DNA of 64,000 nucleotides. It comes from a bacterium (lineage in GTDB: Bacteria; Vulcanimicrobiota; Vulcanimicrobiia; Eremiobacterales; Eremiobacteraceae). A program made the translations under genes and the position numbers. A model generated the notes under the pieces. That model was given only the letters and a program-made list of their open reading frames with translations, was not told the origin of the DNA and made no database searches. Of the stretch, positions 1 through 64,000 are shown piece after piece (positions within the stretch are counted from its first letter, which is position 1; each line of letters starts with the position of its first letter). The DNA lies in contig CADDZI010000005.1 of NCBI GenBank assembly GCA_902812405.1, positions 1-64,000 of the forward strand. Direction: 5' to 3'.

Positions 1-80
1 GACCAGGCGGCCAGCCGCAAGCCCAGACCTCTGCCCCGCCGCCGCAACCGCCGCCCGCCGCACCGCCACCGCAGGCTTAA
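1..80 (+). CDS. C-terminal tail of a gene upstream of tatC, possibly TatA/TatB (partial)
   Basis: Only the last 25 codons are inside the window, ending in TAA at 78-80. The visible peptide is almost entirely Pro, Gln and Ala. Such a flexible low-complexity tail is common at the end of TatA/TatB-type subunits, and the gene lies 30 bases upstream of tatC on the same strand, which is the usual tatA-tatC order. The identity is inferred from position only. The membrane helix and amphipathic helix that would prove it are outside the window, so any other Pro-rich tail remains possible. Confidence 0.4.
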   Translation, partial: PGGQPQAQTSAPPPQPPPAAPPPQA

Positions 81-110
81 CGCCTTCTCATCCCGGCACG
101 CCAGACCGCC

Positions 111-875
111 GTGGCCACACACACCGCGCCGCCGGCGCCGCGCCAGGCGCCAAGTGACGACGTGGAGATGACCTTCACCGAGCACCTGGCGGAATTGCGC
201 CGCCGGCTGCTCGTGAGCATCCTCGCGGTCGGCGTCGTTGCGATTGCCGCCTTTCCCGCCATGGGCGTCATCTTGCGCTTCGTCGAGCACGCTTTTCTGC
301 GCGGCATCACGCTGCATGTCTTCTCGCCGGCCGAGACGATTCGGGTGGATCTCAAACTCTCGCTGCTCGTCGGCGTCGTCGTCGCATTCCCCATCGTCCT
401 GTACGAGCTTTACGCCTTCATTGCGCCGGCCTTGGACCGCCGCATCCGGTCGCGCATCGTGTGGTACGCCCTGCCGAGTTTCGTCATGTCCGCACTGGGG
501 CTTGCGTTTTGCGGCTTCGTCGTGCTGCCGTTCGTCATGCACGCGCTGCTGCGTTTTAACGAGAGTGCGGGCCTGATCGGAACCTACCAGTTGGAGCCCA
601 CGATCGGCTTCATCACATTGCTGCTCGGCATCTTCGCCATCATGTTCCAGTTGCCGATCGTGCTGGCCATTTTGGCCAGCGTAGGCTTAGTCAACGCGCG
701 CATGCTGACGCGCGCCTGGCGCCATGCGACGATCATCATCGTCATCGCGGCGGCGATCGCCGCGCCGGACGGCAACCCGCTCACGATGGGCCTTTTGGCA
801 CTGCCGTTACTGACGCTCTACGCGCTCAGCGTCTTCGTCGTGCGGCTGACGCAGCCGCGCATTGCGCCCCACTGA
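111..875 (+). CDS. tatC: Sec-independent protein translocase TatC
   Basis: This is the multi-spanning receptor of the twin-arginine translocase. It binds RR signal peptides and recruits TatA to export folded proteins. The 254-residue length is normal for TatC. The N-terminal cytoplasmic signature HLAELRRRLL is at about residues 19-28, followed by about six hydrophobic segments. The conserved Phe/Pro-rich loop after the first helix (FSPAETIRVDLKLS) is visible. The GTG at 111 starts the protein just before the signature. It follows a probable TatA/B tail and precedes cytochrome c maturation genes, whose products act on the outer face of the membrane. Confidence 0.95.
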   Translation: MATHTAPPAPRQAPSDDVEMTFTEHLAELRRRLLVSILAVGVVAIAAFPAMGVILRFVEHAFLRGITLHVFSPAETIRVDLKLSLLVGVVVAFPIVLYELYAFIAPALDRRIRSRIVWYALPSFVMSALGLAFCGFVVLPFVMHALLRFNESAGLIGTYQLEPTIGFITLLLGIFAIMFQLPIVLAILASVGLVNARMLTRAWRHATIIIVIAAAIAAPDGNPLTMGLLALPLLTLYALSVFVVRLTQPRIAPH

Positions 876-896
876 GAGAAACCTCAGGCTTGCCAG

Positions 897-2396
897 GTGG
901 CCGACAAGGTGGGCATCGCAGGCGGCGAGAAGGCCGAGGCGGTGAGTTCCGCCCACGCCTCGCAGGCCTCGCATGCCCCGCGGGCCTCGCACGCCCCGCA
1001 ACCCCACCCACCCTGGCTTGAGGACATCCTCAATCTCTTGAGCAACGTGCTCTTTCCGGTCGTCGTGTTCCTCATGTGGGCGGCCGCCACGACGGTCGGC
1101 ACGATCGTTGACCAAAACCAGCCCGCCCAGCATTACTACGACACGTACCCGTTGCCTGTCGCAAACCTCATCCTGCGCCTGCACCTCGACAAGGTCTTCC
1201 ACTCGGTGCCGTACATTTCGCTTGTCGTGCTGCTGCTCGTCTCGATGTCGGTCTGCACCTTCCGGCGGGTCATCCCCAAGCGCTTTCCGCCGGATCGCCG
1301 GGTCATGCTCGACCGCTTCGGGCTGCACGCGATTCTGCCGGCGGCAGACGACCCTGCCCGCGCTGCCACCCGGGTTGCCGGCGTCTTGCGGGCGCGCGGG
1401 TTTACGCTGCGCGAGCGCTTCTTGGAGGGCGAGACCTGGTTCTTTGGCGACAAGCAGAAGTGGGCGCGCTACGGTGTGCTGGTCGCGCACCTGGGTTTTG
1501 CGGTCATTGCGTTTGGGGTTTTCCTGGGGTGGCTGCGCGGTTTTTCCGGACAGATGGTGCTCTACCAAGGCCAGACCGGCGGCATTGCACAGGCCGGCAT
1601 GGCCTTGCGGCTGGATCACTTTCACGCCCTCTTCCAGCCGGTCGTGACGCCCTCCGGAACGACCTACCAGGCGCAGAAGTTTGAATCCGACGTGACGATC
1701 TGGGGCGATGGCACCACCCCTCGCCGCGCGGCCATCCTCGTCAACCATCCGTACGTGACGCAGGGCGGCGTGTATGTGTACCAGGCCTCGTATGCATTTG
1801 CCGGCAACCTGCGAATCACACGCCATGGTGTGCCAGTCGGGGTGCCGGCCTCGCACCTCAACCCGCAGGACGCGATCTTCTTACCCGGCACGAGTCGGGC
1901 AATCGAGTACGGGCTGCTTTTGGGCCCCAGCGATCCCTCGCAGACCCCGCCCGGCGTGCCCCTGCCCAAGCGCGACGAGTACGCGCTGTGGATTTTCCAC
2001 GACAACATCCCGACGACCAATCGTCCGTTGCTCGTGCCGGTCGGGGCGTCGGTGGATGTCGGCGACGGCTACCGCCTGACGGCGCTGCCGCCGACACCTT
2101 CCACCGGTTTGACCTACCGGTACGACCCGGGTCAGGGGTGGGTGGCTTTGGGCTGTCTCATCCTCGTGGCCGGGTTCGTCATGGCGCTCTTCTTCGTGCC
2201 GGTCAAGGTCTATGCGCGCATTGTACCCGCCGGGGACGGCTGTTCGGTCGAGTGCGCCGCGACAACGACCAAGGGGAATGCAATCTGGGAAGATGATTTT
2301 GGCGCGCTGGCTGCCGAACTACGCCGGGCGGTCGTCCCACCGGCCGCCCAACCGCCGGCTGCCGCCGCCGAAAGCCAGGTGAACGTCTATGCCTGA
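897..2396 (+). CDS. resB: cytochrome c biogenesis protein ResB (Ccs1)
   Basis: This is a ResB/Ccs1 family protein, one half of the system II haem export and cytochrome c synthase complex. It has 499 residues, a variable cytoplasmic N-terminus of about 40 residues, a pair of early membrane helices (about 45-70 and 100-125), a further helix near 190-215, a large extracytoplasmic domain, and a last helix near 415-440 ending in VPVKVYARI, typical of ResB. It starts at GTG 897, 21 bases after tatC. It overlaps the next gene, ccsA, by 8 bases, so the two are co-translated partners. The tail after the last helix is Ala/Pro-rich and variable. Confidence 0.9.
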   Translation: MADKVGIAGGEKAEAVSSAHASQASHAPRASHAPQPHPPWLEDILNLLSNVLFPVVVFLMWAAATTVGTIVDQNQPAQHYYDTYPLPVANLILRLHLDKVFHSVPYISLVVLLLVSMSVCTFRRVIPKRFPPDRRVMLDRFGLHAILPAADDPARAATRVAGVLRARGFTLRERFLEGETWFFGDKQKWARYGVLVAHLGFAVIAFGVFLGWLRGFSGQMVLYQGQTGGIAQAGMALRLDHFHALFQPVVTPSGTTYQAQKFESDVTIWGDGTTPRRAAILVNHPYVTQGGVYVYQASYAFAGNLRITRHGVPVGVPASHLNPQDAIFLPGTSRAIEYGLLLGPSDPSQTPPGVPLPKRDEYALWIFHDNIPTTNRPLLVPVGASVDVGDGYRLTALPPTPSTGLTYRYDPGQGWVALGCLILVAGFVMALFFVPVKVYARIVPAGDGCSVECAATTTKGNAIWEDDFGALAAELRRAVVPPAAQPPAAAAESQVNVYA

Positions 2397-3336
2397 TACG
2401 CTCTACTCGCAGTACAACGCCAACGTCCAAACCGCGATGACGCACCAGACGCTCGTGTACATGGGCTGGTACGAAGCTGCCGTCGCCCTGTACCTCGTCG
2501 CCGCGATCGTCTTCGCCGGTTATTGGTTCCTGCGGACACGCGAGGTGCTGGCGTGCGCGATTGCCGCCACGGTGGGTGGCCTTGGCTGCCAGATCGTCAG
2601 CCTGAGCCTGCGCGCGGCGTACAGCCACCACGTGCCGTGGAACGATCTCTACGGCTCGCTGTCGGTCGTCGCCGCGTGGGCGGTGATCTTGTTCTTGGTG
2701 TTCGGCGCACGCCTGTCGATCTGGTATGCCGGACCGCTCGTCCTCGGCGTGACCGATGCGCTCCTGGCGTACGCCAAAGGTTGGAACAAGGGCCTCGAAC
2801 CCCTCGTGCCATCGCTGCAGAGTCCTTGGATTTTCGTTCACGTCCCCATCGTGCTGGCCGCCTATGCGGCGTTTCTCATCGGTTTCGCAACCAGCGTGGT
2901 GTACTTACTCAAGCACTGGGATGAAGAGCGGACGCTGCGGGTGGCGGGGCGGTCGGTGGGAGCGGCGGTGGCGGCTGAAACCGCAGCCTTGGGAAGACCC
3001 GCCTGGTTGGCTTGGCTCGACGGGGTGCCATCCTCGGCACGTTTGGATGTCGTCTCGTATCGTGTGATTGCGGTGGGCGAAATACTCCTGACCGCCGGGA
3101 TCATCTTGGGCGGGGTGTGGGCTCACATGGCGTGGGGAGCGTACTGGCAGTGGGATCCCAAGGAGACCGCGGCCCTGGCATCCTGGGCCATCTACGCCGC
3201 CTATCTGCACCTCCACACCCGTCCGGCGTGGCGGGGTCCGCGCGCCGCATGGTTCTCCATCGCCGGGTTTGCGTCGATTCTGTTTTGCTACTTCGGCGTC
3301 AACATCTGGATTAGCGGCCTGCATTCATACAAGTAG
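2389..3336 (+). CDS. ccsA: cytochrome c biogenesis protein CcsA/ResC
   Basis: This is the haem-handling partner of ResB in system II cytochrome c maturation. The 315-residue polytopic membrane protein carries the Trp-rich WWD haem-binding signature WGAYWQWDPKETAALASW near residues 247-264, then the conserved IYAAYLHLH and a final helix ending GVNIWISGLHSYK, the usual CcsA/CcmC ending. The periplasmic His residues expected to ligate haem are present in the correct loops (for example SHHVPWNDLYGS near residue 82). The ATG lies inside the end of resB, which supports coupled translation. Confidence 0.95.
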   Translation: MPDTLYSQYNANVQTAMTHQTLVYMGWYEAAVALYLVAAIVFAGYWFLRTREVLACAIAATVGGLGCQIVSLSLRAAYSHHVPWNDLYGSLSVVAAWAVILFLVFGARLSIWYAGPLVLGVTDALLAYAKGWNKGLEPLVPSLQSPWIFVHVPIVLAAYAAFLIGFATSVVYLLKHWDEERTLRVAGRSVGAAVAAETAALGRPAWLAWLDGVPSSARLDVVSYRVIAVGEILLTAGIILGGVWAHMAWGAYWQWDPKETAALASWAIYAAYLHLHTRPAWRGPRAAWFSIAGFASILFCYFGVNIWISGLHSYK

Positions 3337-3691
3337 CCGCCGCCAGGACCACATGTGTTTACCGATTCCTCGGGTTCGACGAAACGAACCGGCACTGAGC
3401 CCGACGGCTGCGATCACGCGCGTCGATTTGCCGGCGAGATGGACACGTGTGTGGTCTTGTCTCCCGGCCGTCTTCGCGTGGTGGGACTCTCCACATAGAG
3501 GTGTGCAAACTGTATGCGCGGCCATTGCAGGCCATCTTCGTTTTGAGCCGGTTCCTGCCACATTCGACTCCACCCCGCGGGTATTGTGTAGCTGGGTGCT
3601 TGGCGTTTTGGAGTTGTGTGTGTACGGCAAGCGCCGAGAGTCCGGGCTGGACATCTCAAGTGAGCCTTTCCCGCGGGGGGTCTGAGAGGGG
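3337..3691. other. 355-base non-coding stretch after ccsA
   Basis: No convincing gene is visible here. Short open frames exist but have no recognisable domain or ribosome site. The stretch is less GC-rich than the genes on either side and includes a GT-rich part near 3600-3630, so it probably holds the promoter and leader of the small membrane gene at 3692. I see no tRNA, no known riboswitch core, and no clear hairpin with a T run. Confidence 0.5.
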
Positions 3692-3989
3692 ATGAAGCGC
3701 CGCACGCTGCTCGACAAGCTGCTTGACCCGCGCTATAAGCCTCCCAGCACGGCCAACGCGCTTGTGGGGCTGGCGGTGGGCCTGGCCGTGGCATTCTTTG
3801 CGACCTTTGTTGTGGTGCCCAACGCGACCGGCTTTCTGGGTCTGCTCTTTGGCTGGTTTTTAGCCCTGCTGGGGGGTGACGGTCATTGTCTACAACGTCA
3901 TGCAGCTTCTATCGCCGCCGCTTAACGAGAGGGCGCCCATTGTGTACAGCCAGGGCGTCAGACCTCGCTCCGGCTTCCACAACATCTAG
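3692..3989 (+). CDS. small membrane protein, frameshifted at a run of six G
   Basis: This is an unknown small membrane protein. As written, the frame gives two hydrophobic segments (about residues 22-43 and 46-60) and then leaves the frame at G6 (3871-3876), stopping at 3925. Skipping one G gives a coherent continuation: VTVIVYNVMQLLSPP, then a polar tail ending SGFHNI and a TAG at 3987-3989, for 98 residues in all. That TAG overlaps the stop codon of the convergent gene (3986-3988), which supports the longer product. The start has a GAGGGG ribosome site. A homopolymer sequencing error is the likeliest cause; a real mutation or +1 frameshifting cannot be excluded. The function is unknown. Confidence 0.6.
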
Positions 3990-5569
3990 CGCCTGCGCGC
4001 GTTTGTCACAAGCCACAACCCGGGGGTCTTCACGAGAATCTCCATGTGCGCCCCCTGTTGCGCAAACAGCCGGTAGTCGCCCGGGCGCACCACGCATAAG
4101 ACGCGTCCCGGTTGATTGAAGAAATCGCGAGGCCGGGCATCGGCGTCGGAATCACCGACCCACGTCACGCCGTGGCCGCCGGTGTAGAAAAGCAGCGAGA
4201 GCCCGCCCGGCAAACCGGCCACCCCGATCGTATCGCCCGGACGGTAATAGGCCATGACCGTGCGCGCCATCGCCTTCATGGGCTTGAACGCCTCGGCCCG
4301 CGGCAAGAGCGCGAAAATGACGATCGCGATGAAGCCGGCCATCATGACACTCAATCCGACCGGTGCCACCCACGCCTTGCGCCATATGTAGGTGACGGCA
4401 AAGGTCGCCGACGCGGCCAGCACGACAAACCAGGCCAGCAGGGACAGTTGCGGCTGCACGGCGGCAAACGGCCCGGACAGTTGAGTCTTCCCGTACAGGA
4501 TGACGGCGACCGTCAGCAACACGAGCGAGGCCGGCAGAAAAATGAGCGCGCCGCGCAGGCTGTGCAGGTCGTCGTTCTGCAGCGCGTCGCGAAACAGCCG
4601 CCCGCTGAGAATCCCCAGCCCGGGGAAAACCACCGCGATGTAATTGGGGAGCTTGGTCTGGGCGGCGGAGAAGAAGACAAAGGGAACGATGATCGAGCAC
4701 AGCAGGTAACGCGACGCGGGATCGCGAGCCTGCCACACTGTCTTGAGCGCCTTGGGGACAAACGCCACGTACGGAAAGAAGCCCAGAGCAAGCACCGGTA
4801 GGTAGTACCAGAAGGGTCCGGGTTGATTTTCAAACGGCGACAGGTAACGCCCGATGTTGCTGACGCCGAAGTAGTAGAGGAGAAAAGAGGCTCCGTGCAC
4901 GGCGGTCGCAGCCGCAAACCACGAACCTGCGACCAGCACGTAGGCAAGAGTTCCCCAGGCCCAGGGCAGGCCTCGCCCGAAAGGTGAGGTGCGCGTCCAC
5001 AGACAGGCTGCGGCGAGCACGGCCAGCGGCAGCACGACGGCCACCGGTCCTTTCGTCAGGGTGCCGAGCGCCGCAGCCAACACCGCAATCCAAAACGCAC
5101 GCCGGTCGCCCTCGAACACCGCGAAGTATGCCCACAACGTCGCCACGGTCATGAAGAACAAGAGCATGGTGTCGAGAATGGCAAGCCGCGAGAGCATGAT
5201 CCACTCGAGCGACCCGGCGGCGGCCAGAACGGCAACCAAGCCTGCACTCTCGCCATAGAGGCGCCGGCCGGCGCGGTAGACCGCCAGCGCGGCCAAAAAA
5301 CCAAAGATGGCGCTGGGCAGGCGCAGGGCGAATTCGGTGAGTCCAAAGACGCGAACGAACGCCGCCGTGGTCCAAAACCACAGCGGCGGGTGAATGTACC
5401 ACGGAGCGAAATTCAGGTGCAGCGTGAGCCAGTCGCGGGTCAGGAAGAGTTCCTTGACGATCTCGCCGTAGGTCGTCTCGCTGTTGTCCCACAGCGATCC
5501 CGCACCCAGGCGAATGAGCGACAGGAGAGCGATAAATCCGAACACCGCAATGCGTGCCGACCACACCAT
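3986..5569 (-). CDS. GT39/ArnT-type membrane glycosyltransferase
   Basis: This is a polytopic GT-C fold glycosyltransferase (PMT/ArnT/YfbJ-like), expected to move a sugar from a lipid-phosphate donor to an acceptor outside the membrane. The first extracytoplasmic loop carries an acidic motif DNSETTYGEIVKELF and then DWLTLHLNF and IHPPLWFWTTA, which match the ArnT/PMT D-E..Y...(K/H)PPL pattern. About ten to twelve hydrophobic helices follow, with a soluble C-terminal part. I start it at ATG 5569 (527 residues), just before the first helix; a GTG at 5599 is also possible, and neither has a strong ribosome site. It diverges from hemC. Substrate and acceptor cannot be read from the sequence. Confidence 0.8.
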   Translation of the reverse strand: MVWSARIAVFGFIALLSLIRLGAGSLWDNSETTYGEIVKELFLTRDWLTLHLNFAPWYIHPPLWFWTTAAFVRVFGLTEFALRLPSAIFGFLAALAVYRAGRRLYGESAGLVAVLAAAGSLEWIMLSRLAILDTMLLFFMTVATLWAYFAVFEGDRRAFWIAVLAAALGTLTKGPVAVVLPLAVLAAACLWTRTSPFGRGLPWAWGTLAYVLVAGSWFAAATAVHGASFLLYYFGVSNIGRYLSPFENQPGPFWYYLPVLALGFFPYVAFVPKALKTVWQARDPASRYLLCSIIVPFVFFSAAQTKLPNYIAVVFPGLGILSGRLFRDALQNDDLHSLRGALIFLPASLVLLTVAVILYGKTQLSGPFAAVQPQLSLLAWFVVLAASATFAVTYIWRKAWVAPVGLSVMMAGFIAIVIFALLPRAEAFKPMKAMARTVMAYYRPGDTIGVAGLPGGLSLLFYTGGHGVTWVGDSDADARPRDFFNQPGRVLCVVRPGDYRLFAQQGAHMEILVKTPGLWLVTNARRR

Positions 5570-5672
5570 CCCGGGCGACGATGAGAGCTTCTCGCGCACG
5601 CAAGGAACTTGCAATGCTTCGCAGCCGATACCTGCCGTGAGTGACGCGGCAGCCTGGCCAACCCACCGGCCC

Positions 5673-6617
5673 GTGCGCATCGCCACACGCCGCAGCCGGC
5701 TGGCCCGCGCGCAGACCGCATCCGTCATGCGCTTGCTGCGCGAGCACACGCAGGCCAGCCTCGAGGAGGTCGTCGTAGAAACCCGGGGCGATGCGCACCC
5801 GGGGTTGCTGCCGCAGCAGATCGGCGCGGACGGCATCTTCGTAAAAGAATTGTTTGCCGCGCTGTGCGACGGGCGGGCGGACCTTGCCGTGCACTCGTTC
5901 AAAGACGTCCCGACCTCGGTACCCCCCGACGTCGCATGCGGTGCCGTGCCCCCGCGCGAAGATGCGCGCGACGCGCTAGTGTCGCGGACCGGCTACCCGT
6001 CGCTCGCCGCTCTCCCGCCGGGTGCACGCGTCGGCACGAGTTCGCTGCGCCGCGCGGCTTTCGTGCGCAGCGTACGCCCCGACGTGACGATCGTCGCGCT
6101 GCGCGGCAACGTCGAGACGCGTCTGCGCAAGGTCGAGGAAGGCGTCTGCGACGCCGCCATTTTGGCTTTGGCCGGGCTTATGCGCGCAGGCCTCGCCGAT
6201 CGCTTAGGCCCTGCCGTCCCCTTACCGCTCGACGTCATGGTGCCGGCCGCAGGCCAAGGCGCACTCTACGTCCAGTGCCGGGCACGGGATGCCGCTGCAG
6301 TCTCTCTTGTGCGGCGCATTGCCGACCCGGCCAGCGAACAAGCTACCGCGATGGAGCGCGCGTTTTTGGCCACCGTGGGTGGAGGCTGTCTGGCTCCGAT
6401 CGGCGTCCACGTGACGATCGAAGAGGGGCGCTGGCAGCTGGTCGCGGCGGTGGCAGCGACAGACGGCACACGCTGCCTGCGGCGTACCGCTTCCGGCGAG
6501 CTCACGAGCGCAGCACAAAACCTGACCGCCGTCGAAGCCATCGCGCACGAGATGCTGGCGTCGGGCGGTCGCGAGCTCATCGCATCCGCACGCCGCGAAG
6601 GGGAGGACAACCTGTGA
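5673..6617 (+). CDS. hemC: hydroxymethylbilane synthase (porphobilinogen deaminase)
   Basis: This enzyme joins four porphobilinogens into hydroxymethylbilane, the linear tetrapyrrole of haem, sirohaem and cobalamin synthesis. I use GTG 5673 because the protein then begins VRIATRRSRLARAQT, the normal HemC start, and has 314 residues, the family size. An in-frame upstream extension to 5484 is shadow coding over the divergent gene. The conserved GTSSLRR and LRGNVETRL segments are present, as is the Cys that carries the dipyrromethane cofactor, in VGGGCLAPIG. It is the first gene of a hem operon, and its stop overlaps the hemB start. Confidence 0.95.
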   Translation: MRIATRRSRLARAQTASVMRLLREHTQASLEEVVVETRGDAHPGLLPQQIGADGIFVKELFAALCDGRADLAVHSFKDVPTSVPPDVACGAVPPREDARDALVSRTGYPSLAALPPGARVGTSSLRRAAFVRSVRPDVTIVALRGNVETRLRKVEEGVCDAAILALAGLMRAGLADRLGPAVPLPLDVMVPAAGQGALYVQCRARDAAAVSLVRRIADPASEQATAMERAFLATVGGGCLAPIGVHVTIEEGRWQLVAAVAATDGTRCLRRTASGELTSAAQNLTAVEAIAHEMLASGGRELIASARREGEDNL

Positions 6618-7678
6618 AGCTACTGCGATCCGTGCCCCAGCCGATGCCTGCGGGCCCCGACTTCGCAAGCGGTGCTCCTCTGCCGCGTGCGCGCCCGAGG
6701 CGGCTGCGGCGTACACCGGCGTTGCGCGCACTAGTGTGCGAACATGCGGTCGCCGTCAGCGATCTCATCGAGCCACTGTTCGTCGTCCCCGGCCGCGGGG
6801 TTCGTCAGGAAGTGCCGTCCATGCCTGGGGTCTTCGTCCAATCAGTCGATCGCCTGGTGGAGGACGTTCGGGAAGGCCACGACTTGGGACTGCGTGCGGT
6901 CTTGCTGTTCGGCGTGCCGCAGCACAAGGACGAGCAGGCATCCGAGCTGGCCGATCCGCGGGGTGTCGTTCAACGGGCGATCGGTGCTCTCAAGCGCGAG
7001 CTGCCTGACTTGCTGGTCATCGCCGATCTGTGCGCCTGCGAGTACACGTCCCACGGCCACTGCGGCCTCCTCGACGAGCGCGGAGTCATCGACAACGACC
7101 GGACGCTGGCGCTCTTGGCTCGCGGTGCGCTGTCGTATGCCGCGTGCGGCGTCGACATGGTTGCGCCGTCGGACATGATGGATGGGCGCGTCGCCTACCT
7201 TCGCCACGCTCTGGACGAGGCGGGCCACCTCGAGACCGGTATTCTTTCGTATGCGGTCAAGTATGCCTCGGCACTCTACGGCCCATTTCGCGACGCCGCG
7301 CAGTCCACGCCGGCTTTCGGCGACCGGCGCACGCATCAGATGGACCCGCCCAATGCGCGAGAGGCGATCAAGGAGGCGCAGCTGGATGCTGCGGAAGGCG
7401 CCGACATGATCATGGTCAAGCCCGCGCTGGGCTACCTCGACATTGTGTGGCGGGTGCGCGAAGCCGTGAACCTGCCGGTTGCCGCGTACAGCGTCTCGGG
7501 CGAGTATGCGATGCTCAAAGCGGCGGCACGCAACGGCTGGATCGACGAAGACCGCGCGGTCGACGAACTGCTCGTCGGCTGCAAGCGCGCGGGCGCGGAT
7601 GCCATCGTCACCTACTTTGCACGGTCCTTTGCCCGCCGCCACAACGGCAAACCGCACACCGGCGGGAGGACCCGGTGA
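6614..7678 (+). CDS. hemB: porphobilinogen synthase (delta-aminolevulinic acid dehydratase)
   Basis: HemB condenses two 5-aminolevulinates to porphobilinogen. The chosen start is GTG 6614, inside the GTGA overlap with hemC and preceded by GGGAGGACAA, giving 354 residues. The catalytic lysines are in YAVKYASALYGPFRDAA and MVKPALGYLD. The metal site CACEYTSHGHCG holds three Cys, so this should be a zinc-dependent form rather than the Asp-type magnesium form. The N-terminal arm is slightly long and Pro/Arg-rich. Its GTGA overlap with the next gene indicates tight operon structure. Confidence 0.97.
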   Translation: MKLLRSVPQPMPAGPDFASGAPLPRARPRRLRRTPALRALVCEHAVAVSDLIEPLFVVPGRGVRQEVPSMPGVFVQSVDRLVEDVREGHDLGLRAVLLFGVPQHKDEQASELADPRGVVQRAIGALKRELPDLLVIADLCACEYTSHGHCGLLDERGVIDNDRTLALLARGALSYAACGVDMVAPSDMMDGRVAYLRHALDEAGHLETGILSYAVKYASALYGPFRDAAQSTPAFGDRRTHQMDPPNAREAIKEAQLDAAEGADMIMVKPALGYLDIVWRVREAVNLPVAAYSVSGEYAMLKAAARNGWIDEDRAVDELLVGCKRAGADAIVTYFARSFARRHNGKPHTGGRTR

Positions 7679-8301
7679 CCGGGTCGCAATTCAAGGTGCT
7701 GGGCGTGGAGGCCAGCCTTGTCCTCTTGGCGGGCGGCTTGGCGACGCGGCTGCCCGGGAAATTGATGCGTCAGGTGGGCGGCGTGCCGCTCTTGGTGCGC
7801 GTGTATCGCCGTCTAGCACCTCTTGGGATACCGTGTGTGCTCAGCGTCCGGGAACCGTTGCCGAACGACGTCGCTTCGCTGATCCCAGCCCCGCAGGTTC
7901 GCGATGAAGAACACGGAGCCGGGCCGCTGGCGGGTTTATCCGCCGCCGCCGCAGCCGTCCAGACCGCCTACCTGTTTGCCGTTGCGGGGGACCTACCGGA
8001 CATCGAACCCCGCGTGCTGCAGGCGTTGGCGCAGCGTCTCGTCCGGGAAAGCAGCCCCGGCCCTGCGCCGCAGGCTGTCGTACCGCGTCACAGCAACGGC
8101 CAGATCGAGCCGCTCGCGGCCCTGTACGAGAGCTCCGCGCTGTCCGCGGCCGCACGGCGCGTGCTGGCGCACGGCAGCCGCCGCGTCAGCGACGTGCTCG
8201 CCGAGATGCGCACCTGCTATCACCCGATTACGCCGGACGACGCGAAATGTTACCGGAACGTCAATACGCTCGCCGATTGGGAAGCGCTGGTGCAGGCGTG
8301 A
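7675..8301 (+). CDS. MobA-like nucleotidyltransferase within the hem operon
   Basis: This is an NTP_transf_3 (MobA-like) nucleotidyltransferase of 208 residues. The nucleotide-binding N-terminus reads LLAGGLATRLPGKLM, matching the LAGG..(S/T)R.G..K consensus, and the metal-binding Asp lies in VAGDLPDI near residue 103. Members make molybdopterin guanine or cytosine dinucleotide, but the fold is shared with other nucleotidyltransferases. The GTG start at 7675 overlaps the hemB stop and has a GGGAGGA ribosome site. Its position between hemB and hemL is firm. Why a MobA-like protein is translated with haem enzymes is unclear, and no other molybdenum cofactor gene is nearby. Confidence 0.8.
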   Translation: MTGSQFKVLGVEASLVLLAGGLATRLPGKLMRQVGGVPLLVRVYRRLAPLGIPCVLSVREPLPNDVASLIPAPQVRDEEHGAGPLAGLSAAAAAVQTAYLFAVAGDLPDIEPRVLQALAQRLVRESSPGPAPQAVVPRHSNGQIEPLAALYESSALSAAARRVLAHGSRRVSDVLAEMRTCYHPITPDDAKCYRNVNTLADWEALVQA

Positions 8302-9590
8302 ACCGGCCGTCACGTTCGCAAGCTCTCTTCGAACAAGCCCAACGCTTCTTTCCGGGCGGCGTCAACTCACCCGTTCGCTCGTTTGCGGCGGTGGGAGGGA
8401 CCCCGCGCTTTTTGGTCCGTGGCCAAGGTGCGCGCGTGTACGATGCCGATGGGCGCGAATACGTCGACTACGTCGGATCGTGGGGCGCGCTGATCGCCGG
8501 GCACGCCCATCCCGCCATCGTGGATGCCATCGAGCGGACGGCGCGCAACGGAACATCCTTCGGCGCGCCGCATCCGGCAGAACTGGCGCTGGCCGAGCGC
8601 ATCCTGCGTGCCATGCCGGGCATCGAGATGCTGCGTTTCGTCAATTCGGGCACGGAAGCGGTCATGAGCGCGATCCGCGTGGCGCGTGCGTGGACCGGGC
8701 GCGACCTCATCCTGAAATTTGACGGCTGCTACCACGGCCACGCCGACGGCATGCTCGTGCGTTCGGGCTCGGGAGCCTTGACCCTAGGTATCCCAAGTTC
8801 CGGCGGCGTGCCGCGCGCGACTGCAGCACTGACGCTCGTCGCTCCCTACAACGACGTTGAGGCAGTGCACCGTCTGTTTGCCCGCCACCCGGACGACATC
8901 GCCTGCGTCGTGCTCGAACCCGTCGCCGCGAATATGGGACTCATTCTGCCGCAGCCTGATTTTTTGGCCTCGCTGGTTGAGGTGGCGCGGCGCCACGGCG
9001 CGCTTGTCATCTTCGACGAGGTAATCACCGGTTTTCGCGTTGCGCCGGGGGGCGCACAAGGCCGCTACGGCGTCCGCCCTGACCTCACGTGCCTGGGGAA
9101 AATCATCGGTGGTGGTCTCCCGGTGGGTGCTTTTGGCGGCCGGGCAGACGTCATGCAGCGCGTCGCACCGCTGGGCGACGTCTACCAAGCCGGCACGCTG
9201 TCCGGCAACCCGGTTGCCATGGCCGCCGGGGCCGCGCAATTGGACGTGCTGGCCCAGCCCGGCGTCTACGAGCGCCTGGAAGAACGCAGTGCGCTGCTTG
9301 CAACCGGCCTTGGGGAGGCGCTGGCAGGGCGGGCCACAATCGCCCGCTGTGGTTCGCTCATCGGCATCTGTTTTGCGGACGGTCCGATCGAGAATGCGGA
9401 CGACGTTCGGCGCACCGATGCGGCCGCCTATGCCACTTTCTTCCATGCGTTGCTCGACGAAGGCGTTGCGCTGGCACCCTCACCGTATGAGGTGGCCTTC
9501 GTCTCGTGCGCGCATAGCCCGGACGACGTACGTTTCACCGTCAAAGCCGCGGCGGCGGCCGCCGCCCGATTGTCGGGCGCTCGCCGCTAG
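8298..9590 (+). CDS. hemL: glutamate-1-semialdehyde 2,1-aminomutase
   Basis: HemL converts glutamate-1-semialdehyde to 5-aminolevulinate, the last step of the C5 pathway, using PLP/PMP. With GTG 8298 (GTGA overlap with the preceding gene) the product has 430 residues, the family norm. Clear features are FFPGGVNSPVRSF at the N-terminus, the substrate-lid sequence VNSGTEAVMSAIRVAR, FDEVITGFR, and the Schiff-base Lys in CLGKIIGGGLPVGA. Together with hemA it shows that this organism makes 5-aminolevulinate from glutamyl-tRNA. Confidence 0.97.
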   Translation: MNRPSRSQALFEQAQRFFPGGVNSPVRSFAAVGGTPRFLVRGQGARVYDADGREYVDYVGSWGALIAGHAHPAIVDAIERTARNGTSFGAPHPAELALAERILRAMPGIEMLRFVNSGTEAVMSAIRVARAWTGRDLILKFDGCYHGHADGMLVRSGSGALTLGIPSSGGVPRATAALTLVAPYNDVEAVHRLFARHPDDIACVVLEPVAANMGLILPQPDFLASLVEVARRHGALVIFDEVITGFRVAPGGAQGRYGVRPDLTCLGKIIGGGLPVGAFGGRADVMQRVAPLGDVYQAGTLSGNPVAMAAGAAQLDVLAQPGVYERLEERSALLATGLGEALAGRATIARCGSLIGICFADGPIENADDVRRTDAAAYATFFHALLDEGVALAPSPYEVAFVSCAHSPDDVRFTVKAAAAAAARLSGARR

Positions 9591-9732
9591 ACGCCGCCCT
9601 GGGGGCTCCCCGGTTCCCGCCGGAGCGGGTCCCTCGCGCGTGCGATCCCCCGCCCATGAGGCGACCTTTGCCCGGGTCCCCTCTGCTCGGGGAAAGGTAC
9701 GCCGCGCGGGCCTACCAAAAGGCGCATGAGTC

Positions 9733-11052
9733 ATGCCCATCGTGTCGTTGGGCCTCAGCCACCGCACCGCGCCGCCGGAGGTGCGCGACCGGCACGCCGT
9801 GCCGAGCGAGCGCATCGCCGAAGCGCTACAAGCTCTCAGCGAGTACCACGCGGTACGGGAGGCGGCAATCCTCTCGACCTGCAATCGTCTCGAGATCTAC
9901 GCGGACGTCGAGTCGTACGAGTCCGGCGTCGCCCACCTCAAGGAGTTCTTGACGACCTACCGCGCGATGCGGGTCGAGGACTTCGACAAGTACCTCTACA
10001 CCCTGCTCGGTGCGCAAGCCGTCGAACACCTGCTGCGCGTTGCGTGCGGCCTGGACTCGATGCTCCTCGGCGAACCCCAGATCATGCATCAGGTGAAGGA
10101 TGCCTTGCGCCTGGCTCACGCCGCGGGTTCGGTGGGGCCGCATTTGCATCGTCTGTTTCGCGTCGCGCTCCACGCCGGCAAAGAAGCCCGCCACCAAACC
10201 GCGATCGGGCGCAACGTCGTCTCCCTGGGCGCCGCCGCGGTCGAACTGGCGGCCACGCAATGCGATGTGTCGCGGGCGCGCTGCACCGTTATCGGTGCCG
10301 GCACCATGGGCACGACGGTCGCCAAACACCTGCACGTACGCAATCCCATGTCGCTGACGATCGTGAACCGCACGCTGCGGCGCGCCGCGAGCCTGGCGGA
10401 CATCGTCAGCGGAACGGCTTGTAGCATCGAGGCATTGCCGCGCGTGCTGGCGGAGAGCGATCTGGTTGTCAGCGCGGTGGGCTCGGGAGGTTACCTGATT
10501 ACCCAAGAGATGCTGCGCGCCGCGCGCGCGGCGGCCTCGGACGGGAGTCTCGTCATCGTCGATATCGGCGTGCCGCGCGACGTTGAGCCGTCGGCCGCGC
10601 TCTTGCGCGGCGTGCGTCTGTACTCGATCGAGGACCTGCGCGAGGTGGTCAACCAATCCCTACGAGAGCGGCGCGCCGAGATCCCGGCGGTTGAGGACAT
10701 CGTCATGCACCACGCGGCCGCCTACCAGCGGTGGTACCACGCGCGGGCTGTCGCGCCGCTCATTGCCGCCCTGCGTCGCAAAGCCGAAGCCATTCGTGCT
10801 CGTGAGATCGACCGGCTCTTTGCCCGGATGCCCGAATTGAACGAACGGCAACGCCAGATGGTCGTTGCCGCCAGCGCGTCGATCATCAACAAGCTGCTGC
10901 ACGGGCCGGTTGTCGCCTTGCGCGAACGCGCGACCCAGCAGCAGGTGTCCCTCCAGGCCCACCTGGCTGAGACGCTGCTCGATGCCGATGCGCTGAGCGA
11001 GCGCCTTGCCCGGCAACTTGACGCTCACGTGCAACACGACCAGCACTCATAA
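9733..11052 (+). CDS. hemA: glutamyl-tRNA reductase
   Basis: HemA reduces glutamyl-tRNA(Glu) to glutamate-1-semialdehyde with NADPH, the committed step of tetrapyrrole synthesis. The 439-residue protein has the catalytic Cys50 in ILSTCNRLE, the substrate motif LGLSHRTAP near the N-terminus, a Rossmann domain starting at VIGAGTMGTTVAKHL, and a C-terminal dimerisation helix region. It lies 142 bases after hemL, the widest gap in the operon. That gap contains GC-rich hairpins, so a separate promoter or attenuation site before hemA is possible, but I recognise no defined regulatory RNA. Confidence 0.97.
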   Translation: MPIVSLGLSHRTAPPEVRDRHAVPSERIAEALQALSEYHAVREAAILSTCNRLEIYADVESYESGVAHLKEFLTTYRAMRVEDFDKYLYTLLGAQAVEHLLRVACGLDSMLLGEPQIMHQVKDALRLAHAAGSVGPHLHRLFRVALHAGKEARHQTAIGRNVVSLGAAAVELAATQCDVSRARCTVIGAGTMGTTVAKHLHVRNPMSLTIVNRTLRRAASLADIVSGTACSIEALPRVLAESDLVVSAVGSGGYLITQEMLRAARAAASDGSLVIVDIGVPRDVEPSAALLRGVRLYSIEDLREVVNQSLRERRAEIPAVEDIVMHHAAAYQRWYHARAVAPLIAALRRKAEAIRAREIDRLFARMPELNERQRQMVVAASASIINKLLHGPVVALRERATQQQVSLQAHLAETLLDADALSERLARQLDAHVQHDQHS

Positions 11053-11112
11053 GGCGGGTGCGCCGGCCCGGGCAGATGGTCGGCTGGGTCGCCTGCGGCC
11101 TCACGGCTTGAC

Positions 11113-11883
11113 ATGAGTGCCCCGCTGACCGGCGTTCGGGTGCTGGTGACGCGGCCCCGAAAAGACGAGGACGAACTTAGCCGTCTTCTCGAGGCGCAGG
11201 GAGCGATCGTGACGCACCTGCCGTTGGTCGTTTTGGGGCCGCCGCCGGACGAAGCCGCGCTGCGCCGGGCTGTCGAGCGCGCGGATGAGTTTGCGTGGCT
11301 TGTCTTCACAAGTGCCGCAGGTGTGGAAGCCTTTGCCGATCACCGTACGGCCGACCGGCCTCTGCCTGGTGTTCGGCTTGCGGCAGTCGGGCCGGCAACA
11401 GCCCGTGCCGTGGCGGCTCGTCTGGGGCGTGCGGCGGACCTGGTGCCCGAGCGCTATGACGGCGAATCGCTGGCGCGTGCCTTGGAGACCCACACCCGGG
11501 TCGGGGATCGGATTCTCATCCTTGCGGCCGAAGGTGCACGCCCGGCACTCCGAGCTCATTTACGATCGGTGGGCCGGGAGGTCGAAAGCGTCGCCGCGTA
11601 CACGACCTTAGAAGTCCAGCCGCCCGAGGCGGCGGACATCGTCGCAGGAAGTGACGTCGTTACGCTGACCTCGGCGAGCGCCGTCCGTTCGCTCGTCCGC
11701 GCCTTGGGTCCGCAAGCAGCCTTGCGCCTGCGAGGCATCGTGGTGGCCTGCCTGGGTCCGGTCACGCTTCACGAAGCGCGTCACGCCGGTCTCCACGTCG
11801 AGGTCGTGCCGGATGCCGCCACCTTTGCCGGCTTCGTCGAAGCGCTGTGCACCTACTATACGACGCTTCCCGGCACGCCATAA
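11113..11883 (+). CDS. hemD: uroporphyrinogen-III synthase
   Basis: HemD cyclises hydroxymethylbilane to uroporphyrinogen III with inversion of ring D. The 256-residue protein shows the two-lobed HemD pattern: LTGVRVLVTRPR at the N-terminus, WLVFTSAAGVEAF, a middle AAVGPATARAV, then DVVTLTSASAVRSLV and ACLGPVTLHEARHAGL. Family sequence conservation is low, but these TS(A/P)..V and GP.T spots are diagnostic and the operon context is decisive. With hemC, hemB, hemL and hemA, the route from glutamyl-tRNA to uroporphyrinogen III is complete. hemE and later steps are not in the window. Confidence 0.92.
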   Translation: MSAPLTGVRVLVTRPRKDEDELSRLLEAQGAIVTHLPLVVLGPPPDEAALRRAVERADEFAWLVFTSAAGVEAFADHRTADRPLPGVRLAAVGPATARAVAARLGRAADLVPERYDGESLARALETHTRVGDRILILAAEGARPALRAHLRSVGREVESVAAYTTLEVQPPEAADIVAGSDVVTLTSASAVRSLVRALGPQAALRLRGIVVACLGPVTLHEARHAGLHVEVVPDAATFAGFVEALCTYYTTLPGTP

Positions 11884-12695
11884 TCACGCGCGCGGCGCTG
11901 GCGGCCGTGCCTGCGGCGAGCATTGTGTGGACGGCGTATCGCCTGCGCGCGCTGACTGTATCCGGAGCATGGGCTGCGCTGCTGACCGGTTGCGCGATGT
12001 TTGCCTTCGGCAGCCTGTGGCTTTCGGCAGCACTCTTGCTGTTCTTCGTCGGCGGAAGCGCGACGGGCAGACTTGGTACACCGCAGGCCGTGCAGGCCAG
12101 ATCGCGAGCTGCCAAAGGTTCCTGCCGCGATGCCGGGCAAGTTGCAGCCAACGGTGGAGTTGCCGTTCTCTGCGGCGCTGTAGCGGCGCTCCAGGCGTAT
12201 CACCTATCGGGCGCGAGTCTGAGGTGGACGGCTGCAGCGCTGGGAGCGCTGGCGGCGGCGTGCGGCGATACGCTCTCGACGGAATTGGGTGCGGCGCTGG
12301 GGCGAAACCCAAGAGACGTATTGACGTTGCGACCGGTCGTTGCCGGAACATCGGGCGGCGTGACGCTGGCCGGTCTGCTTGCAGCCTGCGGGGGTGGTGC
12401 GCTCGTCGGCCTGGCCGGCATCCTCGCGCCCGGCAACGCGTCGGCGGCACATTGGGTGCTCGGCGGGGCCTGCGCCGGTCTTGGGGGGAGCCTGGCCGAC
12501 TCGCTGCTGGGTGCAAGCTTGCAGGCGAGATGGCGCTGTTCGATCTGCGGCGAGCTCATCGAGACGCCCCATCACGATGCGTGCCAGGCGGCCGCTGCGC
12601 CCCAAAGCGGGCTGACGTGGCTGACAAATGATGGCGTGAACGCGGCGGCGACGGCCGCCGGCGCCGCGATCGGGTTTTTGCTGTTCAGGACATAA
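11847..12695 (+). CDS. DUF92 family integral membrane protein
   Basis: This is a TMEM19/VTE6-type DUF92 protein of up to 282 residues with about six or seven hydrophobic helices. Diagnostic stretches are AACGDTLSTELGAALGR, a conserved acidic site, and AGTSGGVTLAGLLAACGG. Plant members (VTE6) act as phytyl-phosphate kinases in tocopherol synthesis and bacterial members are uncharacterised, so a prenyl-phosphate role is only an analogy. The C-terminus carries CSICGELIE and HHDAC, a possible metal site. The GTG at 11847 overlaps hemD by 37 bases; GTG 11907 is an alternative start. It ends the haem operon. Confidence 0.75.
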   Translation: MHLLYDASRHAIITRAALAAVPAASIVWTAYRLRALTVSGAWAALLTGCAMFAFGSLWLSAALLLFFVGGSATGRLGTPQAVQARSRAAKGSCRDAGQVAANGGVAVLCGAVAALQAYHLSGASLRWTAAALGALAAACGDTLSTELGAALGRNPRDVLTLRPVVAGTSGGVTLAGLLAACGGGALVGLAGILAPGNASAAHWVLGGACAGLGGSLADSLLGASLQARWRCSICGELIETPHHDACQAAAAPQSGLTWLTNDGVNAAATAAGAAIGFLLFRT

Positions 12696-13030
12696 TCGCA
12701 CGGCAGTATCGGGTTGCCGCATCCTGCCGGAGCGGTGCCGGCTATGCGACCCGCAGTCCGCGCTCGTGCGGGCGCCGCGCGTCCAGGCTCAGCCCGGCTA
12801 ATCACCGCGCCCTGCGCCCCGCTCGTGCGCGTGCCGCAAGGATCGCATTCACGCCATACGCGCCGGCTGTAACGTGCGTCACACCTGCGTGACAGCCAAT
12901 GATGCCCACCCGCGGCGCTCGCCTAACGGATCGCGCGCGCCGGGCCGATGAAGGAACTAGGGCCGGGCCAACGTTGGCATCCCATGCCGGCTTAAGACTT
13001 CCGTCAGCACGGAGAGGAGAGCCATCCATT
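12696..13030. other. 335-base non-coding stretch before a methyltransferase gene
   Basis: No gene is supported. Near the 5' part there is an inverted repeat GTCAC-N6-GTGAC at 12878-12893. The last 100 bases contain several short GC-rich complementary stretches, and a GGAGAGGAG ribosome site at about 13010-13018 serves the gene at 13031. I compared the stretch by eye with common riboswitch cores (cobalamin, SAM, glycine, fluoride, guanidine) and found no match. It could still be a structured leader. Confidence 0.4.
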
Positions 13031-13933
13031 ATGGCCGTCGAGGTGACACAAAAGAGCGCAGCCGGCATTGCGCCGAACGGCCCGGCGGCCGGCGCGGCCC
13101 CAACGGTTGCCGGTCCGCTGGAGACCCTCCTGCGGGCCGCCGCCGGAGACAGCCAGCCGCCCCGTCCGTGGGTGGATGCAGGTTCCTATCCGTGGAATGA
13201 TGACGCGTTCTCCGCGCGTTTCGTGCGGCGCGTCAATTATCAGGACCTCTACGGAATGAAGGAGACGGGAGAAGATGTTGACGACCTGCTCGTGCTGCTG
13301 GCGCCGCGCGCCAAAGCCCGCCTGCTCGATCTCTGCTGCGGTAACGGCCGACATGCCATCGCCCTTGCACTGCGCGGCTACAAAATGACCGGCGTGGACG
13401 TCGGCCCGGGCGCCGTGGCGCTGGCCCGTGAGACCTCGCGCAATCTCGGGTTGGCCGTCGACTTTCGCCAGCTTGACGTTCTCACCGTGTCCTTTGAAGA
13501 CGCCTACGACGGCGTCTACCTCCTGTGCGGCGGTCTCTCGGACTTCAGCCCGGATGCGGCGCGAGACGTTCTGGCACGCGCCGCTCGGGCTCTCGTGCCC
13601 GGCGGCCTGTTGGTGTGCGAATTTTTGGATATTCAGGCGTCTCCGGCAGCGGTCACGCGCAGCTGGCGCTTCGTCCCCGCTGAGGCGTCGCTCTTCGCGG
13701 ACGCCGATCACCTACAGCTCGACGAGCTGTTCTACGATAAAGATGCAAAGGCCGAAGTACTGCGCTCCCACGTCGTCACGAGCGACGGGGCGACGCGGAC
13801 CTTCATGCGCTGCCGGCAGTACATGAGTGAGGACGACGTCCGCGCCGTGCTTGCCGGTGCGGGCCTGCAGCCTGTGAGTTTTGCGACCGGGAGCGCGCCG
13901 GGCTACCGGCGGGCGGTCGCCAAAAAACCGTAG
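13031..13933 (+). CDS. class I SAM-dependent methyltransferase
   Basis: This is a 300-residue protein with a Rossmann-type methyltransferase domain. The SAM-binding motif I is LLDLCCGNGRHAIALA near residue 100, followed by motif II VDVGPGAVALARE and an acidic/hydrophobic motif YDGVYLLCGGLSDF in place of motif IV. It resembles the broad Methyltransf_25 group, in which substrates cannot be read from sequence. The ATG at 13031 is preceded by GGAGAGGAG. It stands alone on the plus strand after a 335-base gap, so it is probably expressed on its own. Confidence 0.8.
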   Translation: MAVEVTQKSAAGIAPNGPAAGAAPTVAGPLETLLRAAAGDSQPPRPWVDAGSYPWNDDAFSARFVRRVNYQDLYGMKETGEDVDDLLVLLAPRAKARLLDLCCGNGRHAIALALRGYKMTGVDVGPGAVALARETSRNLGLAVDFRQLDVLTVSFEDAYDGVYLLCGGLSDFSPDAARDVLARAARALVPGGLLVCEFLDIQASPAAVTRSWRFVPAEASLFADADHLQLDELFYDKDAKAEVLRSHVVTSDGATRTFMRCRQYMSEDDVRAVLAGAGLQPVSFATGSAPGYRRAVAKKP

Positions 13934-13954
13934 ACGTCGTCCTTTGGGTCCGCG

Positions 13955-15142
13955 TCAGCGCAGTACGGCCGGATTGGGTAAGGCCGATCCCACGTAGTTG
14001 AAGCCTCCGTTGTCGGCACGGTAGAAGTAGATGTCGGGATCGAGCGGGTCGCCGTTGGGCCGGAAGGAGACATCTCCGATCACCGTGCGGAAGACGTCCG
14101 CCCCCAATTCGTGAATTAAGGCCTGCTTCTCGGTCGTGTGCGCGACGACGGCGGCGTTGATCGCCACCTGGGCGGCTGCATAGCCGAACAAAGCGTAGGC
14201 CGACAGGCGCCCGTGGTTTGCCTCGTAGCGTTGTTGGAAAACCTGCGCCGAGGGCATGAACTGCACGGGGGGCACGCAGGTCCCGACGAGCATGCCTTGT
14301 GCGGCCGATCCAAACGCTTTGTCGGCCAGCAGGGCGTTGCTGTAGAAGGTACCGGATGTCAACAGCGGCGCGGTGATCCCGGCTTTGCGCACGGCGATGA
14401 CCACCTTGCTCATGACGTTGCTCATGCCCGTGACGTACAGGTAGTCCGGGTTTTGGCTTGCCACCGCGGCGACGGTCTTGGCCAGGTCTTTCAGGTCGAC
14501 GTCGATCGGATAATCGACGACTTTGATTTTTGCGCTCTTAAGGTAGTTGACGAAGTTGGTCGCGGTGTCGTTGCCGTAGTCATCTTGCTCCCACAACACG
14601 GCGACGTTGGCGGGTTTGACCGTGCGCTCGACGTAACGGGCGGCCAACGCCCCCTCGATGGTATCCGGCGGGCACAAGCGGAAGACGTTGTCGTAGCCTT
14701 GCTGGGTCAAGGCGGCCAGGGAGGCTGTCGGGATGATGACGGGGATGCCGGCCTGGTGGTACACCGGCAAGGCCAAGAACGTCTCCTGGCCTCCCAGGTG
14801 ACCGATGACGACTGCTGTGCGCGGGTCGACGAGGGCAAATTGCGCTTCCTGCTGTGCGATGCCGGGATCACCCTGATCGTCGAAACTTTGCATCTGCCAG
14901 TAGAAGTCGGTCAACGAGCGAGCCTGGTTGGCGTCGTCAATCGCCGCCTGCACGCCGTTGGAGAGGTCGATGCCGTACTGCCGCTCAGGCCCCGAGAGCG
15001 GTGCCACAACCGCGATCAGGACAACCTTGGCGTACGGCGGCGGTCCCTCGTCTGCGCCGACGCTGTAGGGTACTGCCAGGCACGCGGCCAGGCTCAGCAC
15101 GGTGCACATCCGGCGCACCCACGGGGACGACCCAGACTTCAC
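13955..15142 (-). CDS. periplasmic branched-chain amino acid-type binding protein
   Basis: This is a type I periplasmic binding protein (Peripla_BP_6, LivK-like) of 395 residues. The N-terminus is a signal peptide ending near YSVGA-DE, and the mature protein begins with the family strand VVLIAVVAPLSGPERQYG and the ligand-loop segment TAVVIGHLGGQET. I use GTG 15142 because GAGGAGG lies six bases before it; an in-frame GTG 15 bases upstream lies before that site. No ABC permease or ATPase is adjacent. Instead it lies 20 bases after ubiA, as the third gene of the ubiD-ubiA operon, so it is an orphan receptor of unknown ligand. Confidence 0.85.
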   Translation of the reverse strand: MKSGSSPWVRRMCTVLSLAACLAVPYSVGADEGPPPYAKVVLIAVVAPLSGPERQYGIDLSNGVQAAIDDANQARSLTDFYWQMQSFDDQGDPGIAQQEAQFALVDPRTAVVIGHLGGQETFLALPVYHQAGIPVIIPTASLAALTQQGYDNVFRLCPPDTIEGALAARYVERTVKPANVAVLWEQDDYGNDTATNFVNYLKSAKIKVVDYPIDVDLKDLAKTVAAVASQNPDYLYVTGMSNVMSKVVIAVRKAGITAPLLTSGTFYSNALLADKAFGSAAQGMLVGTCVPPVQFMPSAQVFQQRYEANHGRLSAYALFGYAAAQVAINAAVVAHTTEKQALIHELGADVFRTVIGDVSFRPNGDPLDPDIYFYRADNGGFNYVGSALPNPAVLR

Positions 15143-15162
15143 GTTGATCCTCCTCACGTTCG

Positions 15163-16050
15163 TTACGGCTGGACGACGACCGACGCCGCGGTCGTCGCAA
15201 AGAACAACACCGAGAATGCCATGTTGGCGTTGAACACCGCCCGGTTGAGGGCAAAGACGTTGTGCTGGCGTGCGATGAGGAGTGATTCGTAGGCGACGAG
15301 CGCAACGGCCACGCCGATGCCAGCCCAGTAGGGGGCACGTACGCCGCTGGCCAGGCCAGCCCAGACGAGCGCGGCGACAAAGCCGACGTGCAGCGCCTGG
15401 CCGAGGTGCTCGGCGGCCGAGACTCCAAACTGCGCCGGCACCGAATGCAGGCCGGCGCTGCGGTCGAATGCACGGTCCATCAGGGCATAGAGCACGTCAA
15501 AGCCGGCGACCCACAGCGTGACCGCCGCAAACAGCAAAAGGCCGCCGGCTTCCACCTTGCCTCGCACGGCAATCCAGGCACCCAAGGGGGCTAGGCCGTC
15601 CACCGCGCCCAGCAGGAAATGCGAACCCCACGTCCAGCGCTTGGCCAGGGGATACAACAGCAGGGCCGCGGCTCCAATGGGTGCCAGCGCAAGGCACAGC
15701 CAGTTGAGCTGCCATGCCGCGACGATGAGCAGGCCCAAGCCCGCTGCAATGGTCCAGGCCATGACGGACGGCGCCAAGCGCCCGGAGGCGACGAGGCGGT
15801 CTTGCGTGCGGGGATTGCGCGCATCCAGCGGCGCGTCAAAGAGACGGTTGGCGGCCATTGCGGCGGTTCGTGCACCCACGACCGCCAGCGTGATCCACAG
15901 AATTTGATGTCCGCTGGGCACGCCGCGTGCGGCGAGGAGCGCCCCGGCATAGGCAAAGGGTAGCCCAAACAAGGTGTGCTCGACCTTCAACTCACGGCAC
16001 ACGTCGGAGGCGACCTGCCAAGGGCGGCGTCGTTGCATGTCTGACGTCAT
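15163..16050 (-). CDS. ubiA: UbiA family prenyltransferase (4-hydroxybenzoate polyprenyltransferase-like, MqnP-like)
   Basis: This intramembrane aromatic prenyltransferase has 295 residues and about eight helices. The first Asp-rich prenyl-diphosphate site is NRLFDAPLDARNPRTQDR near residue 69 (NxxxDxxxD), and the second is DVLYALMDRAFDRSAGLHS near residue 195 (DxxxD). ATG 16050 overlaps the ubiD stop as ATGA. In bacteria lacking ubiquinone, a UbiA/UbiD pair of this kind serves the futalosine menaquinone route (MqnP, MqnL). Since both genes are here together, I infer menaquinone rather than ubiquinone, with moderate confidence. Confidence 0.92.
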   Translation of the reverse strand: MTSDMQRRRPWQVASDVCRELKVEHTLFGLPFAYAGALLAARGVPSGHQILWITLAVVGARTAAMAANRLFDAPLDARNPRTQDRLVASGRLAPSVMAWTIAAGLGLLIVAAWQLNWLCLALAPIGAAALLLYPLAKRWTWGSHFLLGAVDGLAPLGAWIAVRGKVEAGGLLLFAAVTLWVAGFDVLYALMDRAFDRSAGLHSVPAQFGVSAAEHLGQALHVGFVAALVWAGLASGVRAPYWAGIGVAVALVAYESLLIARQHNVFALNRAVFNANMAFSVLFFATTAASVVVQP

Positions 16051-17510
16051 CTGCGTCCCCACTCCCCGAGGCCGAATTCGGCCCAGCGGCGCGTCACCGC
16101 CGCCTTGACGTCGTCGCTCATGACGGCAAGCAACGGCCACTCGCGCGTGTAGCCTTCCTCGGCGGTCTTGCGCGTCGCATCGATGCCCAGCTTCGTCCCG
16201 AGCAGGGGCAGGGGGGCCGCATGATCCAGCGCATCCACGGGGCCGGGTGCCAGGACGAGGTCGCGGCCGGCATCGACATTGTTGAAGACAGTCCACGCGG
16301 TCTGGCTGTAGTCGTGGACGTTGACGTCGTGGTCCACGACGACGATGGTGCGCGTCAGCATCATCATGTGCCCCAGCCCCCACAGCGCGTACATGACCTT
16401 GCGGGCCTGACCCGGATAGCGCTTGCGAATCGACACCAGAACGAGATTTTGGAAAACGCCTTCGGGCGGAAAGTCGTAGTCCACGATCTCGGGGATCATC
16501 TGCTGGAGAAACGGAAGGAAGAGCCGTTCCGTTGCCTTGCCCAGCCAAACGTCCTCCATCGGAGGCCGGCCGACGATCGTCGTCCAGTACACGGGATTGC
16601 GGCGGTGCGTGAGACAGGTGACGTGGAAGACGGGATAGTCTTCGGGAGGCGAATACACGCCGGTGTGGTCGCCGAACGGGCCCTCGCGGCGCAGCTCGCC
16701 GTTGTCGACGTAGCCTTCGAGCACGAATTCGGCTTCCGCCGGAACCTTAAGATCCACGGTCTTGCAGGCGACCAGGGGAACGCTGGCGCCCCGCAAAAAG
16801 CCCGCCAGCATCATCTCGTCCACGCCCGCCGGTAACGGCGCGCTGCCGGCGTAGACGGTCGCGGGGTCGGCTCCCAAGGCAACCGCTACGGGAATGCGGG
16901 CCGCGGCGGGCGATGCCTCCTGGTGTTCGCGGCCGTGCTTGTGTCGCTGCCAGTGCATGCCGGTCGTGCGGGCGTCGTACACCTGCATCCTATACATGCC
17001 GACGTTTTGGCTGCCCGAGACGGGATCTTTCGTGAAGACCAGGGGCAAGGTGATGTACGGGCCGCCGTCCAGCGGCCAGGTCGTCAAAATGGGCAGCCGG
17101 CGTAGGTCGACCTCATCATTCGTCAGGATGACCTCCTGACATGCCGCCCGGCTGACCGTGCGGGGAATCAGGGCCCGCAGGTCGCGCAGGTGTCCGAGCA
17201 GCCCCACGAGATCGGACAGCCGGCGTAGCCGCACGGCGTGCAGCAGGCTGCGCACGCGTTCGGCAAGATCGTCCAGACTGGCCACGCCGAGCGCGCGTGC
17301 CATGCGGGCAGGGGTCGCAAAGGCATTGATGAGGACGGGAAACGGCGACCCGCGCACGTTACGGAAAAGAAGAGCGGGCTGGTCGCCGCGCTTCATGCAG
17401 CGGTCGGCGATTTCGGTTATCTCGTAGCGTGGATCAACCGGGGCGTGTATCTCGTGGAGCTCGCCGTGCGCGCGCAAATCGGCGATGAAGGCCGCCAGGT
17501 TCGGATACAT
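16047..17510 (-). CDS. ubiD: UbiD family decarboxylase (menaquinone, MqnL-like)
   Basis: This is a prenylated-FMN-dependent decarboxylase of 487 residues, the normal UbiD length. Landmarks are LRAHGELHEIHAPVDPRYE at the N-terminus, the cofactor-binding stretch NVGMYRMQVYD followed by GMHWQRHKHG, and the catalytic acidic helix segment EAEFVLEGYVDNGE, then GPFGDHTGVYSP. It acts on a prenylated aromatic acid, most likely from the futalosine route. It starts the minus-strand operon with ubiA and the binding protein and diverges from the TolC-like gene. The UbiX/MqnM enzyme that makes the cofactor is not in the window. Confidence 0.95.
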   Translation of the reverse strand: MYPNLAAFIADLRAHGELHEIHAPVDPRYEITEIADRCMKRGDQPALLFRNVRGSPFPVLINAFATPARMARALGVASLDDLAERVRSLLHAVRLRRLSDLVGLLGHLRDLRALIPRTVSRAACQEVILTNDEVDLRRLPILTTWPLDGGPYITLPLVFTKDPVSGSQNVGMYRMQVYDARTTGMHWQRHKHGREHQEASPAAARIPVAVALGADPATVYAGSAPLPAGVDEMMLAGFLRGASVPLVACKTVDLKVPAEAEFVLEGYVDNGELRREGPFGDHTGVYSPPEDYPVFHVTCLTHRRNPVYWTTIVGRPPMEDVWLGKATERLFLPFLQQMIPEIVDYDFPPEGVFQNLVLVSIRKRYPGQARKVMYALWGLGHMMMLTRTIVVVDHDVNVHDYSQTAWTVFNNVDAGRDLVLAPGPVDALDHAAPLPLLGTKLGIDATRKTAEEGYTREWPLLAVMSDDVKAAVTRRWAEFGLGEWGRR

Positions 17511-17676
17511 CGGCCTGGCTCGTTCTCACGTGTTTCCGGCAAAGCCTTTGTCGCAACCACTGCCGGCTGTGTCAGGCGGCGCAGCCGCAGGCCGGAAGGA
17601 AAATAGTAAACCTCTTAACAATATGGCGCTAAACTATTTTCACCGGTTCGAGTTTTGTTGTCCACGAGGTGTCACC

Positions 17677-19014
17677 GTGCGAGTCTTTACCCTCCTACTT
17701 TTGGCGTGCTGGCTTGCGGGTACCGCAACGCCCGGGAGTGCCGCCGGCGTCGCACCCGGTCAGCCTCCTGCGCCGCAGGTGTCGCTCTCGCTCCACGATG
17801 CCCTGAGCATCGCGTTGGCCAACAATCTGCAATACCAGTCGGCACTGGCCGACGAGCGCATTGCCGAGGCGCGAGTCGTCCAAGCCCATTCCTCCTTGCA
17901 ACCCAGCCTCTCGGCCGGGTACTCCTACGTGCACACGCAGACCGCGGAGTCATTCCTGTTCCCGACTCCCCGCGGTTTCCAAAAGATTGTCGTCTCGGGC
18001 ACCGACATCAACAACGTCAATGCGACCCTGGAGTATGCCATCTACACCGGCGGCGCCAACGTGGCTGCGGTCGGCCAGGCGGCGGCGAGTCTGGCTGCCA
18101 GTCAGGCCAATCTGGCGGCGCTGCGCGCGACGATCATCCGGGATACCACGAGTGCCTACTTTACTCTGCTCCAGGCGCGGCGGGCGGCAGCGGTGGCCGA
18201 CCAGGCGGTTGCCGTCGCCGAGACCAACCTCAAGACCGCCAACGACCTCTACGCTGCGGGAACATCCGCCAAGGTCGACGTTCTGCGCACCGAGGTATCC
18301 TTGGCCAACGCGCGCGTTGCGGCGATTCAGGCGCACAACCAAGCCGCCCTCGCCAACGCGCAACTGGCCAATCTGCTCGACATCAACCTCAACAGCCAGA
18401 TCACGCCGACCGACAGGCTGGAGGCAGAGACGCCCTCGTACACGCTGCAAGAGGTGCTGACGGACGCGGCCACGCGGCCCGAGGTGGCCGCCGCACAGGA
18501 TGCCGTCACGATCGCCGCCGAGGCGGTCAAAGAAGCGCGCGCTGGCCACCTGCCCACGGTAAGTCTGCAGATCCAGGAAGCCTCGTCCAAACCCAATTTC
18601 TTCAACGTACCGCAGCCGCAGCTGACGGAGACTCTGGCCGCCACGTGGCGCATCTTCGATGGCGGTCTCACCCGCGGGAAAGTGCAAGAGGCGCAAGCCC
18701 AGGTGGACAAAGCGACGCTGGCTCTGCACAGCCTGCGCAACGCGGTGGACCTGGAAGCACGCGAGGCCTACCTCAACTACGAGGCCGCCCTGGCACAGGT
18801 GGATGCGGCGCGCAGCGCCCGCCAGGCGGCGCAGGAAAGTTATCGCGTCAACGCCATCCGCTTTAAGGCCGGGGTCGGGACGTCACTCGAGTTGGCCGAC
18901 GCGTTGCTCGCCAACACGCAAGCCCAGGACCAATACATCAGCGCGCTGGCGGACCTGCGGATCAGCCTTGTGGCACTGCAGCGGGCGGCCGGCCTCCTCA
19001 CCGGCACGCCCTAG
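17677..19014 (+). CDS. TolC-like outer membrane efflux protein
   Basis: This outer-membrane factor of the TolC/OEP family forms a trimeric channel for efflux or type I secretion. With GTG 17677 the product has 445 residues and starts with a good signal peptide (FTLLLLACWLAGTATPGSAA). Two OEP repeats follow, each beginning with a conserved helix (SLHDALSIALANNLQYQSA; TLQEVLTDAATRPEVAAAQ), with the internal GYSYVHTQT and LAATWRIFDGG beta segments. No membrane fusion protein or inner-membrane pump is beside it. The gene is the main evidence here that the cell has an outer membrane. An AT-rich stretch at 17605-17640 probably contains its promoter. Confidence 0.9.
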   Translation: MRVFTLLLLACWLAGTATPGSAAGVAPGQPPAPQVSLSLHDALSIALANNLQYQSALADERIAEARVVQAHSSLQPSLSAGYSYVHTQTAESFLFPTPRGFQKIVVSGTDINNVNATLEYAIYTGGANVAAVGQAAASLAASQANLAALRATIIRDTTSAYFTLLQARRAAAVADQAVAVAETNLKTANDLYAAGTSAKVDVLRTEVSLANARVAAIQAHNQAALANAQLANLLDINLNSQITPTDRLEAETPSYTLQEVLTDAATRPEVAAAQDAVTIAAEAVKEARAGHLPTVSLQIQEASSKPNFFNVPQPQLTETLAATWRIFDGGLTRGKVQEAQAQVDKATLALHSLRNAVDLEAREAYLNYEAALAQVDAARSARQAAQESYRVNAIRFKAGVGTSLELADALLANTQAQDQYISALADLRISLVALQRAAGLLTGTP

Positions 19015-19016
19015 GC

Positions 19017-19041
19017 CACAAGGAGGCCGCGCCGGCCTTTA
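19017..19041. terminator. possible shared terminator between tolC-like gene and pnp
   Basis: A short GC-rich stem (GGCC-GCGCC-GGCC) is flanked by AAGG and CCTTT between two convergent stop codons. The stem is short and the T run has only three bases, so termination in either direction is plausible but weakly supported. Confidence 0.35.
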
Positions 19042-21159
19042 GGTCTTGGCTTCCTCCAGAACGCCCTTGCGGGTCAGGTTGATGCGTCCTTGACTGTCGA
19101 TCTCGGTGACGCGCACGATCACCTCGTCGCCGACTTTCACCTCATCCTCGACCCGGTTGACGCGGTGTCCGGCCAACTGCGAGATGTGCACCAGCCCTTC
19201 CTTACCCGGTAAGATCTGGACGAAGGCCCCGAAGTTCATGATGCGCTTCACGACCCCGGTGTACACTTCCCCGACCTCGACGTCGCGCGCGATGTCCTCG
19301 ACCATGCGCTTGGCTTTCTCACCGGATTCGGCATCCGGCGACGAAATGAAGACCCGCCCGTCGTTTTCGATGTCGACCTTGGCGCCGGTTTCGGCAACGA
19401 TCTTGTTGATGACCTTGCCGCCTGGCCCGATGATGTCTTTGATCTTGTCGGGGTGAATCTCGAGAACGAACATGCGCGGCGCGTACTTGGAAAGTCCGCG
19501 TCGCGGCCCTGGGATGGCCGCCTTGAGTTTGTCGATGATGAACAGGCGTCCGCGGCGGGCCTGTTCCATCGCCCGGTGCATCGTCTCGAGTGAAATGCCG
19601 CGAACCTTAATGTCCATCTGGACGGCCGTGATGCCGTCCACCGTGCCCGCGACCTTGAAGTCCATTTCGCCGAGCGCGTCTTCCAAGCCCTGGATGTCGG
19701 TCAGGATGCCGGCGCGGCCGTCTTTAAGGATGAGTCCCATGGCCACGCCGCCGACATGCTTCTTGATCGGCACGCCAGCGTCCATGAGGGCCAACGTCGA
19801 GGCGCAGACCGATCCCATCGAGGACGATCCGTTGCTCTCGAACGTCTCCGAGACAAGCCGCAGGGTGTAGGGGAAGGCATCCGGCGGCGGGAGCATCGGG
19901 AGAAGCGCCCGCTCCACCAAATTGCCGTGGCCGATCTCGCGCCGGCCGGGGCCGCGCATGGGGCGCGTCTCGCCGACGGAGTACGGCGGGAAATTGTAGT
20001 GGTGCATGAAGCGCTTGAAGGTCTGCGGTCCGAGACCGTCGATGCGCTGCTCATCGGAGAGCGAACCCAGCGTGGCGGCGGTGAAGATCTGCGTCTCGCC
20101 CCGCGTGAAGAGCCCCGAACCGTGGGTGCGGGGCACGACCGTGACGCGAGCCGAGATCGGGCGAATCTCGTCCAGCGCCCGGCCGTCCGGACGCAGGCCC
20201 TCGTCCACGACCATCGTGCGCAATTCGTCTTCCTGACGGGCCTTGAGGCACTTCTCGAAGTCGTGGTTGCGGGGATCTTCCAGTAGCGGGCGCACCTCGG
20301 CCTCAAGCCGATAACCGGCCACGCGCTGCAGGGCTTCCTGGCGGTTCAGCCGATCGAAGGCGGCTTGGCGCTCCTGCTTGGCTGTGATGCGCATGGCGCG
20401 CGCGATGTCCGCACCGAAAGCATCATTGACGAAACTCTGCATCGCCGGAGGGGGCAGGAACGTGGGGAAGGTGCGCTTGGGTTTGCCGGCTCGGGAGGCG
20501 AGGACCTCAATCTGGCCTATGATGCGCTTGATCTGTTCGTGACCAAAGGCGACCGCATCCAAAAATTGCTCTTCGGACACTTCCTTGCAGCCGCCCTCGA
20601 CCATCATGACGGCGTCTTGCGTACCGGCCATGATGATGTCGAGCGGGCTGGTTTCGAGCTGACTCTTGGTGGGGTTGGCGACGAACCGTCCGTCCACCAG
20701 GCCGACGCGCACACCGGCCACCGGATGGTCGAAGGGGATGTCGGACACCGCCAGTGCCGCACCCGCCCCGCTGAGCGCAACGACATCAGGATCGACCTCA
20801 GGGTCGCAGGAGAGGACCGTTGCGATAATCTGGATGTCGTTGCGGAATCCTTCGGGGAAAAGCGGACGGATCGGCCGGTCGATGAGTCGCGCAGTCAGCG
20901 TGGCCTTTTCCGAGGGTCGGCCTTCGCGTTTAATGAAGCCGCCGGGGATCTTGCCGGCGGCATACATGCGCTCTTCGTAATCAACGGTGAGGGGAAAGAA
21001 ATCGATCCCCTCGCGGGGATTGGCACTTGCGGTGACGGCGATGAGGACGCAGGTATCACCGTGACGTGCAAAAACGGCGCCGTTGGCTTGACGGGCTAGC
21101 TCCCCTGTTTCCAGCGTGAGCTGCCGCCCGCCCAGCTCCAGGCTGACGGACTCTGGCAA
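19039..21159 (-). CDS. pnp: polyribonucleotide nucleotidyltransferase (PNPase)
   Basis: This 3'-5' phosphorolytic exoribonuclease is a core part of mRNA decay. The 706-residue protein has two RNase PH-like domains (about 1-230 and 310-545), a helical linker, a KH domain (near 555-615, IIGPGGKVINKI) and an S1 domain (about 620-695). The catalytic acidic stretch TDIQGLEDALGEMDFKVAG is intact. It starts at TTG 21159, eight bases after AAGGAGGAA, a strong ribosome site that settles the start. It lies downstream of rpsO on the same strand, as in many bacteria, but 454 bases holding five REP-like elements separate them. Confidence 0.97.
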   Translation of the reverse strand: MPESVSLELGGRQLTLETGELARQANGAVFARHGDTCVLIAVTASANPREGIDFFPLTVDYEERMYAAGKIPGGFIKREGRPSEKATLTARLIDRPIRPLFPEGFRNDIQIIATVLSCDPEVDPDVVALSGAGAALAVSDIPFDHPVAGVRVGLVDGRFVANPTKSQLETSPLDIIMAGTQDAVMMVEGGCKEVSEEQFLDAVAFGHEQIKRIIGQIEVLASRAGKPKRTFPTFLPPPAMQSFVNDAFGADIARAMRITAKQERQAAFDRLNRQEALQRVAGYRLEAEVRPLLEDPRNHDFEKCLKARQEDELRTMVVDEGLRPDGRALDEIRPISARVTVVPRTHGSGLFTRGETQIFTAATLGSLSDEQRIDGLGPQTFKRFMHHYNFPPYSVGETRPMRGPGRREIGHGNLVERALLPMLPPPDAFPYTLRLVSETFESNGSSSMGSVCASTLALMDAGVPIKKHVGGVAMGLILKDGRAGILTDIQGLEDALGEMDFKVAGTVDGITAVQMDIKVRGISLETMHRAMEQARRGRLFIIDKLKAAIPGPRRGLSKYAPRMFVLEIHPDKIKDIIGPGGKVINKIVAETGAKVDIENDGRVFISSPDAESGEKAKRMVEDIARDVEVGEVYTGVVKRIMNFGAFVQILPGKEGLVHISQLAGHRVNRVEDEVKVGDEVIVRVTEIDSQGRINLTRKGVLEEAKT

Positions 21160-21304
21160 AAGGGGTTCCTCCTTAACTTCTCTTCCTTAATACGTATTGA
21201 CAAGGGGGACTTCTGGCGAAAGCCTCATCGGGCCTTTATCGTCCTGCCCGGCCGAGGGCCGTCTTGGGGGGATGGTACCGGGAATGTAGCACGCCTGGGC
21301 TCGG

Positions 21305-21603
21305 GTAGCGGTCGCGCTTGCGCGGCCGAGAGAACCTACGCCCGGCGCAACCAGGCGTCTCAGGGGTGGGTAGCGGTCGCGCTTGCGCGACCGAGAGAAC
21401 GTTGCACCAAGAGACCTTTCCCAGGGCGTGACGCCGGTGGCGCGTCCGAGACGTGCGACGTTCGGTCGGCCGAGGCAAGCGCGGCCGCTACGGGCCAGGG
21501 TTCTGTAGCGGCCGGCTTTAGCCGGGCGGTGGAGCCTATCGCCTTGGCAACCGTGCGCTCCAACACGTCACGTTCGGTCGGCCGCGGCAAGCGCGCCGGA
21601 TAC
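21305..21603. repeat. cluster of five REP-like palindromic elements between rpsO and pnp
   Basis: The stretch 21160-21613 has no gene. It contains imperfect palindromes with a GTAG head: 21305-21328 (+), 21370-21394 (+), 21463-21491 (reverse, ending CTAC), 21505-21529 (+, a variant with core GGCCGGCTTTAGCC) and 21573-21603 (reverse, degenerate). The usual core is GCGGTCGCGCTTGCGCGACC. GTAG or GGAG heads beside a stem are the hallmark of REPs moved by RAYT (TnpA-REP) transposases. The hairpins may also stabilise or end the rpsO transcript. The pnp ribosome site and leader lie at about 21160-21200. Confidence 0.75.
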
Positions 21604-21613
21604 GAAGGGCTGC

Positions 21614-21883
21614 TTAGTGACGCAAGCCGAGCTGCTCGAGGATACGCCGGTAGCGCTCGAGATCGGTGCGTTCCAGGTACTTCAGCAAGCGCCGCCGCTT
21701 GCCGACCTTGATGAGCAATCCGCGCCGGCCGGCGTGATCCTTCTTATGCGTTTGCAGGTGCTGGGTGAGGTCGTTGATGGACTCGGTTAAGAGAGCAATT
21801 TGCACTTCCGGCGACCCGGTATCGTGCTCGTTGCGCCGGAAGCTCCCGATAACCGACGACTTGTGTTCCTTGGAAAGCGCCAC
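21614..21883 (-). CDS. rpsO: 30S ribosomal protein S15
   Basis: S15 binds 16S rRNA early in assembly of the small subunit platform. I choose GTG 21883 because the product then starts [15 protein letters not shown] and has exactly 89 residues, the family length; the GGAGG lies 12 bases upstream. A longer start at ATG 21895 would sit directly on the ribosome site. The conserved segments [27 protein letters not shown] and RRRLLKYL are present. In many species S15 represses its own translation; I see no confirmed structure for that here. Confidence 0.97.
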
Positions 21884-21989
21884 GGGCTGTCTCATCCTCC
21901 GTTGTTCGCGGCCGGCCGCGTCGTGCAACGCGATCCGCCGTAGAGCGTCACGAGGGTAAGAATATCACAGTGTCTCGTGAGGCGTCAAA

Positions 21990-22874
21990 TCACGGCGGCC
22001 AGTGGGACCCATCGTCGTAGGTGACGGCTGTGACGGATATCGCCACAGCGGCTACTGCACGGGCCTGCGCTGCCGATACGAGGCCGGGATGGGTCCAGCA
22101 GGAAGACGGCGCGCCGGCGTCGGCAGCCCCCTGATATGCCGCCCAATCTGCGGGCGCGGTGATGAGGCCACCGGGTGCGAGGGTCAAGCTTGCAATATCC
22201 GATCCGGCCGCCAGCACACCGCTGGTCGCGCTCAGCACGCGATATGTGAATGTCACGGCCGCGATAGCCTTTGAAGCCGCGTTGACGTAGGAAATGCAGT
22301 GGATCTCCTCACCACCGCTCCCGATGCGGATGGCCGCAAAGCCTCCTGTGATCCTAATGCCCGATTCTGAATCGGCCGGCGATGCGCTCTCGAATTTGGG
22401 AAACAGCATGTTTGTGACGGTAGCGCTGCCCACGCCAGGCACCGCGGCTGGGCCGGTCTGACCAGCGCCTGCTAACGCGCTCGCCGCGGGCGCCCGCGAA
22501 GCGTTTGCGGAACACCGCTTGGACTCGATCAAGACAATGCAGGGGCCGATGTCAGCGTCATCGAGTCCGCGGGCGTAGAGCGCGGTTCGCTTGCCGCCGC
22601 TCAGCCACGCGAGAATGGCGGCCCGATCCGGCGGCGGCAGATTCAACGTGTCGACCTCCGCCTGATCGAGAGCGGAGAGGATCATGTCGGGCGGTGCGGG
22701 ATTTGGATAGCTTGCCCACGAGACGAGGGCAAGGGTGGAAGCCTCGTTGAGTTGCTTGATCTCGGCCAGTACCTTGGGCAATGTCGGTGTGGGCGGGGCT
22801 GCCGCGATGAGGCCGAGATAGCCGGCAGCCGCCAGCGTACACACGGAAAAGACTTGTCGGGCGCCGTTGCTCAT
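21990..22874 (-). CDS. secreted protein of unknown function
   Basis: This gene is not recognised. From ATG 22874 it encodes 294 residues. An N-terminal signal-like helix (FSVCTLAAAGYLGLIAAA) is followed by a predicted helical part and an Ala/Gly-rich linker (about 125-150). The C-terminal half is beta-rich, with FPKFESASPADSESGI and IHCISYVNAASKAIAAVTFTYRVL, which looks like an immunoglobulin-like or jelly-roll exported domain. Two or more Cys could form disulphides. It follows the LysM SOS gene on the same strand but is separated from it by a terminator, so it has its own promoter. A perfect palindrome GAACATGTTC lies 46 bases before its start. Confidence 0.6.
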   Translation of the reverse strand: MSNGARQVFSVCTLAAAGYLGLIAAAPPTPTLPKVLAEIKQLNEASTLALVSWASYPNPAPPDMILSALDQAEVDTLNLPPPDRAAILAWLSGGKRTALYARGLDDADIGPCIVLIESKRCSANASRAPAASALAGAGQTGPAAVPGVGSATVTNMLFPKFESASPADSESGIRITGGFAAIRIGSGGEEIHCISYVNAASKAIAAVTFTYRVLSATSGVLAAGSDIASLTLAPGGLITAPADWAAYQGAADAGAPSSCWTHPGLVSAAQARAVAAVAISVTAVTYDDGSHWPP

Positions 22875-22940
22875 ACTGACCCGCCCCTTGCCCGGTAGAA
22901 ATGAGAGAGACCTATTAGGGAACATGTTCGAGCGTCGGCG

Positions 22941-22976
22941 ATAAGAAAACAGCTGTACCATCTTTCGGTACAGCCG
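22941..22976 (-). terminator. rho-independent terminator of the LysM/yneA-like gene
   Basis: Read on the minus strand there is a perfect 8-base-pair stem (GCTGTACC/GGTACAGC, 22952-22974) with a seven-base loop, followed at once by TGTTTTCTT. It lies 26 bases after the stop of the gene at 23002-23301 and separates it from the secreted-protein gene. Confidence 0.8.
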
Positions 22977-23001
22977 CCTATCGTATCAAAACCAGACCGA
23001 T

Positions 23002-23301
23002 TTAGAGGTCGTGAGGAAGTAGGAGAACCTGTCCCGGGCGCAGCGACATCTTGGGAGCAAGATGGTTGATGCTTGCCACGCGGTAGGCAGCTTCGCCTAG
23101 GTCGTCCGAGGGAGATGCCCTGCGCTCGACAATGCTCCATACGGTGTCACCAGGCTGCACGACAACGCGTTCGTAGCGCTGCGGCGTGGAGGTGAAAACC
23201 TTTGCCCCCCACAGTGCCGGGATCGAGAAGATAAGGGCAAGGGAGAACACCTGTATGACGGGAATCAGGCTGAAACCGGTTTTTGCACCGCTGCGGTACA
23301 C
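23002..23301 (-). CDS. LysM single-pass membrane protein, YneA-like SOS division inhibitor
   Basis: This 99-residue protein has a short cytoplasmic N-terminus, one membrane helix (about 11-33) and a C-terminal LysM domain (about 45-97, with VVVQPGDTVWSIVERR and MSLRPGQVLLLP). Size, topology and domain match Bacillus YneA and its relatives. Those are made from a gene divergent from lexA, are repressed by LexA, and delay septation during DNA damage. Here too the gene diverges from lexA, and a LexA-type box sits at its predicted transcription start. GTG 23301 is set by AGGAGGTG five bases upstream. The division-inhibitor role is inferred from architecture and context. Confidence 0.8.
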   Translation of the reverse strand: MYRSGAKTGFSLIPVIQVFSLALIFSIPALWGAKVFTSTPQRYERVVVQPGDTVWSIVERRASPSDDLGEAAYRVASINHLAPKMSLRPGQVLLLPHDL

Positions 23302-23323
23302 GTGACCACCTCCTGCAGCGCAT

Positions 23324-23337
23324 CGAACATATGTTTG
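23324..23337. promoter_or_regulatory. LexA (SOS) box at the LysM gene
   Basis: The 14-mer CGAACATATGTTTG fits the Bacillus/Actinobacteria-type LexA operator CGAAC-N4-GTTYG. It lies about ten bases downstream of the -10 of the minus-strand promoter, over the predicted transcription start, so a bound repressor would block transcription of the LysM gene. Confidence 0.85.
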
Positions 23338-23346
23338 GTTGACTAG

Positions 23347-23375
23347 ATTCTATCCCCCCAGGGGTGGGATGTCAA
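23347..23375 (-). promoter_or_regulatory. promoter of the LysM/yneA-like gene
   Basis: On the minus strand there is TTGACA (23375-23370), a 17-base spacer and TAGAAT (23352-23347). This is nearly a perfect sigma-70/sigma-A promoter. Transcription would start around 23340, inside the nearer LexA box. Confidence 0.8.
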
Positions 23376-23382
23376 GGACTTT

Positions 23383-23396
23383 CGAACAAGTGTTTG
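23383..23396. promoter_or_regulatory. LexA (SOS) box at lexA
   Basis: The 14-mer CGAACAAGTGTTTG again fits CGAAC-N4-GTTYG. It overlaps the -35 of the lexA promoter and lies eight bases upstream of the -35 of the opposite promoter. This predicts autoregulation of lexA and joint control of both genes. Confidence 0.85.
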
Positions 23397-23422
23397 CATT
23401 CGGGACGTGCCTGTGCTAGGAT
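23394..23422 (+). promoter_or_regulatory. lexA: lexA promoter
   Basis: TTGCAT (23394-23399), a 17-base spacer and TAGGAT (23417-23422) point toward lexA. The -35 hexamer overlaps the end of the second LexA box. The transcript would have a leader of about 70 bases before the ATG at 23503. Confidence 0.7.
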
Positions 23423-23502
23423 AGCGGGGCACGCTGGTTTTTGCCAGGCCGGTGGGCGGCAGCTTCCCTTTTCGGCCTTGGAGGGAGCGGGAGAAGAGCT
23501 TT

Positions 23503-24120
23503 ATGGGACACGGTGAGGAGAAGCTGTCGGCCAGGCAGCGCGCCATCCTAGACGTTATTCGGGAGTTTAGTCGGGAGCACGGGTACCCGCCGTCGGTCCG
23601 GGAGATCGGGGAGCGGGTCGGACTGTCGTCAAGCTCGACCGTGCAGTGCCACCTGCGTTCGCTTGAACGGCTGGGGTACATACGCCGCGACCCCACCAAG
23701 CCGCGGGCCCTGGCCACGGGTACCTCCGCAGCCTCCCGGGACGTCGTCGCCTTACCGATCGTCGGCCGCGTTGCGGCTGGCATGCCGATCACGGCAGAGC
23801 AAAATATCGAAGAAGAATTCGTCTTGCCGGCCAGTCTCGTTAAGAGGTCCGACTCCTTCATCCTACGCGTCAAGGGCGATTCCATGGTGGATGCCGCAAT
23901 CTTGGACGGCGACCTCATTGTGGTGACCCCGCAAAACGTCGCCAACAACGGCGAGATCGTCGTCGCACAGACCGACAACGACAGCGAGGCAACGGTCAAA
24001 CGGTTCTACAAAGAAAAGGACCGCATTCGGCTCCAGCCCGAGAACAAGTTCATGGAGCCGATCTACGTTGACCGCGCCACAATCGTCGGCAAGGTGTCGG
24101 CCGTCATCCGCAAGCTCTAG
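23503..24120 (+). CDS. lexA: SOS repressor LexA
   Basis: LexA represses the SOS regulon and cleaves itself when RecA is activated. From ATG 23503 (ribosome site GGAGGGAGCGGGAGAAG region) it has 205 residues. A winged-helix domain (about 6-72, with SVREIGERVGLSSSSTVQ) is followed by the S24 protease domain. The cleavage site is Ala92-Gly93 in VAAGMP, with catalytic Ser127 (KGDSMVD) and Lys166 (ATVKRFY). All key residues are present, so it should be active. The binding boxes in its promoter are of the Gram-positive CGAAC-N4-GTTYG type. Confidence 0.97.
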   Translation: MGHGEEKLSARQRAILDVIREFSREHGYPPSVREIGERVGLSSSSTVQCHLRSLERLGYIRRDPTKPRALATGTSAASRDVVALPIVGRVAAGMPITAEQNIEEEFVLPASLVKRSDSFILRVKGDSMVDAAILDGDLIVVTPQNVANNGEIVVAQTDNDSEATVKRFYKEKDRIRLQPENKFMEPIYVDRATIVGKVSAVIRKL

Positions 24121-24143
24121 GTGCGCCGCGCCGAGCGGCACCG

Positions 24144-24893
24144 ATGAGACCCCGCATCGCCCTCACCGCCAACCCCGAAAACACGACGGGCTATCCGCGC
24201 TATCGTAAGGCCATCGAGGATGCCGGCGGCGAGCCCGTCCTCGTTCGCCCCGCGTCCGACGGGCACGATCTTGCCCAATGCGTGGCGGCGGTCGCGAGCG
24301 CCCATGGCGTTCTGTTGCCGGGGGGAGTTGACGTCGACCCAGCCGAGTACGGCGGCACGCCCCACCCGACAGTCTCGCCCGGCCCGGCGGCCTATGATGC
24401 GTTCGAGCTCAGCGTCGCGCGCATGGCCCTGGCGTCGGCGCTGCCCACGCTTGCCATCTGCCGCGGGATGCAGGTCATCAATGTTGCCTTGGGCGGAACG
24501 CTGTATCAGGATATTGAGGACTGCTACGAGCGGCCCCGGGGTTTTGTGTTGCAACATCATCAGCAGCCTCCTCACCCACGCGGGGAGGCGACGCATGACG
24601 TCGATGTCCTCGACGGAAGCATCTTGACCCGCCTCTTTGGCGTGCGGAGGGTGATGACGAACTCGCTCCACCATCAGGCGCTGCGCAGAATCGCGTACCC
24701 GCTGGTTGCCATCGGGTGGGCACGCGACGGTATCGTCGAGGCGGTCGAAGCCCGCGAGAGTCACCCGTTCTTCGTCGGTGTCCAGTGGCATCCCGAGGAG
24801 ATGGTCGGTCACGACGAGCCCAGCCGCGTTCTGTTCCGGGCGTTTGTCGAAGAGGCTCGGCGCCGCGCGCTGCGGGTTGCGTCGGTCCTTTAA
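24144..24893 (+). CDS. gamma-glutamyl-gamma-aminobutyrate hydrolase family (PuuD-like class I GATase)
   Basis: This 249-residue protein has the Peptidase_C26/class I glutamine amidotransferase fold. The nucleophile Cys is in ICRGMQVINVALGG, and the His-Glu of the triad is in GVQWHPEEM. The conserved LLPGGVDVDPAEYG segment before it is characteristic of PuuD-like enzymes, which hydrolyse gamma-glutamyl-GABA in putrescine breakdown. It is 23 bases after lexA and 12 bases before a PTS membrane gene. No other puu genes are adjacent, so the true substrate is unknown. Confidence 0.88.
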   Translation: MRPRIALTANPENTTGYPRYRKAIEDAGGEPVLVRPASDGHDLAQCVAAVASAHGVLLPGGVDVDPAEYGGTPHPTVSPGPAAYDAFELSVARMALASALPTLAICRGMQVINVALGGTLYQDIEDCYERPRGFVLQHHQQPPHPRGEATHDVDVLDGSILTRLFGVRRVMTNSLHHQALRRIAYPLVAIGWARDGIVEAVEARESHPFFVGVQWHPEEMVGHDEPSRVLFRAFVEEARRRALRVASVL

Positions 24894-24905
24894 CGGACGC
24901 AGGAT

Positions 24906-26180
24906 GTGAGCGCGCACTCCGCCGGCTCGGGCGGCGGGCCGGTTGCCGCCCTCGAACAACGCTTCTTTCCCATCCTGCGCCGCTGGGCCGACGAACCGCA
25001 CATGGCGGCCGTGCGGGACGCCGTCCAGATCGCGTTCTACGCGTTCGGCGCGTCGACGGTCATCGCGTTCTTTCTCCTGCCCCCCGGCCCGCTCTTAGAC
25101 CGATTCTTCGCTGCGTACCACATCTGCTTCGGCTTTATGGGACTGGCTTTGGCGGTCGTCTTGCCGGATCGCCTGGCCCGCCAATTCGGCGTCAACCGCC
25201 TGGCTGCCGTCGGAGTCGGCCTCATCGCCTTTTTACTCTCGCTGCCGGCAAACGTGCGCCGGCTGCCGCTTGAAGAGTTCCTGGCGCACATCTCGGCAAC
25301 CAGCCTGTTCTTGGCGCTCCTTGTCGGCTTGGTCAGCGGAGAGATCCTGCGTCGGGCAGCCCGGCGTCTGCCCGACGAGCGATCCGCCATCGCTGCCGGA
25401 GTTGCCGTCAACGCCCTGCTCTTCGGGGGGTTGGCTTTGGCGCACGTCGACCTGGGCGCCGGCCTCGTCCGCATCGTCCAGCCGCTTGTATCCGTCGGCG
25501 ACACGCTCCCTGCTCTGCTCATCGTCGTCTTTCTCCAGACGCTCTTGTGGGCCGCCGGTATTCACGGCCCTGCGTTCTTGGCGCCCATCACCACGCCCGT
25601 CTATCTGCGATCGCTCGACGAGAACGCGCAAGCCATCCTGCACCACCAACCTCCGCCCCACGTCGTCACGATGATGATCTTCACGTTCATCTACCCGGGA
25701 GGATCGGGAGCCACGTTACCGGTCGCAGCCGTGCTCCTGCGCGCCCGGGTCGCGCGGCTTCGGCGCTTGGGCTATGCATCGCTTGTACCCAGTCTGTGCA
25801 ACATCAACGAACCTCTCATCTTCGGCCTGCCGATCGCCATGAATCCGGGGCTCGTCATTCCCTTCATCGGAGCCCCGCTGGTCCTGGCCGTCGTTACCTA
25901 CCTGACCCAGTCATACGGTTTGGTTTCTCCCACGTCCGTCTGGCTGCCAAGCGCGATCCCGGCGGTCATCGCAGCCTGGCTGACGACCAAAGGTGATTGG
26001 CGCGCACTTGTGCTGCTGGCGGTCAACCTCGCGATTGCCGCCGCTATCTGGGTTCCGTTCTATGCCGCCTTCGAGCGTACGGTGGAGCGCCGGCCCGACA
26101 CCGATGCCCAGCTCGTCCAGACTGCCGAAGCAATCCGCGAGCAGGAACGCCGGGTGCACCTAGCAACTCCCGGGCCATGA
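24906..26180 (+). CDS. PTS system EIIC-type membrane protein (lactose/cellobiose family), orphan
   Basis: This 424-residue polytopic protein has about ten hydrophobic segments. The motif LCNINEPLIFGLPIAMNP near residue 300 is the hallmark of PTS EIIC permeases of the lactose/cellobiose/glucose superfamily (NEP.(I/L)FG.P), and IHGPAFLAPI matches the other conserved EIIC loop. EIIC normally needs EIIB and EIIA for phosphorylation-linked uptake. None is present here, as separate genes or as fused domains. It may use components encoded elsewhere, or may work as a permease without phosphorylation. It starts at GTG 24906 and overlaps the next gene through ATGA. Confidence 0.85.
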   Translation: MSAHSAGSGGGPVAALEQRFFPILRRWADEPHMAAVRDAVQIAFYAFGASTVIAFFLLPPGPLLDRFFAAYHICFGFMGLALAVVLPDRLARQFGVNRLAAVGVGLIAFLLSLPANVRRLPLEEFLAHISATSLFLALLVGLVSGEILRRAARRLPDERSAIAAGVAVNALLFGGLALAHVDLGAGLVRIVQPLVSVGDTLPALLIVVFLQTLLWAAGIHGPAFLAPITTPVYLRSLDENAQAILHHQPPPHVVTMMIFTFIYPGGSGATLPVAAVLLRARVARLRRLGYASLVPSLCNINEPLIFGLPIAMNPGLVIPFIGAPLVLAVVTYLTQSYGLVSPTSVWLPSAIPAVIAAWLTTKGDWRALVLLAVNLAIAAAIWVPFYAAFERTVERRPDTDAQLVQTAEAIREQERRVHLATPGP

Positions 26181-27487
26181 GCGTCGCATTGCACGCCGTT
26201 CTCGCGGCGTTTGGCTTTCCGGAGGAATTGATTGCGGTCGCCGGCCGGGCAGCGCGGAGTGCCGAAAAGTGCCGCGGTCCCCGGGAAGAGCGCGCCATGC
26301 AGGTCAGCGCCAAGGTGGTCGGATGTTTTTCCGAGGCGGGTCTGAGCGAAAGCCACCTCGTCGGGAGCACGGGCTATGGCTACCACGACGCCGGGCGCGA
26401 GGCCTACGAAGCTCTCCTGGCGCGAGCCCTGGATGCCGAGTCGGCCTTGGCGCGCATCCAGCTGGTCAGCGGCACGCACGCCATCGTCGCCGCGGTACGT
26501 GCGTGTCTCGGACCGTCCGCCAGTTTGTGCTCGCTCAGCGGACCGCCGTACGACACCCTGCGCCGGGTTCTCACCGACACGCCGCATGACGGCGGCGAGC
26601 CGCTGGTCCGACGCTACGCGGAAGTTGCTCTGCAGGGCGATGGTATGGTGGACTTGCAGCAGGCGAGGACGGCGCTGCTCGACGGCCCGGATGTCGTCTT
26701 CATTCAGCGCTCGCGCGGCTACGCGCCGCGACCCGCCCTCTCCGTCGCGGCCGTCGAGACATTGGTGCACCTCGCGCGTCGCCATGCACCCCGTGCCGTG
26801 ATCCTCGTGGACAATTGTTACGGAGAGTTCGTGGAGGAGCGCGAACCCACGGCAGTCGGAGCGGACCTCATCGCGGGATCGCTGATCAAAAATCCGGGCG
26901 GCGGACTGGCTCCGGCGGGTGCGTACGTTGCCGGCCGGCGAGAGTTTGTCGAGCGCGTCACCGAGACGGTCGTGGCGCCGCATCTGGGCCGTGCGGTCGG
27001 TCCGACCCTTGACCTCACCCGGTGGCTTGTGGCGGGTTTGCATCGCGCGCCGCGCGCGGTCGCCGAATCCCTGGCCATTCTCGACTTCGGCGCCGCGCTC
27101 TTTGAGGAATTGGGTTTTACCGTCAGCCCGCGCTGCGGTGAGCCGCGCTACGACATCATTCAGGCAATCCGCCTTGGTTCGCCGGAGGCCTTGCGTGCGT
27201 TCACGGAAGGCCTGCAGTCGCTCTTGCCGGTCAACGCGCGGGCTCGTCCCGAACCAGGCCCCGTACCCGGGTATGCCGACCCGGTCATCATGGCCATGGG
27301 GTCGTTTATCGCGGGGTCAACCCTGGAGCTGTCGTGCGATGCCCCGCTGCGGCCGCCCTACGAGGTCTACGTCCAGGGGGGGCTGGACGTGACCCACGGC
27401 ATGCTCGCCTTGACAGCCGCTGCACACGCGGTTGTGAGGGAGGCGGCGTCCCGCGGCAAGAGAATAGTACCCTTGCATGGCAGATAG
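26177..27487 (+). CDS. methionine gamma-lyase family PLP enzyme (aluminium-resistance-type)
   Basis: This 436-residue fold-type I PLP enzyme belongs to the family once called 'aluminum resistance protein' (PF06838). Distinctive parts are STGYGYHDAGREAYE near residue 55, LVSGTHAIVAAVRACLG, the Asp-bearing LVDNCYGEFVEE, the Schiff-base Lys in SLIKNPGGGLAPAGAYVAG, and GGLDVTHGMLAL near the end. Relatives cleave methionine or related sulphur amino acids, but few are characterised. ATG 26177 overlaps the EIIC stop, and the frame upstream of it is the shadow of that gene. Confidence 0.9.
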   Translation: MSVALHAVLAAFGFPEELIAVAGRAARSAEKCRGPREERAMQVSAKVVGCFSEAGLSESHLVGSTGYGYHDAGREAYEALLARALDAESALARIQLVSGTHAIVAAVRACLGPSASLCSLSGPPYDTLRRVLTDTPHDGGEPLVRRYAEVALQGDGMVDLQQARTALLDGPDVVFIQRSRGYAPRPALSVAAVETLVHLARRHAPRAVILVDNCYGEFVEEREPTAVGADLIAGSLIKNPGGGLAPAGAYVAGRREFVERVTETVVAPHLGRAVGPTLDLTRWLVAGLHRAPRAVAESLAILDFGAALFEELGFTVSPRCGEPRYDIIQAIRLGSPEALRAFTEGLQSLLPVNARARPEPGPVPGYADPVIMAMGSFIAGSTLELSCDAPLRPPYEVYVQGGLDVTHGMLALTAAAHAVVREAASRGKRIVPLHGR

Positions 27488-27821
27488 CGTCCAGCGCCGG
27501 CAGTACGTGCGCACGGCGGTCTCGTTGCCCGTCTCATTCACCGTCGAAGGCGACGGGGCACGGTTGACCGGCGACGTCGTGGATTTGGGTGAGGGCGGCA
27601 TGCGGCTTGCATGCGGCAAGCACCTCGCGGCCCGTACCGGCCTGCGTCTGTCGTTTGCTCTGCCCGACGGCAGACAGATTGGGGCGCGCGGCCGCGTCGT
27701 GTTGAGCTACTACGCGGCTGGCGACCAAAAGTACCACCACGGGGTGGCCTTCACGTCGATTGATCCCGAGGATCAGGCGGCTATCGGCCGGTTCGTGAGT
27801 GCGCACGCCGGTCGGGCTTAA
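27477..27821 (+). CDS. PilZ domain protein (putative c-di-GMP receptor)
   Basis: This 114-residue single-domain PilZ protein is a likely cyclic di-GMP receptor. The Arg-rich switch RRQYVR is at residues 7-12. The second motif, usually D/N-x-S-x-x-G, reads DLGEGG near residue 37, so Gly replaces the Ser. The beta-barrel continues with LRLSFALPDGRQI and GVAFTSID. It starts within the end of the preceding gene (11-base overlap). A diguanylate cyclase is encoded at 47053-50079, so the ligand is probably made by this organism. Confidence 0.85.
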   Translation: MADSVQRRQYVRTAVSLPVSFTVEGDGARLTGDVVDLGEGGMRLACGKHLAARTGLRLSFALPDGRQIGARGRVVLSYYAAGDQKYHHGVAFTSIDPEDQAAIGRFVSAHAGRA

Positions 27822-28078
27822 GTACGCCCGGGCGCCTTCGACTCTCCCATAAAGCCGTAGAAGTAGTACTCGCTGCCGTCGTTCATGACGATGACGATGC
27901 GTGTGTCTTCGTAGACGGCGCGAGCCACCTGCTTGCCGGCCATCGTATCCAAAATGCCTTGGGCAAAGACGCGCTCGGCCTCGCGCAGCGCGTCCGGATC
28001 GATATCCAGCAAATCCGAGGTGTGCACGTCGCCCACGTCAGGCTGTTCCACTCGGTCTGTGCTCCAGCCAGTTTTCAT
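27818..28078 (-). CDS. small hypothetical protein, convergent with the PilZ gene
   Basis: This gene is not recognised. It encodes 86 residues with an acidic N-terminal half (DVHTSDLLDIDPDALREAE), a helical middle and a likely beta hairpin (TRIVIVMNDGSEYYFYGF). No signal peptide or membrane helix is visible. Its stop overlaps the PilZ stop by four bases, which is typical of real convergent neighbours in this compact genome. The amino-acid pattern looks protein-like rather than random, but the ribosome site is weak. Confidence 0.5.
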   Translation of the reverse strand: MKTGWSTDRVEQPDVGDVHTSDLLDIDPDALREAERVFAQGILDTMAGKQVARAVYEDTRIVIVMNDGSEYYFYGFMGESKAPGRT

Positions 28079-28246
28079 GTCCCAGGTGACCGGGCCGGGA
28101 CGCCGCGGTCGGTCCTCTCATGCTTTAGTCTTCGGCCGTCCAGGGGGCTATCTTAGGTGCCCGCCCGTCACAGATGCATCACACTTGCGCGGGTCAAGGA
28201 CCTCCCGCCGGATGCGCGCAAACCCGCATGAATACGTGGGGAAGTC

Positions 28247-28639
28247 ATGCCGGCATGCCGAAAAAGAACGGGTCTCATGTACGTGCTGGAGGTGCAAAAC
28301 GGCCCCATGGATGGCACCCGTTGGGTGTTCGATCGCAGCATCCTCATAGGCCGGGACACCGCAGCGGATGCCGTGCTGAGCTTGGACCCGACGGTCTCGC
28401 GACGTCACGCGCGCATCGATGTCACCGGCGGCGGCCTGACCCTGACCGATGCGGGATCGAGCAACGGCACGCTTGTGGACGGCAACCGCGTGTGCGACAC
28501 CCAGCCTCTGGCGTTGGATCAGACGTTTGTCGTTGGACGCACGATGTTGCGCGTCATCTCGCTGCCGGATGCCGCCGGGATGCATGCCGCAACGCAGGCC
28601 CCCGCCGCCGAAAGCCGTGCGGTCGAGCCAAAAGGATGA
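28247..28639 (+). CDS. FHA domain protein
   Basis: This protein of about 130 residues has a single forkhead-associated domain, a reader of phosphothreonine. The conserved strand and loop motifs are ILIGRDTAADAVLSL, VSRRHARIDV (SxRH) and DAGSSNGTLVDGNRV (SSNGT). A short Ala-rich tail follows. ATG 28247 has a GGGGAAG site, and ATG 28277 is an alternative that begins right at the domain. It precedes panB by seven bases. No Ser/Thr kinase lies in the window. Why an FHA protein leads the coenzyme A operon is unclear. Confidence 0.88.
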   Translation: MPACRKRTGLMYVLEVQNGPMDGTRWVFDRSILIGRDTAADAVLSLDPTVSRRHARIDVTGGGLTLTDAGSSNGTLVDGNRVCDTQPLALDQTFVVGRTMLRVISLPDAAGMHAATQAPAAESRAVEPKG

Positions 28640-28646
28640 ACGTGCC

Positions 28647-29480
28647 ATGCCGACGACCGTCTTGACCTTTGCCGAAAAGAAACGCCGCGGCGAGAAGATC
28701 GTGCTCGTGACGGCGTACGATGCCTTGACCGCCACGATGGTCCACAACGCGGGCGTCGATGCAATTTTGGTAGGGGACTCGGCAGGCATGGTGTTCGCGG
28801 GCTACGATACGACGCTGCCGGCAACGATGGACGAGATGCTCTACCACACGAAATCCGTGGCGCGCGGGGCCAAAGGTGCCTTCATCATCGCCGACATGCC
28901 GTTTCTCTCCTACCAGTGCGGTCACGATGATGCCGTGCGCAACGCGGGTCGCTTCCTCAAAGAAGGTGGGGCCCACGCGGTAAAACTGGAAGGCTGCGAT
29001 CCGCCGCTCGTGACGCGCCTGGTTGCGGCGGGTATCCCGGTCATGGGGCACCTGGGCCTCACGCCTCAATCCGTGCATGTTTTGGGGGGATTTCGCGCTC
29101 AAGGAAAGACCGCCGCGGCGCAGGCGAGATTACGCGAGCAGGCGCGGGCACTGGACGCGGCAGGGTGCTTTGCCATCGTTTTGGAGTGCGTGCCCGCGTC
29201 GCTGGCGACTGAGATCACACAGACGCTGGAGGCGGCGACGATCGGCATCGGCGCCGGGCCGGGCTGCGACGGCCAGGTGAGCGTCATCAACGATCTCCTC
29301 GGGCTCTCAACCGGATACGTTCCGCGCCACGCGAAACGCTACGCCGACATGTACAACCAGGGCTTGGCGGCCGTTCGCCAGCACGTCGCGGAGGTGCGCA
29401 GCGGCGTTTTTCCGGCCGCCGAGCACAGCATTGACATGCCCGCGCCGCCGTCGGCCGCCACGCTCGATACGCCCCGCTGA
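28647..29480 (+). CDS. panB: 3-methyl-2-oxobutanoate hydroxymethyltransferase
   Basis: PanB makes ketopantoate from 2-oxoisovalerate and methylene-tetrahydrofolate, the first committed step to pantothenate. From ATG 28647 (AAAAGGATGAAC ribosome site) it has 277 residues. The metal-binding DSAGMVFAGYDTTLPAT, IADMPFLSY, VKLEG, and the catalytic Glu segment FAIVLECVPASLA are present, and GIGAGPGCDGQVSVINDLLG closes the barrel. A longer in-frame upstream extension over the FHA gene is rejected. Confidence 0.97.
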   Translation: MPTTVLTFAEKKRRGEKIVLVTAYDALTATMVHNAGVDAILVGDSAGMVFAGYDTTLPATMDEMLYHTKSVARGAKGAFIIADMPFLSYQCGHDDAVRNAGRFLKEGGAHAVKLEGCDPPLVTRLVAAGIPVMGHLGLTPQSVHVLGGFRAQGKTAAAQARLREQARALDAAGCFAIVLECVPASLATEITQTLEAATIGIGAGPGCDGQVSVINDLLGLSTGYVPRHAKRYADMYNQGLAAVRQHVAEVRSGVFPAAEHSIDMPAPPSAATLDTPR

Positions 29481-29483
29481 CCG

Positions 29484-30368
29484 ATGGAGGTCATCACCGC
29501 TATTGCGCAGATGCGCCACGCCGTCGCGCACGCGCCGCGCCCCTTGGGCTTTGTGCCGACGATGGGTGCGCTGCACGCCGGCCACGCCGCACTGGTTCGC
29601 CGGGCACGCCGGGAGTGCGCGACGGTTGCCGTCTCGATTTTCGTCAATCCCCTGCAATTCGGCCCGAGCGAAGACTTCGAACGCTATCCTCGGGACCTGG
29701 ATGCCGACTGCCGGCTTCTTGCCGACGTAGGCGTCGACATCGTCTTTGCGCCGGGCGTCGACGCGATGTATCCACGCCCACCCGACGTCGTCGTCGTGCC
29801 GGACCGGCTGGCACGCTTCTTCGAAGGCGAGCGCCGCCCGGGACACTTTCGGGGAGTGGCGACCGTCGTGCTCAAGCTGTTGAACGTCGTGCGGCCCGAG
29901 CGCGCGTACTTTGGGCAAAAGGATGCGCAGCAGCTGGCGGTCGTGCAGCGCATGGTCTTCGACCTGAACCTGGATGTCGAGATCGTCGCGTGCGAGACGG
30001 TACGCGACGCGGATGGTCTTGCGCTCTCCTCGCGCAACCGATACTTGAGCGAGGAGGAACGCCGGGCGGCGCCCCATCTCTACGCCGCCTTGCGCGAGGC
30101 TGCCCGCCGGTTGGAGGCCGGTGACCTTCACACCGAGCCGCTTCTTGTGGCTGCCCGCCGCGAACTGCCGCCCCTGCGGGAGGACTATCTGGCCGTGGTG
30201 AGACCGCAATTGTTTGAACCGGTGGATGCGGTCGTGCCGGGTGAAGACGTCCTGGTCATCGGGGCCGCATTTGCCGGGACCACGCGGCTCATCGACAACA
30301 TCCGGGTGCGTGTTGGGGCGGCGGGTGAAGCCCCGGCTGACAGGCGAAGCCCGGAGCACGTCTCATGA
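29484..30368 (+). CDS. panC: pantothenate synthetase
   Basis: PanC ligates pantoate and beta-alanine using ATP. The 294-residue protein has the HIGH-type motif in FVPTMGALHAGHAALVRRA, the pantoate site FVNPLQFGPSEDFERYPRD, FGQKDAQQLAVVQRMV, and the KMSKS-like LALSSRNRYLS. It starts four bases after panB. The panD gene (aspartate decarboxylase, the beta-alanine source) is not in the operon or the window. Confidence 0.97.
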   Translation: MEVITAIAQMRHAVAHAPRPLGFVPTMGALHAGHAALVRRARRECATVAVSIFVNPLQFGPSEDFERYPRDLDADCRLLADVGVDIVFAPGVDAMYPRPPDVVVVPDRLARFFEGERRPGHFRGVATVVLKLLNVVRPERAYFGQKDAQQLAVVQRMVFDLNLDVEIVACETVRDADGLALSSRNRYLSEEERRAAPHLYAALREAARRLEAGDLHTEPLLVAARRELPPLREDYLAVVRPQLFEPVDAVVPGEDVLVIGAAFAGTTRLIDNIRVRVGAAGEAPADRRSPEHVS

Positions 30369-30435
30369 GGCGCCGGCGGTTACATAGTGCGGCGGTGCCG
30401 ACCGTCATGCCGCCGGGCCGACGGGGGGCACACGG

Positions 30436-31659
30436 ATGAGCGGCGATCGCGAGGCGGCATTGCGAGGGCGCACGATTCTGGTCGGTGTCTGCGGCGGCAT
30501 TGCGGCCTACAAGTGTGCCGGCGTCGTGAGCGCACTGCGCCAGGCCGAAGCCGACGTTCACGTCATTATGACTGAGGCGGCGCAGCGTTTTGTGACGCCG
30601 CTGACGTTTGAAGCGCTGTCCGGCAACCCGGTGCACACCGACATGTTTGCCGCGGCGAGCACCTGGAACATCGCCCACATCGGCCTCGTGCGGAAAGCCG
30701 AGCTCATGGTCGTGCTCAATGCAACGGCGACGACGCTGGCCAAGCTTGCTCACGGTATGGCAGACAATCTCCTCACCGCGTGCGTGCTCGCAAGCCGAGT
30801 CCCGGTGCTCGTCGCTCCGGCCATGAACACGCAGATGTGGCAGGCTGCGCCGACGCAAGCCAACATCCGGATGCTGCAGGAGCGTGGCGTGCACTTCGTG
30901 GAGCCGGGTGCCGGGTTTTTGGCGTGCGGCGAGGTGGGCGAGGGACGCTTGGCCGACGAGGACGACATCCTGGCGGCTATCGGGCATCTTCTGACGCGCG
31001 CCCGCAGGATGAGCGGTCAACGGGTGCTCGTGACCGCCGGCCCAACCCGCGAATACCTGGATCCCGCGCGCTTTTTGTCCAATCCGGCCACGGGGCGCAT
31101 GGGTATCGCGCTGGCGCAGGAAGCCGCGGCGCGCGGCGCATCAGTGACCCTGGTGTGCGGTCCAACCGAGCTCGCCGTTCCCCCGAGTGTTGCCTGCGTG
31201 CGGGTCACCACGGCACGCGAGATGCACGCGGCGGTCATGGAGCACCTCCCGGGCTGCACGCTCTTCATCGGAGCAGCGGCGGTTGCCGATTTTCGGCCCG
31301 TCCGGCGCAGCGATACCAAGGTCAAAAAGAGTGCGGCTGCCCGAACAATCGAACTGGAGCCTAACCCGGACATCATCGCGGAGGTCAGCCTGCACCGCCC
31401 GGCAGGCTGTTTTGTCGTCGGCTTTGCCGCCGAAAGCGGCGATTTGGAAGCGCACGCGCGGGAGAAACTGGCCGCCAAGAATCTGGATTGCATCGTCGCC
31501 AACCGCATCGAACCGGAGGGAGGCGCGTTTGGGTCGCGCGACAACGCCGTCGTCATCCTGTGGGGTCGCGAGGGCCGCGAAGAAGTCGCACGGGCACCCA
31601 AGGCCCGTGTCGCGGCCGCCATCTTGGACCGCATTGCCCGGCTGCGAGGCTCGGCGTAG
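30436..31659 (+). CDS. coaBC: bifunctional phosphopantothenoylcysteine decarboxylase/synthetase
   Basis: CoaBC joins phosphopantothenate with cysteine and decarboxylates the product to phosphopantetheine. The 407-residue protein has an FMN-binding CoaC domain (about 12-185, with GVCGGIAAYKCAGVV and APAMNTQMW) and a CoaB domain (about 195-400, with VTAGPTREYLDPARFLSN, AAAVADFRP and the KK loop KVKKSAAA). The CoaC active-site Cys lies in FLACGEVGEGRLA. It follows panC by 67 bases and is followed directly by coaX, so four pathway steps are encoded together. Confidence 0.97.
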   Translation: MSGDREAALRGRTILVGVCGGIAAYKCAGVVSALRQAEADVHVIMTEAAQRFVTPLTFEALSGNPVHTDMFAAASTWNIAHIGLVRKAELMVVLNATATTLAKLAHGMADNLLTACVLASRVPVLVAPAMNTQMWQAAPTQANIRMLQERGVHFVEPGAGFLACGEVGEGRLADEDDILAAIGHLLTRARRMSGQRVLVTAGPTREYLDPARFLSNPATGRMGIALAQEAAARGASVTLVCGPTELAVPPSVACVRVTTAREMHAAVMEHLPGCTLFIGAAAVADFRPVRRSDTKVKKSAAARTIELEPNPDIIAEVSLHRPAGCFVVGFAAESGDLEAHAREKLAAKNLDCIVANRIEPEGGAFGSRDNAVVILWGREGREEVARAPKARVAAAILDRIARLRGSA

Positions 31660-31661
31660 CC

Positions 31662-32459
31662 GTGCTTTTTGCGGTTGAGGTCGGCAACACCAACATCAAG
31701 TTCGGTTTGTTCGAGGACCCGAGTGGCGGACTGCCGGGATGTCTCGTCCACGCCTGGCGTTCGGCGACCAACAAGGAGCAAACGGGGGATGACCTGGCGG
31801 CACTGGTTGATGCTATGCTTCGCGTGCAGGACGTGCCGCGTTCGGCCGTACGCCGCGTCGTCGTTGCGAGCGTGGTCCCCTCGCTCTACCGGGCGCTGAC
31901 CGGGCTGGCGGAGCGGTACTTTCACTGCCCGGTGCAGTTTCTGTCGGCGGCACGCCAAACGATTGTGCCGGTGCGTCTGCGGCATGCGGCGGAACTCGGT
32001 GCCGACCTCATTGCCGGGGCCATTGGTGCGGTGACCAAGTACGGCGCGCCGGTGATCGTGGTTCAGTTCGGTACGGCGACCACGGTGGCCGCCGTCAATG
32101 TAGCCGGGGAATACGTCGGCACGGCGATTGCGCCGGGCGTCGAGGTGTCGGTTGAGGCCCTCGTGGCGCGCGCCGCGAAGTTGATGAGCGTGCCCCTCGT
32201 GAAGCCGCCGGCCGCCCTGGGCGTCGATACGACCACCGCCCTGCAGTCCGGCATCATTTTGGGTTTCGTCGGCCAAGTCGAACACCTCGTTCGTTGCTTC
32301 CGGCACGAGTTGGGCGTCGAGGCACCCGCGGTCGCCACCGGAGGACTGGCCGATCTCATTGTGCCGCACACGGATCTGTTCGCGGCCCATGACGAGCGGC
32401 TCGTTCTGGACGGCCTGTACACGTGGGCCGCCCGGACAAGCAGCTCCAGCCCATTGTGA
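31662..32459 (+). CDS. coaX: type III pantothenate kinase
   Basis: CoaX phosphorylates pantothenate, the first CoA-specific step. Type III enzymes are insensitive to CoA feedback and need a monovalent cation. From GTG 31662 (265 residues) it shows the phosphate-binding VEVGNTNIKFGLFE, ELGADLIAGAIGAV, VVQFGTATTVAAVN and the C-terminal VATGGLADL. It starts two bases after coaBC. Its downstream border is a block of REP-like elements. Confidence 0.95.
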   Translation: MLFAVEVGNTNIKFGLFEDPSGGLPGCLVHAWRSATNKEQTGDDLAALVDAMLRVQDVPRSAVRRVVVASVVPSLYRALTGLAERYFHCPVQFLSAARQTIVPVRLRHAAELGADLIAGAIGAVTKYGAPVIVVQFGTATTVAAVNVAGEYVGTAIAPGVEVSVEALVARAAKLMSVPLVKPPAALGVDTTTALQSGIILGFVGQVEHLVRCFRHELGVEAPAVATGGLADLIVPHTDLFAAHDERLVLDGLYTWAARTSSSSPL

Positions 32460-32492
32460 TGCACGCCGCCTCGTGGGCGGGCAGATGATTCG

Positions 32493-32699
32493 GTAGGAGC
32501 GGTCGGCTTTAGCCGACCGTCGTGCTTGCCGGTGACGAAAAGGATTCAGGCGCTGCGTAGCGGCCGCGCTTGCCCCGTGACGATGACGAAAGGATTGGGG
32601 CGATCCGTAGCGGCCGCGCTTTGCGCGGCCGAGAGGACGTGATGCGTTGGAAGCCGGCAAATCGGCACGTTCCGTTGGTCGCGCAAGCGCGACCGCTAC
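32493..32699. repeat. cluster of four REP-like elements between coaX and an M20 gene
   Basis: Three elements point right: 32493-32520 (GTAGGAGCGGTCGGC variant with TTTAGCC loop), 32557-32580 (truncated after the loop) and 32607-32632 (perfect GCGGCCGCGC-TTT-GCGCGGCC). One points left: 32676-32699 (GGTCGCGCAAGCGCGACC then GCTAC). Two of them are preceded by a related spacer with GTGACGA...AAAGGATT, so part of the array arose by local duplication. The last element overlaps the end of the convergent M20 gene and supplies its TAG stop. Confidence 0.75.
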
Positions 32700-33931
32700 G
32701 GGAGCCCGTTGCGGGACCCCGACGGTGAGCGCCCGTTGCGAGGAGAGGGTCTGCGCGGGGCGTCAAGCCCCAATGCCACCATCATCTGCACGCCTGTGGC
32801 CAGCGCGGATTCGTCAATCGTAAACTGAGGGCTGTGATGCGGAGGACTGCTTTCTTCCGGCTTGCCGGCGCCGACAAAGAAAAAACACCCCGGGCAGCGT
32901 TCCAGGAAAAAGGAAAAGTCTTCTGAGCCCATGATTTTCGGTTGCTCGGCGACGCGCTGCGGCCCCAAAAGCGATGCCGCCAACGACCGCACGTAGGCCG
33001 CCTCGCCGGCATCGTTGCGCGTCACGCCGTACACGCGCCGGTAGTCCAATTCGTAGCTGGCGCCGGCGGCTGCGCAACAGCCCGCCACAACGTCCTCGAT
33101 GAATTTCGGCATCTCGTTGCGTAGCGATTCGTCGAACGTACGCACCGTGCCCAGCAGGCGGGCAGTCTGCGGAATGACGTTATGCGCCGTACCGCTGACG
33201 AGCGACCCAATCGTGACGACCGCCGGTTCCAGCGGGTCGACTCGCCGGCTGACGACCGTCTGCAGCGCCTGCACCACGGATGCCGCTGTCAGAATGGGAT
33301 CCACTGTCCGGTGCGGTTGTGCACCGTGGCCGCCGCGCCCGATAATGGTAACCTCGATCGTGTCGCTGGATGCCATCATGGGGCCGGGCCGGGTCAGGAC
33401 CATCCCCGCCAGATGTTCCGACCACAGGTGCAGGCCGTACACCGCGTCCACGTGCGGTTCGTCAAGCACGCCGTCGGCGATCATGGCCGCCGCTCCCCCG
33501 CGCCCCTCTTCGGCGGGTTGGAAACACAGCACGAGCGTGCCGCACACCTCGTCGCGCAACCGCGCAAGCATGTCCGCGGCACCCAACAGGATCGCCACGT
33601 GACCGTCGTGACCGCAGGCATGCATTTTCCCGGGCTCGCGCGAGGCGAAGGGAACCCCGCTCTCCTCGGTCAACGGCAGCGCATCCATGTCTGCACGCAG
33701 GAGCACCGTGCGCCCCGGCCGCCCGGAGCGCATGATGCCGACGACGCCGGTTCGCCCGACCTTCTCTCGCACCTCGTATCCCAGGGTGCGCAAACGGGCC
33801 GCCACGATGCCCGCCGTTCGCACTTCTTCAAAACCGAGCTCGGGATGGGCGTGAAGATCGCGCCGGACTCGAATGACGTCCTCGACGACCGTCTCGGGAA
33901 TTTTGACGGCATCCGTCAGCGACATGCTCAT
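32696..33931 (-). CDS. M20 family amidohydrolase (IAA-/hippurate hydrolase-like)
   Basis: This metal-dependent amidohydrolase of the M20D group has 411 residues from ATG 33931. The metal ligands are recognisable: DMDALPLTEESG, HACGHDGHVAIL (Cys and His ligands), FQPAEEGRGGAAAM (Glu-Glu) and the C-terminal MGSEDFSFF. A lid or dimerisation domain (about 185-300) contains GRGGHGAQPH. Relatives cleave N-acyl amino acids, hippurate or indole-3-acetyl conjugates; the substrate cannot be read here. The coding tail is Pro/Ser/Arg-rich, and its TAG stop is the GTAG head of a REP-like element. Confidence 0.9.
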   Translation of the reverse strand: MSMSLTDAVKIPETVVEDVIRVRRDLHAHPELGFEEVRTAGIVAARLRTLGYEVREKVGRTGVVGIMRSGRPGRTVLLRADMDALPLTEESGVPFASREPGKMHACGHDGHVAILLGAADMLARLRDEVCGTLVLCFQPAEEGRGGAAAMIADGVLDEPHVDAVYGLHLWSEHLAGMVLTRPGPMMASSDTIEVTIIGRGGHGAQPHRTVDPILTAASVVQALQTVVSRRVDPLEPAVVTIGSLVSGTAHNVIPQTARLLGTVRTFDESLRNEMPKFIEDVVAGCCAAAGASYELDYRRVYGVTRNDAGEAAYVRSLAASLLGPQRVAEQPKIMGSEDFSFFLERCPGCFFFVGAGKPEESSPPHHSPQFTIDESALATGVQMMVALGLDAPRRPSPRNGRSPSGSRNGLP

Positions 33932-34036
33932 ACCAGACCACGCCTTTGGCGAGAGGGTGCCCATGCCGACGCAGCCGCTTTTGGAGTCAATCCCGGCGAG
34001 GCGCAACCCCGCCGGGAGGCGAAAGAACGGTTCCGC

Positions 34037-35062
34037 ATGTTCAAGGCAGCTCCGCTGGTCATAGGTGGCATTTCCATTTTCCCGCCGCTGGCCCTGGCGC
34101 CGATGGCCGGGGTGACCAACGCTCTGTTCCGGCGGCTCTTCAAGCCCTTTGGCTTGGGCCTCACGGTCAGCGAATTCGTCTCCGCGCAGTCGCTCGTACG
34201 CGGCAACAAGCGCACGCTCGAGATGATTGACGTTTATCCGGACGAGCGCCCCACCGCGGTCCAGCTGCACGGTAATGATCCCGCCGTCATGGCGCGAGCC
34301 GCCGCCTTCGTCGAAGAGTGCGGTGCAGACATCGTCGACATTAACTTTGGCTGTCCGGCACCCAAGATCGTCAAGGGCGGCGACGGCGCGGCTATCCTGC
34401 GCGACCCTGACCTCGCCGTTGCCATCTGTGCCGCCGTCCGCAAAGCCGTCCAACGCGCACCGGTGACGGTCAAAATGCGCGTGGGCTGGTCGGCCGACCG
34501 CTTTACCTTCATTGAAATTGCCAAACGGGCCGAGGCAGTGGGCATCAACGCCTTCACCCTGCACGGCCGGTATGGGCAGCAATTCTACAAGGGCACGGCC
34601 GACTGGTCGTACATTGCACGCTTGAAACGCGAGGTGCAGGTGCCCGTCATCGGCAACGGCGACCTGCGCCATGCCACGGAGGCCGTGCAGCGCATGCAGG
34701 AGACCAGCGTGGACGGCGTCATGGTCGGCCGGGCGGCGTTGGGCAATCCCTGGCTCGTGCGCGACATGGCCGCGGCATTACGCGGCGAAGCAATCCCTCC
34801 CCCTCCGAGCGTGGCGGAACGCGTGGAGTTCGCCCGCCGGCACTTCGATGCAATGATCGAACGCTACGGGGAAAAGTCGGGCCTGCTGCAAATGCGTAAG
34901 CACCTGGGGTGGTACTTGAAAGGCATCGAAGGGGCGGCCGCACTGCGGGAAGCCATCAACCACGAGACGACTCCCTGGGGCGTCCACGCCATCCTCGACG
35001 AGGCGGCGACGCGCACGGTCGCGGCCGAGGCTGGCACCGAGGCGCTGGCCGAAGCCGTCTGA
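34037..35062 (+). CDS. dusB: tRNA-dihydrouridine synthase (DusB-like)
   Basis: This flavoenzyme reduces specific uridines in tRNA to dihydrouridine. From ATG 34037 it has 341 residues. Family landmarks are LAPMAGVTNALFRRL, the catalytic Cys in INFGCPAPKIVKGGDGAAIL, VKMRVGW, FTLHGRYGQQFY, IGNGDL and VMVGRAALGNPWL, with the helical domain (FARRHFDAMIERYGE, MRKHLGWYLKG) at the end. The C-terminus is Ala/Glu-rich. It diverges from the M20 gene; the in-frame extension back to 33182 is the shadow of that gene. Confidence 0.94.
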   Translation: MFKAAPLVIGGISIFPPLALAPMAGVTNALFRRLFKPFGLGLTVSEFVSAQSLVRGNKRTLEMIDVYPDERPTAVQLHGNDPAVMARAAAFVEECGADIVDINFGCPAPKIVKGGDGAAILRDPDLAVAICAAVRKAVQRAPVTVKMRVGWSADRFTFIEIAKRAEAVGINAFTLHGRYGQQFYKGTADWSYIARLKREVQVPVIGNGDLRHATEAVQRMQETSVDGVMVGRAALGNPWLVRDMAAALRGEAIPPPPSVAERVEFARRHFDAMIERYGEKSGLLQMRKHLGWYLKGIEGAAALREAINHETTPWGVHAILDEAATRTVAAEAGTEALAEAV

Positions 35063-35252
35063 AGAGGTCGCCCCCTCTACAGGACCCGGTGGCGTTTGGG
35101 CGGTGCACCTCGCTCTTGCCGGACGCCGGGCCGGGCCGGCGAGCTTTGCAACCTTCGCGCCTCCCCGCGGGTAGCACTGATGCGGGCGGAAAGTGCGGCC
35201 CACACCGTGAAGGCCCGCCGCAGCCGACGCGCGCATCACGAGGATTGCATCG

Positions 35253-35870
35253 ATGAATCCAGATGAGTCTCAACCCGCCGCCGTTCCCGCGTCGCCGCCC
35301 AGCCCTCCGGCCGGCGCACAGGCCGCAGGACTGACCGCCGGCCATACCGGTGCGCCGCTGCAGCATGCCCGCAGCGTCGGTGAAGCACTCGCCAATCTGG
35401 CGGGCTTCATTCCCGGCTTCAGCGGCTACAAGACGACGGAAGATCGCCGCATCGCGGACAAACAACTGCGGGCCGCGATCAGCGAACGCCTGAGCCACGT
35501 CCGTGAAAGACTCCTGACCGCGGTTGAGGCCCGCTCCCGTTCGGGCTCCCTGGAAGGCCTGGACGCCATCGATCGTAGCACCCGGCGGCTGGAGCGCCTC
35601 ATCGACCGCCTGCGCTTTGCGGATTACGGCTATGCCGCCGTCTTCGACAGGGTTCACATGGGTGAGGCCGAGGTTGAACGCCTGTACGAGTATGACGCGG
35701 CCACCCTGGCGCGGGTGGGGGATTTCGACGCGGCGGCGGCGGGCATTGAAAGCGCTTCGGGAGGCGAACAACTGACAGCCGCGCTGGCCGCAATGGATGC
35801 GCTCACGGCCGAGGTTGACCGCCGCTTCGAGGCACGCAAACACCTCTTCGACAGCTTGCCGATCGCGTGA
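35253..35870 (+). CDS. helical protein of unknown function paired with the SPFH/zinc-ribbon gene
   Basis: This 205-residue protein has no signal peptide or membrane helix. A disordered Ala/Pro N-terminus (1-40) leads to a conserved-looking segment LAGFIPGFSGYKTTEDRR. Long charged helices follow (about 65-140) and a helical tail. Proteins with a GYK...RR..DK motif of this kind sit next to YdjI-like SPFH/zinc-ribbon proteins in envelope-stress (phage-shock-like) neighbourhoods; I recall this pattern but cannot check it. The gap of 106 bases to the SPFH gene is consistent with an operon. A membrane-associated scaffold role is a guess. Confidence 0.65.
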   Translation: MNPDESQPAAVPASPPSPPAGAQAAGLTAGHTGAPLQHARSVGEALANLAGFIPGFSGYKTTEDRRIADKQLRAAISERLSHVRERLLTAVEARSRSGSLEGLDAIDRSTRRLERLIDRLRFADYGYAAVFDRVHMGEAEVERLYEYDAATLARVGDFDAAAAGIESASGGEQLTAALAAMDALTAEVDRRFEARKHLFDSLPIA

Positions 35871-35976
35871 GGACATTGCAACCGCCGGCAGCTGTCCCGC
35901 GGCTCGTCTCGGGCACGCCCATGCATCCCGTGCATCTGCGGCGGCCGGCACCCCACCTCGTAGAAAGGACCCTCGG

Positions 35977-37113
35977 ATGGCGTTAGGACTTTCGGTCATC
36001 GAATTCTTCGACGACAGCGGGCGACAGATCGTGCACCGCTGGCCCGAAACCGGCTCCACAGACATCACGTGGGGCAGCCAGCTCATCGTCCAGGAAAGTC
36101 AAGCTGCCGTTTTCTTCCGCGACGGCAAGGCGCTCGACACGTTCGGCCCCGGACGCTACACGCTCTCGACGCAAAACCTGCCGCTGCTAACGGGCCTGCT
36201 TGCGCTTCCCTTCCGCGGCACCTCGCCCTTCCAAGCTGAGGTGTATTTCGTCTCCCTCAAGGTTTTCACGAACCAGCGCTGGGGCACGGCCGACCCGATC
36301 GTCTTCCGCGATGCCGAGTTTGCCATGGTGCGGCTGCGGGCGTACGGGATCTTCAGCATCCGCGTGACTGACCCTCAGGTGTTCGTCAACACGATCGTCG
36401 GCACCCAGAACATCTACACGTCGGATGCCCTGCAGGACTTTTTCCGTACCATCATCGTGGCGCGCTTGAATGCACTTTTGGGGCAAACCGTCACGAGCAT
36501 CTTGGACTTACCGCGTTCCTACGACGCGCTGGCTGCGGCGACCAAAGGCCGCGTCAAAGATGACTTCGCTCAATACGGGGTCGAGATGCTGGACTTCCTC
36601 ATCAACGCCATCACCCCGCCGGATGACGTCCAGAAAGTCATCGACGAGCGGACCGGCATGGGTGTCGTCGGCAACATGGGGCAGTACATGCAGTACAAGG
36701 CGGCACGCTCGCTGGAAGAGGCGGCACAGAATCCGGGCGGGTCGGCCGGCGCCGCCGCCGGCCTGGGCATGGGAGTCGGCCTCGGCATGGCGGTACCCGG
36801 CATGATCTCGCAAGCCGTCCAGCAAGCACAGGCGGGAATGCAAGCGGGTGCGGCAGCAGCGTCTGGAGCGGCACCGGCCGCAGGATCTCCCAGCGGGGAG
36901 GCCCCGGCAGCCGCCACAAGCGCGGGAGGCGGTTCAGCGACCGCCGCAGCCGTCAGGGTGTGTCCGCAATGCCATGCTTCGGTGCCGGCCGGAGCAAAAT
37001 TTTGTCCGGCCTGCGGGGCCGTGATTGCCGGTCCGGCTCCGTGCCCCACCTGTCATCAGGAGACACCGCCCACAGCCAGGTTCTGCCCGCATTGCGGTGC
37101 AAAGCTCGCCTAA
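35977..37113 (+). CDS. SPFH domain protein with two C-terminal zinc ribbons (YdjI-like)
   Basis: This 378-residue protein begins MALGLSVIEFFDD and carries an SPFH/virion-core-like domain (about 20-240, with ESQAAVFFRDGKALDTFGPGRY near the start). A Gly/Ala/Met-rich hydrophobic linker follows (about 255-325) and then two zinc ribbons (CPQCH...CPACG and CPTCH...CPHCG, about 328-376). This matches the Bacillus YdjI type, linked to the PspA/envelope-stress network. There is no classical membrane helix, but the linker is hydrophobic enough to associate with membranes. ATG 35977 follows GAAAGGACC. Confidence 0.88.
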   Translation: MALGLSVIEFFDDSGRQIVHRWPETGSTDITWGSQLIVQESQAAVFFRDGKALDTFGPGRYTLSTQNLPLLTGLLALPFRGTSPFQAEVYFVSLKVFTNQRWGTADPIVFRDAEFAMVRLRAYGIFSIRVTDPQVFVNTIVGTQNIYTSDALQDFFRTIIVARLNALLGQTVTSILDLPRSYDALAAATKGRVKDDFAQYGVEMLDFLINAITPPDDVQKVIDERTGMGVVGNMGQYMQYKAARSLEEAAQNPGGSAGAAAGLGMGVGLGMAVPGMISQAVQQAQAGMQAGAAAASGAAPAAGSPSGEAPAAATSAGGGSATAAAVRVCPQCHASVPAGAKFCPACGAVIAGPAPCPTCHQETPPTARFCPHCGAKLA

Positions 37114-37201
37114 AGCACAAAGCGTAAGGTCATGTGGCGTACGGCACAAGGCTAAGGCATAAGGAAAGGCGGCCGTTGGGCGACAATCGGCTGGCACACG
37201 T

Positions 37202-38143
37202 GTGGCTGCCCTGGCGCAGACTCTGGAGGGGCTGACCCGGCGCGCCATCTTGAGCGCCGCGGATAGCCCGCGCCTGCAACATCTCGCTTACCGCTTCGGC
37301 ATGAACGTCGGGGTGCGGCGCTTCGTGGCGGGCGAAACCCTGGAGGAATTTCTCGGTGTTGCGCGCCGGTTGAACGCGCGCGGCTTTCTCGTTGCCGCCG
37401 GTATGCTGGGCGAGGGCGTGCAGGCGGAACGCGACGCCGCGGGGGTCGTGCACGATTACTGCCATCTCGCCCGGCGTATCGCCGCCGAAGGTCTGCGTGC
37501 CAGTATCGCCCTCAAGTTAACCCACCTGGGCTTGGCCATCCGGGCCGGCCTCGCCCTCGACAACGTTTGGGCGATCGTTCGCGAGGCGCAGCGGCTTGGG
37601 CTTTTCGTGCGCATTGACATGGAGCAGTCGGCGTACACGGATGCGACGCTCGAGATCTACCGCCGATTGCTCTCCGAGGGAATGACGAACGTCGGTACCG
37701 TGCTGCAAGCTTATCTCTACCGTTCCCAGGCGGATCTGGCGGCGCTGGCTCCCTTGCGTCCCAATCTGCGCCTCGTCAAGGGCGCGTACCTGGAGCCGCC
37801 GGACGTCGCCTTTCCCAAGAAGGGCGACGTCGACCGCAACTTGGTTGCGTTGATCGAACAGTCGTTTGCCGCCGGTGGCTTTACAGCGATTGCAACGCAC
37901 GACCGGCGCATCATCGAGCAGACCATCGACCTCGTGGCCCGTACGGGGACGCCGCCCGAGCGCTGGGAGTTTCAGATGCTGTATGGGGTGCGGCCCGCTT
38001 TGCAGGATGAACTACGGGCGCGAGGTTTTTCCGTGCGCCTGGCGGTCCCGTTCGGTTCGCAGTGGTATCCGTACCTCATGCGCCGGCTGGCCGAGCGTCC
38101 TGCCAACCTGTTCTTCTTTGCAGGTGCGTTGTGGCGCAGGTAA
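37202..38143 (+). CDS. proline dehydrogenase
   Basis: This monofunctional FAD-dependent proline dehydrogenase has 313 residues and would oxidise proline to pyrroline-5-carboxylate. The barrel motifs are ALKLTHLG, FVRIDMEQSAYTDATLEIYR, RLVKGAYLEPPDVAFPKK, AIATHDRRIIE, WEFQMLYGVRPALQ and the C-terminal YPYLMRRLAERPAN. It starts at GTG 37202. The 3' end overlaps the following lyase gene by 13 bases, so the two are translated together. A P5C dehydrogenase is not adjacent. Confidence 0.92.
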   Translation: MAALAQTLEGLTRRAILSAADSPRLQHLAYRFGMNVGVRRFVAGETLEEFLGVARRLNARGFLVAAGMLGEGVQAERDAAGVVHDYCHLARRIAAEGLRASIALKLTHLGLAIRAGLALDNVWAIVREAQRLGLFVRIDMEQSAYTDATLEIYRRLLSEGMTNVGTVLQAYLYRSQADLAALAPLRPNLRLVKGAYLEPPDVAFPKKGDVDRNLVALIEQSFAAGGFTAIATHDRRIIEQTIDLVARTGTPPERWEFQMLYGVRPALQDELRARGFSVRLAVPFGSQWYPYLMRRLAERPANLFFFAGALWRR

Positions 38144-39069
38144 CGGGAGCGTGCAGGCCGGCCGCCGAGGGTGTCATCGCCGCCAGCCTGACTCCTTTTA
38201 ACGAGCGCGGAGATCCGGATCCCGAACTTTTGGCCGAACACTGCCGCACGCTCTTGGCGCAGGGGTGCCGTGACGTCGTGCTGCTGGGGACGACCGGCGA
38301 AGCGCCCTCGCTGACCTCGGACGAACGGCGCCGTCTGCTGGAAGACGTCATCGCGCGCGGGGTGGACCCGGGCCGGCTGATTGTCGGCGCCGGCAGCTGC
38401 GCCCCGCGGGAGACCGCGCGGTTGATTCGGCATGCCCTGGGGACTGGCGTGACGCGCGTCTTGGTCGTGCCTCCCTTTTACTACAAACAGGTTAGCGAAG
38501 ACGGCATCTTTGATGCGTTTGCCGCCGTCCTCGATGGGACGGCCGACGAACGAGTCCGCCTTTTCCTCTATCTCATACCGCAGTACACCGGCGTGCCGAT
38601 GAGCTGCGACCTCATCGCTCGCCTGCATGCTGCGTACCCCCGGCACATCGTCGGCCTCAAAGACAGCACGGGCGACTGGAACGTCACGCAAAGCCTGTGC
38701 CGCGAGCTCGCCGCGAGCATGGACGTCTTGGTGGGAAGCGAGAGGTGGTTGCTGCCGGTGCTGGCGGCAGGCGGAAGGGGCTGCATCTCCGCCACCGCCA
38801 ACGTCAACGCGCCTCAGATCATGCACCTGTACGAGCACCGTCACGATGCGGCTGCGCTGCAGTACGATGCAGCGGTGACCGCGGTGCGGCAGGCATTTGA
38901 AACCTATCCTCTCATTGCCGCGCTCAAGGCGTACCTGGCGGTGACGTCGGGGATTGCCGCGTGGCGCCGCGTGCGGCCGCCGCTGAGGTCTTTGAACGAA
39001 ACGGCCGAGCGCGATCTCGTCGAGGCCGTGATGCGGGCGCGCCGCTCTCCCACCGCACCCAGCGCCTGA
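38131..39069 (+). CDS. DapA-superfamily Schiff-base lyase, probably not a true DHDPS
   Basis: This class I aldolase of the DapA/NanA superfamily has 312 residues from GTG 38131. It has GTTGEAPSLTSDER, the Tyr of the catalytic triad in LYLIPQYTG, and the Schiff-base Lys in VGLKDSTGD. In dihydrodipicolinate synthase the P-S-R-T-G Arg binds the substrate carboxylate; here the segment reads PQYTG, so that Arg is replaced by Tyr. With its overlap to proline dehydrogenase, this argues for a catabolic lyase or deaminase, for example one acting on hydroxyproline- or sugar-acid-derived keto acids. The exact substrate is unknown. Confidence 0.85.
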   Translation: MAQVTGACRPAAEGVIAASLTPFNERGDPDPELLAEHCRTLLAQGCRDVVLLGTTGEAPSLTSDERRRLLEDVIARGVDPGRLIVGAGSCAPRETARLIRHALGTGVTRVLVVPPFYYKQVSEDGIFDAFAAVLDGTADERVRLFLYLIPQYTGVPMSCDLIARLHAAYPRHIVGLKDSTGDWNVTQSLCRELAASMDVLVGSERWLLPVLAAGGRGCISATANVNAPQIMHLYEHRHDAAALQYDAAVTAVRQAFETYPLIAALKAYLAVTSGIAAWRRVRPPLRSLNETAERDLVEAVMRARRSPTAPSA

Positions 39070-39176
39070 GGGCACCAGCAGCCTGGCCAAGAACCGGCTA
39101 CCGTGTGCGCAAAGGCGGCGCGAGCAAAAACCGCACGCACAGGGGGGCCTTCGCCGGTGCGGCGAAGGCAGACCTC

Positions 39177-40451
39177 ATGATGGCCCAAGAGAGCCAAAGC
39201 CGGGCTGCTCTTTTTGATGCGGTCTACACGGCGTACAAGGAGTTCCTGAACCCGCCGCTGGCGCGCTTCATGAAGTTGTCTGGCGCGGGGGTCGAAACGC
39301 ATGCCCGCGGCTGCTACGTATACGACCATACCGGCAAGGCGTACTTGGATTTCTGCGGCGGCTACGGGGTGTTTACCTTGGGTTACCAGCATCCGGCGGT
39401 GGTGGAAGCCGTACGCCGGCAGCTCGATCGCATGGCCCTCTCGTCGCGTGTCTTCTTCAACGAGCAGACGGCCGCGCTGGCCAAAGCGCTGGCTGACATC
39501 GCGCCCGGCGACCTGCGTATTTCCTTTTTCTCAAACAGCGGGACCGAAGCGGTCGAAGCGGCCCTGAAATTGGCGCGACTCTCCACCAAGCGCGTGCACA
39601 TTGTCTCAACCTACAACGGCTACCATGGCAAGACGATGGGCAGCCTGACCGCAACCGGCCGCGACCTGTTCCGGGATAAGTTCGCGCCTTTGGTACCCGA
39701 GTTCGAGCACGTGCCGTTCGGCGACCTCGAAGCTTTGGATCGCGCCTTGCCCAACGCCGCCGCCTTCATCGTCGAGCCGATTCAGTGCGAGGGCGGGGTC
39801 GTCGTTCCGCCCGAGGGTTACCTGCGCGGCGTGCGCGCCTTGTGTGACCAGCACGGCGCGCTGCTCATTGCCGACGAGGTGCAAACCGGCTTGGGCCGGA
39901 CGGGATATCTGTGGGGCGTCGACAGCGAGCAGGTCGTTCCCGATATCATGACGGCCGCCAAGGGGCTCTCCGGCGGCGTCGTCCCGATCGGTGCCACCAT
40001 CGCCAAGACCGACGTGTGGATGCGCGCCTTCGGCGACAGTCCGCTGCTCCACACCTCCACCTTCGGCGGGAACCCCTTGGCATGCACGGCCGGCTTGGCT
40101 GCCCTTGAGGTCCTGCGCAGCGAAAACCTGGTTGAGCGTGCCAAAATCCAGGGTGCCTATCTGCTCGAGGCGGCGGGCGAGCTCCAGCGGCGCTTCCCCG
40201 AGGTTGTCGCCGAGGTACGGGGGCGCGGCTTGGTTGTCGGCGTCGTCTTGCGCCACGAGGGCTACGGCGGCGTCATTATTCCGGAATGCCTCAAGCGCGG
40301 CCTGACCGTCGCCTACACCCTCAACCAGCAGCGCGTCATCCGCCTGGAGCCGCCGCTCATCGTGTCGCAGGCCGACATTGACCGCGCCCTGGCGATCCTC
40401 GCCGAGGCTGCGGCGCAGGCCCGGGCCAAACTGGGGGCGCTCTCGGCCTGA
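39177..40451 (+). CDS. class III aminotransferase (putrescine/ornithine aminotransferase-like)
   Basis: This PLP enzyme has 424 residues from ATG 39177, of the acetylornithine/ornithine/putrescine aminotransferase family. Landmarks are FCGGYGVFTLGYQHPAVV, SNSGTEAVEAALKLAR, NGYHGKTMGSLTATG, EPIQCEGGVVVPPEGYL, IADEVQTGLGRTG, and the Schiff-base Lys in TAAKGLSGGVVPIGA. The N-terminal extension (MMAQESQSRAALFDAVYTA) resembles that of putrescine aminotransferase YgjG. The context, with proline dehydrogenase and a keto-acid lyase, fits amino-acid or polyamine breakdown. Its stop overlaps the next gene (ATGA). Confidence 0.9.
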   Translation: MMAQESQSRAALFDAVYTAYKEFLNPPLARFMKLSGAGVETHARGCYVYDHTGKAYLDFCGGYGVFTLGYQHPAVVEAVRRQLDRMALSSRVFFNEQTAALAKALADIAPGDLRISFFSNSGTEAVEAALKLARLSTKRVHIVSTYNGYHGKTMGSLTATGRDLFRDKFAPLVPEFEHVPFGDLEALDRALPNAAAFIVEPIQCEGGVVVPPEGYLRGVRALCDQHGALLIADEVQTGLGRTGYLWGVDSEQVVPDIMTAAKGLSGGVVPIGATIAKTDVWMRAFGDSPLLHTSTFGGNPLACTAGLAALEVLRSENLVERAKIQGAYLLEAAGELQRRFPEVVAEVRGRGLVVGVVLRHEGYGGVIIPECLKRGLTVAYTLNQQRVIRLEPPLIVSQADIDRALAILAEAAAQARAKLGALSA

Positions 40452-40894
40452 TGCCCTACGTCGAGACCGCGATTGAGATTCGCGCGCCCCGCCGGGCCAT
40501 CTACGAGCTGGCCAAGGATATGGAGCGCTATCCGGAGTTCATGCCGGATGTCGAGTCCGTCACCGTGCTCTCCCGCAACGGCAACCAGACAGTGACCCGG
40601 TGGAAGACGCTGGTCGAGGAAGCGCCCATCGAATGGACCGAGGTCGACGTCTTCGACGATGCCAACACCCGGATCGACTACCGCCTGATCGAAGGCGACC
40701 TCGACAAGTTTGAGGGCAGCTGGACGTTCGAGGAGCACGACGGGGTGACGCGGGTCGTCCTCGGGGTGGATTACGACTTCGGCGTCCCCTCGCTGGCTGA
40801 GCTCATCGGTCCGATTCTCCAGAAAAAAGTCGAAGAGAATTCCCTCATGATGCTGCGGGCGCTTAAAGAACGCTGCGAGGGAGACCGCACATAG
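40451..40894 (+). CDS. SRPBCC/START-type protein (COQ10/polyketide cyclase-like)
   Basis: This 147-residue protein has a single SRPBCC fold domain. It begins YVETAIEIRAPRRAIYELA, followed by MERYPEFMPDVESV, the characteristic start of the Coq10/polyketide-cyclase-2 group, and ends with a long C-terminal helix (MMLRALKERCE). These domains bind hydrophobic ligands such as quinones, lipids or polyketides in a deep cavity. It is the first gene of a module with an acyl-ACP-reductase-like protein and an unknown protein, so a lipid or acyl ligand is a reasonable inference. Confidence 0.85.
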   Translation: MPYVETAIEIRAPRRAIYELAKDMERYPEFMPDVESVTVLSRNGNQTVTRWKTLVEEAPIEWTEVDVFDDANTRIDYRLIEGDLDKFEGSWTFEEHDGVTRVVLGVDYDFGVPSLAELIGPILQKKVEENSLMMLRALKERCEGDRT

Positions 40895-40981
40895 GCCTTC
40901 AGCCCTGGACCGGCCAGGACCCGGGGCAGTGCGCTGCGAAGACGTACCCTTCCCGGACCTTGCCTACATCCGAGGTTGTCC

Positions 40982-42094
40982 TTGCGCACGTTTGGCTTCC
41001 TGATTCACCCGCTCTCCTTCGACGACGTCCTGCGCTTTGAGCCCAAGGCGGCCGGCAAGGGGCGGCCCCTGATCAAGAAGATCCTGGAGTGGATGCCTCC
41101 CTACAAGGTATCCGACGTCACCGGCGTCCGCAGCCGCACGGGCGAGGAGATCGCCGGCTACTTCATCGCCATCCCGCTGCTGCCCGAGCAATTCCTCGAA
41201 CTGCCACGCGCCGAGGTCATGGATCGCATCATCCGGGGCGCCAACATCGCCGCCGAGCTGGGTTGCGGGATCGTCGGCCTGGGCGGTTTCACGGCGGTTG
41301 TCGGCGACGGCGGCCCGACAATCGCCGAGAATTGTCCAACAGCCGTGACGACGGGTAACTCATACACCATTGCCGCCGCCATGCAAAGCCTCTTCCGCGG
41401 CGCGCGCGAGATGGAGATCGACCCGGCCCGTGCGAGCGCGGTCGTCATCGGCGCTACGGGCAGCATCGGGTCGGCCTGCGCCCACATCTTGGGAAACCGC
41501 GTCGCCCGCGTTACCCTCGCGGCGCGCAATGCGACGCGGCTGGCCAAACTGGCGCACGCGTTGGCGCCCCACGTCTCGGCGACGGTCGGCTGGACCACCG
41601 ACATCGCTCAAGCCGTGCGTCAGGCTGACTTGGTCCTGACCGCGACCGCCGCGACGTCCAGCATCGTGCAGCCCGAGGACCTAAAGCCGGGTGCGGTGGT
41701 ATGCGAGGTGTCGCTGCCGCACGACGTCTCTCGGCGCGTCGCGACAGAGCGCGACGACGTCTTGGTCACCGAAGGCGGCAACATCCGCGTGCCGGGCAAC
41801 GTCGACTTTCACTTCGACTTTGGTCTGCCTCCGGGCATCGCGTTGGCCTGCATGGCCGAGACGATGATCCTGACCCTGGAGGGCCGCTTCGTCAACTACT
41901 CTCTGGGCCGCGGCGTCAACTTGGAGAAGGTACTCGAGATCGAACGCCTGGCCGACAAGCACGGCTTCACGCTCGCCGGCATGCGTGCGTTCGATCGCGA
42001 GGTGACCCCGGAGATGATCGCCCGGGCACGCGAGAACGCCGCCGCGCGCCGCAGGGCGCAGCCCAGCGCCGCGGCGGGTGCCGCGTCCTCATGA
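40982..42094 (+). CDS. acyl-ACP reductase-like NAD(P)-binding protein (AAR family)
   Basis: This protein of about 370 residues resembles cyanobacterial long-chain acyl-ACP reductase throughout. It has FGFLIHPLSFDDVLR at the N-terminus, IPLLPEQFL, CGIVGLGGFTAVVG, TTGNSYTIAAAMQ, a Rossmann motif VVIGATGSIGSACAHILG, LAARNATRLAKLAH, and the C-terminal AETMILTLEGRFVNYSLGR. Such genes are often labelled shikimate dehydrogenase because of the Rossmann domain. The Cys proposed to carry the acyl group in AAR may correspond to Cys in ENCPTAVTTG. TTG 40982 has GAGG six bases upstream; TTG 40976 is also in frame. It overlaps the next gene by ATGA. Confidence 0.8.
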   Translation: MRTFGFLIHPLSFDDVLRFEPKAAGKGRPLIKKILEWMPPYKVSDVTGVRSRTGEEIAGYFIAIPLLPEQFLELPRAEVMDRIIRGANIAAELGCGIVGLGGFTAVVGDGGPTIAENCPTAVTTGNSYTIAAAMQSLFRGAREMEIDPARASAVVIGATGSIGSACAHILGNRVARVTLAARNATRLAKLAHALAPHVSATVGWTTDIAQAVRQADLVLTATAATSSIVQPEDLKPGAVVCEVSLPHDVSRRVATERDDVLVTEGGNIRVPGNVDFHFDFGLPPGIALACMAETMILTLEGRFVNYSLGRGVNLEKVLEIERLADKHGFTLAGMRAFDREVTPEMIARARENAAARRRAQPSAAAGAASS

Positions 42095-43017
42095 AGCGTA
42101 TCGTCTCGGTCAGCTTGGGTTCGTCGTCGCGCGACCACGAAGCGGAGGTCGAGTGGCTGGGCGAACGGCTGCACATCCGGCGCATCGGTTTCGATGGCGC
42201 CCTAGACCGGGCTATTGCCGCACTGCGGGAGCTGGACGGCAGCGTGGATGCCATCGGCCTGGGCGGCATCGACGTCTACCTCTACGCCGGGAGCAAGCGC
42301 TACGCGCTGCGCGACGGTCTGCGGATGATGGAGGCCGTGAGGAAGACCCCGGTGGCCGACGGCAGCGGCCTGAAGAACACGCTGGAGCGGGAGGCCGTGA
42401 CCTACCTGGCGGCGCAGGGCATCGTGGATTTTCGCGGCCTGCCGGTGCTCATGGTGAGCGCCCTGGACCGCTTCGGCATGGCTGCGGCGCTGGTCGAAGC
42501 CGGCGCCCGCGTTACGTTCGGCGACTTCATCTTCGCCTTGGGCATTGATAAGCCTGTGACGTCGCTCGAGGAGTTCGAGGCCTTGGCCGAGCGTTACTTA
42601 CCGGACGCCTGCAAGCTGCCGTTTCAGTTTTTCTACCCGACCGGCAAGAAGCAGGACCAGCCGCCGGAACCGAAATTCCCCCACTACTACGCGGCTGCCA
42701 GCCTCATCGCGGGCGACTTTCACTTTATCCGCCGCCACATGCCGGACGAATTGTCGGGCAAGACGGTCATGACCAACACGGTCACGCAGGCCAACGTCGA
42801 GGAGCTGCGCTCGCGGGGTGCGGCGCGGCTCATCACGACGACTCCCAACCTGGGCGGCCGGTCATTCGGCACCAACGTCATCGAGGCGGCGCTCTTAGCC
42901 TTGCTCGGCAAGCGCCAGGATGAGGTCGGCCCGAGCGAGTACCGGGCGCTCGTTGAGCGTCTGCAGTTTCGGCCGCACGTGGTCGACTTGGCGACGACGG
43001 CATCGGCTCCGGCCTAA
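42091..43017 (+). CDS. unknown protein often labelled quinate 5-dehydrogenase
   Basis: This is a 308-residue soluble protein with no signal peptide. It starts RIVSVSLGSSSRDHEAE and contains AIGLGGIDVYLYAGSKRY, a substrate-site-like RKTPVADGSGLKNTLER, LPVLMVSALDRFGMAAAL, and LITTTPNLGGRSFGTNVIE near the end. I see no normal GxGxxG dinucleotide fold, so the common database label of quinate dehydrogenase seems unsupported. Its ATGA overlap with the AAR-like gene means the two are made together and probably work on the same substrate. From memory the same pair occurs before greA and lysS in clostridia; I could not verify this. Confidence 0.65.
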   Translation: MKRIVSVSLGSSSRDHEAEVEWLGERLHIRRIGFDGALDRAIAALRELDGSVDAIGLGGIDVYLYAGSKRYALRDGLRMMEAVRKTPVADGSGLKNTLEREAVTYLAAQGIVDFRGLPVLMVSALDRFGMAAALVEAGARVTFGDFIFALGIDKPVTSLEEFEALAERYLPDACKLPFQFFYPTGKKQDQPPEPKFPHYYAAASLIAGDFHFIRRHMPDELSGKTVMTNTVTQANVEELRSRGAARLITTTPNLGGRSFGTNVIEAALLALLGKRQDEVGPSEYRALVERLQFRPHVVDLATTASAPA

Positions 43018-43112
43018 GGTTCAGATGCCTGTCGGTAGGCCGGGCCGGCCCCGGCGGGTCTGCCCGGCCTCCCCACGATATCGCACGACGAGGTAAGCCC
43101 AAAGGAGAAGGA

Positions 43113-43619
43113 ATGTCGGACAAAGAGATTCTGGTCACGGAAGAAGGACTGCGCAAGCTTGAGGCGGAGCTCGAGGAGCTCAAGACCGTCCATCGCAAGG
43201 AGGTCAACGACCGCATTCGGCAAGCCAAAGAGTTTGGCGACATCTCGGAAAACGCGGAGTACGAAGACGCCAAACAGGAGCAGGCCTTCATCGAGGGGCG
43301 GATCATGAAGCTGGAAGCCATGATTCGCAACGCCCGCATCATCCAGGAAGGCGAAGGCGGCGCCGACGAGGTCCACTTGGGCAGCACGGTCAAGGTGAAA
43401 AACCTCACGACCGGAGCCGAGGTCGAGTACACGCTGGTCGGCAGTGCGGAGAGCGACCCCGTCAACGCCAAGATCTCCAACGAGTCGCCCATCGGCCGCG
43501 CGCTCATCGGGGCTCGGCCCGGCCAAACGGTGACGGCGCTCGCCCCGCTGGGTGAAGTTCAGCTCAAAGTCATCAGCATTCGAGCCAACCGCCGCGGCGC
43601 AAAACAGAAGGCCAAGTGA
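43113..43619 (+). CDS. greA: transcription elongation factor GreA
   Basis: GreA enters the secondary channel of RNA polymerase and triggers cleavage of backtracked transcripts. The 168-residue protein has the N-terminal coiled coil (about 1-80) with the basal acidic tip GDISENAEYEDAKQEQ, where Asp-Glu residues act, and a C-terminal domain with VHLGSTVKVKNL and ISNESPIGRALIG. ATG 43113 follows AAAGGAGAAGGA, a strong ribosome site. The stop overlaps the lysS start as GTGA. Confidence 0.97.
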   Translation: MSDKEILVTEEGLRKLEAELEELKTVHRKEVNDRIRQAKEFGDISENAEYEDAKQEQAFIEGRIMKLEAMIRNARIIQEGEGGADEVHLGSTVKVKNLTTGAEVEYTLVGSAESDPVNAKISNESPIGRALIGARPGQTVTALAPLGEVQLKVISIRANRRGAKQKAK

Positions 43620-45118
43620 GCCCCGGAGCCGCGACCGGCGTCACCGAGGCTGAGCTCATCAAGACGCGGCGGGCGAAGCTCGCCGCGCTGCGTGCGGCGG
43701 GGCGCGACCCCTACGCCCTGACCACATTTGCGCGTTCCCACACGCTCGTGGCGGTGCGCGAGGCGTTCGACCACCTGGCTGCCGGCGAGCATGCGGGGGG
43801 GGCAACCGTCACGGTGGCCGGGCGGCTGCAGTCTATGCGCCGGATGGGAAAGCGCAGCGTCTTCGCCGACCTGACCGATCAGAGCGCCCGCCTGCAGGTG
43901 TACTTCCATACGGATCGGCTCGGACCGGAGTTCGAGGCGGTGGACCTCTTGGATCGGGGTGACGTCGTCGGAGTGCGCGGGGAGCCGTTTCGGACCAAAA
44001 GCGGCGAGTTGACGGTTGCCGCCGACGAGGTGACGGTTCTCGCGAAGTCGCTGCGGCCGCTGCCCGAGAAATGGCACGGTTTGGTCGATCCCGAGATCCG
44101 CTACCGCCGCCGCTACGTGGACCTCATGGTCAACCGGCCGGTCCTCGAGGCGATGCTGACGCGCAGCGCGATCATCGCGGCTTTGCGGCGCCACCTGGAC
44201 GAGTTGGGCTACGTCGAGGTCGAGACGCCGATCTTGCTAGCGCTGGCCGGTGGCGCCAACGCCCGGCCGTTTGTGACGCACTCGCACGCGCTGGACATGC
44301 CCTTGCAGCTGCGCATTGCGACCGAGCTCAACCTCAAGCGCTGCATCGTCGGGGGCATCGAGAAGGTGTACGAGATCGGGCGCACCTTCCGGAACGAGGG
44401 CGTTGACCGCACGCACAATCCGGAGTTTACGATGCTCGAGCTGTACGAGGCGTACACCGACGTTGAGGGCATGTTGCGGCTGTGCGAGGGCATGGTCGTG
44501 GCAGCCGCGCACGCGGCGCGAGTTGGCGAGCGACACGAATACGGCGGGCGGGAGCTCGTGCTGCGCCCGCCCTTCGCGCGCATGAGCTACCTGGATGCCT
44601 TGCGCGAATTCGGCGGTTTGACGCGTGAAGATATTTTGGATGAGGCACGGGCGCGGGCTGCGGCGGAGCGCTTGGGATTACGCCTCGACGTCAAGGCCAG
44701 CCATCCGCACGTCGTCGACAAGCTGTTTGAAGCGACGGTCGAGCCGCACCTGGTGAATCCAACGTTCATCACCGAACATCCGGTTTTGCTCTCGCCCCTG
44801 GCCAAGCGCAAGGCCGAGGATCCCGATTTCGTCGAGCGCTTCGAACTCTACATCGCCCACATGGAGGTTGCCAACGCGTTTTCGGAGCTCAACGACCCGG
44901 ATGACCAGCGAGAACGTTTTGAGCGCCAGGCGAAGGAGCGTGCGGCGGGTGACCCGGAGGCGCCCGAGCCGGATTGGGATTTCGTGCAGGCGCTTGAGTA
45001 TGGCATGCCGCCGACGGGCGGCATCGGCGTCGGCATCGACCGCCTGGTGATGATCCTCACCAACGCCGACTCGATCCGCGACGTGCTGCTGTTCCCGCTG
45101 CAGCGGCCGGAAGCCTAA
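43616..45118 (+). CDS. lysS: lysyl-tRNA synthetase, class II
   Basis: LysS charges tRNA(Lys). The 500-residue class II enzyme has an N-terminal OB-fold anticodon-binding domain (about 60-165) and a catalytic domain with motif 2 GRTFRNEGVDRTHNPEFTML and motif 3 GIGVGIDRLVMILTN. Lysine-site residues LALAGGANARPF and PLAKRKAEDP are present. The GTG start at 43616 overlaps the greA stop, as in many Firmicutes-like genomes where greA and lysS are linked. Confidence 0.97.
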   Translation: MSPGAATGVTEAELIKTRRAKLAALRAAGRDPYALTTFARSHTLVAVREAFDHLAAGEHAGGATVTVAGRLQSMRRMGKRSVFADLTDQSARLQVYFHTDRLGPEFEAVDLLDRGDVVGVRGEPFRTKSGELTVAADEVTVLAKSLRPLPEKWHGLVDPEIRYRRRYVDLMVNRPVLEAMLTRSAIIAALRRHLDELGYVEVETPILLALAGGANARPFVTHSHALDMPLQLRIATELNLKRCIVGGIEKVYEIGRTFRNEGVDRTHNPEFTMLELYEAYTDVEGMLRLCEGMVVAAAHAARVGERHEYGGRELVLRPPFARMSYLDALREFGGLTREDILDEARARAAAERLGLRLDVKASHPHVVDKLFEATVEPHLVNPTFITEHPVLLSPLAKRKAEDPDFVERFELYIAHMEVANAFSELNDPDDQRERFERQAKERAAGDPEAPEPDWDFVQALEYGMPPTGGIGVGIDRLVMILTNADSIRDVLLFPLQRPEA

Positions 45119-45145
45119 GCCGGCTCCCGCCGCAGACGAGCCGCC

Positions 45146-45937
45146 GTGGCCGTGCGTACCTTGGCTCTCGTGCTTGAGTACGACGGCGGCGCGTACAAGG
45201 GTTTCCAACGGCAACCCGGCCGGCCGACCGTGCAACAGCGCGTCGAAGAGGGACTCGCAGTTCTCTTCGGTGTGCCGGTGGCGCTGAGTGCGGCGGGCCG
45301 CACAGACGCGGGCGTCCATGCGACCGGACAAGTCGTCAGCTGCAGCGTGGAGAGCGAACTTGCACCGCGCCGCATCTGCGTGGCGGCCAGCGCGATCTTG
45401 CGCGGGGCGCACATCGCCGTGCTGCATGCGGAGGAACGCGAACCTTGCTTCAACGCCCGCCGCCATGCTCTTGCTCGCACGTATCGTTATCGCATCCTCA
45501 ACCGCCCTTCCCCGTCGCCGCTCTTGGCAGGGAGAGTGTTTCACGTAAGCCTGCCCCTGAACGTTGAGGCCATGCGGAGCGCCGCCTCGTGCCTGATCGG
45601 CGAGCATGACTTTGCGTCGTTTGCGGGGCGCGAGGGGCGGGAGAAGAGCACGCTGCGCACGGTTCACGCGGTCGAGGTGACGCCGGCCGGTCCGTGCCTG
45701 GATATCGTCATGACGGCGGATTCCTTCGTGCATAACATGGTGCGCATTGTGGCGGGCACGTTGATTGAAATCGGCCGCGGCCGGCGCGCGCCGGACGAGA
45801 TGGCGGCCATCCTAAGCTCCAAGCAGCGTGCGCGAGCGGGCTTTACGGCGCCGGCCTATGGGTTGTACCTGGAAGCTGTGCGCTACGATCCGCCCTTGGC
45901 ATATCCGTTCGGTCCGCTCCCCCCGGTTGTGCCGTAG
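45146..45937 (+). CDS. truA: tRNA pseudouridine synthase A
   Basis: TruA makes pseudouridine at positions 38-40 of the tRNA anticodon stem. The 263-residue protein has the catalytic Asp in AAGRTDAGVHATGQVV and the conserved LALVLEYDGGAYKGFQRQPG at the start, FNARRHALARTYRYRI, HDFASFAG and FVHNMVRIVAGTLIEIG. It lies between lysS and the L13/S9 genes; truA next to rplM-rpsI is a common arrangement. Its TAG stop lies in a GTAGC-TGCCGGCCTTCGCCG sequence that resembles a degenerate REP-like element. Confidence 0.97.
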   Translation: MAVRTLALVLEYDGGAYKGFQRQPGRPTVQQRVEEGLAVLFGVPVALSAAGRTDAGVHATGQVVSCSVESELAPRRICVAASAILRGAHIAVLHAEEREPCFNARRHALARTYRYRILNRPSPSPLLAGRVFHVSLPLNVEAMRSAASCLIGEHDFASFAGREGREKSTLRTVHAVEVTPAGPCLDIVMTADSFVHNMVRIVAGTLIEIGRGRRAPDEMAAILSSKQRARAGFTAPAYGLYLEAVRYDPPLAYPFGPLPPVVP

Positions 45938-45975
45938 CTGCCGGCCTTCGCCGAGCGTCGCGCTTGCGCGACCGC
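45934..45975. repeat. degenerate REP-like elements after truA
   Basis: A GTAGC head at 45934, containing the truA stop codon, is followed by TGCCGGCCTTCGCCG. This matches the GTAGCGGCCGGCTTTAGCCG variant seen at 21505 with a few changes. A second palindromic core with the CGTCGCGCTTGCGCGACC pattern follows at 45956-45973 without its own head. The region also precedes the rplM promoter. Confidence 0.55.
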
Positions 45976-46025
45976 TGCGACCGCGCGAACCTATCCATCT
46001 GGAGGCACTCCCAGGCGAACCAGGC

Positions 46026-46054
46026 TTGACGTAGGCGGCGTGTCTGGCTATCAT
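46026..46054 (+). promoter_or_regulatory. rplM-rpsI promoter
   Basis: TTGACG (46026-46031), a 17-base spacer and TATCAT (46049-46054) form a good sigma-70/A-type promoter. It predicts a leader of about 80 bases before the L13 start at 46144. The position suggests that L13-S9 are transcribed independently of truA. Confidence 0.7.
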
Positions 46055-46143
46055 GCTAAAGTCGTAGCGCGGCCCAAGGGGAGCCGTTGAGAGGCACAAT
46101 CCGGGCCGGACCTAAGCCCTGTGCCCGCGAATGGAAGGCGGAT

Positions 46144-46575
46144 ATGACCACACCATTTGTTGCGAAGAATGGCGTTCGGCGCGAATGGTATGTTGTCGAT
46201 GCGTCGGACAAGGTTCTCGGCAGGCTGGCTGCCCGCGTGGCTGCCGTCCTGGTGGGCAAGCATAAGGCCGACTACACCCCGCATGCCGACAACGGAGATT
46301 TTGTCGTCATCACCAATGCGGCCAAGGTCCGCCTGACCGGGAAGAAGTGGAGCCGCAAGGAATACATCCGTCACTCGCAGTACCCGGGCGGGCTGCACAG
46401 ACGGACGGCGGAACAGGTGCATGCCGCCGACCCAACGCGCCTCGTGCGCATGGCTGTGCGCGGCATGCTGCCGAGCAACCGGCTGCGCGACCGTCGCATG
46501 CGCCGCTTGCGGGTTTTCGCCGGACCGGACCACAAGCACGAGGCACACAAGCCGAAGACGTTGACGGGGATATAG
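46144..46575 (+). CDS. rplM: 50S ribosomal protein L13
   Basis: L13 is an early-assembling large-subunit protein. ATG 46144 with GGAAGGCGGAT just upstream gives 143 residues, the family size; an in-frame ATG-like start at 46087 would overlap the transcript leader and has no support. Conserved parts are [40 protein letters not shown]-type [11 protein letters not shown] and [18 protein letters not shown]. It forms an operon with rpsI. Confidence 0.97.
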
Positions 46576-46585
46576 GAGCGAGAGG

Positions 46586-46981
46586 ATGGCACAGGAAGCG
46601 GTCGTGGGTGCGACCGGGCGCCGGAAGCGCGCGGTGACTAGGGTCCGGATGTTGCCGGGTACCGGCGAGATCAAGGTCAACGGGCGTCCCATCGAGCAGT
46701 ACCTCGGGCGGGCGTCGCTTTTGCAAATCGTTCGCCAGCCTCTGGAGCTGACGAACAGCACGCAGCGTTTTACTATCCTCGTCAGCGCGGAAGGCGGCGG
46801 GTTATCCGGGCAAGCGGGCGCCATCCGGCACGGCATCGCCCGCGCCCTGGCCCGCATGGATGAGAATCTGCGGCCTCTTTTGCGCAAGGCCGGTTTGCTG
46901 ACGCGCGACCCACGCGAAAAGGAATCAAAGAAGTACGGCCGCAAGCGGGCCCGTAAGCGCTTCCAGTTCAGCAAGCGGTAG
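46586..46981 (+). CDS. rpsI: 30S ribosomal protein S9
   Basis: S9 sits in the head of the small subunit, and its C-terminal tail reaches the P-site tRNA. The 131-residue protein shows [51 protein letters not shown] and the universal basic end [12 protein letters not shown]. It follows rplM by ten bases with an AGGAGCGAGAGG ribosome site. A duplicated REP-like element and the end of the diguanylate cyclase gene lie just downstream. Confidence 0.98.
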
Positions 46982-47006
46982 CAAGCGGGTTCCGGATACG
47001 CCGTGA

Positions 47007-47056
47007 CGGTCGCGCAAGCGCGACGGTCGCGCAAGCGCGACCGCTACTACTACTAC
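47007..47056 (-). repeat. tandemly duplicated REP-like core with GTA triplet expansion
   Basis: The 17-base unit CGGTCGCGCAAGCGCGA occurs twice in direct succession (47007-47023 and 47024-47040). It is followed by CCGCTAC and then TACTACTAC to 47056. Read on the minus strand, this is a head of four GTA triplets, then the usual GCGGTCGCGCTTGCGCG stem, then a second stem. The outermost TAG (47055-47053) is the stop codon of the diguanylate cyclase gene. Confidence 0.75.
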
Positions 47057-50000
47057 CTTGCGCCCTTCAGGGTGTCTGTAGGGCGGCGCTTGTGAGCATA
47101 CATAGCCGCATCCGCATGTGCGATCAACTCATTCTTCGTCGCACCGTCTCGCGGGTACACGGCAATGCCGGCGGAAAATTCTATCGGCATCGGTAGCAGA
47201 CCGGCGCCGGCTTGGTCTTCGATCCGCCGCCGCAAACGTTCCAGCAAGAGCCGTGCGCCCTGCTCGTCGGACTGCGGCAAGATCACCAAGAACTCGTCAC
47301 CGCCGTAGCGGCCGGCAACATCGGTGGAGCGAAGGCTCTGCTGCAAAACCGTCGCAATGAAGCGCAGCACCTCGTCGCCGGCCTGATGACCGTAGGTATC
47401 GTTGAACGTCTTGAGCTTGTCCAGGTCAAAGAGGCAGAGGGCAAGTGGCTGGTTGCTGCGCCGGCTGCGTTCCAGTTCCTGTTCCAGCCGGCCGTGCAGG
47501 TAACGGTGATTGAAGAGGCCGGTCAGGGAGTCTTCATTGGCCCGGCGGCGCGCCCGCTCGTAGAGCTGCGCATTGCGAACCCCCAATGCGAGTTGGTTTG
47601 CGAGGGTCGCAAGAACACCGATTTCGTCCGGCGAGAAGGGTCGCTGTGGGCTTGCGTCGCCGACGACCAACAACCCGAGCAGTTCGGATTCCGAGCGAAT
47701 CGCGACGAAGGCGCAACTGTGCAGGCCGACGTCGAGCAGGAACTGACGCTGCCGTTCGAGCGCCGGGTCGGCAAGGGCATCTGGGGTGACGTACACACCG
47801 CGCTGGCTCAGCAGTCGCATGAACGAGCCCTGGGCATCCACGACGTAACGCGCACCCATCATGGGCTGGACCTCCCCGGACGCATGATCGGCTGCGATCT
47901 CCAGGGCGCCGGGGGACTCCTCGGTCAGCCCGATGAGGCAACGCTCGCGTTCGAGGCCCCGGGCGATGCGCTCGGCCGCAGCGGCCAGCATGTCGGGAAG
48001 ATGCAGTGTGGCGTTGACGGCGCCCGCCACCGAGCCGATGAGCTTCAGCTCGCTCTGGCGCCGTTCGAGAAAACGCGTCCGCTCCTCCAATTCCGCGCGC
48101 GTGGCCATCAAGCGCGATAACTGCTCGGTCGCCGCCGTGTGCAAACGCGCGTTGGAGATCGCCAGCGCAAGGTGGCTGGCCACGGCGTCCAAAAGACGCC
48201 GCTCCCGCAGCGACAGGCCGTTGACGCGCGGAACATGCACGGCCAGGATGCCGAGGACGCCCTCCGATGCACGCAGCGGATAGCAGGCCAGCGACCCGTG
48301 GGCCGGCTCGCTGTGCGAGCGCCTTTCATCGGAAGCAAGATCCGCAGCGTAGACGGTCTCCCCCGCCAGGGCCGCGCCCAGCAGCCCCTCCCCGGCGCAG
48401 AGCTCAGCCACCCCAAAGGCCGAGCCAGCCGAGGCTTCGCATGCCGCCACGGCCGCATCGGCCTGCACGCTGAAAATTGCGTATGAGGCATCCGGTAGGC
48501 GCCGCCGCAGACAGTCGAGCACGCCTGCGTACTCGACGCCGGGCCCCGCAACCAGCACGCGCCCGATGCTGACCAAAACTTCGTCGTCTTCAATTTGTTC
48601 GGCAAGCGCCTGACGTGCCCGGGCGCGCTCGACCGCCACCGCAATGTGATCCGCGAACACCTGAGCCAATCGCGCTTCGTTTCCCGACAAGCGCACGATG
48701 GCGTTGCGTCCATGGAGCGCCAGGCTGCCCACGAGCATGCCGCGAGCCACAAGCGGCACGAGGTAGAGGCTGCGGATACCTTCGGCGGCCAGAAGCTCCG
48801 GTTGTCCCACGCGGTCAAGTTCATCCGGACCAAGGTAACGTTCGTGCGGCGGATCGCCGTACAGACCGCGCAGCCAGTCACCGGGGAGCACACGGGCACG
48901 CCGGTACCCCTCGGACAACCCAAAGGCGGCTGCCAGTTCGAAATCTCCGTCCGGGTTCGGCAAGGCGATGGACGCGGCATCCGCGCGAAATGCAGATGCC
49001 GCCTCGACGACCACCGCTCCCAAGAGTCGCTCGATGTCAGGCTCGGAGGCCGCGACGACCGCGACGCGATGCAGCATGCTCAACTCGGCCGCGCGCCGTC
49101 GTTCCTCGCGCAACAGACCCGCATTGTGAATGGCGACCGCAGCCTGGTCTGCAACCTCGGACAAAAACTCCACGTGCCGCTCGTCGTAGGCTGCGGGCGC
49201 GGCGCTCGCCGCAGCCATGATCCCGATAATGCGCTCGCCCAGCCGCATCGGGACGACGACCAGCGAGGTGCTTGCGGGCGGTCCTGCACCGTCCTCCGCG
49301 TGTTCGGATGTCCAGTCGGCCGAGAGGACGACCGGTTGGCCCGTCTCGCGGACGCGTTGGGCGATGGCTGCTCCCCCGAGCAACTCATCGTCGTAGGTTC
49401 GTGCTCCCGCCCGCACTGCGTACTCGGTGTGCAGCTGGCCCCCGTCATCCGCTAGCGCGACGCAAAAAGACGGCGCCTCCATGTGGCGGCACACCTCTTC
49501 GTGGATCGCGCGCAAGAGCGTCTCGAGGTCAAGCTCGGCTGCCAGTCGCGCGCCGCTGTCGAGCAAGGCTGCCAGCCGGTCCGCCCGATCCAGTGCTTTC
49601 TCGGTGCGCCGTGCAAGATCGAGCATAGCGGCTGCCGCGCGGGCGAAGCACGCCGGTGTGAAACTGCCTGCGCTGGAAAGATGAATGGGCCTTCGGTAAC
49701 CGCACACGATGATCGCGAAATCGCGCTCGGGTTGACGGACGCGTAAGACGAGTGCCGAGGCAGCGTTGAGGCGACTTGCCGCCGCCTTCAAGGGCTCGCG
49801 CAGCGCGCGAGTATCGTCAACCGTGAGAACATCGATGGGATCCAGGAAGAAGTCCTCAATCACCGTCGCGGGCAGCGGGGGCCCGGCGCCCAGAGGTTCG
49901 CCATCGCAGGCCGTGGCCGCGCTTGCATACAAACCTGCCGGCTCGTCACGCAGGTACACCTCGCATGCATGGCACCCCAGAAGGCCCAAGGCTGCCGCGG

Positions 50001-50079
50001 CCAGGCTATCTGCGGCTTCCTGCTGCACGCTGCGCAGGGGTGCGCCGGGGGCGGCGCTCTGCGTCTGGGCGGTCTGCAT
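47053..50079 (-). CDS. soluble multi-GAF diguanylate cyclase
   Basis: This GGDEF enzyme is expected to make cyclic di-GMP from two GTP. The 1008-residue protein has no membrane helix. It is built of about five GAF-like sensor modules (roughly 1-160, 165-330, 335-495, 495-650, 690-845) and a C-terminal GGDEF domain. The active-site motif RYGGDEF is intact at 926-930, and the product-inhibition I-site RSTD lies at 917-920, five residues before GGDEF. The signal bound by the GAF domains is unknown. It starts five bases after the adenylate cyclase gene, so both are one operon. Its TAG stop lies in a REP-like head. Confidence 0.92.
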   Translation of the reverse strand: MQTAQTQSAAPGAPLRSVQQEAADSLAAAALGLLGCHACEVYLRDEPAGLYASAATACDGEPLGAGPPLPATVIEDFFLDPIDVLTVDDTRALREPLKAAASRLNAASALVLRVRQPERDFAIIVCGYRRPIHLSSAGSFTPACFARAAAAMLDLARRTEKALDRADRLAALLDSGARLAAELDLETLLRAIHEEVCRHMEAPSFCVALADDGGQLHTEYAVRAGARTYDDELLGGAAIAQRVRETGQPVVLSADWTSEHAEDGAGPPASTSLVVVPMRLGERIIGIMAAASAAPAAYDERHVEFLSEVADQAAVAIHNAGLLREERRRAAELSMLHRVAVVAASEPDIERLLGAVVVEAASAFRADAASIALPNPDGDFELAAAFGLSEGYRRARVLPGDWLRGLYGDPPHERYLGPDELDRVGQPELLAAEGIRSLYLVPLVARGMLVGSLALHGRNAIVRLSGNEARLAQVFADHIAVAVERARARQALAEQIEDDEVLVSIGRVLVAGPGVEYAGVLDCLRRRLPDASYAIFSVQADAAVAACEASAGSAFGVAELCAGEGLLGAALAGETVYAADLASDERRSHSEPAHGSLACYPLRASEGVLGILAVHVPRVNGLSLRERRLLDAVASHLALAISNARLHTAATEQLSRLMATRAELEERTRFLERRQSELKLIGSVAGAVNATLHLPDMLAAAAERIARGLERERCLIGLTEESPGALEIAADHASGEVQPMMGARYVVDAQGSFMRLLSQRGVYVTPDALADPALERQRQFLLDVGLHSCAFVAIRSESELLGLLVVGDASPQRPFSPDEIGVLATLANQLALGVRNAQLYERARRRANEDSLTGLFNHRYLHGRLEQELERSRRSNQPLALCLFDLDKLKTFNDTYGHQAGDEVLRFIATVLQQSLRSTDVAGRYGGDEFLVILPQSDEQGARLLLERLRRRIEDQAGAGLLPMPIEFSAGIAVYPRDGATKNELIAHADAAMYAHKRRPTDTLKGAR

Positions 50080-50084
50080 CTTGG

Positions 50085-51863
50085 TTAGCCCGGCAGACTG
50101 TAGACCGGCGTGAGGCCCGGTTTGCCCTTCACGCGCGCCAGACGCCGGGTGGCGGCGACGCGGTCTTTGACGCGCTGATACGTCTGCGCATCCGCCAGAA
50201 TTTCGTTGGGATGGGCAAGCTGTTGCAGGCGGGAAGCGAGGTTCACGGCATCTCCAATAACTGTGTACTCCACGCGACGCTCCGACCCGATGTGTCCGGC
50301 GACGACATCCCCGGTAGCCAGGCCGATGCTCACGGCCAGCGGCCAGGGTGCACGCGCCTGATCGTTCATGAGGCGAACTTGCTCCAGAATCTGCCGCGCG
50401 GCGACGACCGCACGCCAGGCATCGTCCTCAGCCGGGCGAGGCGCTCCGAACACGGCCATGACCCCGTCGCCGTAGAACTTGTCGAGCAAGCCAGCGTTGG
50501 CAAAGATGACATTGACGACCGGCGCAAGGTACCTATTCAGCAGCTCGACGACCTGTTCCGGCCCCAACGTGGCGGAAAGTTCGGTGAAGCCGCGGATGTC
50601 GGCGAAGAGCATGGTTGCCGTCTGACGCGTCCCGCCTAGGACGATTTGCCCTGGGTCTTTGAGCAACGAGTCCACCACATGGGGGGCAAGGTACCGTTCG
50701 AAGGAACGTGCCACCCGCTCGGTTTTCTCGGCCTGCGCCCGCTTCTCGGCCTCGCGGGCACGGCTTTCGGTCAGGTCATTGATGACAGCCGCCGTGTTGT
50801 CCGCGCCCGACGCAGCGCTGCGGACCCGAAAGAACGTGACCTGCAGCCACACCGGGCCCCGGACGAAGTGATTGCCCCCGATCTCGACCTCCATATGACG
50901 ATCCGGGTTGGCCTTGTGCTGGTGGAGGAGCGAGGTGAACCCCGGCAGCCAGGTGTCCAGCAGCCGTGCACTGCGCCCCACGATTGTCGAGGCCGAAAGC
51001 CCGAACGTGAGCTCGGCGGCGTGGTTGAACTGGACGACGATGTCACGGTCGTCAAAGACGACGACGCCTGAAGCGATGGACTCGAGCACTTCGTCGTTTT
51101 GGGACTTCAGGGACGAGAGCTCGTGGAGGCTGCGACGGAGGTTCTCATAGAGGCGGGCGTTGTCGATGGCGACCGCGGCCTGGTCTGCAATGGCGGTCAA
51201 AAGATTTTCGTCGGGGCCGTGCACCCCGTCGGCGGTGACGCGCGCGTCCGCGTAGAGGGCGCCGATCACCATGTCCTGACTGCGGATCGGCACGCAGCAC
51301 AGAGAACGGATATGCAGGGATTGGACCGCCGTGGGGCGATCCGCGTCTTCGACCGCATCCGTGGTCGCAACCGCCCGGCCGTCGCGGAAGACGCGTTCGA
51401 TGCAGGATCGGATGACCGCGCCCGCGGGCGACTCGAGAGCGCCGTCGCCCATGTTGGCGCCAGCCGTCATTTCGGGCCAACGCCCATCCGGATCGCGCAC
51501 CACGATGAGTCCGCGTTCGGCTTTCGCCGCACCGACGGCCAGGTCCACGATCAACTGCAACAGGGCCGGGATCTCGCGCACCGCGTTGATCGCCTGTCCG
51601 ATCTGCATCAGGGCATCGGTCCGCTGACGCAGCGCTTCTAGTTCGGTCAGCAGCCGCTGCGTGCGCGTTGTGAGAACGCGTGCCTCGCTCTCACGTGCGT
51701 CGACCTCGCGCCGGGCGTCCTCGAGAAGGGCTAAGAGGTTCTGGACACTGCGCGTGTGAGCGACCGGACGTTGGGTGACGAGGCGGCGTGCGTCGTCGAG
51801 GGCGGCATCCAGGTGAGAGGCGATGCGGCCCCAGGGGTCGGTACGGTCGTCGGGGTGGCTCAC
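50085..51863 (-). CDS. soluble class III adenylate cyclase with GAF and PAS domains
   Basis: The 592-residue protein has an N-terminal coiled coil (about 45-90), a GAF domain (95-240), a PAS domain (255-370) and a class III cyclase domain (about 412-560). The metal Asp residues are 422 (FADIRGFTEL) and 466 (KFYGDGVMAVFG). Base-selecting Lys462 and Thr534 (EYTVIGDAVNLASR) indicate ATP rather than GTP, and Asn541 and Arg545 complete the site. All needed residues are present in one chain, so it should be an active homodimer. It shares an operon with the diguanylate cyclase, linking cAMP and cyclic di-GMP synthesis. Confidence 0.93.
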   Translation of the reverse strand: MSHPDDRTDPWGRIASHLDAALDDARRLVTQRPVAHTRSVQNLLALLEDARREVDARESEARVLTTRTQRLLTELEALRQRTDALMQIGQAINAVREIPALLQLIVDLAVGAAKAERGLIVVRDPDGRWPEMTAGANMGDGALESPAGAVIRSCIERVFRDGRAVATTDAVEDADRPTAVQSLHIRSLCCVPIRSQDMVIGALYADARVTADGVHGPDENLLTAIADQAAVAIDNARLYENLRRSLHELSSLKSQNDEVLESIASGVVVFDDRDIVVQFNHAAELTFGLSASTIVGRSARLLDTWLPGFTSLLHQHKANPDRHMEVEIGGNHFVRGPVWLQVTFFRVRSAASGADNTAAVINDLTESRAREAEKRAQAEKTERVARSFERYLAPHVVDSLLKDPGQIVLGGTRQTATMLFADIRGFTELSATLGPEQVVELLNRYLAPVVNVIFANAGLLDKFYGDGVMAVFGAPRPAEDDAWRAVVAARQILEQVRLMNDQARAPWPLAVSIGLATGDVVAGHIGSERRVEYTVIGDAVNLASRLQQLAHPNEILADAQTYQRVKDRVAATRRLARVKGKPGLTPVYSLPG

Positions 51864-51929
51864 ATTGTTTAGTATCGGCAGCCGCCGCGACGGCAGGCCC
51901 CGGGCGCCACAGCCGGTAACCCACCCGGG

Positions 51930-52727
51930 GTGTCATTCGAAGGCCGCGTCGCCCTTATCGCAGGTGCCTCGGGCGCGCTTGGTTCGGCCACAGCGCGTCT
52001 CTTCGCGAGGCGTGGTGCGCTCCTATGCCTCACCGGATTCCCCGATGCGCGGTTTGATGCCCTCGCCGGCGAGATGCGCGGTCTGGGTGAGCACCGCGTC
52101 TTGCTGCGGCCCGCCGATATCACCCAGGCGGAGAACGCGTTCGATCTGGTTGAGGAAACCCGCCGGCACTTCGGGCGCCTTGACGTGCTTGTCAATGCGG
52201 CCGGGATTGGATCGCCGCCGGCGCTCGCCGATTGCAGCGCCGATGAGATCACCCGCGTCATCGCGGTGAACTTGACGGGGCCGGCCTACCTCATGCGAGC
52301 CGTCCTGCCCGTCATGCGAGAACAGGGCGGCGGCAGCATCGTCAACGTCGGCTCGATTGCGGGCGAGGTGGGCGTCATGGGCATCTACTCGGCGTCGAAG
52401 TTCGGGCTGCGCGGGCTCACGGACTCCGTGCGGCGCGAAGCACGCCAGTGGAACGTTTGGGTCAGTCTCATCCAGCCGGGTTTTGTTCGCTCCCCGATGA
52501 ACCCGCAGATGGCGAACCTCCCCGATCCGCAGATTGTCGCCGACGCGATCCTGGCTGCCGTCATGCACCCGCGGCGCTCGCGGATTGTGCCCGCCGCCTA
52601 CTGGTGGGCCGTGCACGCCTGCTCGCTCCTGCCCGGTCTCACCGATCTGGTTTTCGGCAATGCACGCATCCAAGAACGGCTCAACCGCGACTCACGCGTG
52701 GAAGCCGCGCGCCGGCGAGACGCATGA
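51930..52727 (+). CDS. short-chain dehydrogenase/reductase
   Basis: This classical SDR has 265 residues from GTG 51930. The cofactor motif is AGASGALGSATARLF (GxxxGxG type), the structural NAAG is in VLVNAAGIGS, and the catalytic Ser and YxxxK are in VNVGSIAGEV and YSASKFGL. Asp or basic residues that would fix NAD versus NADP preference are unclear (TGFPDARFD after strand 2). It is the first of three overlapping genes (SDR, acyltransferase, SDR), so it may act on an acyl- or lipid-linked ketone or alcohol. It diverges from the adenylate cyclase gene. Confidence 0.9.
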   Translation: MSFEGRVALIAGASGALGSATARLFARRGALLCLTGFPDARFDALAGEMRGLGEHRVLLRPADITQAENAFDLVEETRRHFGRLDVLVNAAGIGSPPALADCSADEITRVIAVNLTGPAYLMRAVLPVMREQGGGSIVNVGSIAGEVGVMGIYSASKFGLRGLTDSVRREARQWNVWVSLIQPGFVRSPMNPQMANLPDPQIVADAILAAVMHPRRSRIVPAAYWWAVHACSLLPGLTDLVFGNARIQERLNRDSRVEAARRRDA

Positions 52728-53929
52728 CCGATGTTCGCGGCGACTACTACCTGCGCCGCGTCGCGCCGTTGTGGATCCAGCCCCTGCGCTGGGGAGCGGC
52801 CGTTGCCGCCGCGTCCTACTACCACCTGACATACCGGATTCGCGGTTGGGGCAGCCTGCCGCGCCGGCGCGGCCCCACCCTGCTCGTGGCCAATCACCAG
52901 CACGACGTCGAATCGGCGGCGATCGTCGCCAGCCTGTCGCTGCGCAGTTTGGCGTGGCGCTATCCGATCTTTACCGTCTCCTCGCGCCGCATGTGGGAGC
53001 CCGGTTTCATGGCCGAGCGGATCCCCTGGCTGGCCTTTGCCTTGCGCAGAGCAAACGTCGGCTGGCTGTTCAGCGCGATCGGGTTGCAACCCATCGAAAA
53101 CGAGCTGCACGCGCGACCCTTTGCCAGCATTGCCTTCGCGCTGCTGCAGGCCGGAGGTGACCACCCGCTGGACGAAATCTTCCGTCCCGAGGCCTTGGCG
53201 CGCTTGCCCGGCAACGCACGCCGCCTGAGCGACCTGCTCGCGCCCGCCTTCTTCCACGCCGGGCGCTCTCTCGTTACTCTCTCCGAATTGCGCGAGCCCT
53301 ACCGCAGCCGCATGCTGCAGCTGACGCGGGAGAGCATCAATGCCGACTTGGATCACTTCGAGCGGCTGCAGAAAGCAGGAGCCACAATTTTTTCCACACC
53401 CGAGGGATCGTACAGCGGAGACGGCCGGATGCGCAGGCTGCGCGGTGTTCTTAGCCGCCTCGCCCCCTGGGCCCAGATCTGGGTCATCGGGATCTCGTAC
53501 GACCCTTTCGTCGGGCGCCGCTTGTCTTTGCTCTATCGCGTGCTGCCAGCCTCGGGCGACGAACCGCTGGATCGGCAGATTAAGCGCACGCGACCGGTAA
53601 CCGTCAGCGCCGTTCTCGGCACGTGGCTCACTGGCGCACGCGGCGGCTTCACCGAGCAGGATGCGCAGCACGCCGTTGCCACGGCGCTGGCAGAACTGCC
53701 GCCCGGCCTCTTTGTCGACCCCGACCTGCGCCGGAGTCCCCGCCGCATGGTGCGTGCAGCTCTCGCCGGTTTGCAGCGCCTGGGCGTTCTCGCCCGCGTG
53801 TCGGGAACGCGTCCTGGCTATGTGCTGACCTCCCATCGCACGCACCCGCAGTTTCCCCGCACGGCGGACATTGTCGCCTACCAGGCAAATTTTCATCGCG
53901 AGACGCTGGAGGGTGCAGGTGTCGGTTGA
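52724..53929 (+). CDS. PlsC-like acyltransferase-fold protein with variant HX4E motif
   Basis: This 401-residue protein resembles the 1-acylglycerol-3-phosphate acyltransferase family. Block I reads VANHQHDVESA, so the usual HX4D is HX4E here. Block III reads STPEGSYSGDGRMRRLRG, corresponding to FPEGTRS. A basic, weakly hydrophobic N-terminus (PLRWGAAVAAASYYHL) may touch the membrane. A Glu in place of Asp could reduce or alter catalysis, so activity is uncertain. It overlaps both SDR genes (ATGA before, 11 bases after), which suggests one lipid-modifying pathway. Confidence 0.75.
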   Translation: MTDVRGDYYLRRVAPLWIQPLRWGAAVAAASYYHLTYRIRGWGSLPRRRGPTLLVANHQHDVESAAIVASLSLRSLAWRYPIFTVSSRRMWEPGFMAERIPWLAFALRRANVGWLFSAIGLQPIENELHARPFASIAFALLQAGGDHPLDEIFRPEALARLPGNARRLSDLLAPAFFHAGRSLVTLSELREPYRSRMLQLTRESINADLDHFERLQKAGATIFSTPEGSYSGDGRMRRLRGVLSRLAPWAQIWVIGISYDPFVGRRLSLLYRVLPASGDEPLDRQIKRTRPVTVSAVLGTWLTGARGGFTEQDAQHAVATALAELPPGLFVDPDLRRSPRRMVRAALAGLQRLGVLARVSGTRPGYVLTSHRTHPQFPRTADIVAYQANFHRETLEGAGVG

Positions 53930-54758
53930 AACCCGGCGCGCCGTCCTCGTCAGCGGTGCGACGACGGGCATCGGGCGCGCGACGGTATCGCTTTTGGTCG
54001 CACATGGTTTCGCTGTCTTTGCGGGCTATCGCGCACCGGATGCCGCCGCCGAGCTTGAACGAGCCGGCATGGGCGTCATACCGGTCCGTCTGGACGTTAC
54101 CGATGCCGCATGTGTCGCCCAGGCGGTGGCGTGCGTGCGCGCCAGCGGAATGCCGCTGCTCGGCCTCGTCAATAACGCCGGCCTCGCCCTGGGCGGGCCG
54201 CTGGAGTGCGTGCCGGTGGACCGGCTGCGCGACGTCTTCGAGACAAATGTCATCGGTGCGGTCGCGCTCACGCAGGCATGTCTTCCTTTGCTGCGCGCGA
54301 CGCACGGCCGGGTTGTCTTCGTCGGCTCCGTGGCGGGCCGCGTATCCTGGCCCTACTCCATCCCCTACAATGCGTCGAAGTTTGCCCTGCGCGCCGTGGC
54401 CGACGGCTGGCGTGTCGAACTCAGCTCCTCCGGCATTGCCGTTTCGCTGGTGGAGCCGGGCAACGTCCGCACGCCGATCTGGCGCAAGGCGCAGGCCGCC
54501 GCTGACGACGTTGTCACGTCATCCGACCCCGATTTCCTGGAGGTGTACGGCCGGCATATGCGACGGGTCCTGGCCGGATTGGCCGAGGCCGAACGCTCGG
54601 CGATGCCGCCCGAACGCGTGGCCCACGCGATCCTTCACGCGCTGAGCTCCACGCGCCCGCACCCATACTATCCGGTTGGCGCGCGCTTGGCGCTCGTCGT
54701 GGCGGCTTTGCCGCCCGGCTTGCGCGATCGCATCCTGCGAGCGCTGCTGGAGCGCTGA
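53919..54758 (+). CDS. short-chain dehydrogenase/reductase (17-beta-HSD-like)
   Basis: This second SDR of the operon has 279 residues from GTG 53919. Motifs are VSGATTGIGRATVSLL, the Asp-bearing RLDVTDAACVAQ, LVNNAGLALGGPL, FVGSVAGRVSWPYSIPYNASKFAL (Ser and YxxxK) and VEPGNVRTPIW. The C-terminal extension is helical with a hydrophobic end (LALVVAALPPGLRDRIL), typical of SDRs acting on retinol, steroid or lipid-like substrates. The coupling with the acyltransferase-like gene supports a hydrophobic substrate. Confidence 0.9.
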   Translation: MSVETRRAVLVSGATTGIGRATVSLLVAHGFAVFAGYRAPDAAAELERAGMGVIPVRLDVTDAACVAQAVACVRASGMPLLGLVNNAGLALGGPLECVPVDRLRDVFETNVIGAVALTQACLPLLRATHGRVVFVGSVAGRVSWPYSIPYNASKFALRAVADGWRVELSSSGIAVSLVEPGNVRTPIWRKAQAAADDVVTSSDPDFLEVYGRHMRRVLAGLAEAERSAMPPERVAHAILHALSSTRPHPYYPVGARLALVVAALPPGLRDRILRALLER

Positions 54759-54843
54759 GCGCGGCGGTTGAAGCGGGCGGGGCGGCCATGGATTGCACCC
54801 CCTCATACCAGGCGTCCAGCTTTGAGGAGAGGAAGCGGCGCTC

Positions 54844-55479
54844 ATGATCCCCCTAGGGGACGCATCGCGCCGTCCGGCGCGCTTTCCCATTGTCACGCTG
54901 GGTATTATCGCGGCGTGTGTGTGGGTTTTCGTCCTCGAAGTGGAGCACGGCCAGGCGTTTGAGATGCGCTGGTCGGCAATCCCGGGACACATCGCAGCCG
55001 GCCACGATCTCGTCACCCTGTTTACGGCGCTCTTCATGCACGGCAGCCTGCTGCACATCCTTGGCAACATGGTGTTCTTGTGGGCCTTTGGTCCGGAGAT
55101 CGAAGATGCGATGGGGCACCTGCGCTATGCGATCTTTTACATCAGTGGGGGCATCCTGTCGATGGCCGTGCAAGTCGCCTTAGCTCCCGATTCGACCATA
55201 CCCATCCTGGGTGCGAGCGGCGCCATCGCCGCGGTGATGGGAGCCTTCATCGTCACCTACCCGCGCGACGAGATTCGCACCATTCTCGTTTTCGTTATCT
55301 TCATCAGCATCACGTACGTTAATGCCGCCCTCCTGATCGGTCTATGGTTCGTCGCGCAAATTTTCAGCGCCGGCTCGCTGGCCGGCATGCATAGCGGAGA
55401 TGTGGCGTATGGCGCGCACATCAGCGGTTTTGTCTTCGGGGCGCTCTTCGGACGGTTGTTTGAGCGATCCCGACACTGA
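54844..55479 (+). CDS. rhomboid family intramembrane serine protease
   Basis: This 211-residue membrane protease has about six helices. The catalytic dyad is Ser125 in LGASGAIAAVMG and His192 in AYGAHISGFVFG. The oxyanion-region motif HGSLLHILGNMVFLW (His66, Asn75) and the loop GPEIEDAMGHLRY fit the family. It would cleave single-pass membrane proteins within the bilayer; its substrate is unknown. It is preceded by a GAGGAGAGGAAG ribosome site region and is probably a separate unit. Confidence 0.93.
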   Translation: MIPLGDASRRPARFPIVTLGIIAACVWVFVLEVEHGQAFEMRWSAIPGHIAAGHDLVTLFTALFMHGSLLHILGNMVFLWAFGPEIEDAMGHLRYAIFYISGGILSMAVQVALAPDSTIPILGASGAIAAVMGAFIVTYPRDEIRTILVFVIFISITYVNAALLIGLWFVAQIFSAGSLAGMHSGDVAYGAHISGFVFGALFGRLFERSRH

Positions 55480-55491
55480 AGGGAAATCTTC

Positions 55492-55513
55492 GGGCGGTGC
55501 GCAGGCACCGCCC
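55492..55513. terminator. hairpin between the rhomboid and WYL regulator genes
   Basis: A perfect nine-base-pair stem (GGGCGGTGC/GCACCGCCC) with a four-base loop lies 12 bases after the rhomboid stop, between convergent genes. There is no strong T run on either side, so it may rely on Rho or act as a 3' stabiliser. Confidence 0.5.
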
Positions 55514-55577
55514 CCACGAGTGATCGGCTGCCGCGCCCTCTGCTCTCCGGCGGCTGGCGCGGGGCGCAGGGCGCAGT

Positions 55578-56555
55578 TCAGGCGGAATGGACAGCCGGCG
55601 CGGGCCGGTGAGCGTAGCGCTCGAGCGCCGCTCGGGCACACGCGATGACCTCGGTCCGCAGGTCTTCGGGTTCGACAATCTCGATGTCGCGTGGGGCCCA
55701 CGCCAGCAGCTGGCGCACGGCCATGGCGCGTTCCGGGAAGCTGAAGCACACGAGCAGCGTGTGCGAAAGGGGCCGCTCCGCCAGCACCTCACCCCGCCAG
55801 CACTCCCGCATGTCCTCGAAATCGCGTTTGCCGACCTTGAGAAGGACCGGATAGGAAGGCATGTGTGCTTCGTACGAGGCCACCCAGCTGCGCCAGAAAT
55901 CTCGCAGATGAAAGTCTGGCGGGCGCTCAAACCGTTCGTCGAGGACGTGAAGCTCGAGAATACGATCGGCACGGAATGTCCGCATCTCCCGTCCGAAGCG
56001 CACAACAAGATACCAGATGCCCGCCTTGGTGACGAGGGCCAACGGTTCGACGGTCCGCTCGGTGTGGGTTCGGTTGCGGTCTTCGTAGCGCAGGCGAACG
56101 CGGCGATCTTCCCACACCGCCTGCTGTAACCTCGCCAGATGCTCCCGCGGTTGAGCGGGCTGCCACCATCGCCGCGGATCGACGTACAGGCGATTGACGG
56201 CGGCCTGGATGGCGCTGCGGTGCTGTTGGGACAGGGCGCCCGCGAGCTTTTGCAATGCCAAGGGCCGAGCATCAACATCCGCCAGGCCGGCCAGCGGGTT
56301 CTCTCCGGCGACAAACAGAGCCCGGACCTCGTCCTCGGCTAAGTGCGTGAGCGCCTGCCGGTATCCGTCGGCCAACACGATCCCGCCGTGCGCTCCGCGC
56401 TCGGCGTAGACGGGCACTCCGGCTGCGCTCAACGCGTCAATGTCGCGGTAGACGGTGCGGACGGAGACCTCCAGGTGATCTGCAAGCTCGCGGGCGCGCA
56501 TACGTCCCTTGGCCTGAAGCAGAAGAAGAGCGGCGAGCAAGCGGCCGGACTGCAT
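55578..56555 (-). CDS. WYL domain transcriptional regulator (YafY/DeoR-like)
   Basis: This 325-residue regulator has an N-terminal HTH_11 winged helix (about 1-60, with MRARELADHLEVSVRTVYRDI) and a WYL domain (about 140-230), which binds nucleic acid or other ligands, then a C-terminal WCX-type part. It diverges from a VOC protein gene. The promoter on this strand is near consensus, and the palindrome TGACA-N5-TGTCA lies in it, so autoregulation is likely. The ATG at 56555 lies only a few bases after the predicted transcription start and has no ribosome site, so the message may be leaderless. Confidence 0.9.
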   Translation of the reverse strand: MQSGRLLAALLLLQAKGRMRARELADHLEVSVRTVYRDIDALSAAGVPVYAERGAHGGIVLADGYRQALTHLAEDEVRALFVAGENPLAGLADVDARPLALQKLAGALSQQHRSAIQAAVNRLYVDPRRWWQPAQPREHLARLQQAVWEDRRVRLRYEDRNRTHTERTVEPLALVTKAGIWYLVVRFGREMRTFRADRILELHVLDERFERPPDFHLRDFWRSWVASYEAHMPSYPVLLKVGKRDFEDMRECWRGEVLAERPLSHTLLVCFSFPERAMAVRQLLAWAPRDIEIVEPEDLRTEVIACARAALERYAHRPAPAVHSA

Positions 56556-56564
56556 AGTGCACTG

Positions 56565-56593
56565 ATTGTATTAAACATGACAGACGGTGTCAA
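56565..56593 (-). promoter_or_regulatory. promoter of the WYL regulator gene
   Basis: On the minus strand there is TTGACA (56593-56588), a 17-base spacer and TACAAT (56570-56565), a near-perfect sigma-70/A promoter. The predicted start of transcription is about 56558, three or so bases before the ATG. Confidence 0.75.
56578..56592. promoter_or_regulatory. palindromic operator TGACA-N5-TGTCA
   Basis: The 15-mer has perfect five-base arms around GACGG. It overlaps the -35 and spacer of the WYL promoter and lies about 13-27 bases upstream of a TATACT (56605-56610) that faces the VOC gene and lacks a good -35. This fits a site where the WYL protein represses itself and may activate its neighbour. 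Confidence 0.65.
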
Positions 56594-56673
56594 GATTGAT
56601 GCCGTATACTTGCGGCGTCCTGCGGCAGCTGCCGGCGGACATGCAGACATCGTTGCGGAGAAAGGAGCAGACT

Positions 56674-57045
56674 ATGACCACGGCCACCGGTATTAAGGCA
56701 ACGGGCATCGACATGTGCGCATACCTCGTGAAGGATGCCAGTCGTGCCGTCACATTCTACAAGAACATGCTGGGCCTGACGCCCAGCTTCGAGCACGAAC
56801 AGGGCGCGGAATTCGATATGCCCGATGGAACCACGTTCGGCGTGTGGCGCATGCGAGACGGCAGTTGGCATCCCAGCGCGGGCGTCTTCTTCGCCGTCCC
56901 CGACGTCAAGCAGGCAGCGGCGGCCTTGCGCGAGCGCGGCGTAACGATCCTGCAGGAGCCCTTTGAGACACCTGTCTGCTTGATGGCGGCTGTCGAAGAC
57001 AGTGAGGGCAACTCGTTTTTCATTCATCAACGTAAGTCCCAATAG
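56674..57045 (+). CDS. VOC superfamily (glyoxalase/bleomycin-resistance-like) protein
   Basis: This 123-residue protein has two beta-alpha-beta-beta-beta modules: CAYLVKDASRAVTFYKNMLGL (start of module 1) and GVFFAVPDVKQAAAALRERG (start of module 2), ending DSEGNSFFIHQRK. VOC proteins can be metal-dependent lyases, dioxygenases or drug-binding proteins, and the ligand cannot be read here. ATG 56674 follows GAGAAAGGAGCAG. It lies opposite the WYL regulator, which probably controls it. Confidence 0.85.
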   Translation: MTTATGIKATGIDMCAYLVKDASRAVTFYKNMLGLTPSFEHEQGAEFDMPDGTTFGVWRMRDGSWHPSAGVFFAVPDVKQAAAALRERGVTILQEPFETPVCLMAAVEDSEGNSFFIHQRKSQ

Positions 57046-57175
57046 TGGGCGGCGGCGGGCCGGCCGGGTTCCGTGACCCGCGCCGGCCGGCATTGCCGTC
57101 CGCGACCGCATCCGTCTGGGCGGCGGCATGAAGAATGAGGCTCGGGGTCGTACGCGGGCGGGGAGGAGAACTACG

Positions 57176-60142
57176 ATGCGCCGCATTGCGATCTCGCTGC
57201 TTATCATCGTGGCTTGCGCGGGTGTGGCCGGGGCCTCGCTCCCGGCGCGCACGCCGCCCGATCCCATCTTCCCGTCGGCCTACGCGGATTTGCGGTGGCG
57301 TTTCATCGGCCCGTTGCGCGGCGGGCGCACGTCTGCCGTGGCCGGGATTGCCGACAAACCTGCCGTCTACTATATGGCTGCCGTCAACGGCGGTATCTGG
57401 AAGACCGACGACGCCGGCCGGACCTGGACTCCCCTCTTCGACAATCAGGACACGGGTTCGATCGGTGCGCTGGCCGTTGCCCCAAGCGACGACAACATCA
57501 TCTACGCGGGTAGCGGCGAAGGGCTGCACCGGCCGGACCTCGCGGTCGGCGACGGCATGTACAGGTCCACCGACGGCGGCGCGCACTGGACGCACCTCGG
57601 CCTGCGCGATGCACAGCAGATCGCAGCCATCGCCGTCGATCCGCACGACGCTGACCGTCTCTTCGTTGCGGTTCTGGGGCATCCGTACGGACCCAACGCC
57701 CAGCGCGGGGTGTACCGGTCGCTGGACGGCGGCAAGACATTTCAGCGCGTCCTCTACGAGAACGAGAACACCGGTGCGTTCGACGTCACGATCGACCCGC
57801 AGGATCCGCAAACGGTGTACGCAACCTTGTGGGCGGCGCGCGAAGCACCTTGGGAAGCAAGTTTCGAAATTCCCGGCAGCGGCATCTTTAAATCCACCGA
57901 TGGGGGTACGACCTGGACCCAACTGCGCATCGGCCTGCCGCCGCGCATCGGGCGCGCCTACGTGGCGGTTGCGCCGAGTGCGCCGAACATCGTGTACGCC
58001 ATTGTCGACGCGCCGGCGGGATGCGGCTTGTACCGGAGCACGGATGGCGGCGCTCACTTCGTCCTGCGCAATGCGCACGCGAACATCGCGCAGCGCTGCG
58101 ACGACCTCACGACGATCGGCGTCAATCCGCAGGACCCGGAGGACGTCTGGCTGACGAACACCTCGACCTACCGTTCGCCTGATGGCGGCCACACCTTCGT
58201 CGCCGTCAAGGGAGCGCCGGGCGGTGACGACTACCACGTCATCTGGATCAACCCAAAGGACCCCAACCTCATCATCCTCGGCAGCGACCAAGGCGCCACG
58301 CTGTCGCTGAACGGAGGCCGCACCTGGAGTTCTTGGTATAACCAGCCGACAGCCCAGATGTTTCACGTCTCGGCCGATAACCGCTTCCCGTACTGGGTGT
58401 GCGGCGGTCAGCAGGAGAGCGGCTCGGCATGCGTGCGCAGCCGCGGCGATTGGGGCGAAATCACGGAGCGAGACTGGCATCCCGTAGGGGCCGAGGAGTA
58501 CGGCTACGTCGTCGCCGATCCGCTCCACCCCGGCGTTTTCTTCGGCGGCAAGGTGGAGCGCTTCGACGAAACCACGAGCCAGACGCAGGAAGTTTCGCCC
58601 GCCCCGCTGCGCGGCGGGGATTTCCGCGTCGTGCGCACCGAGCCGCTGGCCTTTGATCCGCTTGACCAGCAGGCTCTCTATTTTGGTGCCAACCGGCTGT
58701 ACGTCACCCGCGACGGCGGCCGGCACTGGCGCGTCGTCAGCCCAGACCTGACACGGCGTCATCCCGGAGTGCCGGCCGTCGTGGGTCCCTTTGAACGCGA
58801 CGATCCCGAGCACGGCCGCCATCGCGGTGTCATCTACGCGTTGGCCCTCTCCCACGTACACGAGGGCACGATGTGGGTGGGAACCGACGACGGATTGGTT
58901 TGGCTGACGCGCGACGGCGGGCACACCTGGCGGCGCGTGACACCTCCGGGGATAACCCCGTGGAGCAAGGTGGCGCAGATTGATACTTCGCCAGTTGACG
59001 ATGGGACGGCCTACGTCGCCGTCACTCGCTTCCGGCTCGACGACCTGCGGCCATACGTCTACGTGACGCACGACTTCGGCGCGCATTGGCGGCTTGCCGT
59101 ATCCGGTTTACCGCGCTGGCCGGTCAACGCGGTCCGCGTCGATCCCCGGGCGCCCGGTCTGCTGTACGCGGCAACCGAGAACGGGGTGTTCGTTTCGTTC
59201 GACGACGGGTGGCGCTGGCAATCCCTGCAGCTGAACTTGCCGCACACGAGCGTCCGTGACCTCATCGTCCACGGCGATGATCTCGCGATCGCCACGCACG
59301 GGCGAGGTTTTTGGATCCTGGATGATGTCGAGCCGCTGCGCGAGCTGGCGCACCGCGGCATGCCGAACGGCGTGCACCTCTTCACCCCGCAAACTGCCAT
59401 CCGTATCCGGCGCAGCACCAATACGGATACGCCATTGCCGCCGGAAGAGCCGATGGGAGAGAATCCCCCGAGCGGTGCCCTCATCGATTACTACCTGCCC
59501 CGGCCGATGCCGCGAGTCGTCATTGACATCCGCGACCGAGATGGAGCGCTCGTTCGACGTTACACGAGCGACGAGCGTCCGCCCGCCATCCCGGAGCTGG
59601 ACAAGCCGCTTTACTGGTTGGCGCCGTTTGAGCCGCCCGCGGCCAGTGCCGGCATGCACCGTTTCGTCTGGGACTTCCACGAGGCCCCACCGCCATCCGA
59701 TATGCGTGACTTGCCCATTTCCGCCGTACCGCATCGGACGCCGCTTGTGCCGCAGGGTGCTCTCGTGCCGCCCGGCTCGTACACGGTGCGTCTGCTCGCC
59801 GGCGGGAAGGTCCTCGCCGCTCCGCTGACGGTGATGCTCGACCCGCGCGTCCACCTGAGTCAATCCGACCTCGAGCATCAGTATCGTCTGGCGCATGGCC
59901 TGGTGGAGTTGATTGGCCGCGCCTCAACCGCCGCACGCGCGGCGCAGGCGGCGCACCGGACGGCACGCTCGGGAGCCCTTGAAACGCTCGAGGCGAAAGC
60001 GATCTTTCTTTTGGAGGTCGTGGACGGCTCAGACGCTCCGGTAACGCAAGCGGCGCAAGCGGCGTATTGCGACCTTGGCAGGCAGGCGGCGCGTCTTGCG
60101 GTTAGCTGGTCAGCGCAAGGCGGCGCTTGTGGCGCTTCGTAG
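57176..60142 (+). CDS. large secreted BNR/sortilin-like beta-propeller protein
   Basis: This exported protein of 988 residues begins with a signal peptide (AISLLIIVACAGVAGA). It consists of repeated Asp-box/BNR units such as YRSTDGGAHW, WKTDDAGRTW, FKSTDGGTTW and LTRDGGHTWRRV, which build one or two VPS10/sortilin- or glycosidase-like beta-propellers (about 30-730). A C-terminal beta-sandwich region with ILDDVEPLRELA and PGSYTVRLLAGGKVL follows. Relatives are common in Acidobacteria-like genomes and are labelled glycosyl hydrolases without proof. ATG 57176 has GGGAGGAGAA upstream. The TAG stop is the head of a REP-like element. Confidence 0.85.
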   Translation: MRRIAISLLIIVACAGVAGASLPARTPPDPIFPSAYADLRWRFIGPLRGGRTSAVAGIADKPAVYYMAAVNGGIWKTDDAGRTWTPLFDNQDTGSIGALAVAPSDDNIIYAGSGEGLHRPDLAVGDGMYRSTDGGAHWTHLGLRDAQQIAAIAVDPHDADRLFVAVLGHPYGPNAQRGVYRSLDGGKTFQRVLYENENTGAFDVTIDPQDPQTVYATLWAAREAPWEASFEIPGSGIFKSTDGGTTWTQLRIGLPPRIGRAYVAVAPSAPNIVYAIVDAPAGCGLYRSTDGGAHFVLRNAHANIAQRCDDLTTIGVNPQDPEDVWLTNTSTYRSPDGGHTFVAVKGAPGGDDYHVIWINPKDPNLIILGSDQGATLSLNGGRTWSSWYNQPTAQMFHVSADNRFPYWVCGGQQESGSACVRSRGDWGEITERDWHPVGAEEYGYVVADPLHPGVFFGGKVERFDETTSQTQEVSPAPLRGGDFRVVRTEPLAFDPLDQQALYFGANRLYVTRDGGRHWRVVSPDLTRRHPGVPAVVGPFERDDPEHGRHRGVIYALALSHVHEGTMWVGTDDGLVWLTRDGGHTWRRVTPPGITPWSKVAQIDTSPVDDGTAYVAVTRFRLDDLRPYVYVTHDFGAHWRLAVSGLPRWPVNAVRVDPRAPGLLYAATENGVFVSFDDGWRWQSLQLNLPHTSVRDLIVHGDDLAIATHGRGFWILDDVEPLRELAHRGMPNGVHLFTPQTAIRIRRSTNTDTPLPPEEPMGENPPSGALIDYYLPRPMPRVVIDIRDRDGALVRRYTSDERPPAIPELDKPLYWLAPFEPPAASAGMHRFVWDFHEAPPPSDMRDLPISAVPHRTPLVPQGALVPPGSYTVRLLAGGKVLAAPLTVMLDPRVHLSQSDLEHQYRLAHGLVELIGRASTAARAAQAAHRTARSGALETLEAKAIFLLEVVDGSDAPVTQAAQAAYCDLGRQAARLAVSWSAQGGACGAS

Positions 60143-60275
60143 CGGCCGCGCTTGCGCGGCCGTAAGATCGTTACGCCTTGCCTTCGTAGCGGCTGCGCTT
60201 GCGCGGCCGTGAGAAGGTTACACCTTGGCTTCGTAGCGGCCGCGCTTGCGCGGCCGTGAGAAGGTTACACCTTGG
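60135..60275 (+). repeat. three tandem 47-base repeats carrying REP-like elements
   Basis: Units begin at 60135, 60182 and 60229. Each holds CTTCGTAGCGGCCGCGCTTG, then CGCGGCCGTGAGAAGGTTAC and ACCTTGG, with a few changes in units 1 and 2. The GTAG heads are at 60139, 60186 and 60233. The second and third units differ at one base only, which points to recent duplication. The first GTAG gives the stop codon of the upstream gene. Confidence 0.9.
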
Positions 60276-60351
60276 AGTCGATCGGTAGGCAAAGCACCGG
60301 ACATCAAGCGTCTATACTTCGTTCACAGAAGGCGCCTACACTGAGGCTCCC

Positions 60352-60669
60352 ATGAGTGATGCTGCCATGGCCGGTGTGGAAACCGGCCTACGATTTGCTC
60401 AAGCGCGAGCGGCTCTCTTGGCAGACGATATCGCCAACCTGCAGTCGCCGGGCTTCGTCCCGCACGACGTCCACCTGGTTGCGGCGCCGCCCAACTCAGC
60501 TTCGCCTTTTGGGGCTGTCTTCGAAAGGATCGACGCAGGCCCAGTCCAGACTCTCGAACGGGCCCTAGGCGCGGCCGCTCACAATGCGATTACGTATCGA
60601 GAGCTGACCGAGCAGGAACATGCGATGCTCCGCGAAGTGCGGATCGTCGCAGAAGAGTCACGGAGGTAG
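60352..60669 (+). CDS. flgB: flagellar basal-body rod protein FlgB (short)
   Basis: FlgB is a proximal rod protein of the flagellar basal body. The 105-residue product has the rod-family start LRFAQARAALLADDIANLQSPG (the N-A/D-I-A-N-x-x-(T/S)-P-G motif) and ends with the matching C-terminal helix YRELTEQEHAMLREVRIV. It is shorter than the usual 125-135 residues because the middle region is reduced. A TATACT at 60313-60318 may be the -10 of the operon promoter. It is the first gene of the flagellar cluster. Confidence 0.85.
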   Translation: MSDAAMAGVETGLRFAQARAALLADDIANLQSPGFVPHDVHLVAAPPNSASPFGAVFERIDAGPVQTLERALGAAAHNAITYRELTEQEHAMLREVRIVAEESRR

Positions 60670-61269
60670 ATGCCGGTGGATGACATCTATAGCATTGCGG
60701 CCAGCGGTATGGCCGCCCAGCGCACGCAGATGAACCTCATCGCCGAAAATCTCGCCAACGCGGGTCTGCCGCGCAGCGACGGGGCAGCCTTTCATGCACG
60801 GAGCGCAGTCTTTGCGCCGGTTGGGTCGTTCGAGCAGGCGTTATCCGGAGCATTCAGCTCGGCGGGTGACCAGATAGGTGTGAATGTCCTTGCCGCTTCA
60901 AGCCCGTTTGACGATGAGGGCCTTGGCCGGGATAACGAAACGGTATCTTTCGGCGATTGGGGTGCAGACGCGGATGCAGACATCCAGGAGGCCGGCGTTT
61001 CCCTCGCGGACACGACGCATCCATTCTCCGGTGTCGCCGTTGCAGATATCGTGGACGATCCACAGCCTGTGCAGTATACGTTCGATCCCGGTAACCCGTT
61101 TGCCGCCAAGAGCGGACCGCGCAAAGGCTACATTGCCCTCCCCGGCGTCGATCCCATACAGCAGATGGTCGAGATGATGGCTGCCGGGCGGGCCTACGAT
61201 GCAAACGTCAGCATGCTCTCAGCGGCCAAGCAGATGGACATCGAGGCCGCAGACATAGGGCGCCTGTGA
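60670..61269 (+). CDS. flgC: flagellar basal-body rod protein FlgC (with insertion)
   Basis: FlgC is another proximal rod protein. The 199-residue product begins IYSIAASGMAAQRTQMNLIAENLANAG, the rod signature, and ends GYIALPGVDPIQQMVEMMAAGRAYDANVSM, the typical FlgC end. Between them lies an acidic insertion of about 50 residues (for example DNETVSFGDWGADADADIQEA), so it is longer than the usual 140-150. It starts immediately after the flgB stop. Confidence 0.9.
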   Translation: MPVDDIYSIAASGMAAQRTQMNLIAENLANAGLPRSDGAAFHARSAVFAPVGSFEQALSGAFSSAGDQIGVNVLAASSPFDDEGLGRDNETVSFGDWGADADADIQEAGVSLADTTHPFSGVAVADIVDDPQPVQYTFDPGNPFAAKSGPRKGYIALPGVDPIQQMVEMMAAGRAYDANVSMLSAAKQMDIEAADIGRL

Positions 61270-61661
61270 TGGGTGGCGATGCTCTGGCCTATGCGCCGCT
61301 AACGGTCACCCCACCCACGGGCACCGCCGCAACGGACGGTGCGGGCCGCATACCGCCACCGATGGGCGGCTCTTTAGAGGGCTTGAGGGCAACGGACGCC
61401 GCGTTGCTGACCTCGGATGCCACAGCGACCGCGGCTGCACCCAGTCCGAGTTTTGCCGACGCCCTGGGCCGGGCGCTGGACAGCCTCTCGGGTGCACTGT
61501 CGCAGGCAGACACCTTGGCGGCAGGGGTGGCTGTGAATCGTGCTGAGGTTGCGCAGGCGGCTATCGCCCGGGCCAAAGCCGACACGATTCTCGAAATTGC
61601 CGCCATCGCCGCAGCCCGCGTAAGCGGCGTCATCACGCAGCTGTTGCAGACGCAGGTCTAA
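61269..61661 (+). CDS. fliE: flagellar hook-basal body complex protein FliE
   Basis: FliE links the MS ring to the rod. The 130-residue product has a disordered Pro/Thr-rich N-terminus (1-55) and the conserved helical C-terminus FADALGRALDSLSGALSQAD, followed by VAQAAIARAKADTILEIAAI and ending VSGVITQLLQTQV. A GTG three bases upstream is also in frame. The flgB-flgC-fliE-fliF order is the standard one. Confidence 0.85.
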   Translation: MGGDALAYAPLTVTPPTGTAATDGAGRIPPPMGGSLEGLRATDAALLTSDATATAAAPSPSFADALGRALDSLSGALSQADTLAAGVAVNRAEVAQAAIARAKADTILEIAAIAAARVSGVITQLLQTQV

Positions 61662-61663
61662 GC

Positions 61664-63094
61664 ATGCTGGCGGGATTGCCTGCAACGCTGCCGGACCTGG
61701 TGATCCGCTGCCGCTCGTGGCTTGCACCCCGCCCCATACCGGCGATTGCGGCGATTGCGTGTGGGATCGTGGTTCTTGTCCTCATCACGGATGCGAACCG
61801 GCGGGGCGCAGGCGTACCGCTCTTCAGCGTGCCCCTGCACCCCACGCAGGCGCTGGAGGTCGAGAAGGCGCTCCTGTTGTGGAACGAGCCGTTCACAAGC
61901 GACGCCCAACACACCCAAATTTACGTGCGTGCGAGCCGCCGGCGCGACGTTGCCCTGCGTTTGACCCTGGCCGGCCTGCCGCACGGATACGTACCGACCA
62001 GTGCCGACGTCATGCAGGACCCTCCGCCTGCCTTTGCTCCGCAATCCGTGATCGATGACCGGCGCCGAGCGGGTATCGAAGGCGATCTGGTATGGGCTCT
62101 GCGTCGGCTGCCGGGTATAGCGGATGCCAGCGTGGTCATCGCCCCGGCGCAAGATGACCCGCTTTCCGTCGACGCATCCCCCTCGCCGCCCAGCGCCAGC
62201 GTCCAGATCCTTTTGCAGCCGGGCGTACACCTCACCGCCACCGAAAGCGAGGGCATCAAGCGCTACGTAGCGGGCGCCTACCCGGGCTTGACGCCGCAGA
62301 GGGTCGTCCTGGTGGATGATGCGGGCTTGGCGTCGGCGACGCCGGCCCCGGATGCCCTCGCAGCACGCGAACTGCGGGTACAAAATGCCATTCAGACCGC
62401 GCTGGACGCCGTTTTTGGTTTGGGCGCAGCCGTCGTCCGGGTGAGTTTACGTCCATCCCCCGAACAGGTCTCGATGCACCGTACCGTCGTGACGCCCCAC
62501 GGGCTCGTGGAATCGGACCGCAGCTCGGAGAGCGGTACGGATGCGGCCAAGCATTTTCTGCGCCAGCACGAGCACAGCCGGTTTGCGTACGATACGACCG
62601 AGGAAACCCGTTCAACCGGCGTGGCGGGAGCGGTTGCGCATCTCTCAGTGGCTGTCTTTCTCAATGCCAACCGCGTCGCCGCGACCGCACCACAGCAGGT
62701 TGCAAGCTTTGTGCGCGCGGCTGCGGGAGCCGATCTCTCGCAGGGCGATGACGTGGTCGTCAGCGCACTGACGTTTTCGCAGACGCCGTCCGTCACAGGG
62801 CGCGACGCGTTTGCCGCCCGGAGGCGACGCTTGTGGGTGCCCGCCGCGGCTGTTGTCGCCGTCATCGGCATTGCCTGCACCGCGGGCCTCGCATACCGCA
62901 GCCTGCGCGGTGCGCCCGATGCAGAGATCGCTCGAGGCGTGCATCGAACACTGCGCGCCGAGTCTCCGCAAACCGCGGCGTACGTGCTGGGGACGCTTCC
63001 CGACCGCCTGCGATCGCGCATCTTGGCCGAGTACCACGGCGTCCAGCGTGACGCAATCCTCTTGTATTTGCGCGATCCTAGCAGACATGGCTGA
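61664..63094 (+). CDS. fliF: flagellar MS-ring protein FliF with FliG-like C-terminal segment
   Basis: FliF forms the membrane-supramembrane ring on which the flagellum is built. The 476-residue protein has two membrane helices (about 27-43 and 390-414) around a periplasmic ring-building region, with YPGLTPQRVVLVDDAGLA matching the RBM3/FliF core. It is shorter than the usual 530-570 residues. The cytoplasmic tail of 62 residues contains ESPQTAAYVLGTLPDRLRS, similar to the HPQTIA.IL..L.P repeat of FliG. No separate fliG follows; fliH comes next with an 8-base overlap. Confidence 0.85.
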   Translation: MLAGLPATLPDLVIRCRSWLAPRPIPAIAAIACGIVVLVLITDANRRGAGVPLFSVPLHPTQALEVEKALLLWNEPFTSDAQHTQIYVRASRRRDVALRLTLAGLPHGYVPTSADVMQDPPPAFAPQSVIDDRRRAGIEGDLVWALRRLPGIADASVVIAPAQDDPLSVDASPSPPSASVQILLQPGVHLTATESEGIKRYVAGAYPGLTPQRVVLVDDAGLASATPAPDALAARELRVQNAIQTALDAVFGLGAAVVRVSLRPSPEQVSMHRTVVTPHGLVESDRSSESGTDAAKHFLRQHEHSRFAYDTTEETRSTGVAGAVAHLSVAVFLNANRVAATAPQQVASFVRAAAGADLSQGDDVVVSALTFSQTPSVTGRDAFAARRRRLWVPAAAVVAVIGIACTAGLAYRSLRGAPDAEIARGVHRTLRAESPQTAAYVLGTLPDRLRSRILAEYHGVQRDAILLYLRDPSRHG

Positions 63095-64000
63095 TCTTGC
63101 CTTTGTGCCGCTCTCCCCGCGGCGAGCGTCTGCCAAGACCGGGCCGCCATCAAAAGTGCACCCGCAATCCGTGCCAGGCGAGGTGCTGGGTTCCCCAACC
63201 CCGGGCAACACTCCAGGGTGCGTGACGCAGCCGGTGGACGAGGCTCCGCCGCACGAAGCCCCCCAAGACCAAGCCGCACAAGACCTGCCTGGCCAGTCTC
63301 CCGGAATGCAAACACCCCACGTGGCCCCCCACGACGAGGCCGCAGAAGGCTTCCGGGCGTCGCACTCAGCGCGGCATGATCCCCATCCGCCGCCCCAACA
63401 CGAGGCCGCAGAAGACAACAGAAGATCATCCGAGAGCGGCGCCGGGGCGAACGCCCCGGATCCCCGGGGCCACCCCATCATGCAGTCGCCGTCCGGCTCG
63501 CTCGCAGACGCGCCCGTTACGGGTACGAACCAAACGGCGATAACCAATGGACCCGGTGGGGTGCTGGGAACCCAGAGCCTAGGCGATCAAGGGCAGCCTG
63601 CAAGCGGCAGCGACATCGGTCCAACCTCGGTACCGCCCACGACCGCGGCCGGTCGGTCCGATGACGGCGACGCATCGCCCGTTCGCAATGCAACTCAGAC
63701 AACACAGGCGAGTCCCGGCGGCAGCCCGCACGAGGCTGCAGCCCACGCGGACACACGTCTTCAGGCGTTACACGCCGACATGCGGATGCGGGAGATCATC
63801 CGGCGCGAGGCTGTTCGCTTGGCTGCGATCGCGTGCGGGCGAGCCTTGCGGCACGCCCTGCTCATACATCCCCGTGCACTGGTAGCCTTTGTCGACGAGG
63901 CGATTGCGGCGGCAGGTCACCCACCGGATGTACGACTGCACCTTCACCCGGTCGTCAAGGGCGAAGTGGAAAGTCTCGGCCTGGTGTGCCATGAGAATGC
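63087..64000 (+). CDS. FliH-like flagellar assembly protein (partial, runs off the window)
   Basis: The frame is open from ATG 63087 to the window end (304 codons). The first 215 or so residues are a low-complexity Pro/Gly/His/Ala linker with recurring HEAAED-type units. After this comes a coiled helix (DTRLQALHADMRMREIIRR) and a FliH/YscL-like domain start: ALLIHPRALVAFVDEAIAAAG, then VRLHLHPVVKGEVESLG. FliH regulates the FliI export ATPase. Identity rests on this last part and on its position after fliF. The linker is unusually long for FliH. Confidence 0.7.
   Translation, partial: MADLAFVPLSPRRASAKTGPPSKVHPQSVPGEVLGSPTPGNTPGCVTQPVDEAPPHEAPQDQAAQDLPGQSPGMQTPHVAPHDEAAEGFRASHSARHDPHPPPQHEAAEDNRRSSESGAGANAPDPRGHPIMQSPSGSLADAPVTGTNQTAITNGPGGVLGTQSLGDQGQPASGSDIGPTSVPPTTAAGRSDDGDASPVRNATQTTQASPGGSPHEAAAHADTRLQALHADMRMREIIRREAVRLAAIACGRALRHALLIHPRALVAFVDEAIAAAGHPPDVRLHLHPVVKGEVESLGLVCHEN

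Follow-up and report, generated by a model that had tools for sequence, protein, structure and literature searches.

The locus studied here raises a simple question: how is a flagellar-type operon built when fliF is followed directly by fliH, and what has become of FliG? In the flagellum, FliG_N is the part of FliG that attaches to FliF, FliG_M the part that attaches to FliM, and FliG_C the part on which MotAB exerts torque. The original prediction was that FliF at this locus is naturally fused to a fragment of FliG and that the fusion replaces the FliF–FliG joint. We examined this proposal in a window of 64,000 nucleotides (bases 1–64000 of a 71.4-kb contig), in the 2.32-Mb genome to which it belongs (110 contigs, 96.65% complete), and in related genomes.

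Gene Order around fliF

On the + strand of the window, a flgB-like proximal rod gene (60352–60669, 105 aa) is followed by flgC (60670–61269, 199 aa), fliE (61266–61661, 131 aa), fliF (61664–63094, 476 aa), and a fliH-like gene (350 aa) that occupies 63087–64000 of the window and continues to contig position 64139. Beyond the window end lie fliI (64158–65501) and an SLT lytic transglycosylase gene. Pfam identified flgC by Flg_bbr_C (44.7 bits) and Flg_bb_rod (19.0 bits) and fliE by FliE (26.0 bits, above the cut-off). The flgB-like frame alone has no Pfam match above the cut-off and was assigned from its position, its conservation, and the flgB place of a sister-class operon. Pfam FliH likewise gave no match to the window's own fliH-like frame, which was assigned from its operon place and from a homologue of family f2 that occupies the same place and matches FliH with 35.3 bits. 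The N-terminal half of the window's fliH-like protein (63087–64000), about 200 residues, is of low complexity and rich in P, A, and H, with repeats such as HEAAE and HEAPQDQ.

The FliF protein contains the ring-building domain YscJ_FliF (residues 58–221; 61835–62326, +; 68.2 bits) and the C-terminal periplasmic domain YscJ_FliF_C (residues 290–371; 62531–62776, +; 42.1 bits), both above the Pfam cut-off. A second membrane helix, seen in the AlphaFold model, and a linker follow at residues 380–415 (62801–62908, +), the linker being the least conserved part of FliF with 21–34% identity. The cytoplasmic tail then carries a FliG_M match at residues 428–466 (62945–63061, +). FliF had been expected to be 60–90 residues shorter than normal. 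It is indeed short, and the difference is slightly larger than that estimate, at 80–100 residues relative to the 559 and 574 aa of canonical FliFs from the phylum. The predicted overlap with the next gene is exact: the fliH-like ATG starts at 63087 and the fliF TGA occupies 63092–63094, so that the two genes share exactly 8 bases. This overlap leaves no space for fliG at that place, and no fliG lies between fliF and fliH.

Loss of FliG, Motor and Filament

The prediction had left the torque-generating part of FliG either encoded elsewhere or lost. Neither FliG_N nor FliG_C is present in the 96.65%-complete assembly, which supports loss and leaves the idea of a part encoded elsewhere without a candidate. 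A standalone FliG_M and a complete fliG are also absent from this genome, and a distantly located, split FliG_N or FliG_C was rejected since neither was found. MotB, flagellin, FlgI (P-ring), and any FlgE/FlgK-type protein are missing from it as well. The 13 other genomes of the window's family likewise lack FliG_N and FliG_C, and none of FliG_C, FliG_N, MotB, flagellin, and FlgI was found in the 14 genomes of the family together.

We refer to the flagellum-like system with the FliG_M-tailed FliF as system B and to the second flagellum of the class as system A. Within a panel of 61 related genomes, 34, including the window's, carry system B only, as judged by this FliF or the SpoA set, without FliG or stator, and 22 carry also a second, normal flagellum with a complete FliG. 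FliG_C, FliG_N, and MotB co-occur in exactly the same 22 genomes, with flagellin above the cut-off in 21 of these and FlgI in 21; FliG_C is absent from the window's genome and 38 others. Genomes with system B only typically encode three FlgC/F/G-type proteins, compared with 7–11 in FliG-bearing genomes, so that no FlgE or FlgK is visible in the former. An assembly gap hiding fliG is implausible over 34 genomes, one of them a single contig, and the 8-base overlap leaves no room for the gene. One genome, G025, contains FliG and MotB and lacks flagellin and FlgI; it carries two copies of the FliG_M-tailed FliF.

Retained Parts of a Proposed Export Machine

The window's genome keeps FlgBCFG, FliE, FliH, FliI, two SpoA proteins, FliPQR, and FlhBA. 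A locus on contig 22 encodes the two SpoA proteins, FliP, FliQ, FliR, FlhB, and FlhA, and a locus on contig 79 encodes flgF, flgG, and a FliA/WhiG-family sigma factor. In f2 genomes, the fliF operon and the SpoA/export-gate locus form one cluster. The sigma factor follows flgF-flgG in both the window's family and f2 (L147 4672–5448), despite the lack of flagellin. In G021, a metF-like gene (methylenetetrahydrofolate reductase, by sequence) separates fliP from fliQ, and in G014 such a gene adjoins the export cluster (L052 14753–15655; L053 6212–7090). Just upstream of the first SpoA gene is a conserved protein of ~240 aa (L054 8568–9308; L052 12348–13070), whose f2 copy alone weakly matches the FlgE/F/G D1 domain; it may possibly be an extra axial or cap protein.

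The FliM/SctQ-like partner, SpoA1, has a recognisable SpoA domain. Its N-terminal ~180 residues match no known domain in Pfam or PDB profiles, and the canonical FliG_M–FliM_M contact surface is not recognisable from its sequence. A FliM middle domain in SpoA1 was considered and set aside, as the hhalign signal was weak (E 5e-4, prob 14%) and was confirmed by neither Pfam nor PDB profiles.

Could this machine be a contact-dependent injectisome (NF-T3SS) delivering effectors to other cells? There is no motor, the SpoA genes are split as in some injectisomes, and FliQ is marginally closer to SctS than to FliQ. However, FlhA scored 672 bits as flagellar versus 510 bits as SctV, FliP 207 versus 162 bits as SctR, and FlhB 177 versus 152 bits as SctU; FliR and FliI too scored higher as flagellar than as Sct, with all five flagellar-type scores (FlhA, FliP, FliR, FlhB, and FliI) under the curated equivalog cut-offs. 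The system also retains the rod genes of a flagellum (FlgB/C/F/G) and an MS-ring protein of the FliF type. On these gate, ATPase, rod, and ring comparisons, we consider an injectisome unlikely and treat the system as a flagellar-type machine.

Identity of the FliF Tail

The tail sequence on which the prediction was built had been read correctly, and its likeness to FliG is not a chance one. In the full-length window FliF, Pfam FliG_M matched residues 428–466 with 17.4 bits. The tail alone matched with 21.8 bits (E = 2.2e-4), which is below the curated cut-off of 25 bits; its assignment therefore rests partly on the tails of relatives. All 33 related tails matched FliG_M, with a best E of 5.5e-11, and the curated cut-off was exceeded by the FliF tails of 42 genomes, namely every one of the 41 f2/f3 genomes in which this FliF occurs, plus a single f1 genome. 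A profile of the 33 tails was searched against all PDB sequences. The first 11 matches were FliG, aligned at the middle domain (E 1.1e-8 to 2e-4), and the 12th was an artificial FliF–FliG fusion aligned inside its FliG part; no native FliF was among the matches. With hhalign, the same profile aligned to the phylum's own FliG with an E of 3.7e-6 and a gap-free core. The register can be followed by eye, with FliG PAQLLQFIQDEHPQTIALILVYMQPEQAGAVLSALPPELQAEVAMRIA against the FliF tail PARVRSMLEQEPPHAAAAIISALPAATATAVLELYPPHEREAIVRRMQ.

Structure prediction of the tail alone, suggested as a check, agreed with the profiles. The AlphaFold model of the window tail has four helices with a mean pLDDT of 90.6. 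Foldseek returned FliG as the best PDB matches (prob 0.99–1.00, TMq 0.75–0.78), including the FliM–FliG middle-domain complex 4qrm (TMq 0.78), with E-values that are weak because the domain is short. In the full-length FliF model, of low overall confidence (pLDDT 75, pTM 0.41), the tail is placed after the second membrane helix at 380–415, as expected of a cytoplasmic tail. Compared with the FliG middle domain PF14841 (Thermotoga maritima structures 3ajc and 4qrm), the tail has in common the sequence profile, the four-helix fold, and the E-x-P(Q/H) motif, which in the window reads ESPQ (62960–62971, +). It differs in being joined to FliF and cut to about the first 48 of the 76 Pfam columns, roughly two thirds of the model with the EHPQ region included. 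By profile comparison and structure modeling, the last ~50 residues of FliF are a FliG middle-domain (ARM_M) fragment and not an ordinary FliF C-terminus, which supports the prediction of a natural fusion.

Two other origins of the tail were weighed. An independent superhelical-repeat domain of the MgtE_N or YlxF/MotE-like type would agree with Pfam MgtE_N matches in 29 of the 33 tails and with the presence of MgtE and the FliF–YlxF model 9a67 among the Foldseek matches. However, FliG_M is far stronger than MgtE_N (best E 5.5e-11 versus 3.8e-5, 33 versus 29 members), MgtE folds rank after FliG in Foldseek, the E-x-P of the EHPQ-like motif is invariant in all tails, and the helices align with those of FliG without gaps. 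Moreover, what the ancestral operon has lost is exactly the fliG slot, and we hold this origin to be quite improbable. That the tail is an ordinary FliF C-terminus, with helices co-folding with FliG_N and resembling FliG_M by chance, is hardly credible: canonical FliF tails too hold a helix of the E-x-P-x-x-x-A type (such as QENPDSIAKLVKLWLAE of G056), but the idea is refuted by the profile comparisons, since hhalign against canonical same-class FliF left the tail unmatched (prob 0.1%, E 0.48) and the PDB search gave no native FliF, while canonical same-class FliF does not match FliG_M, the FliG-homologous stretch of ~50 residues extends past the canonical FliF end, and no FliG_N is present to bind.

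The tail is conserved to different degrees in different families. For the f2/f3 FliFs, mean pairwise identity reaches 76% in the tail, compared with 57–60% in RBM1/RBM2, 45% in RBM3/collar, and 33% in the linker. The FliFs of the window's own family share 46% identity in the tail, which is less than the 57–59% of the ring domains and far more than the 26% of the linker. Residues E433, P435, A439, L454, and R462 are invariant in the FliFs of both families.

Distribution and History

When 84,980 species were scanned by a method that reaches close relatives only, this FliF was detected at 71 loci, almost all of them in Candidatus Eremiobacterota or bacterial MAGs. Among 121 genomes surveyed in the phylum, the FliF tail is present in 85 of 96 same-class genomes; in the 25 genomes of other classes, tail matches, if any, fall almost only within frames of ordinary FliG length. 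In an unrooted tree, the FlhA proteins of system B form one clade with 100/100 support that is split by family, and the system-A FlhA of the class groups with second flagella of other classes. A recent duplication of the class's own second flagellum as the source of system B was rejected (AU p 6e-9 for an FlhA A+B clade). Three genomes of other classes of the phylum (G064, G070, and G112) gave 10–15 FlhA/SctV-like matches, many spanning only the cytoplasmic C-terminal part. Judged from this tree and this distribution, the best explanation is that the system is old and vertically inherited in one class of Eremiobacterota (WPS-2), which are little-known bacteria of soils.

A genome of the sister class has the operon flgB-flgC-fliE-fliF-fliG-fliH-fliI-fliJ-SLT, which is the window order plus fliG and fliJ; its FliF has 574 aa and its fliF and fliG are spaced by 8 bases. 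At the level of gene order, this comparison shows the loss of fliG from its ancestral slot between fliF and fliH, with the FliG_M fragment staying on FliF. In the simplest history, the neighbouring genes fliF and fliG would have fused where they stood through deletions, which may have removed FliF's own C-terminus, FliG_N, and FliG_C, in steps whose exact course we infer.

The loss of all motility genes would also be expected of a decaying flagellar remnant without function, and in G041 the fliF frame appears broken. However, 85 of the 96 class genomes have the system, FlhA divergence tracks the families, the tail is the most conserved FliF segment in f2/f3, and frames are open in nearly all loci, including a single-contig genome of ~3.5 Mb. 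We regard decay as very unlikely. The G041 case itself, in which a short frame of its own encodes the FliG_M tail (G041:C57:20558–20710), suggests a frameshift or sequencing error in fliF.

The single-contig genome, G014, measures 3,508,363 bp with ~69% G+C in the stretches read; it carries this system and has no FliG. The genome of Vulcanimicrobium alpinum WC8-2 is 3.50 Mbp in size with 68.4% G+C; those who described the organism observed neither flagella nor a gene for flagellin and credited motility to type IV pili (PMC9758169). G014 is likely of this species, and the cultured, non-flagellated V. alpinum therefore appears to carry this system, which makes the question open to experiment in that organism.

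Proposed Mechanism

We consider it probable that the inherited flagellum was stripped of rotor and filament and turned into a static, motorless exporter of flagellar type that keeps its rod, with the FliM-binding part of FliG borne by FliF itself so as to dock the SpoA ring. With FliG_M on FliF, the MS ring would bind the ring of SpoA proteins (FliM/SctQ-like and FliN) directly and without FliG_N. The piece retained is the FliM-binding FliG_M (ARM_M, with its EHPQ motif) and not the FliF-binding FliG_N, so the FliF–FliG_N joint would be unnecessary, in line with the proposal that the fusion replaces this joint. From this we infer that FliF meets the SpoA ring directly. Docking of the SpoA ring would position the FliH–FliI ATPase beneath the FlhA gate, and export would proceed through a short rod from a static base. 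No rotation is expected because the torque helix (FliG_C) and the stators are gone. As to the cargo, our guess is rod subunits and a few envelope or secreted proteins.

On a broader scale, we lean toward the view, with somewhat less assurance, that a flagellum was here converted, independently and for a second time, to an export or envelope machine that does not rotate, with FliG trimmed to its FliM-binding module and joined to the MS ring, that this state was fixed in the ancestor of the class, and that the machine still runs beside true flagella in some members.

It has long been asked how a rotary flagellum becomes a static secretion machine, and the question is familiar mainly from injectisomes, which just lack FliG. 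In the present system, an intermediate step would be written in one protein, with the FliM-binding part of FliG surviving on FliF and the torque part and stators gone. This arrangement predicts that the essential task of FliG outside the motor is to suspend the SpoA ring and the ATPase from the MS ring.

Comparison with Known Systems

In the open full-text literature, outside of which most subscription papers lie, we found no description of this system in Eremiobacterota and no published natural FliF–FliG fusion, only engineered ones. The NF-T3SS of Myxococcales, early-branching from the ancestral NF-T3SS (Abby and Rocha 2012, PMC3459982), likewise has a flagellum-related export core without motility essentials and no known outer-membrane channel. 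In contrast to it, the Eremiobacterota core scores as flagellar, rod proteins are kept, and FliF carries FliG_M. Chlamydia, which has no flagella, nevertheless has FliF, FlhA, and FliI, and the C-terminal 70 residues of its FliF bind a partner (PMC2830194). Whereas that account deals with three flagellar orthologs beside an injectisome, the Eremiobacterota keep the rod, the SpoA proteins, and a full gate, and have FliG_M as the tail of FliF. A flagellar gene set has also been simplified in evolution in the degenerate flagella of actinobacteria (PMC10746217). Unlike the Eremiobacterota system, they are still flagella, with a reduced rod and with FliG in the conserved core.

A further likeness is to laboratory constructs. 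Full and deletion fusions of FliF and FliG were engineered in Salmonella, according to their citation in PMC6079021, and a FliFG fusion was engineered in Vibrio alginolyticus (PMC11481574). In these constructs, FliG sequence is covalently attached to the cytoplasmic tail of FliF, as it is here. The Eremiobacterota fusion differs from them in being natural, in carrying FliG_M only with no torque domain, and in being fixed in a class.
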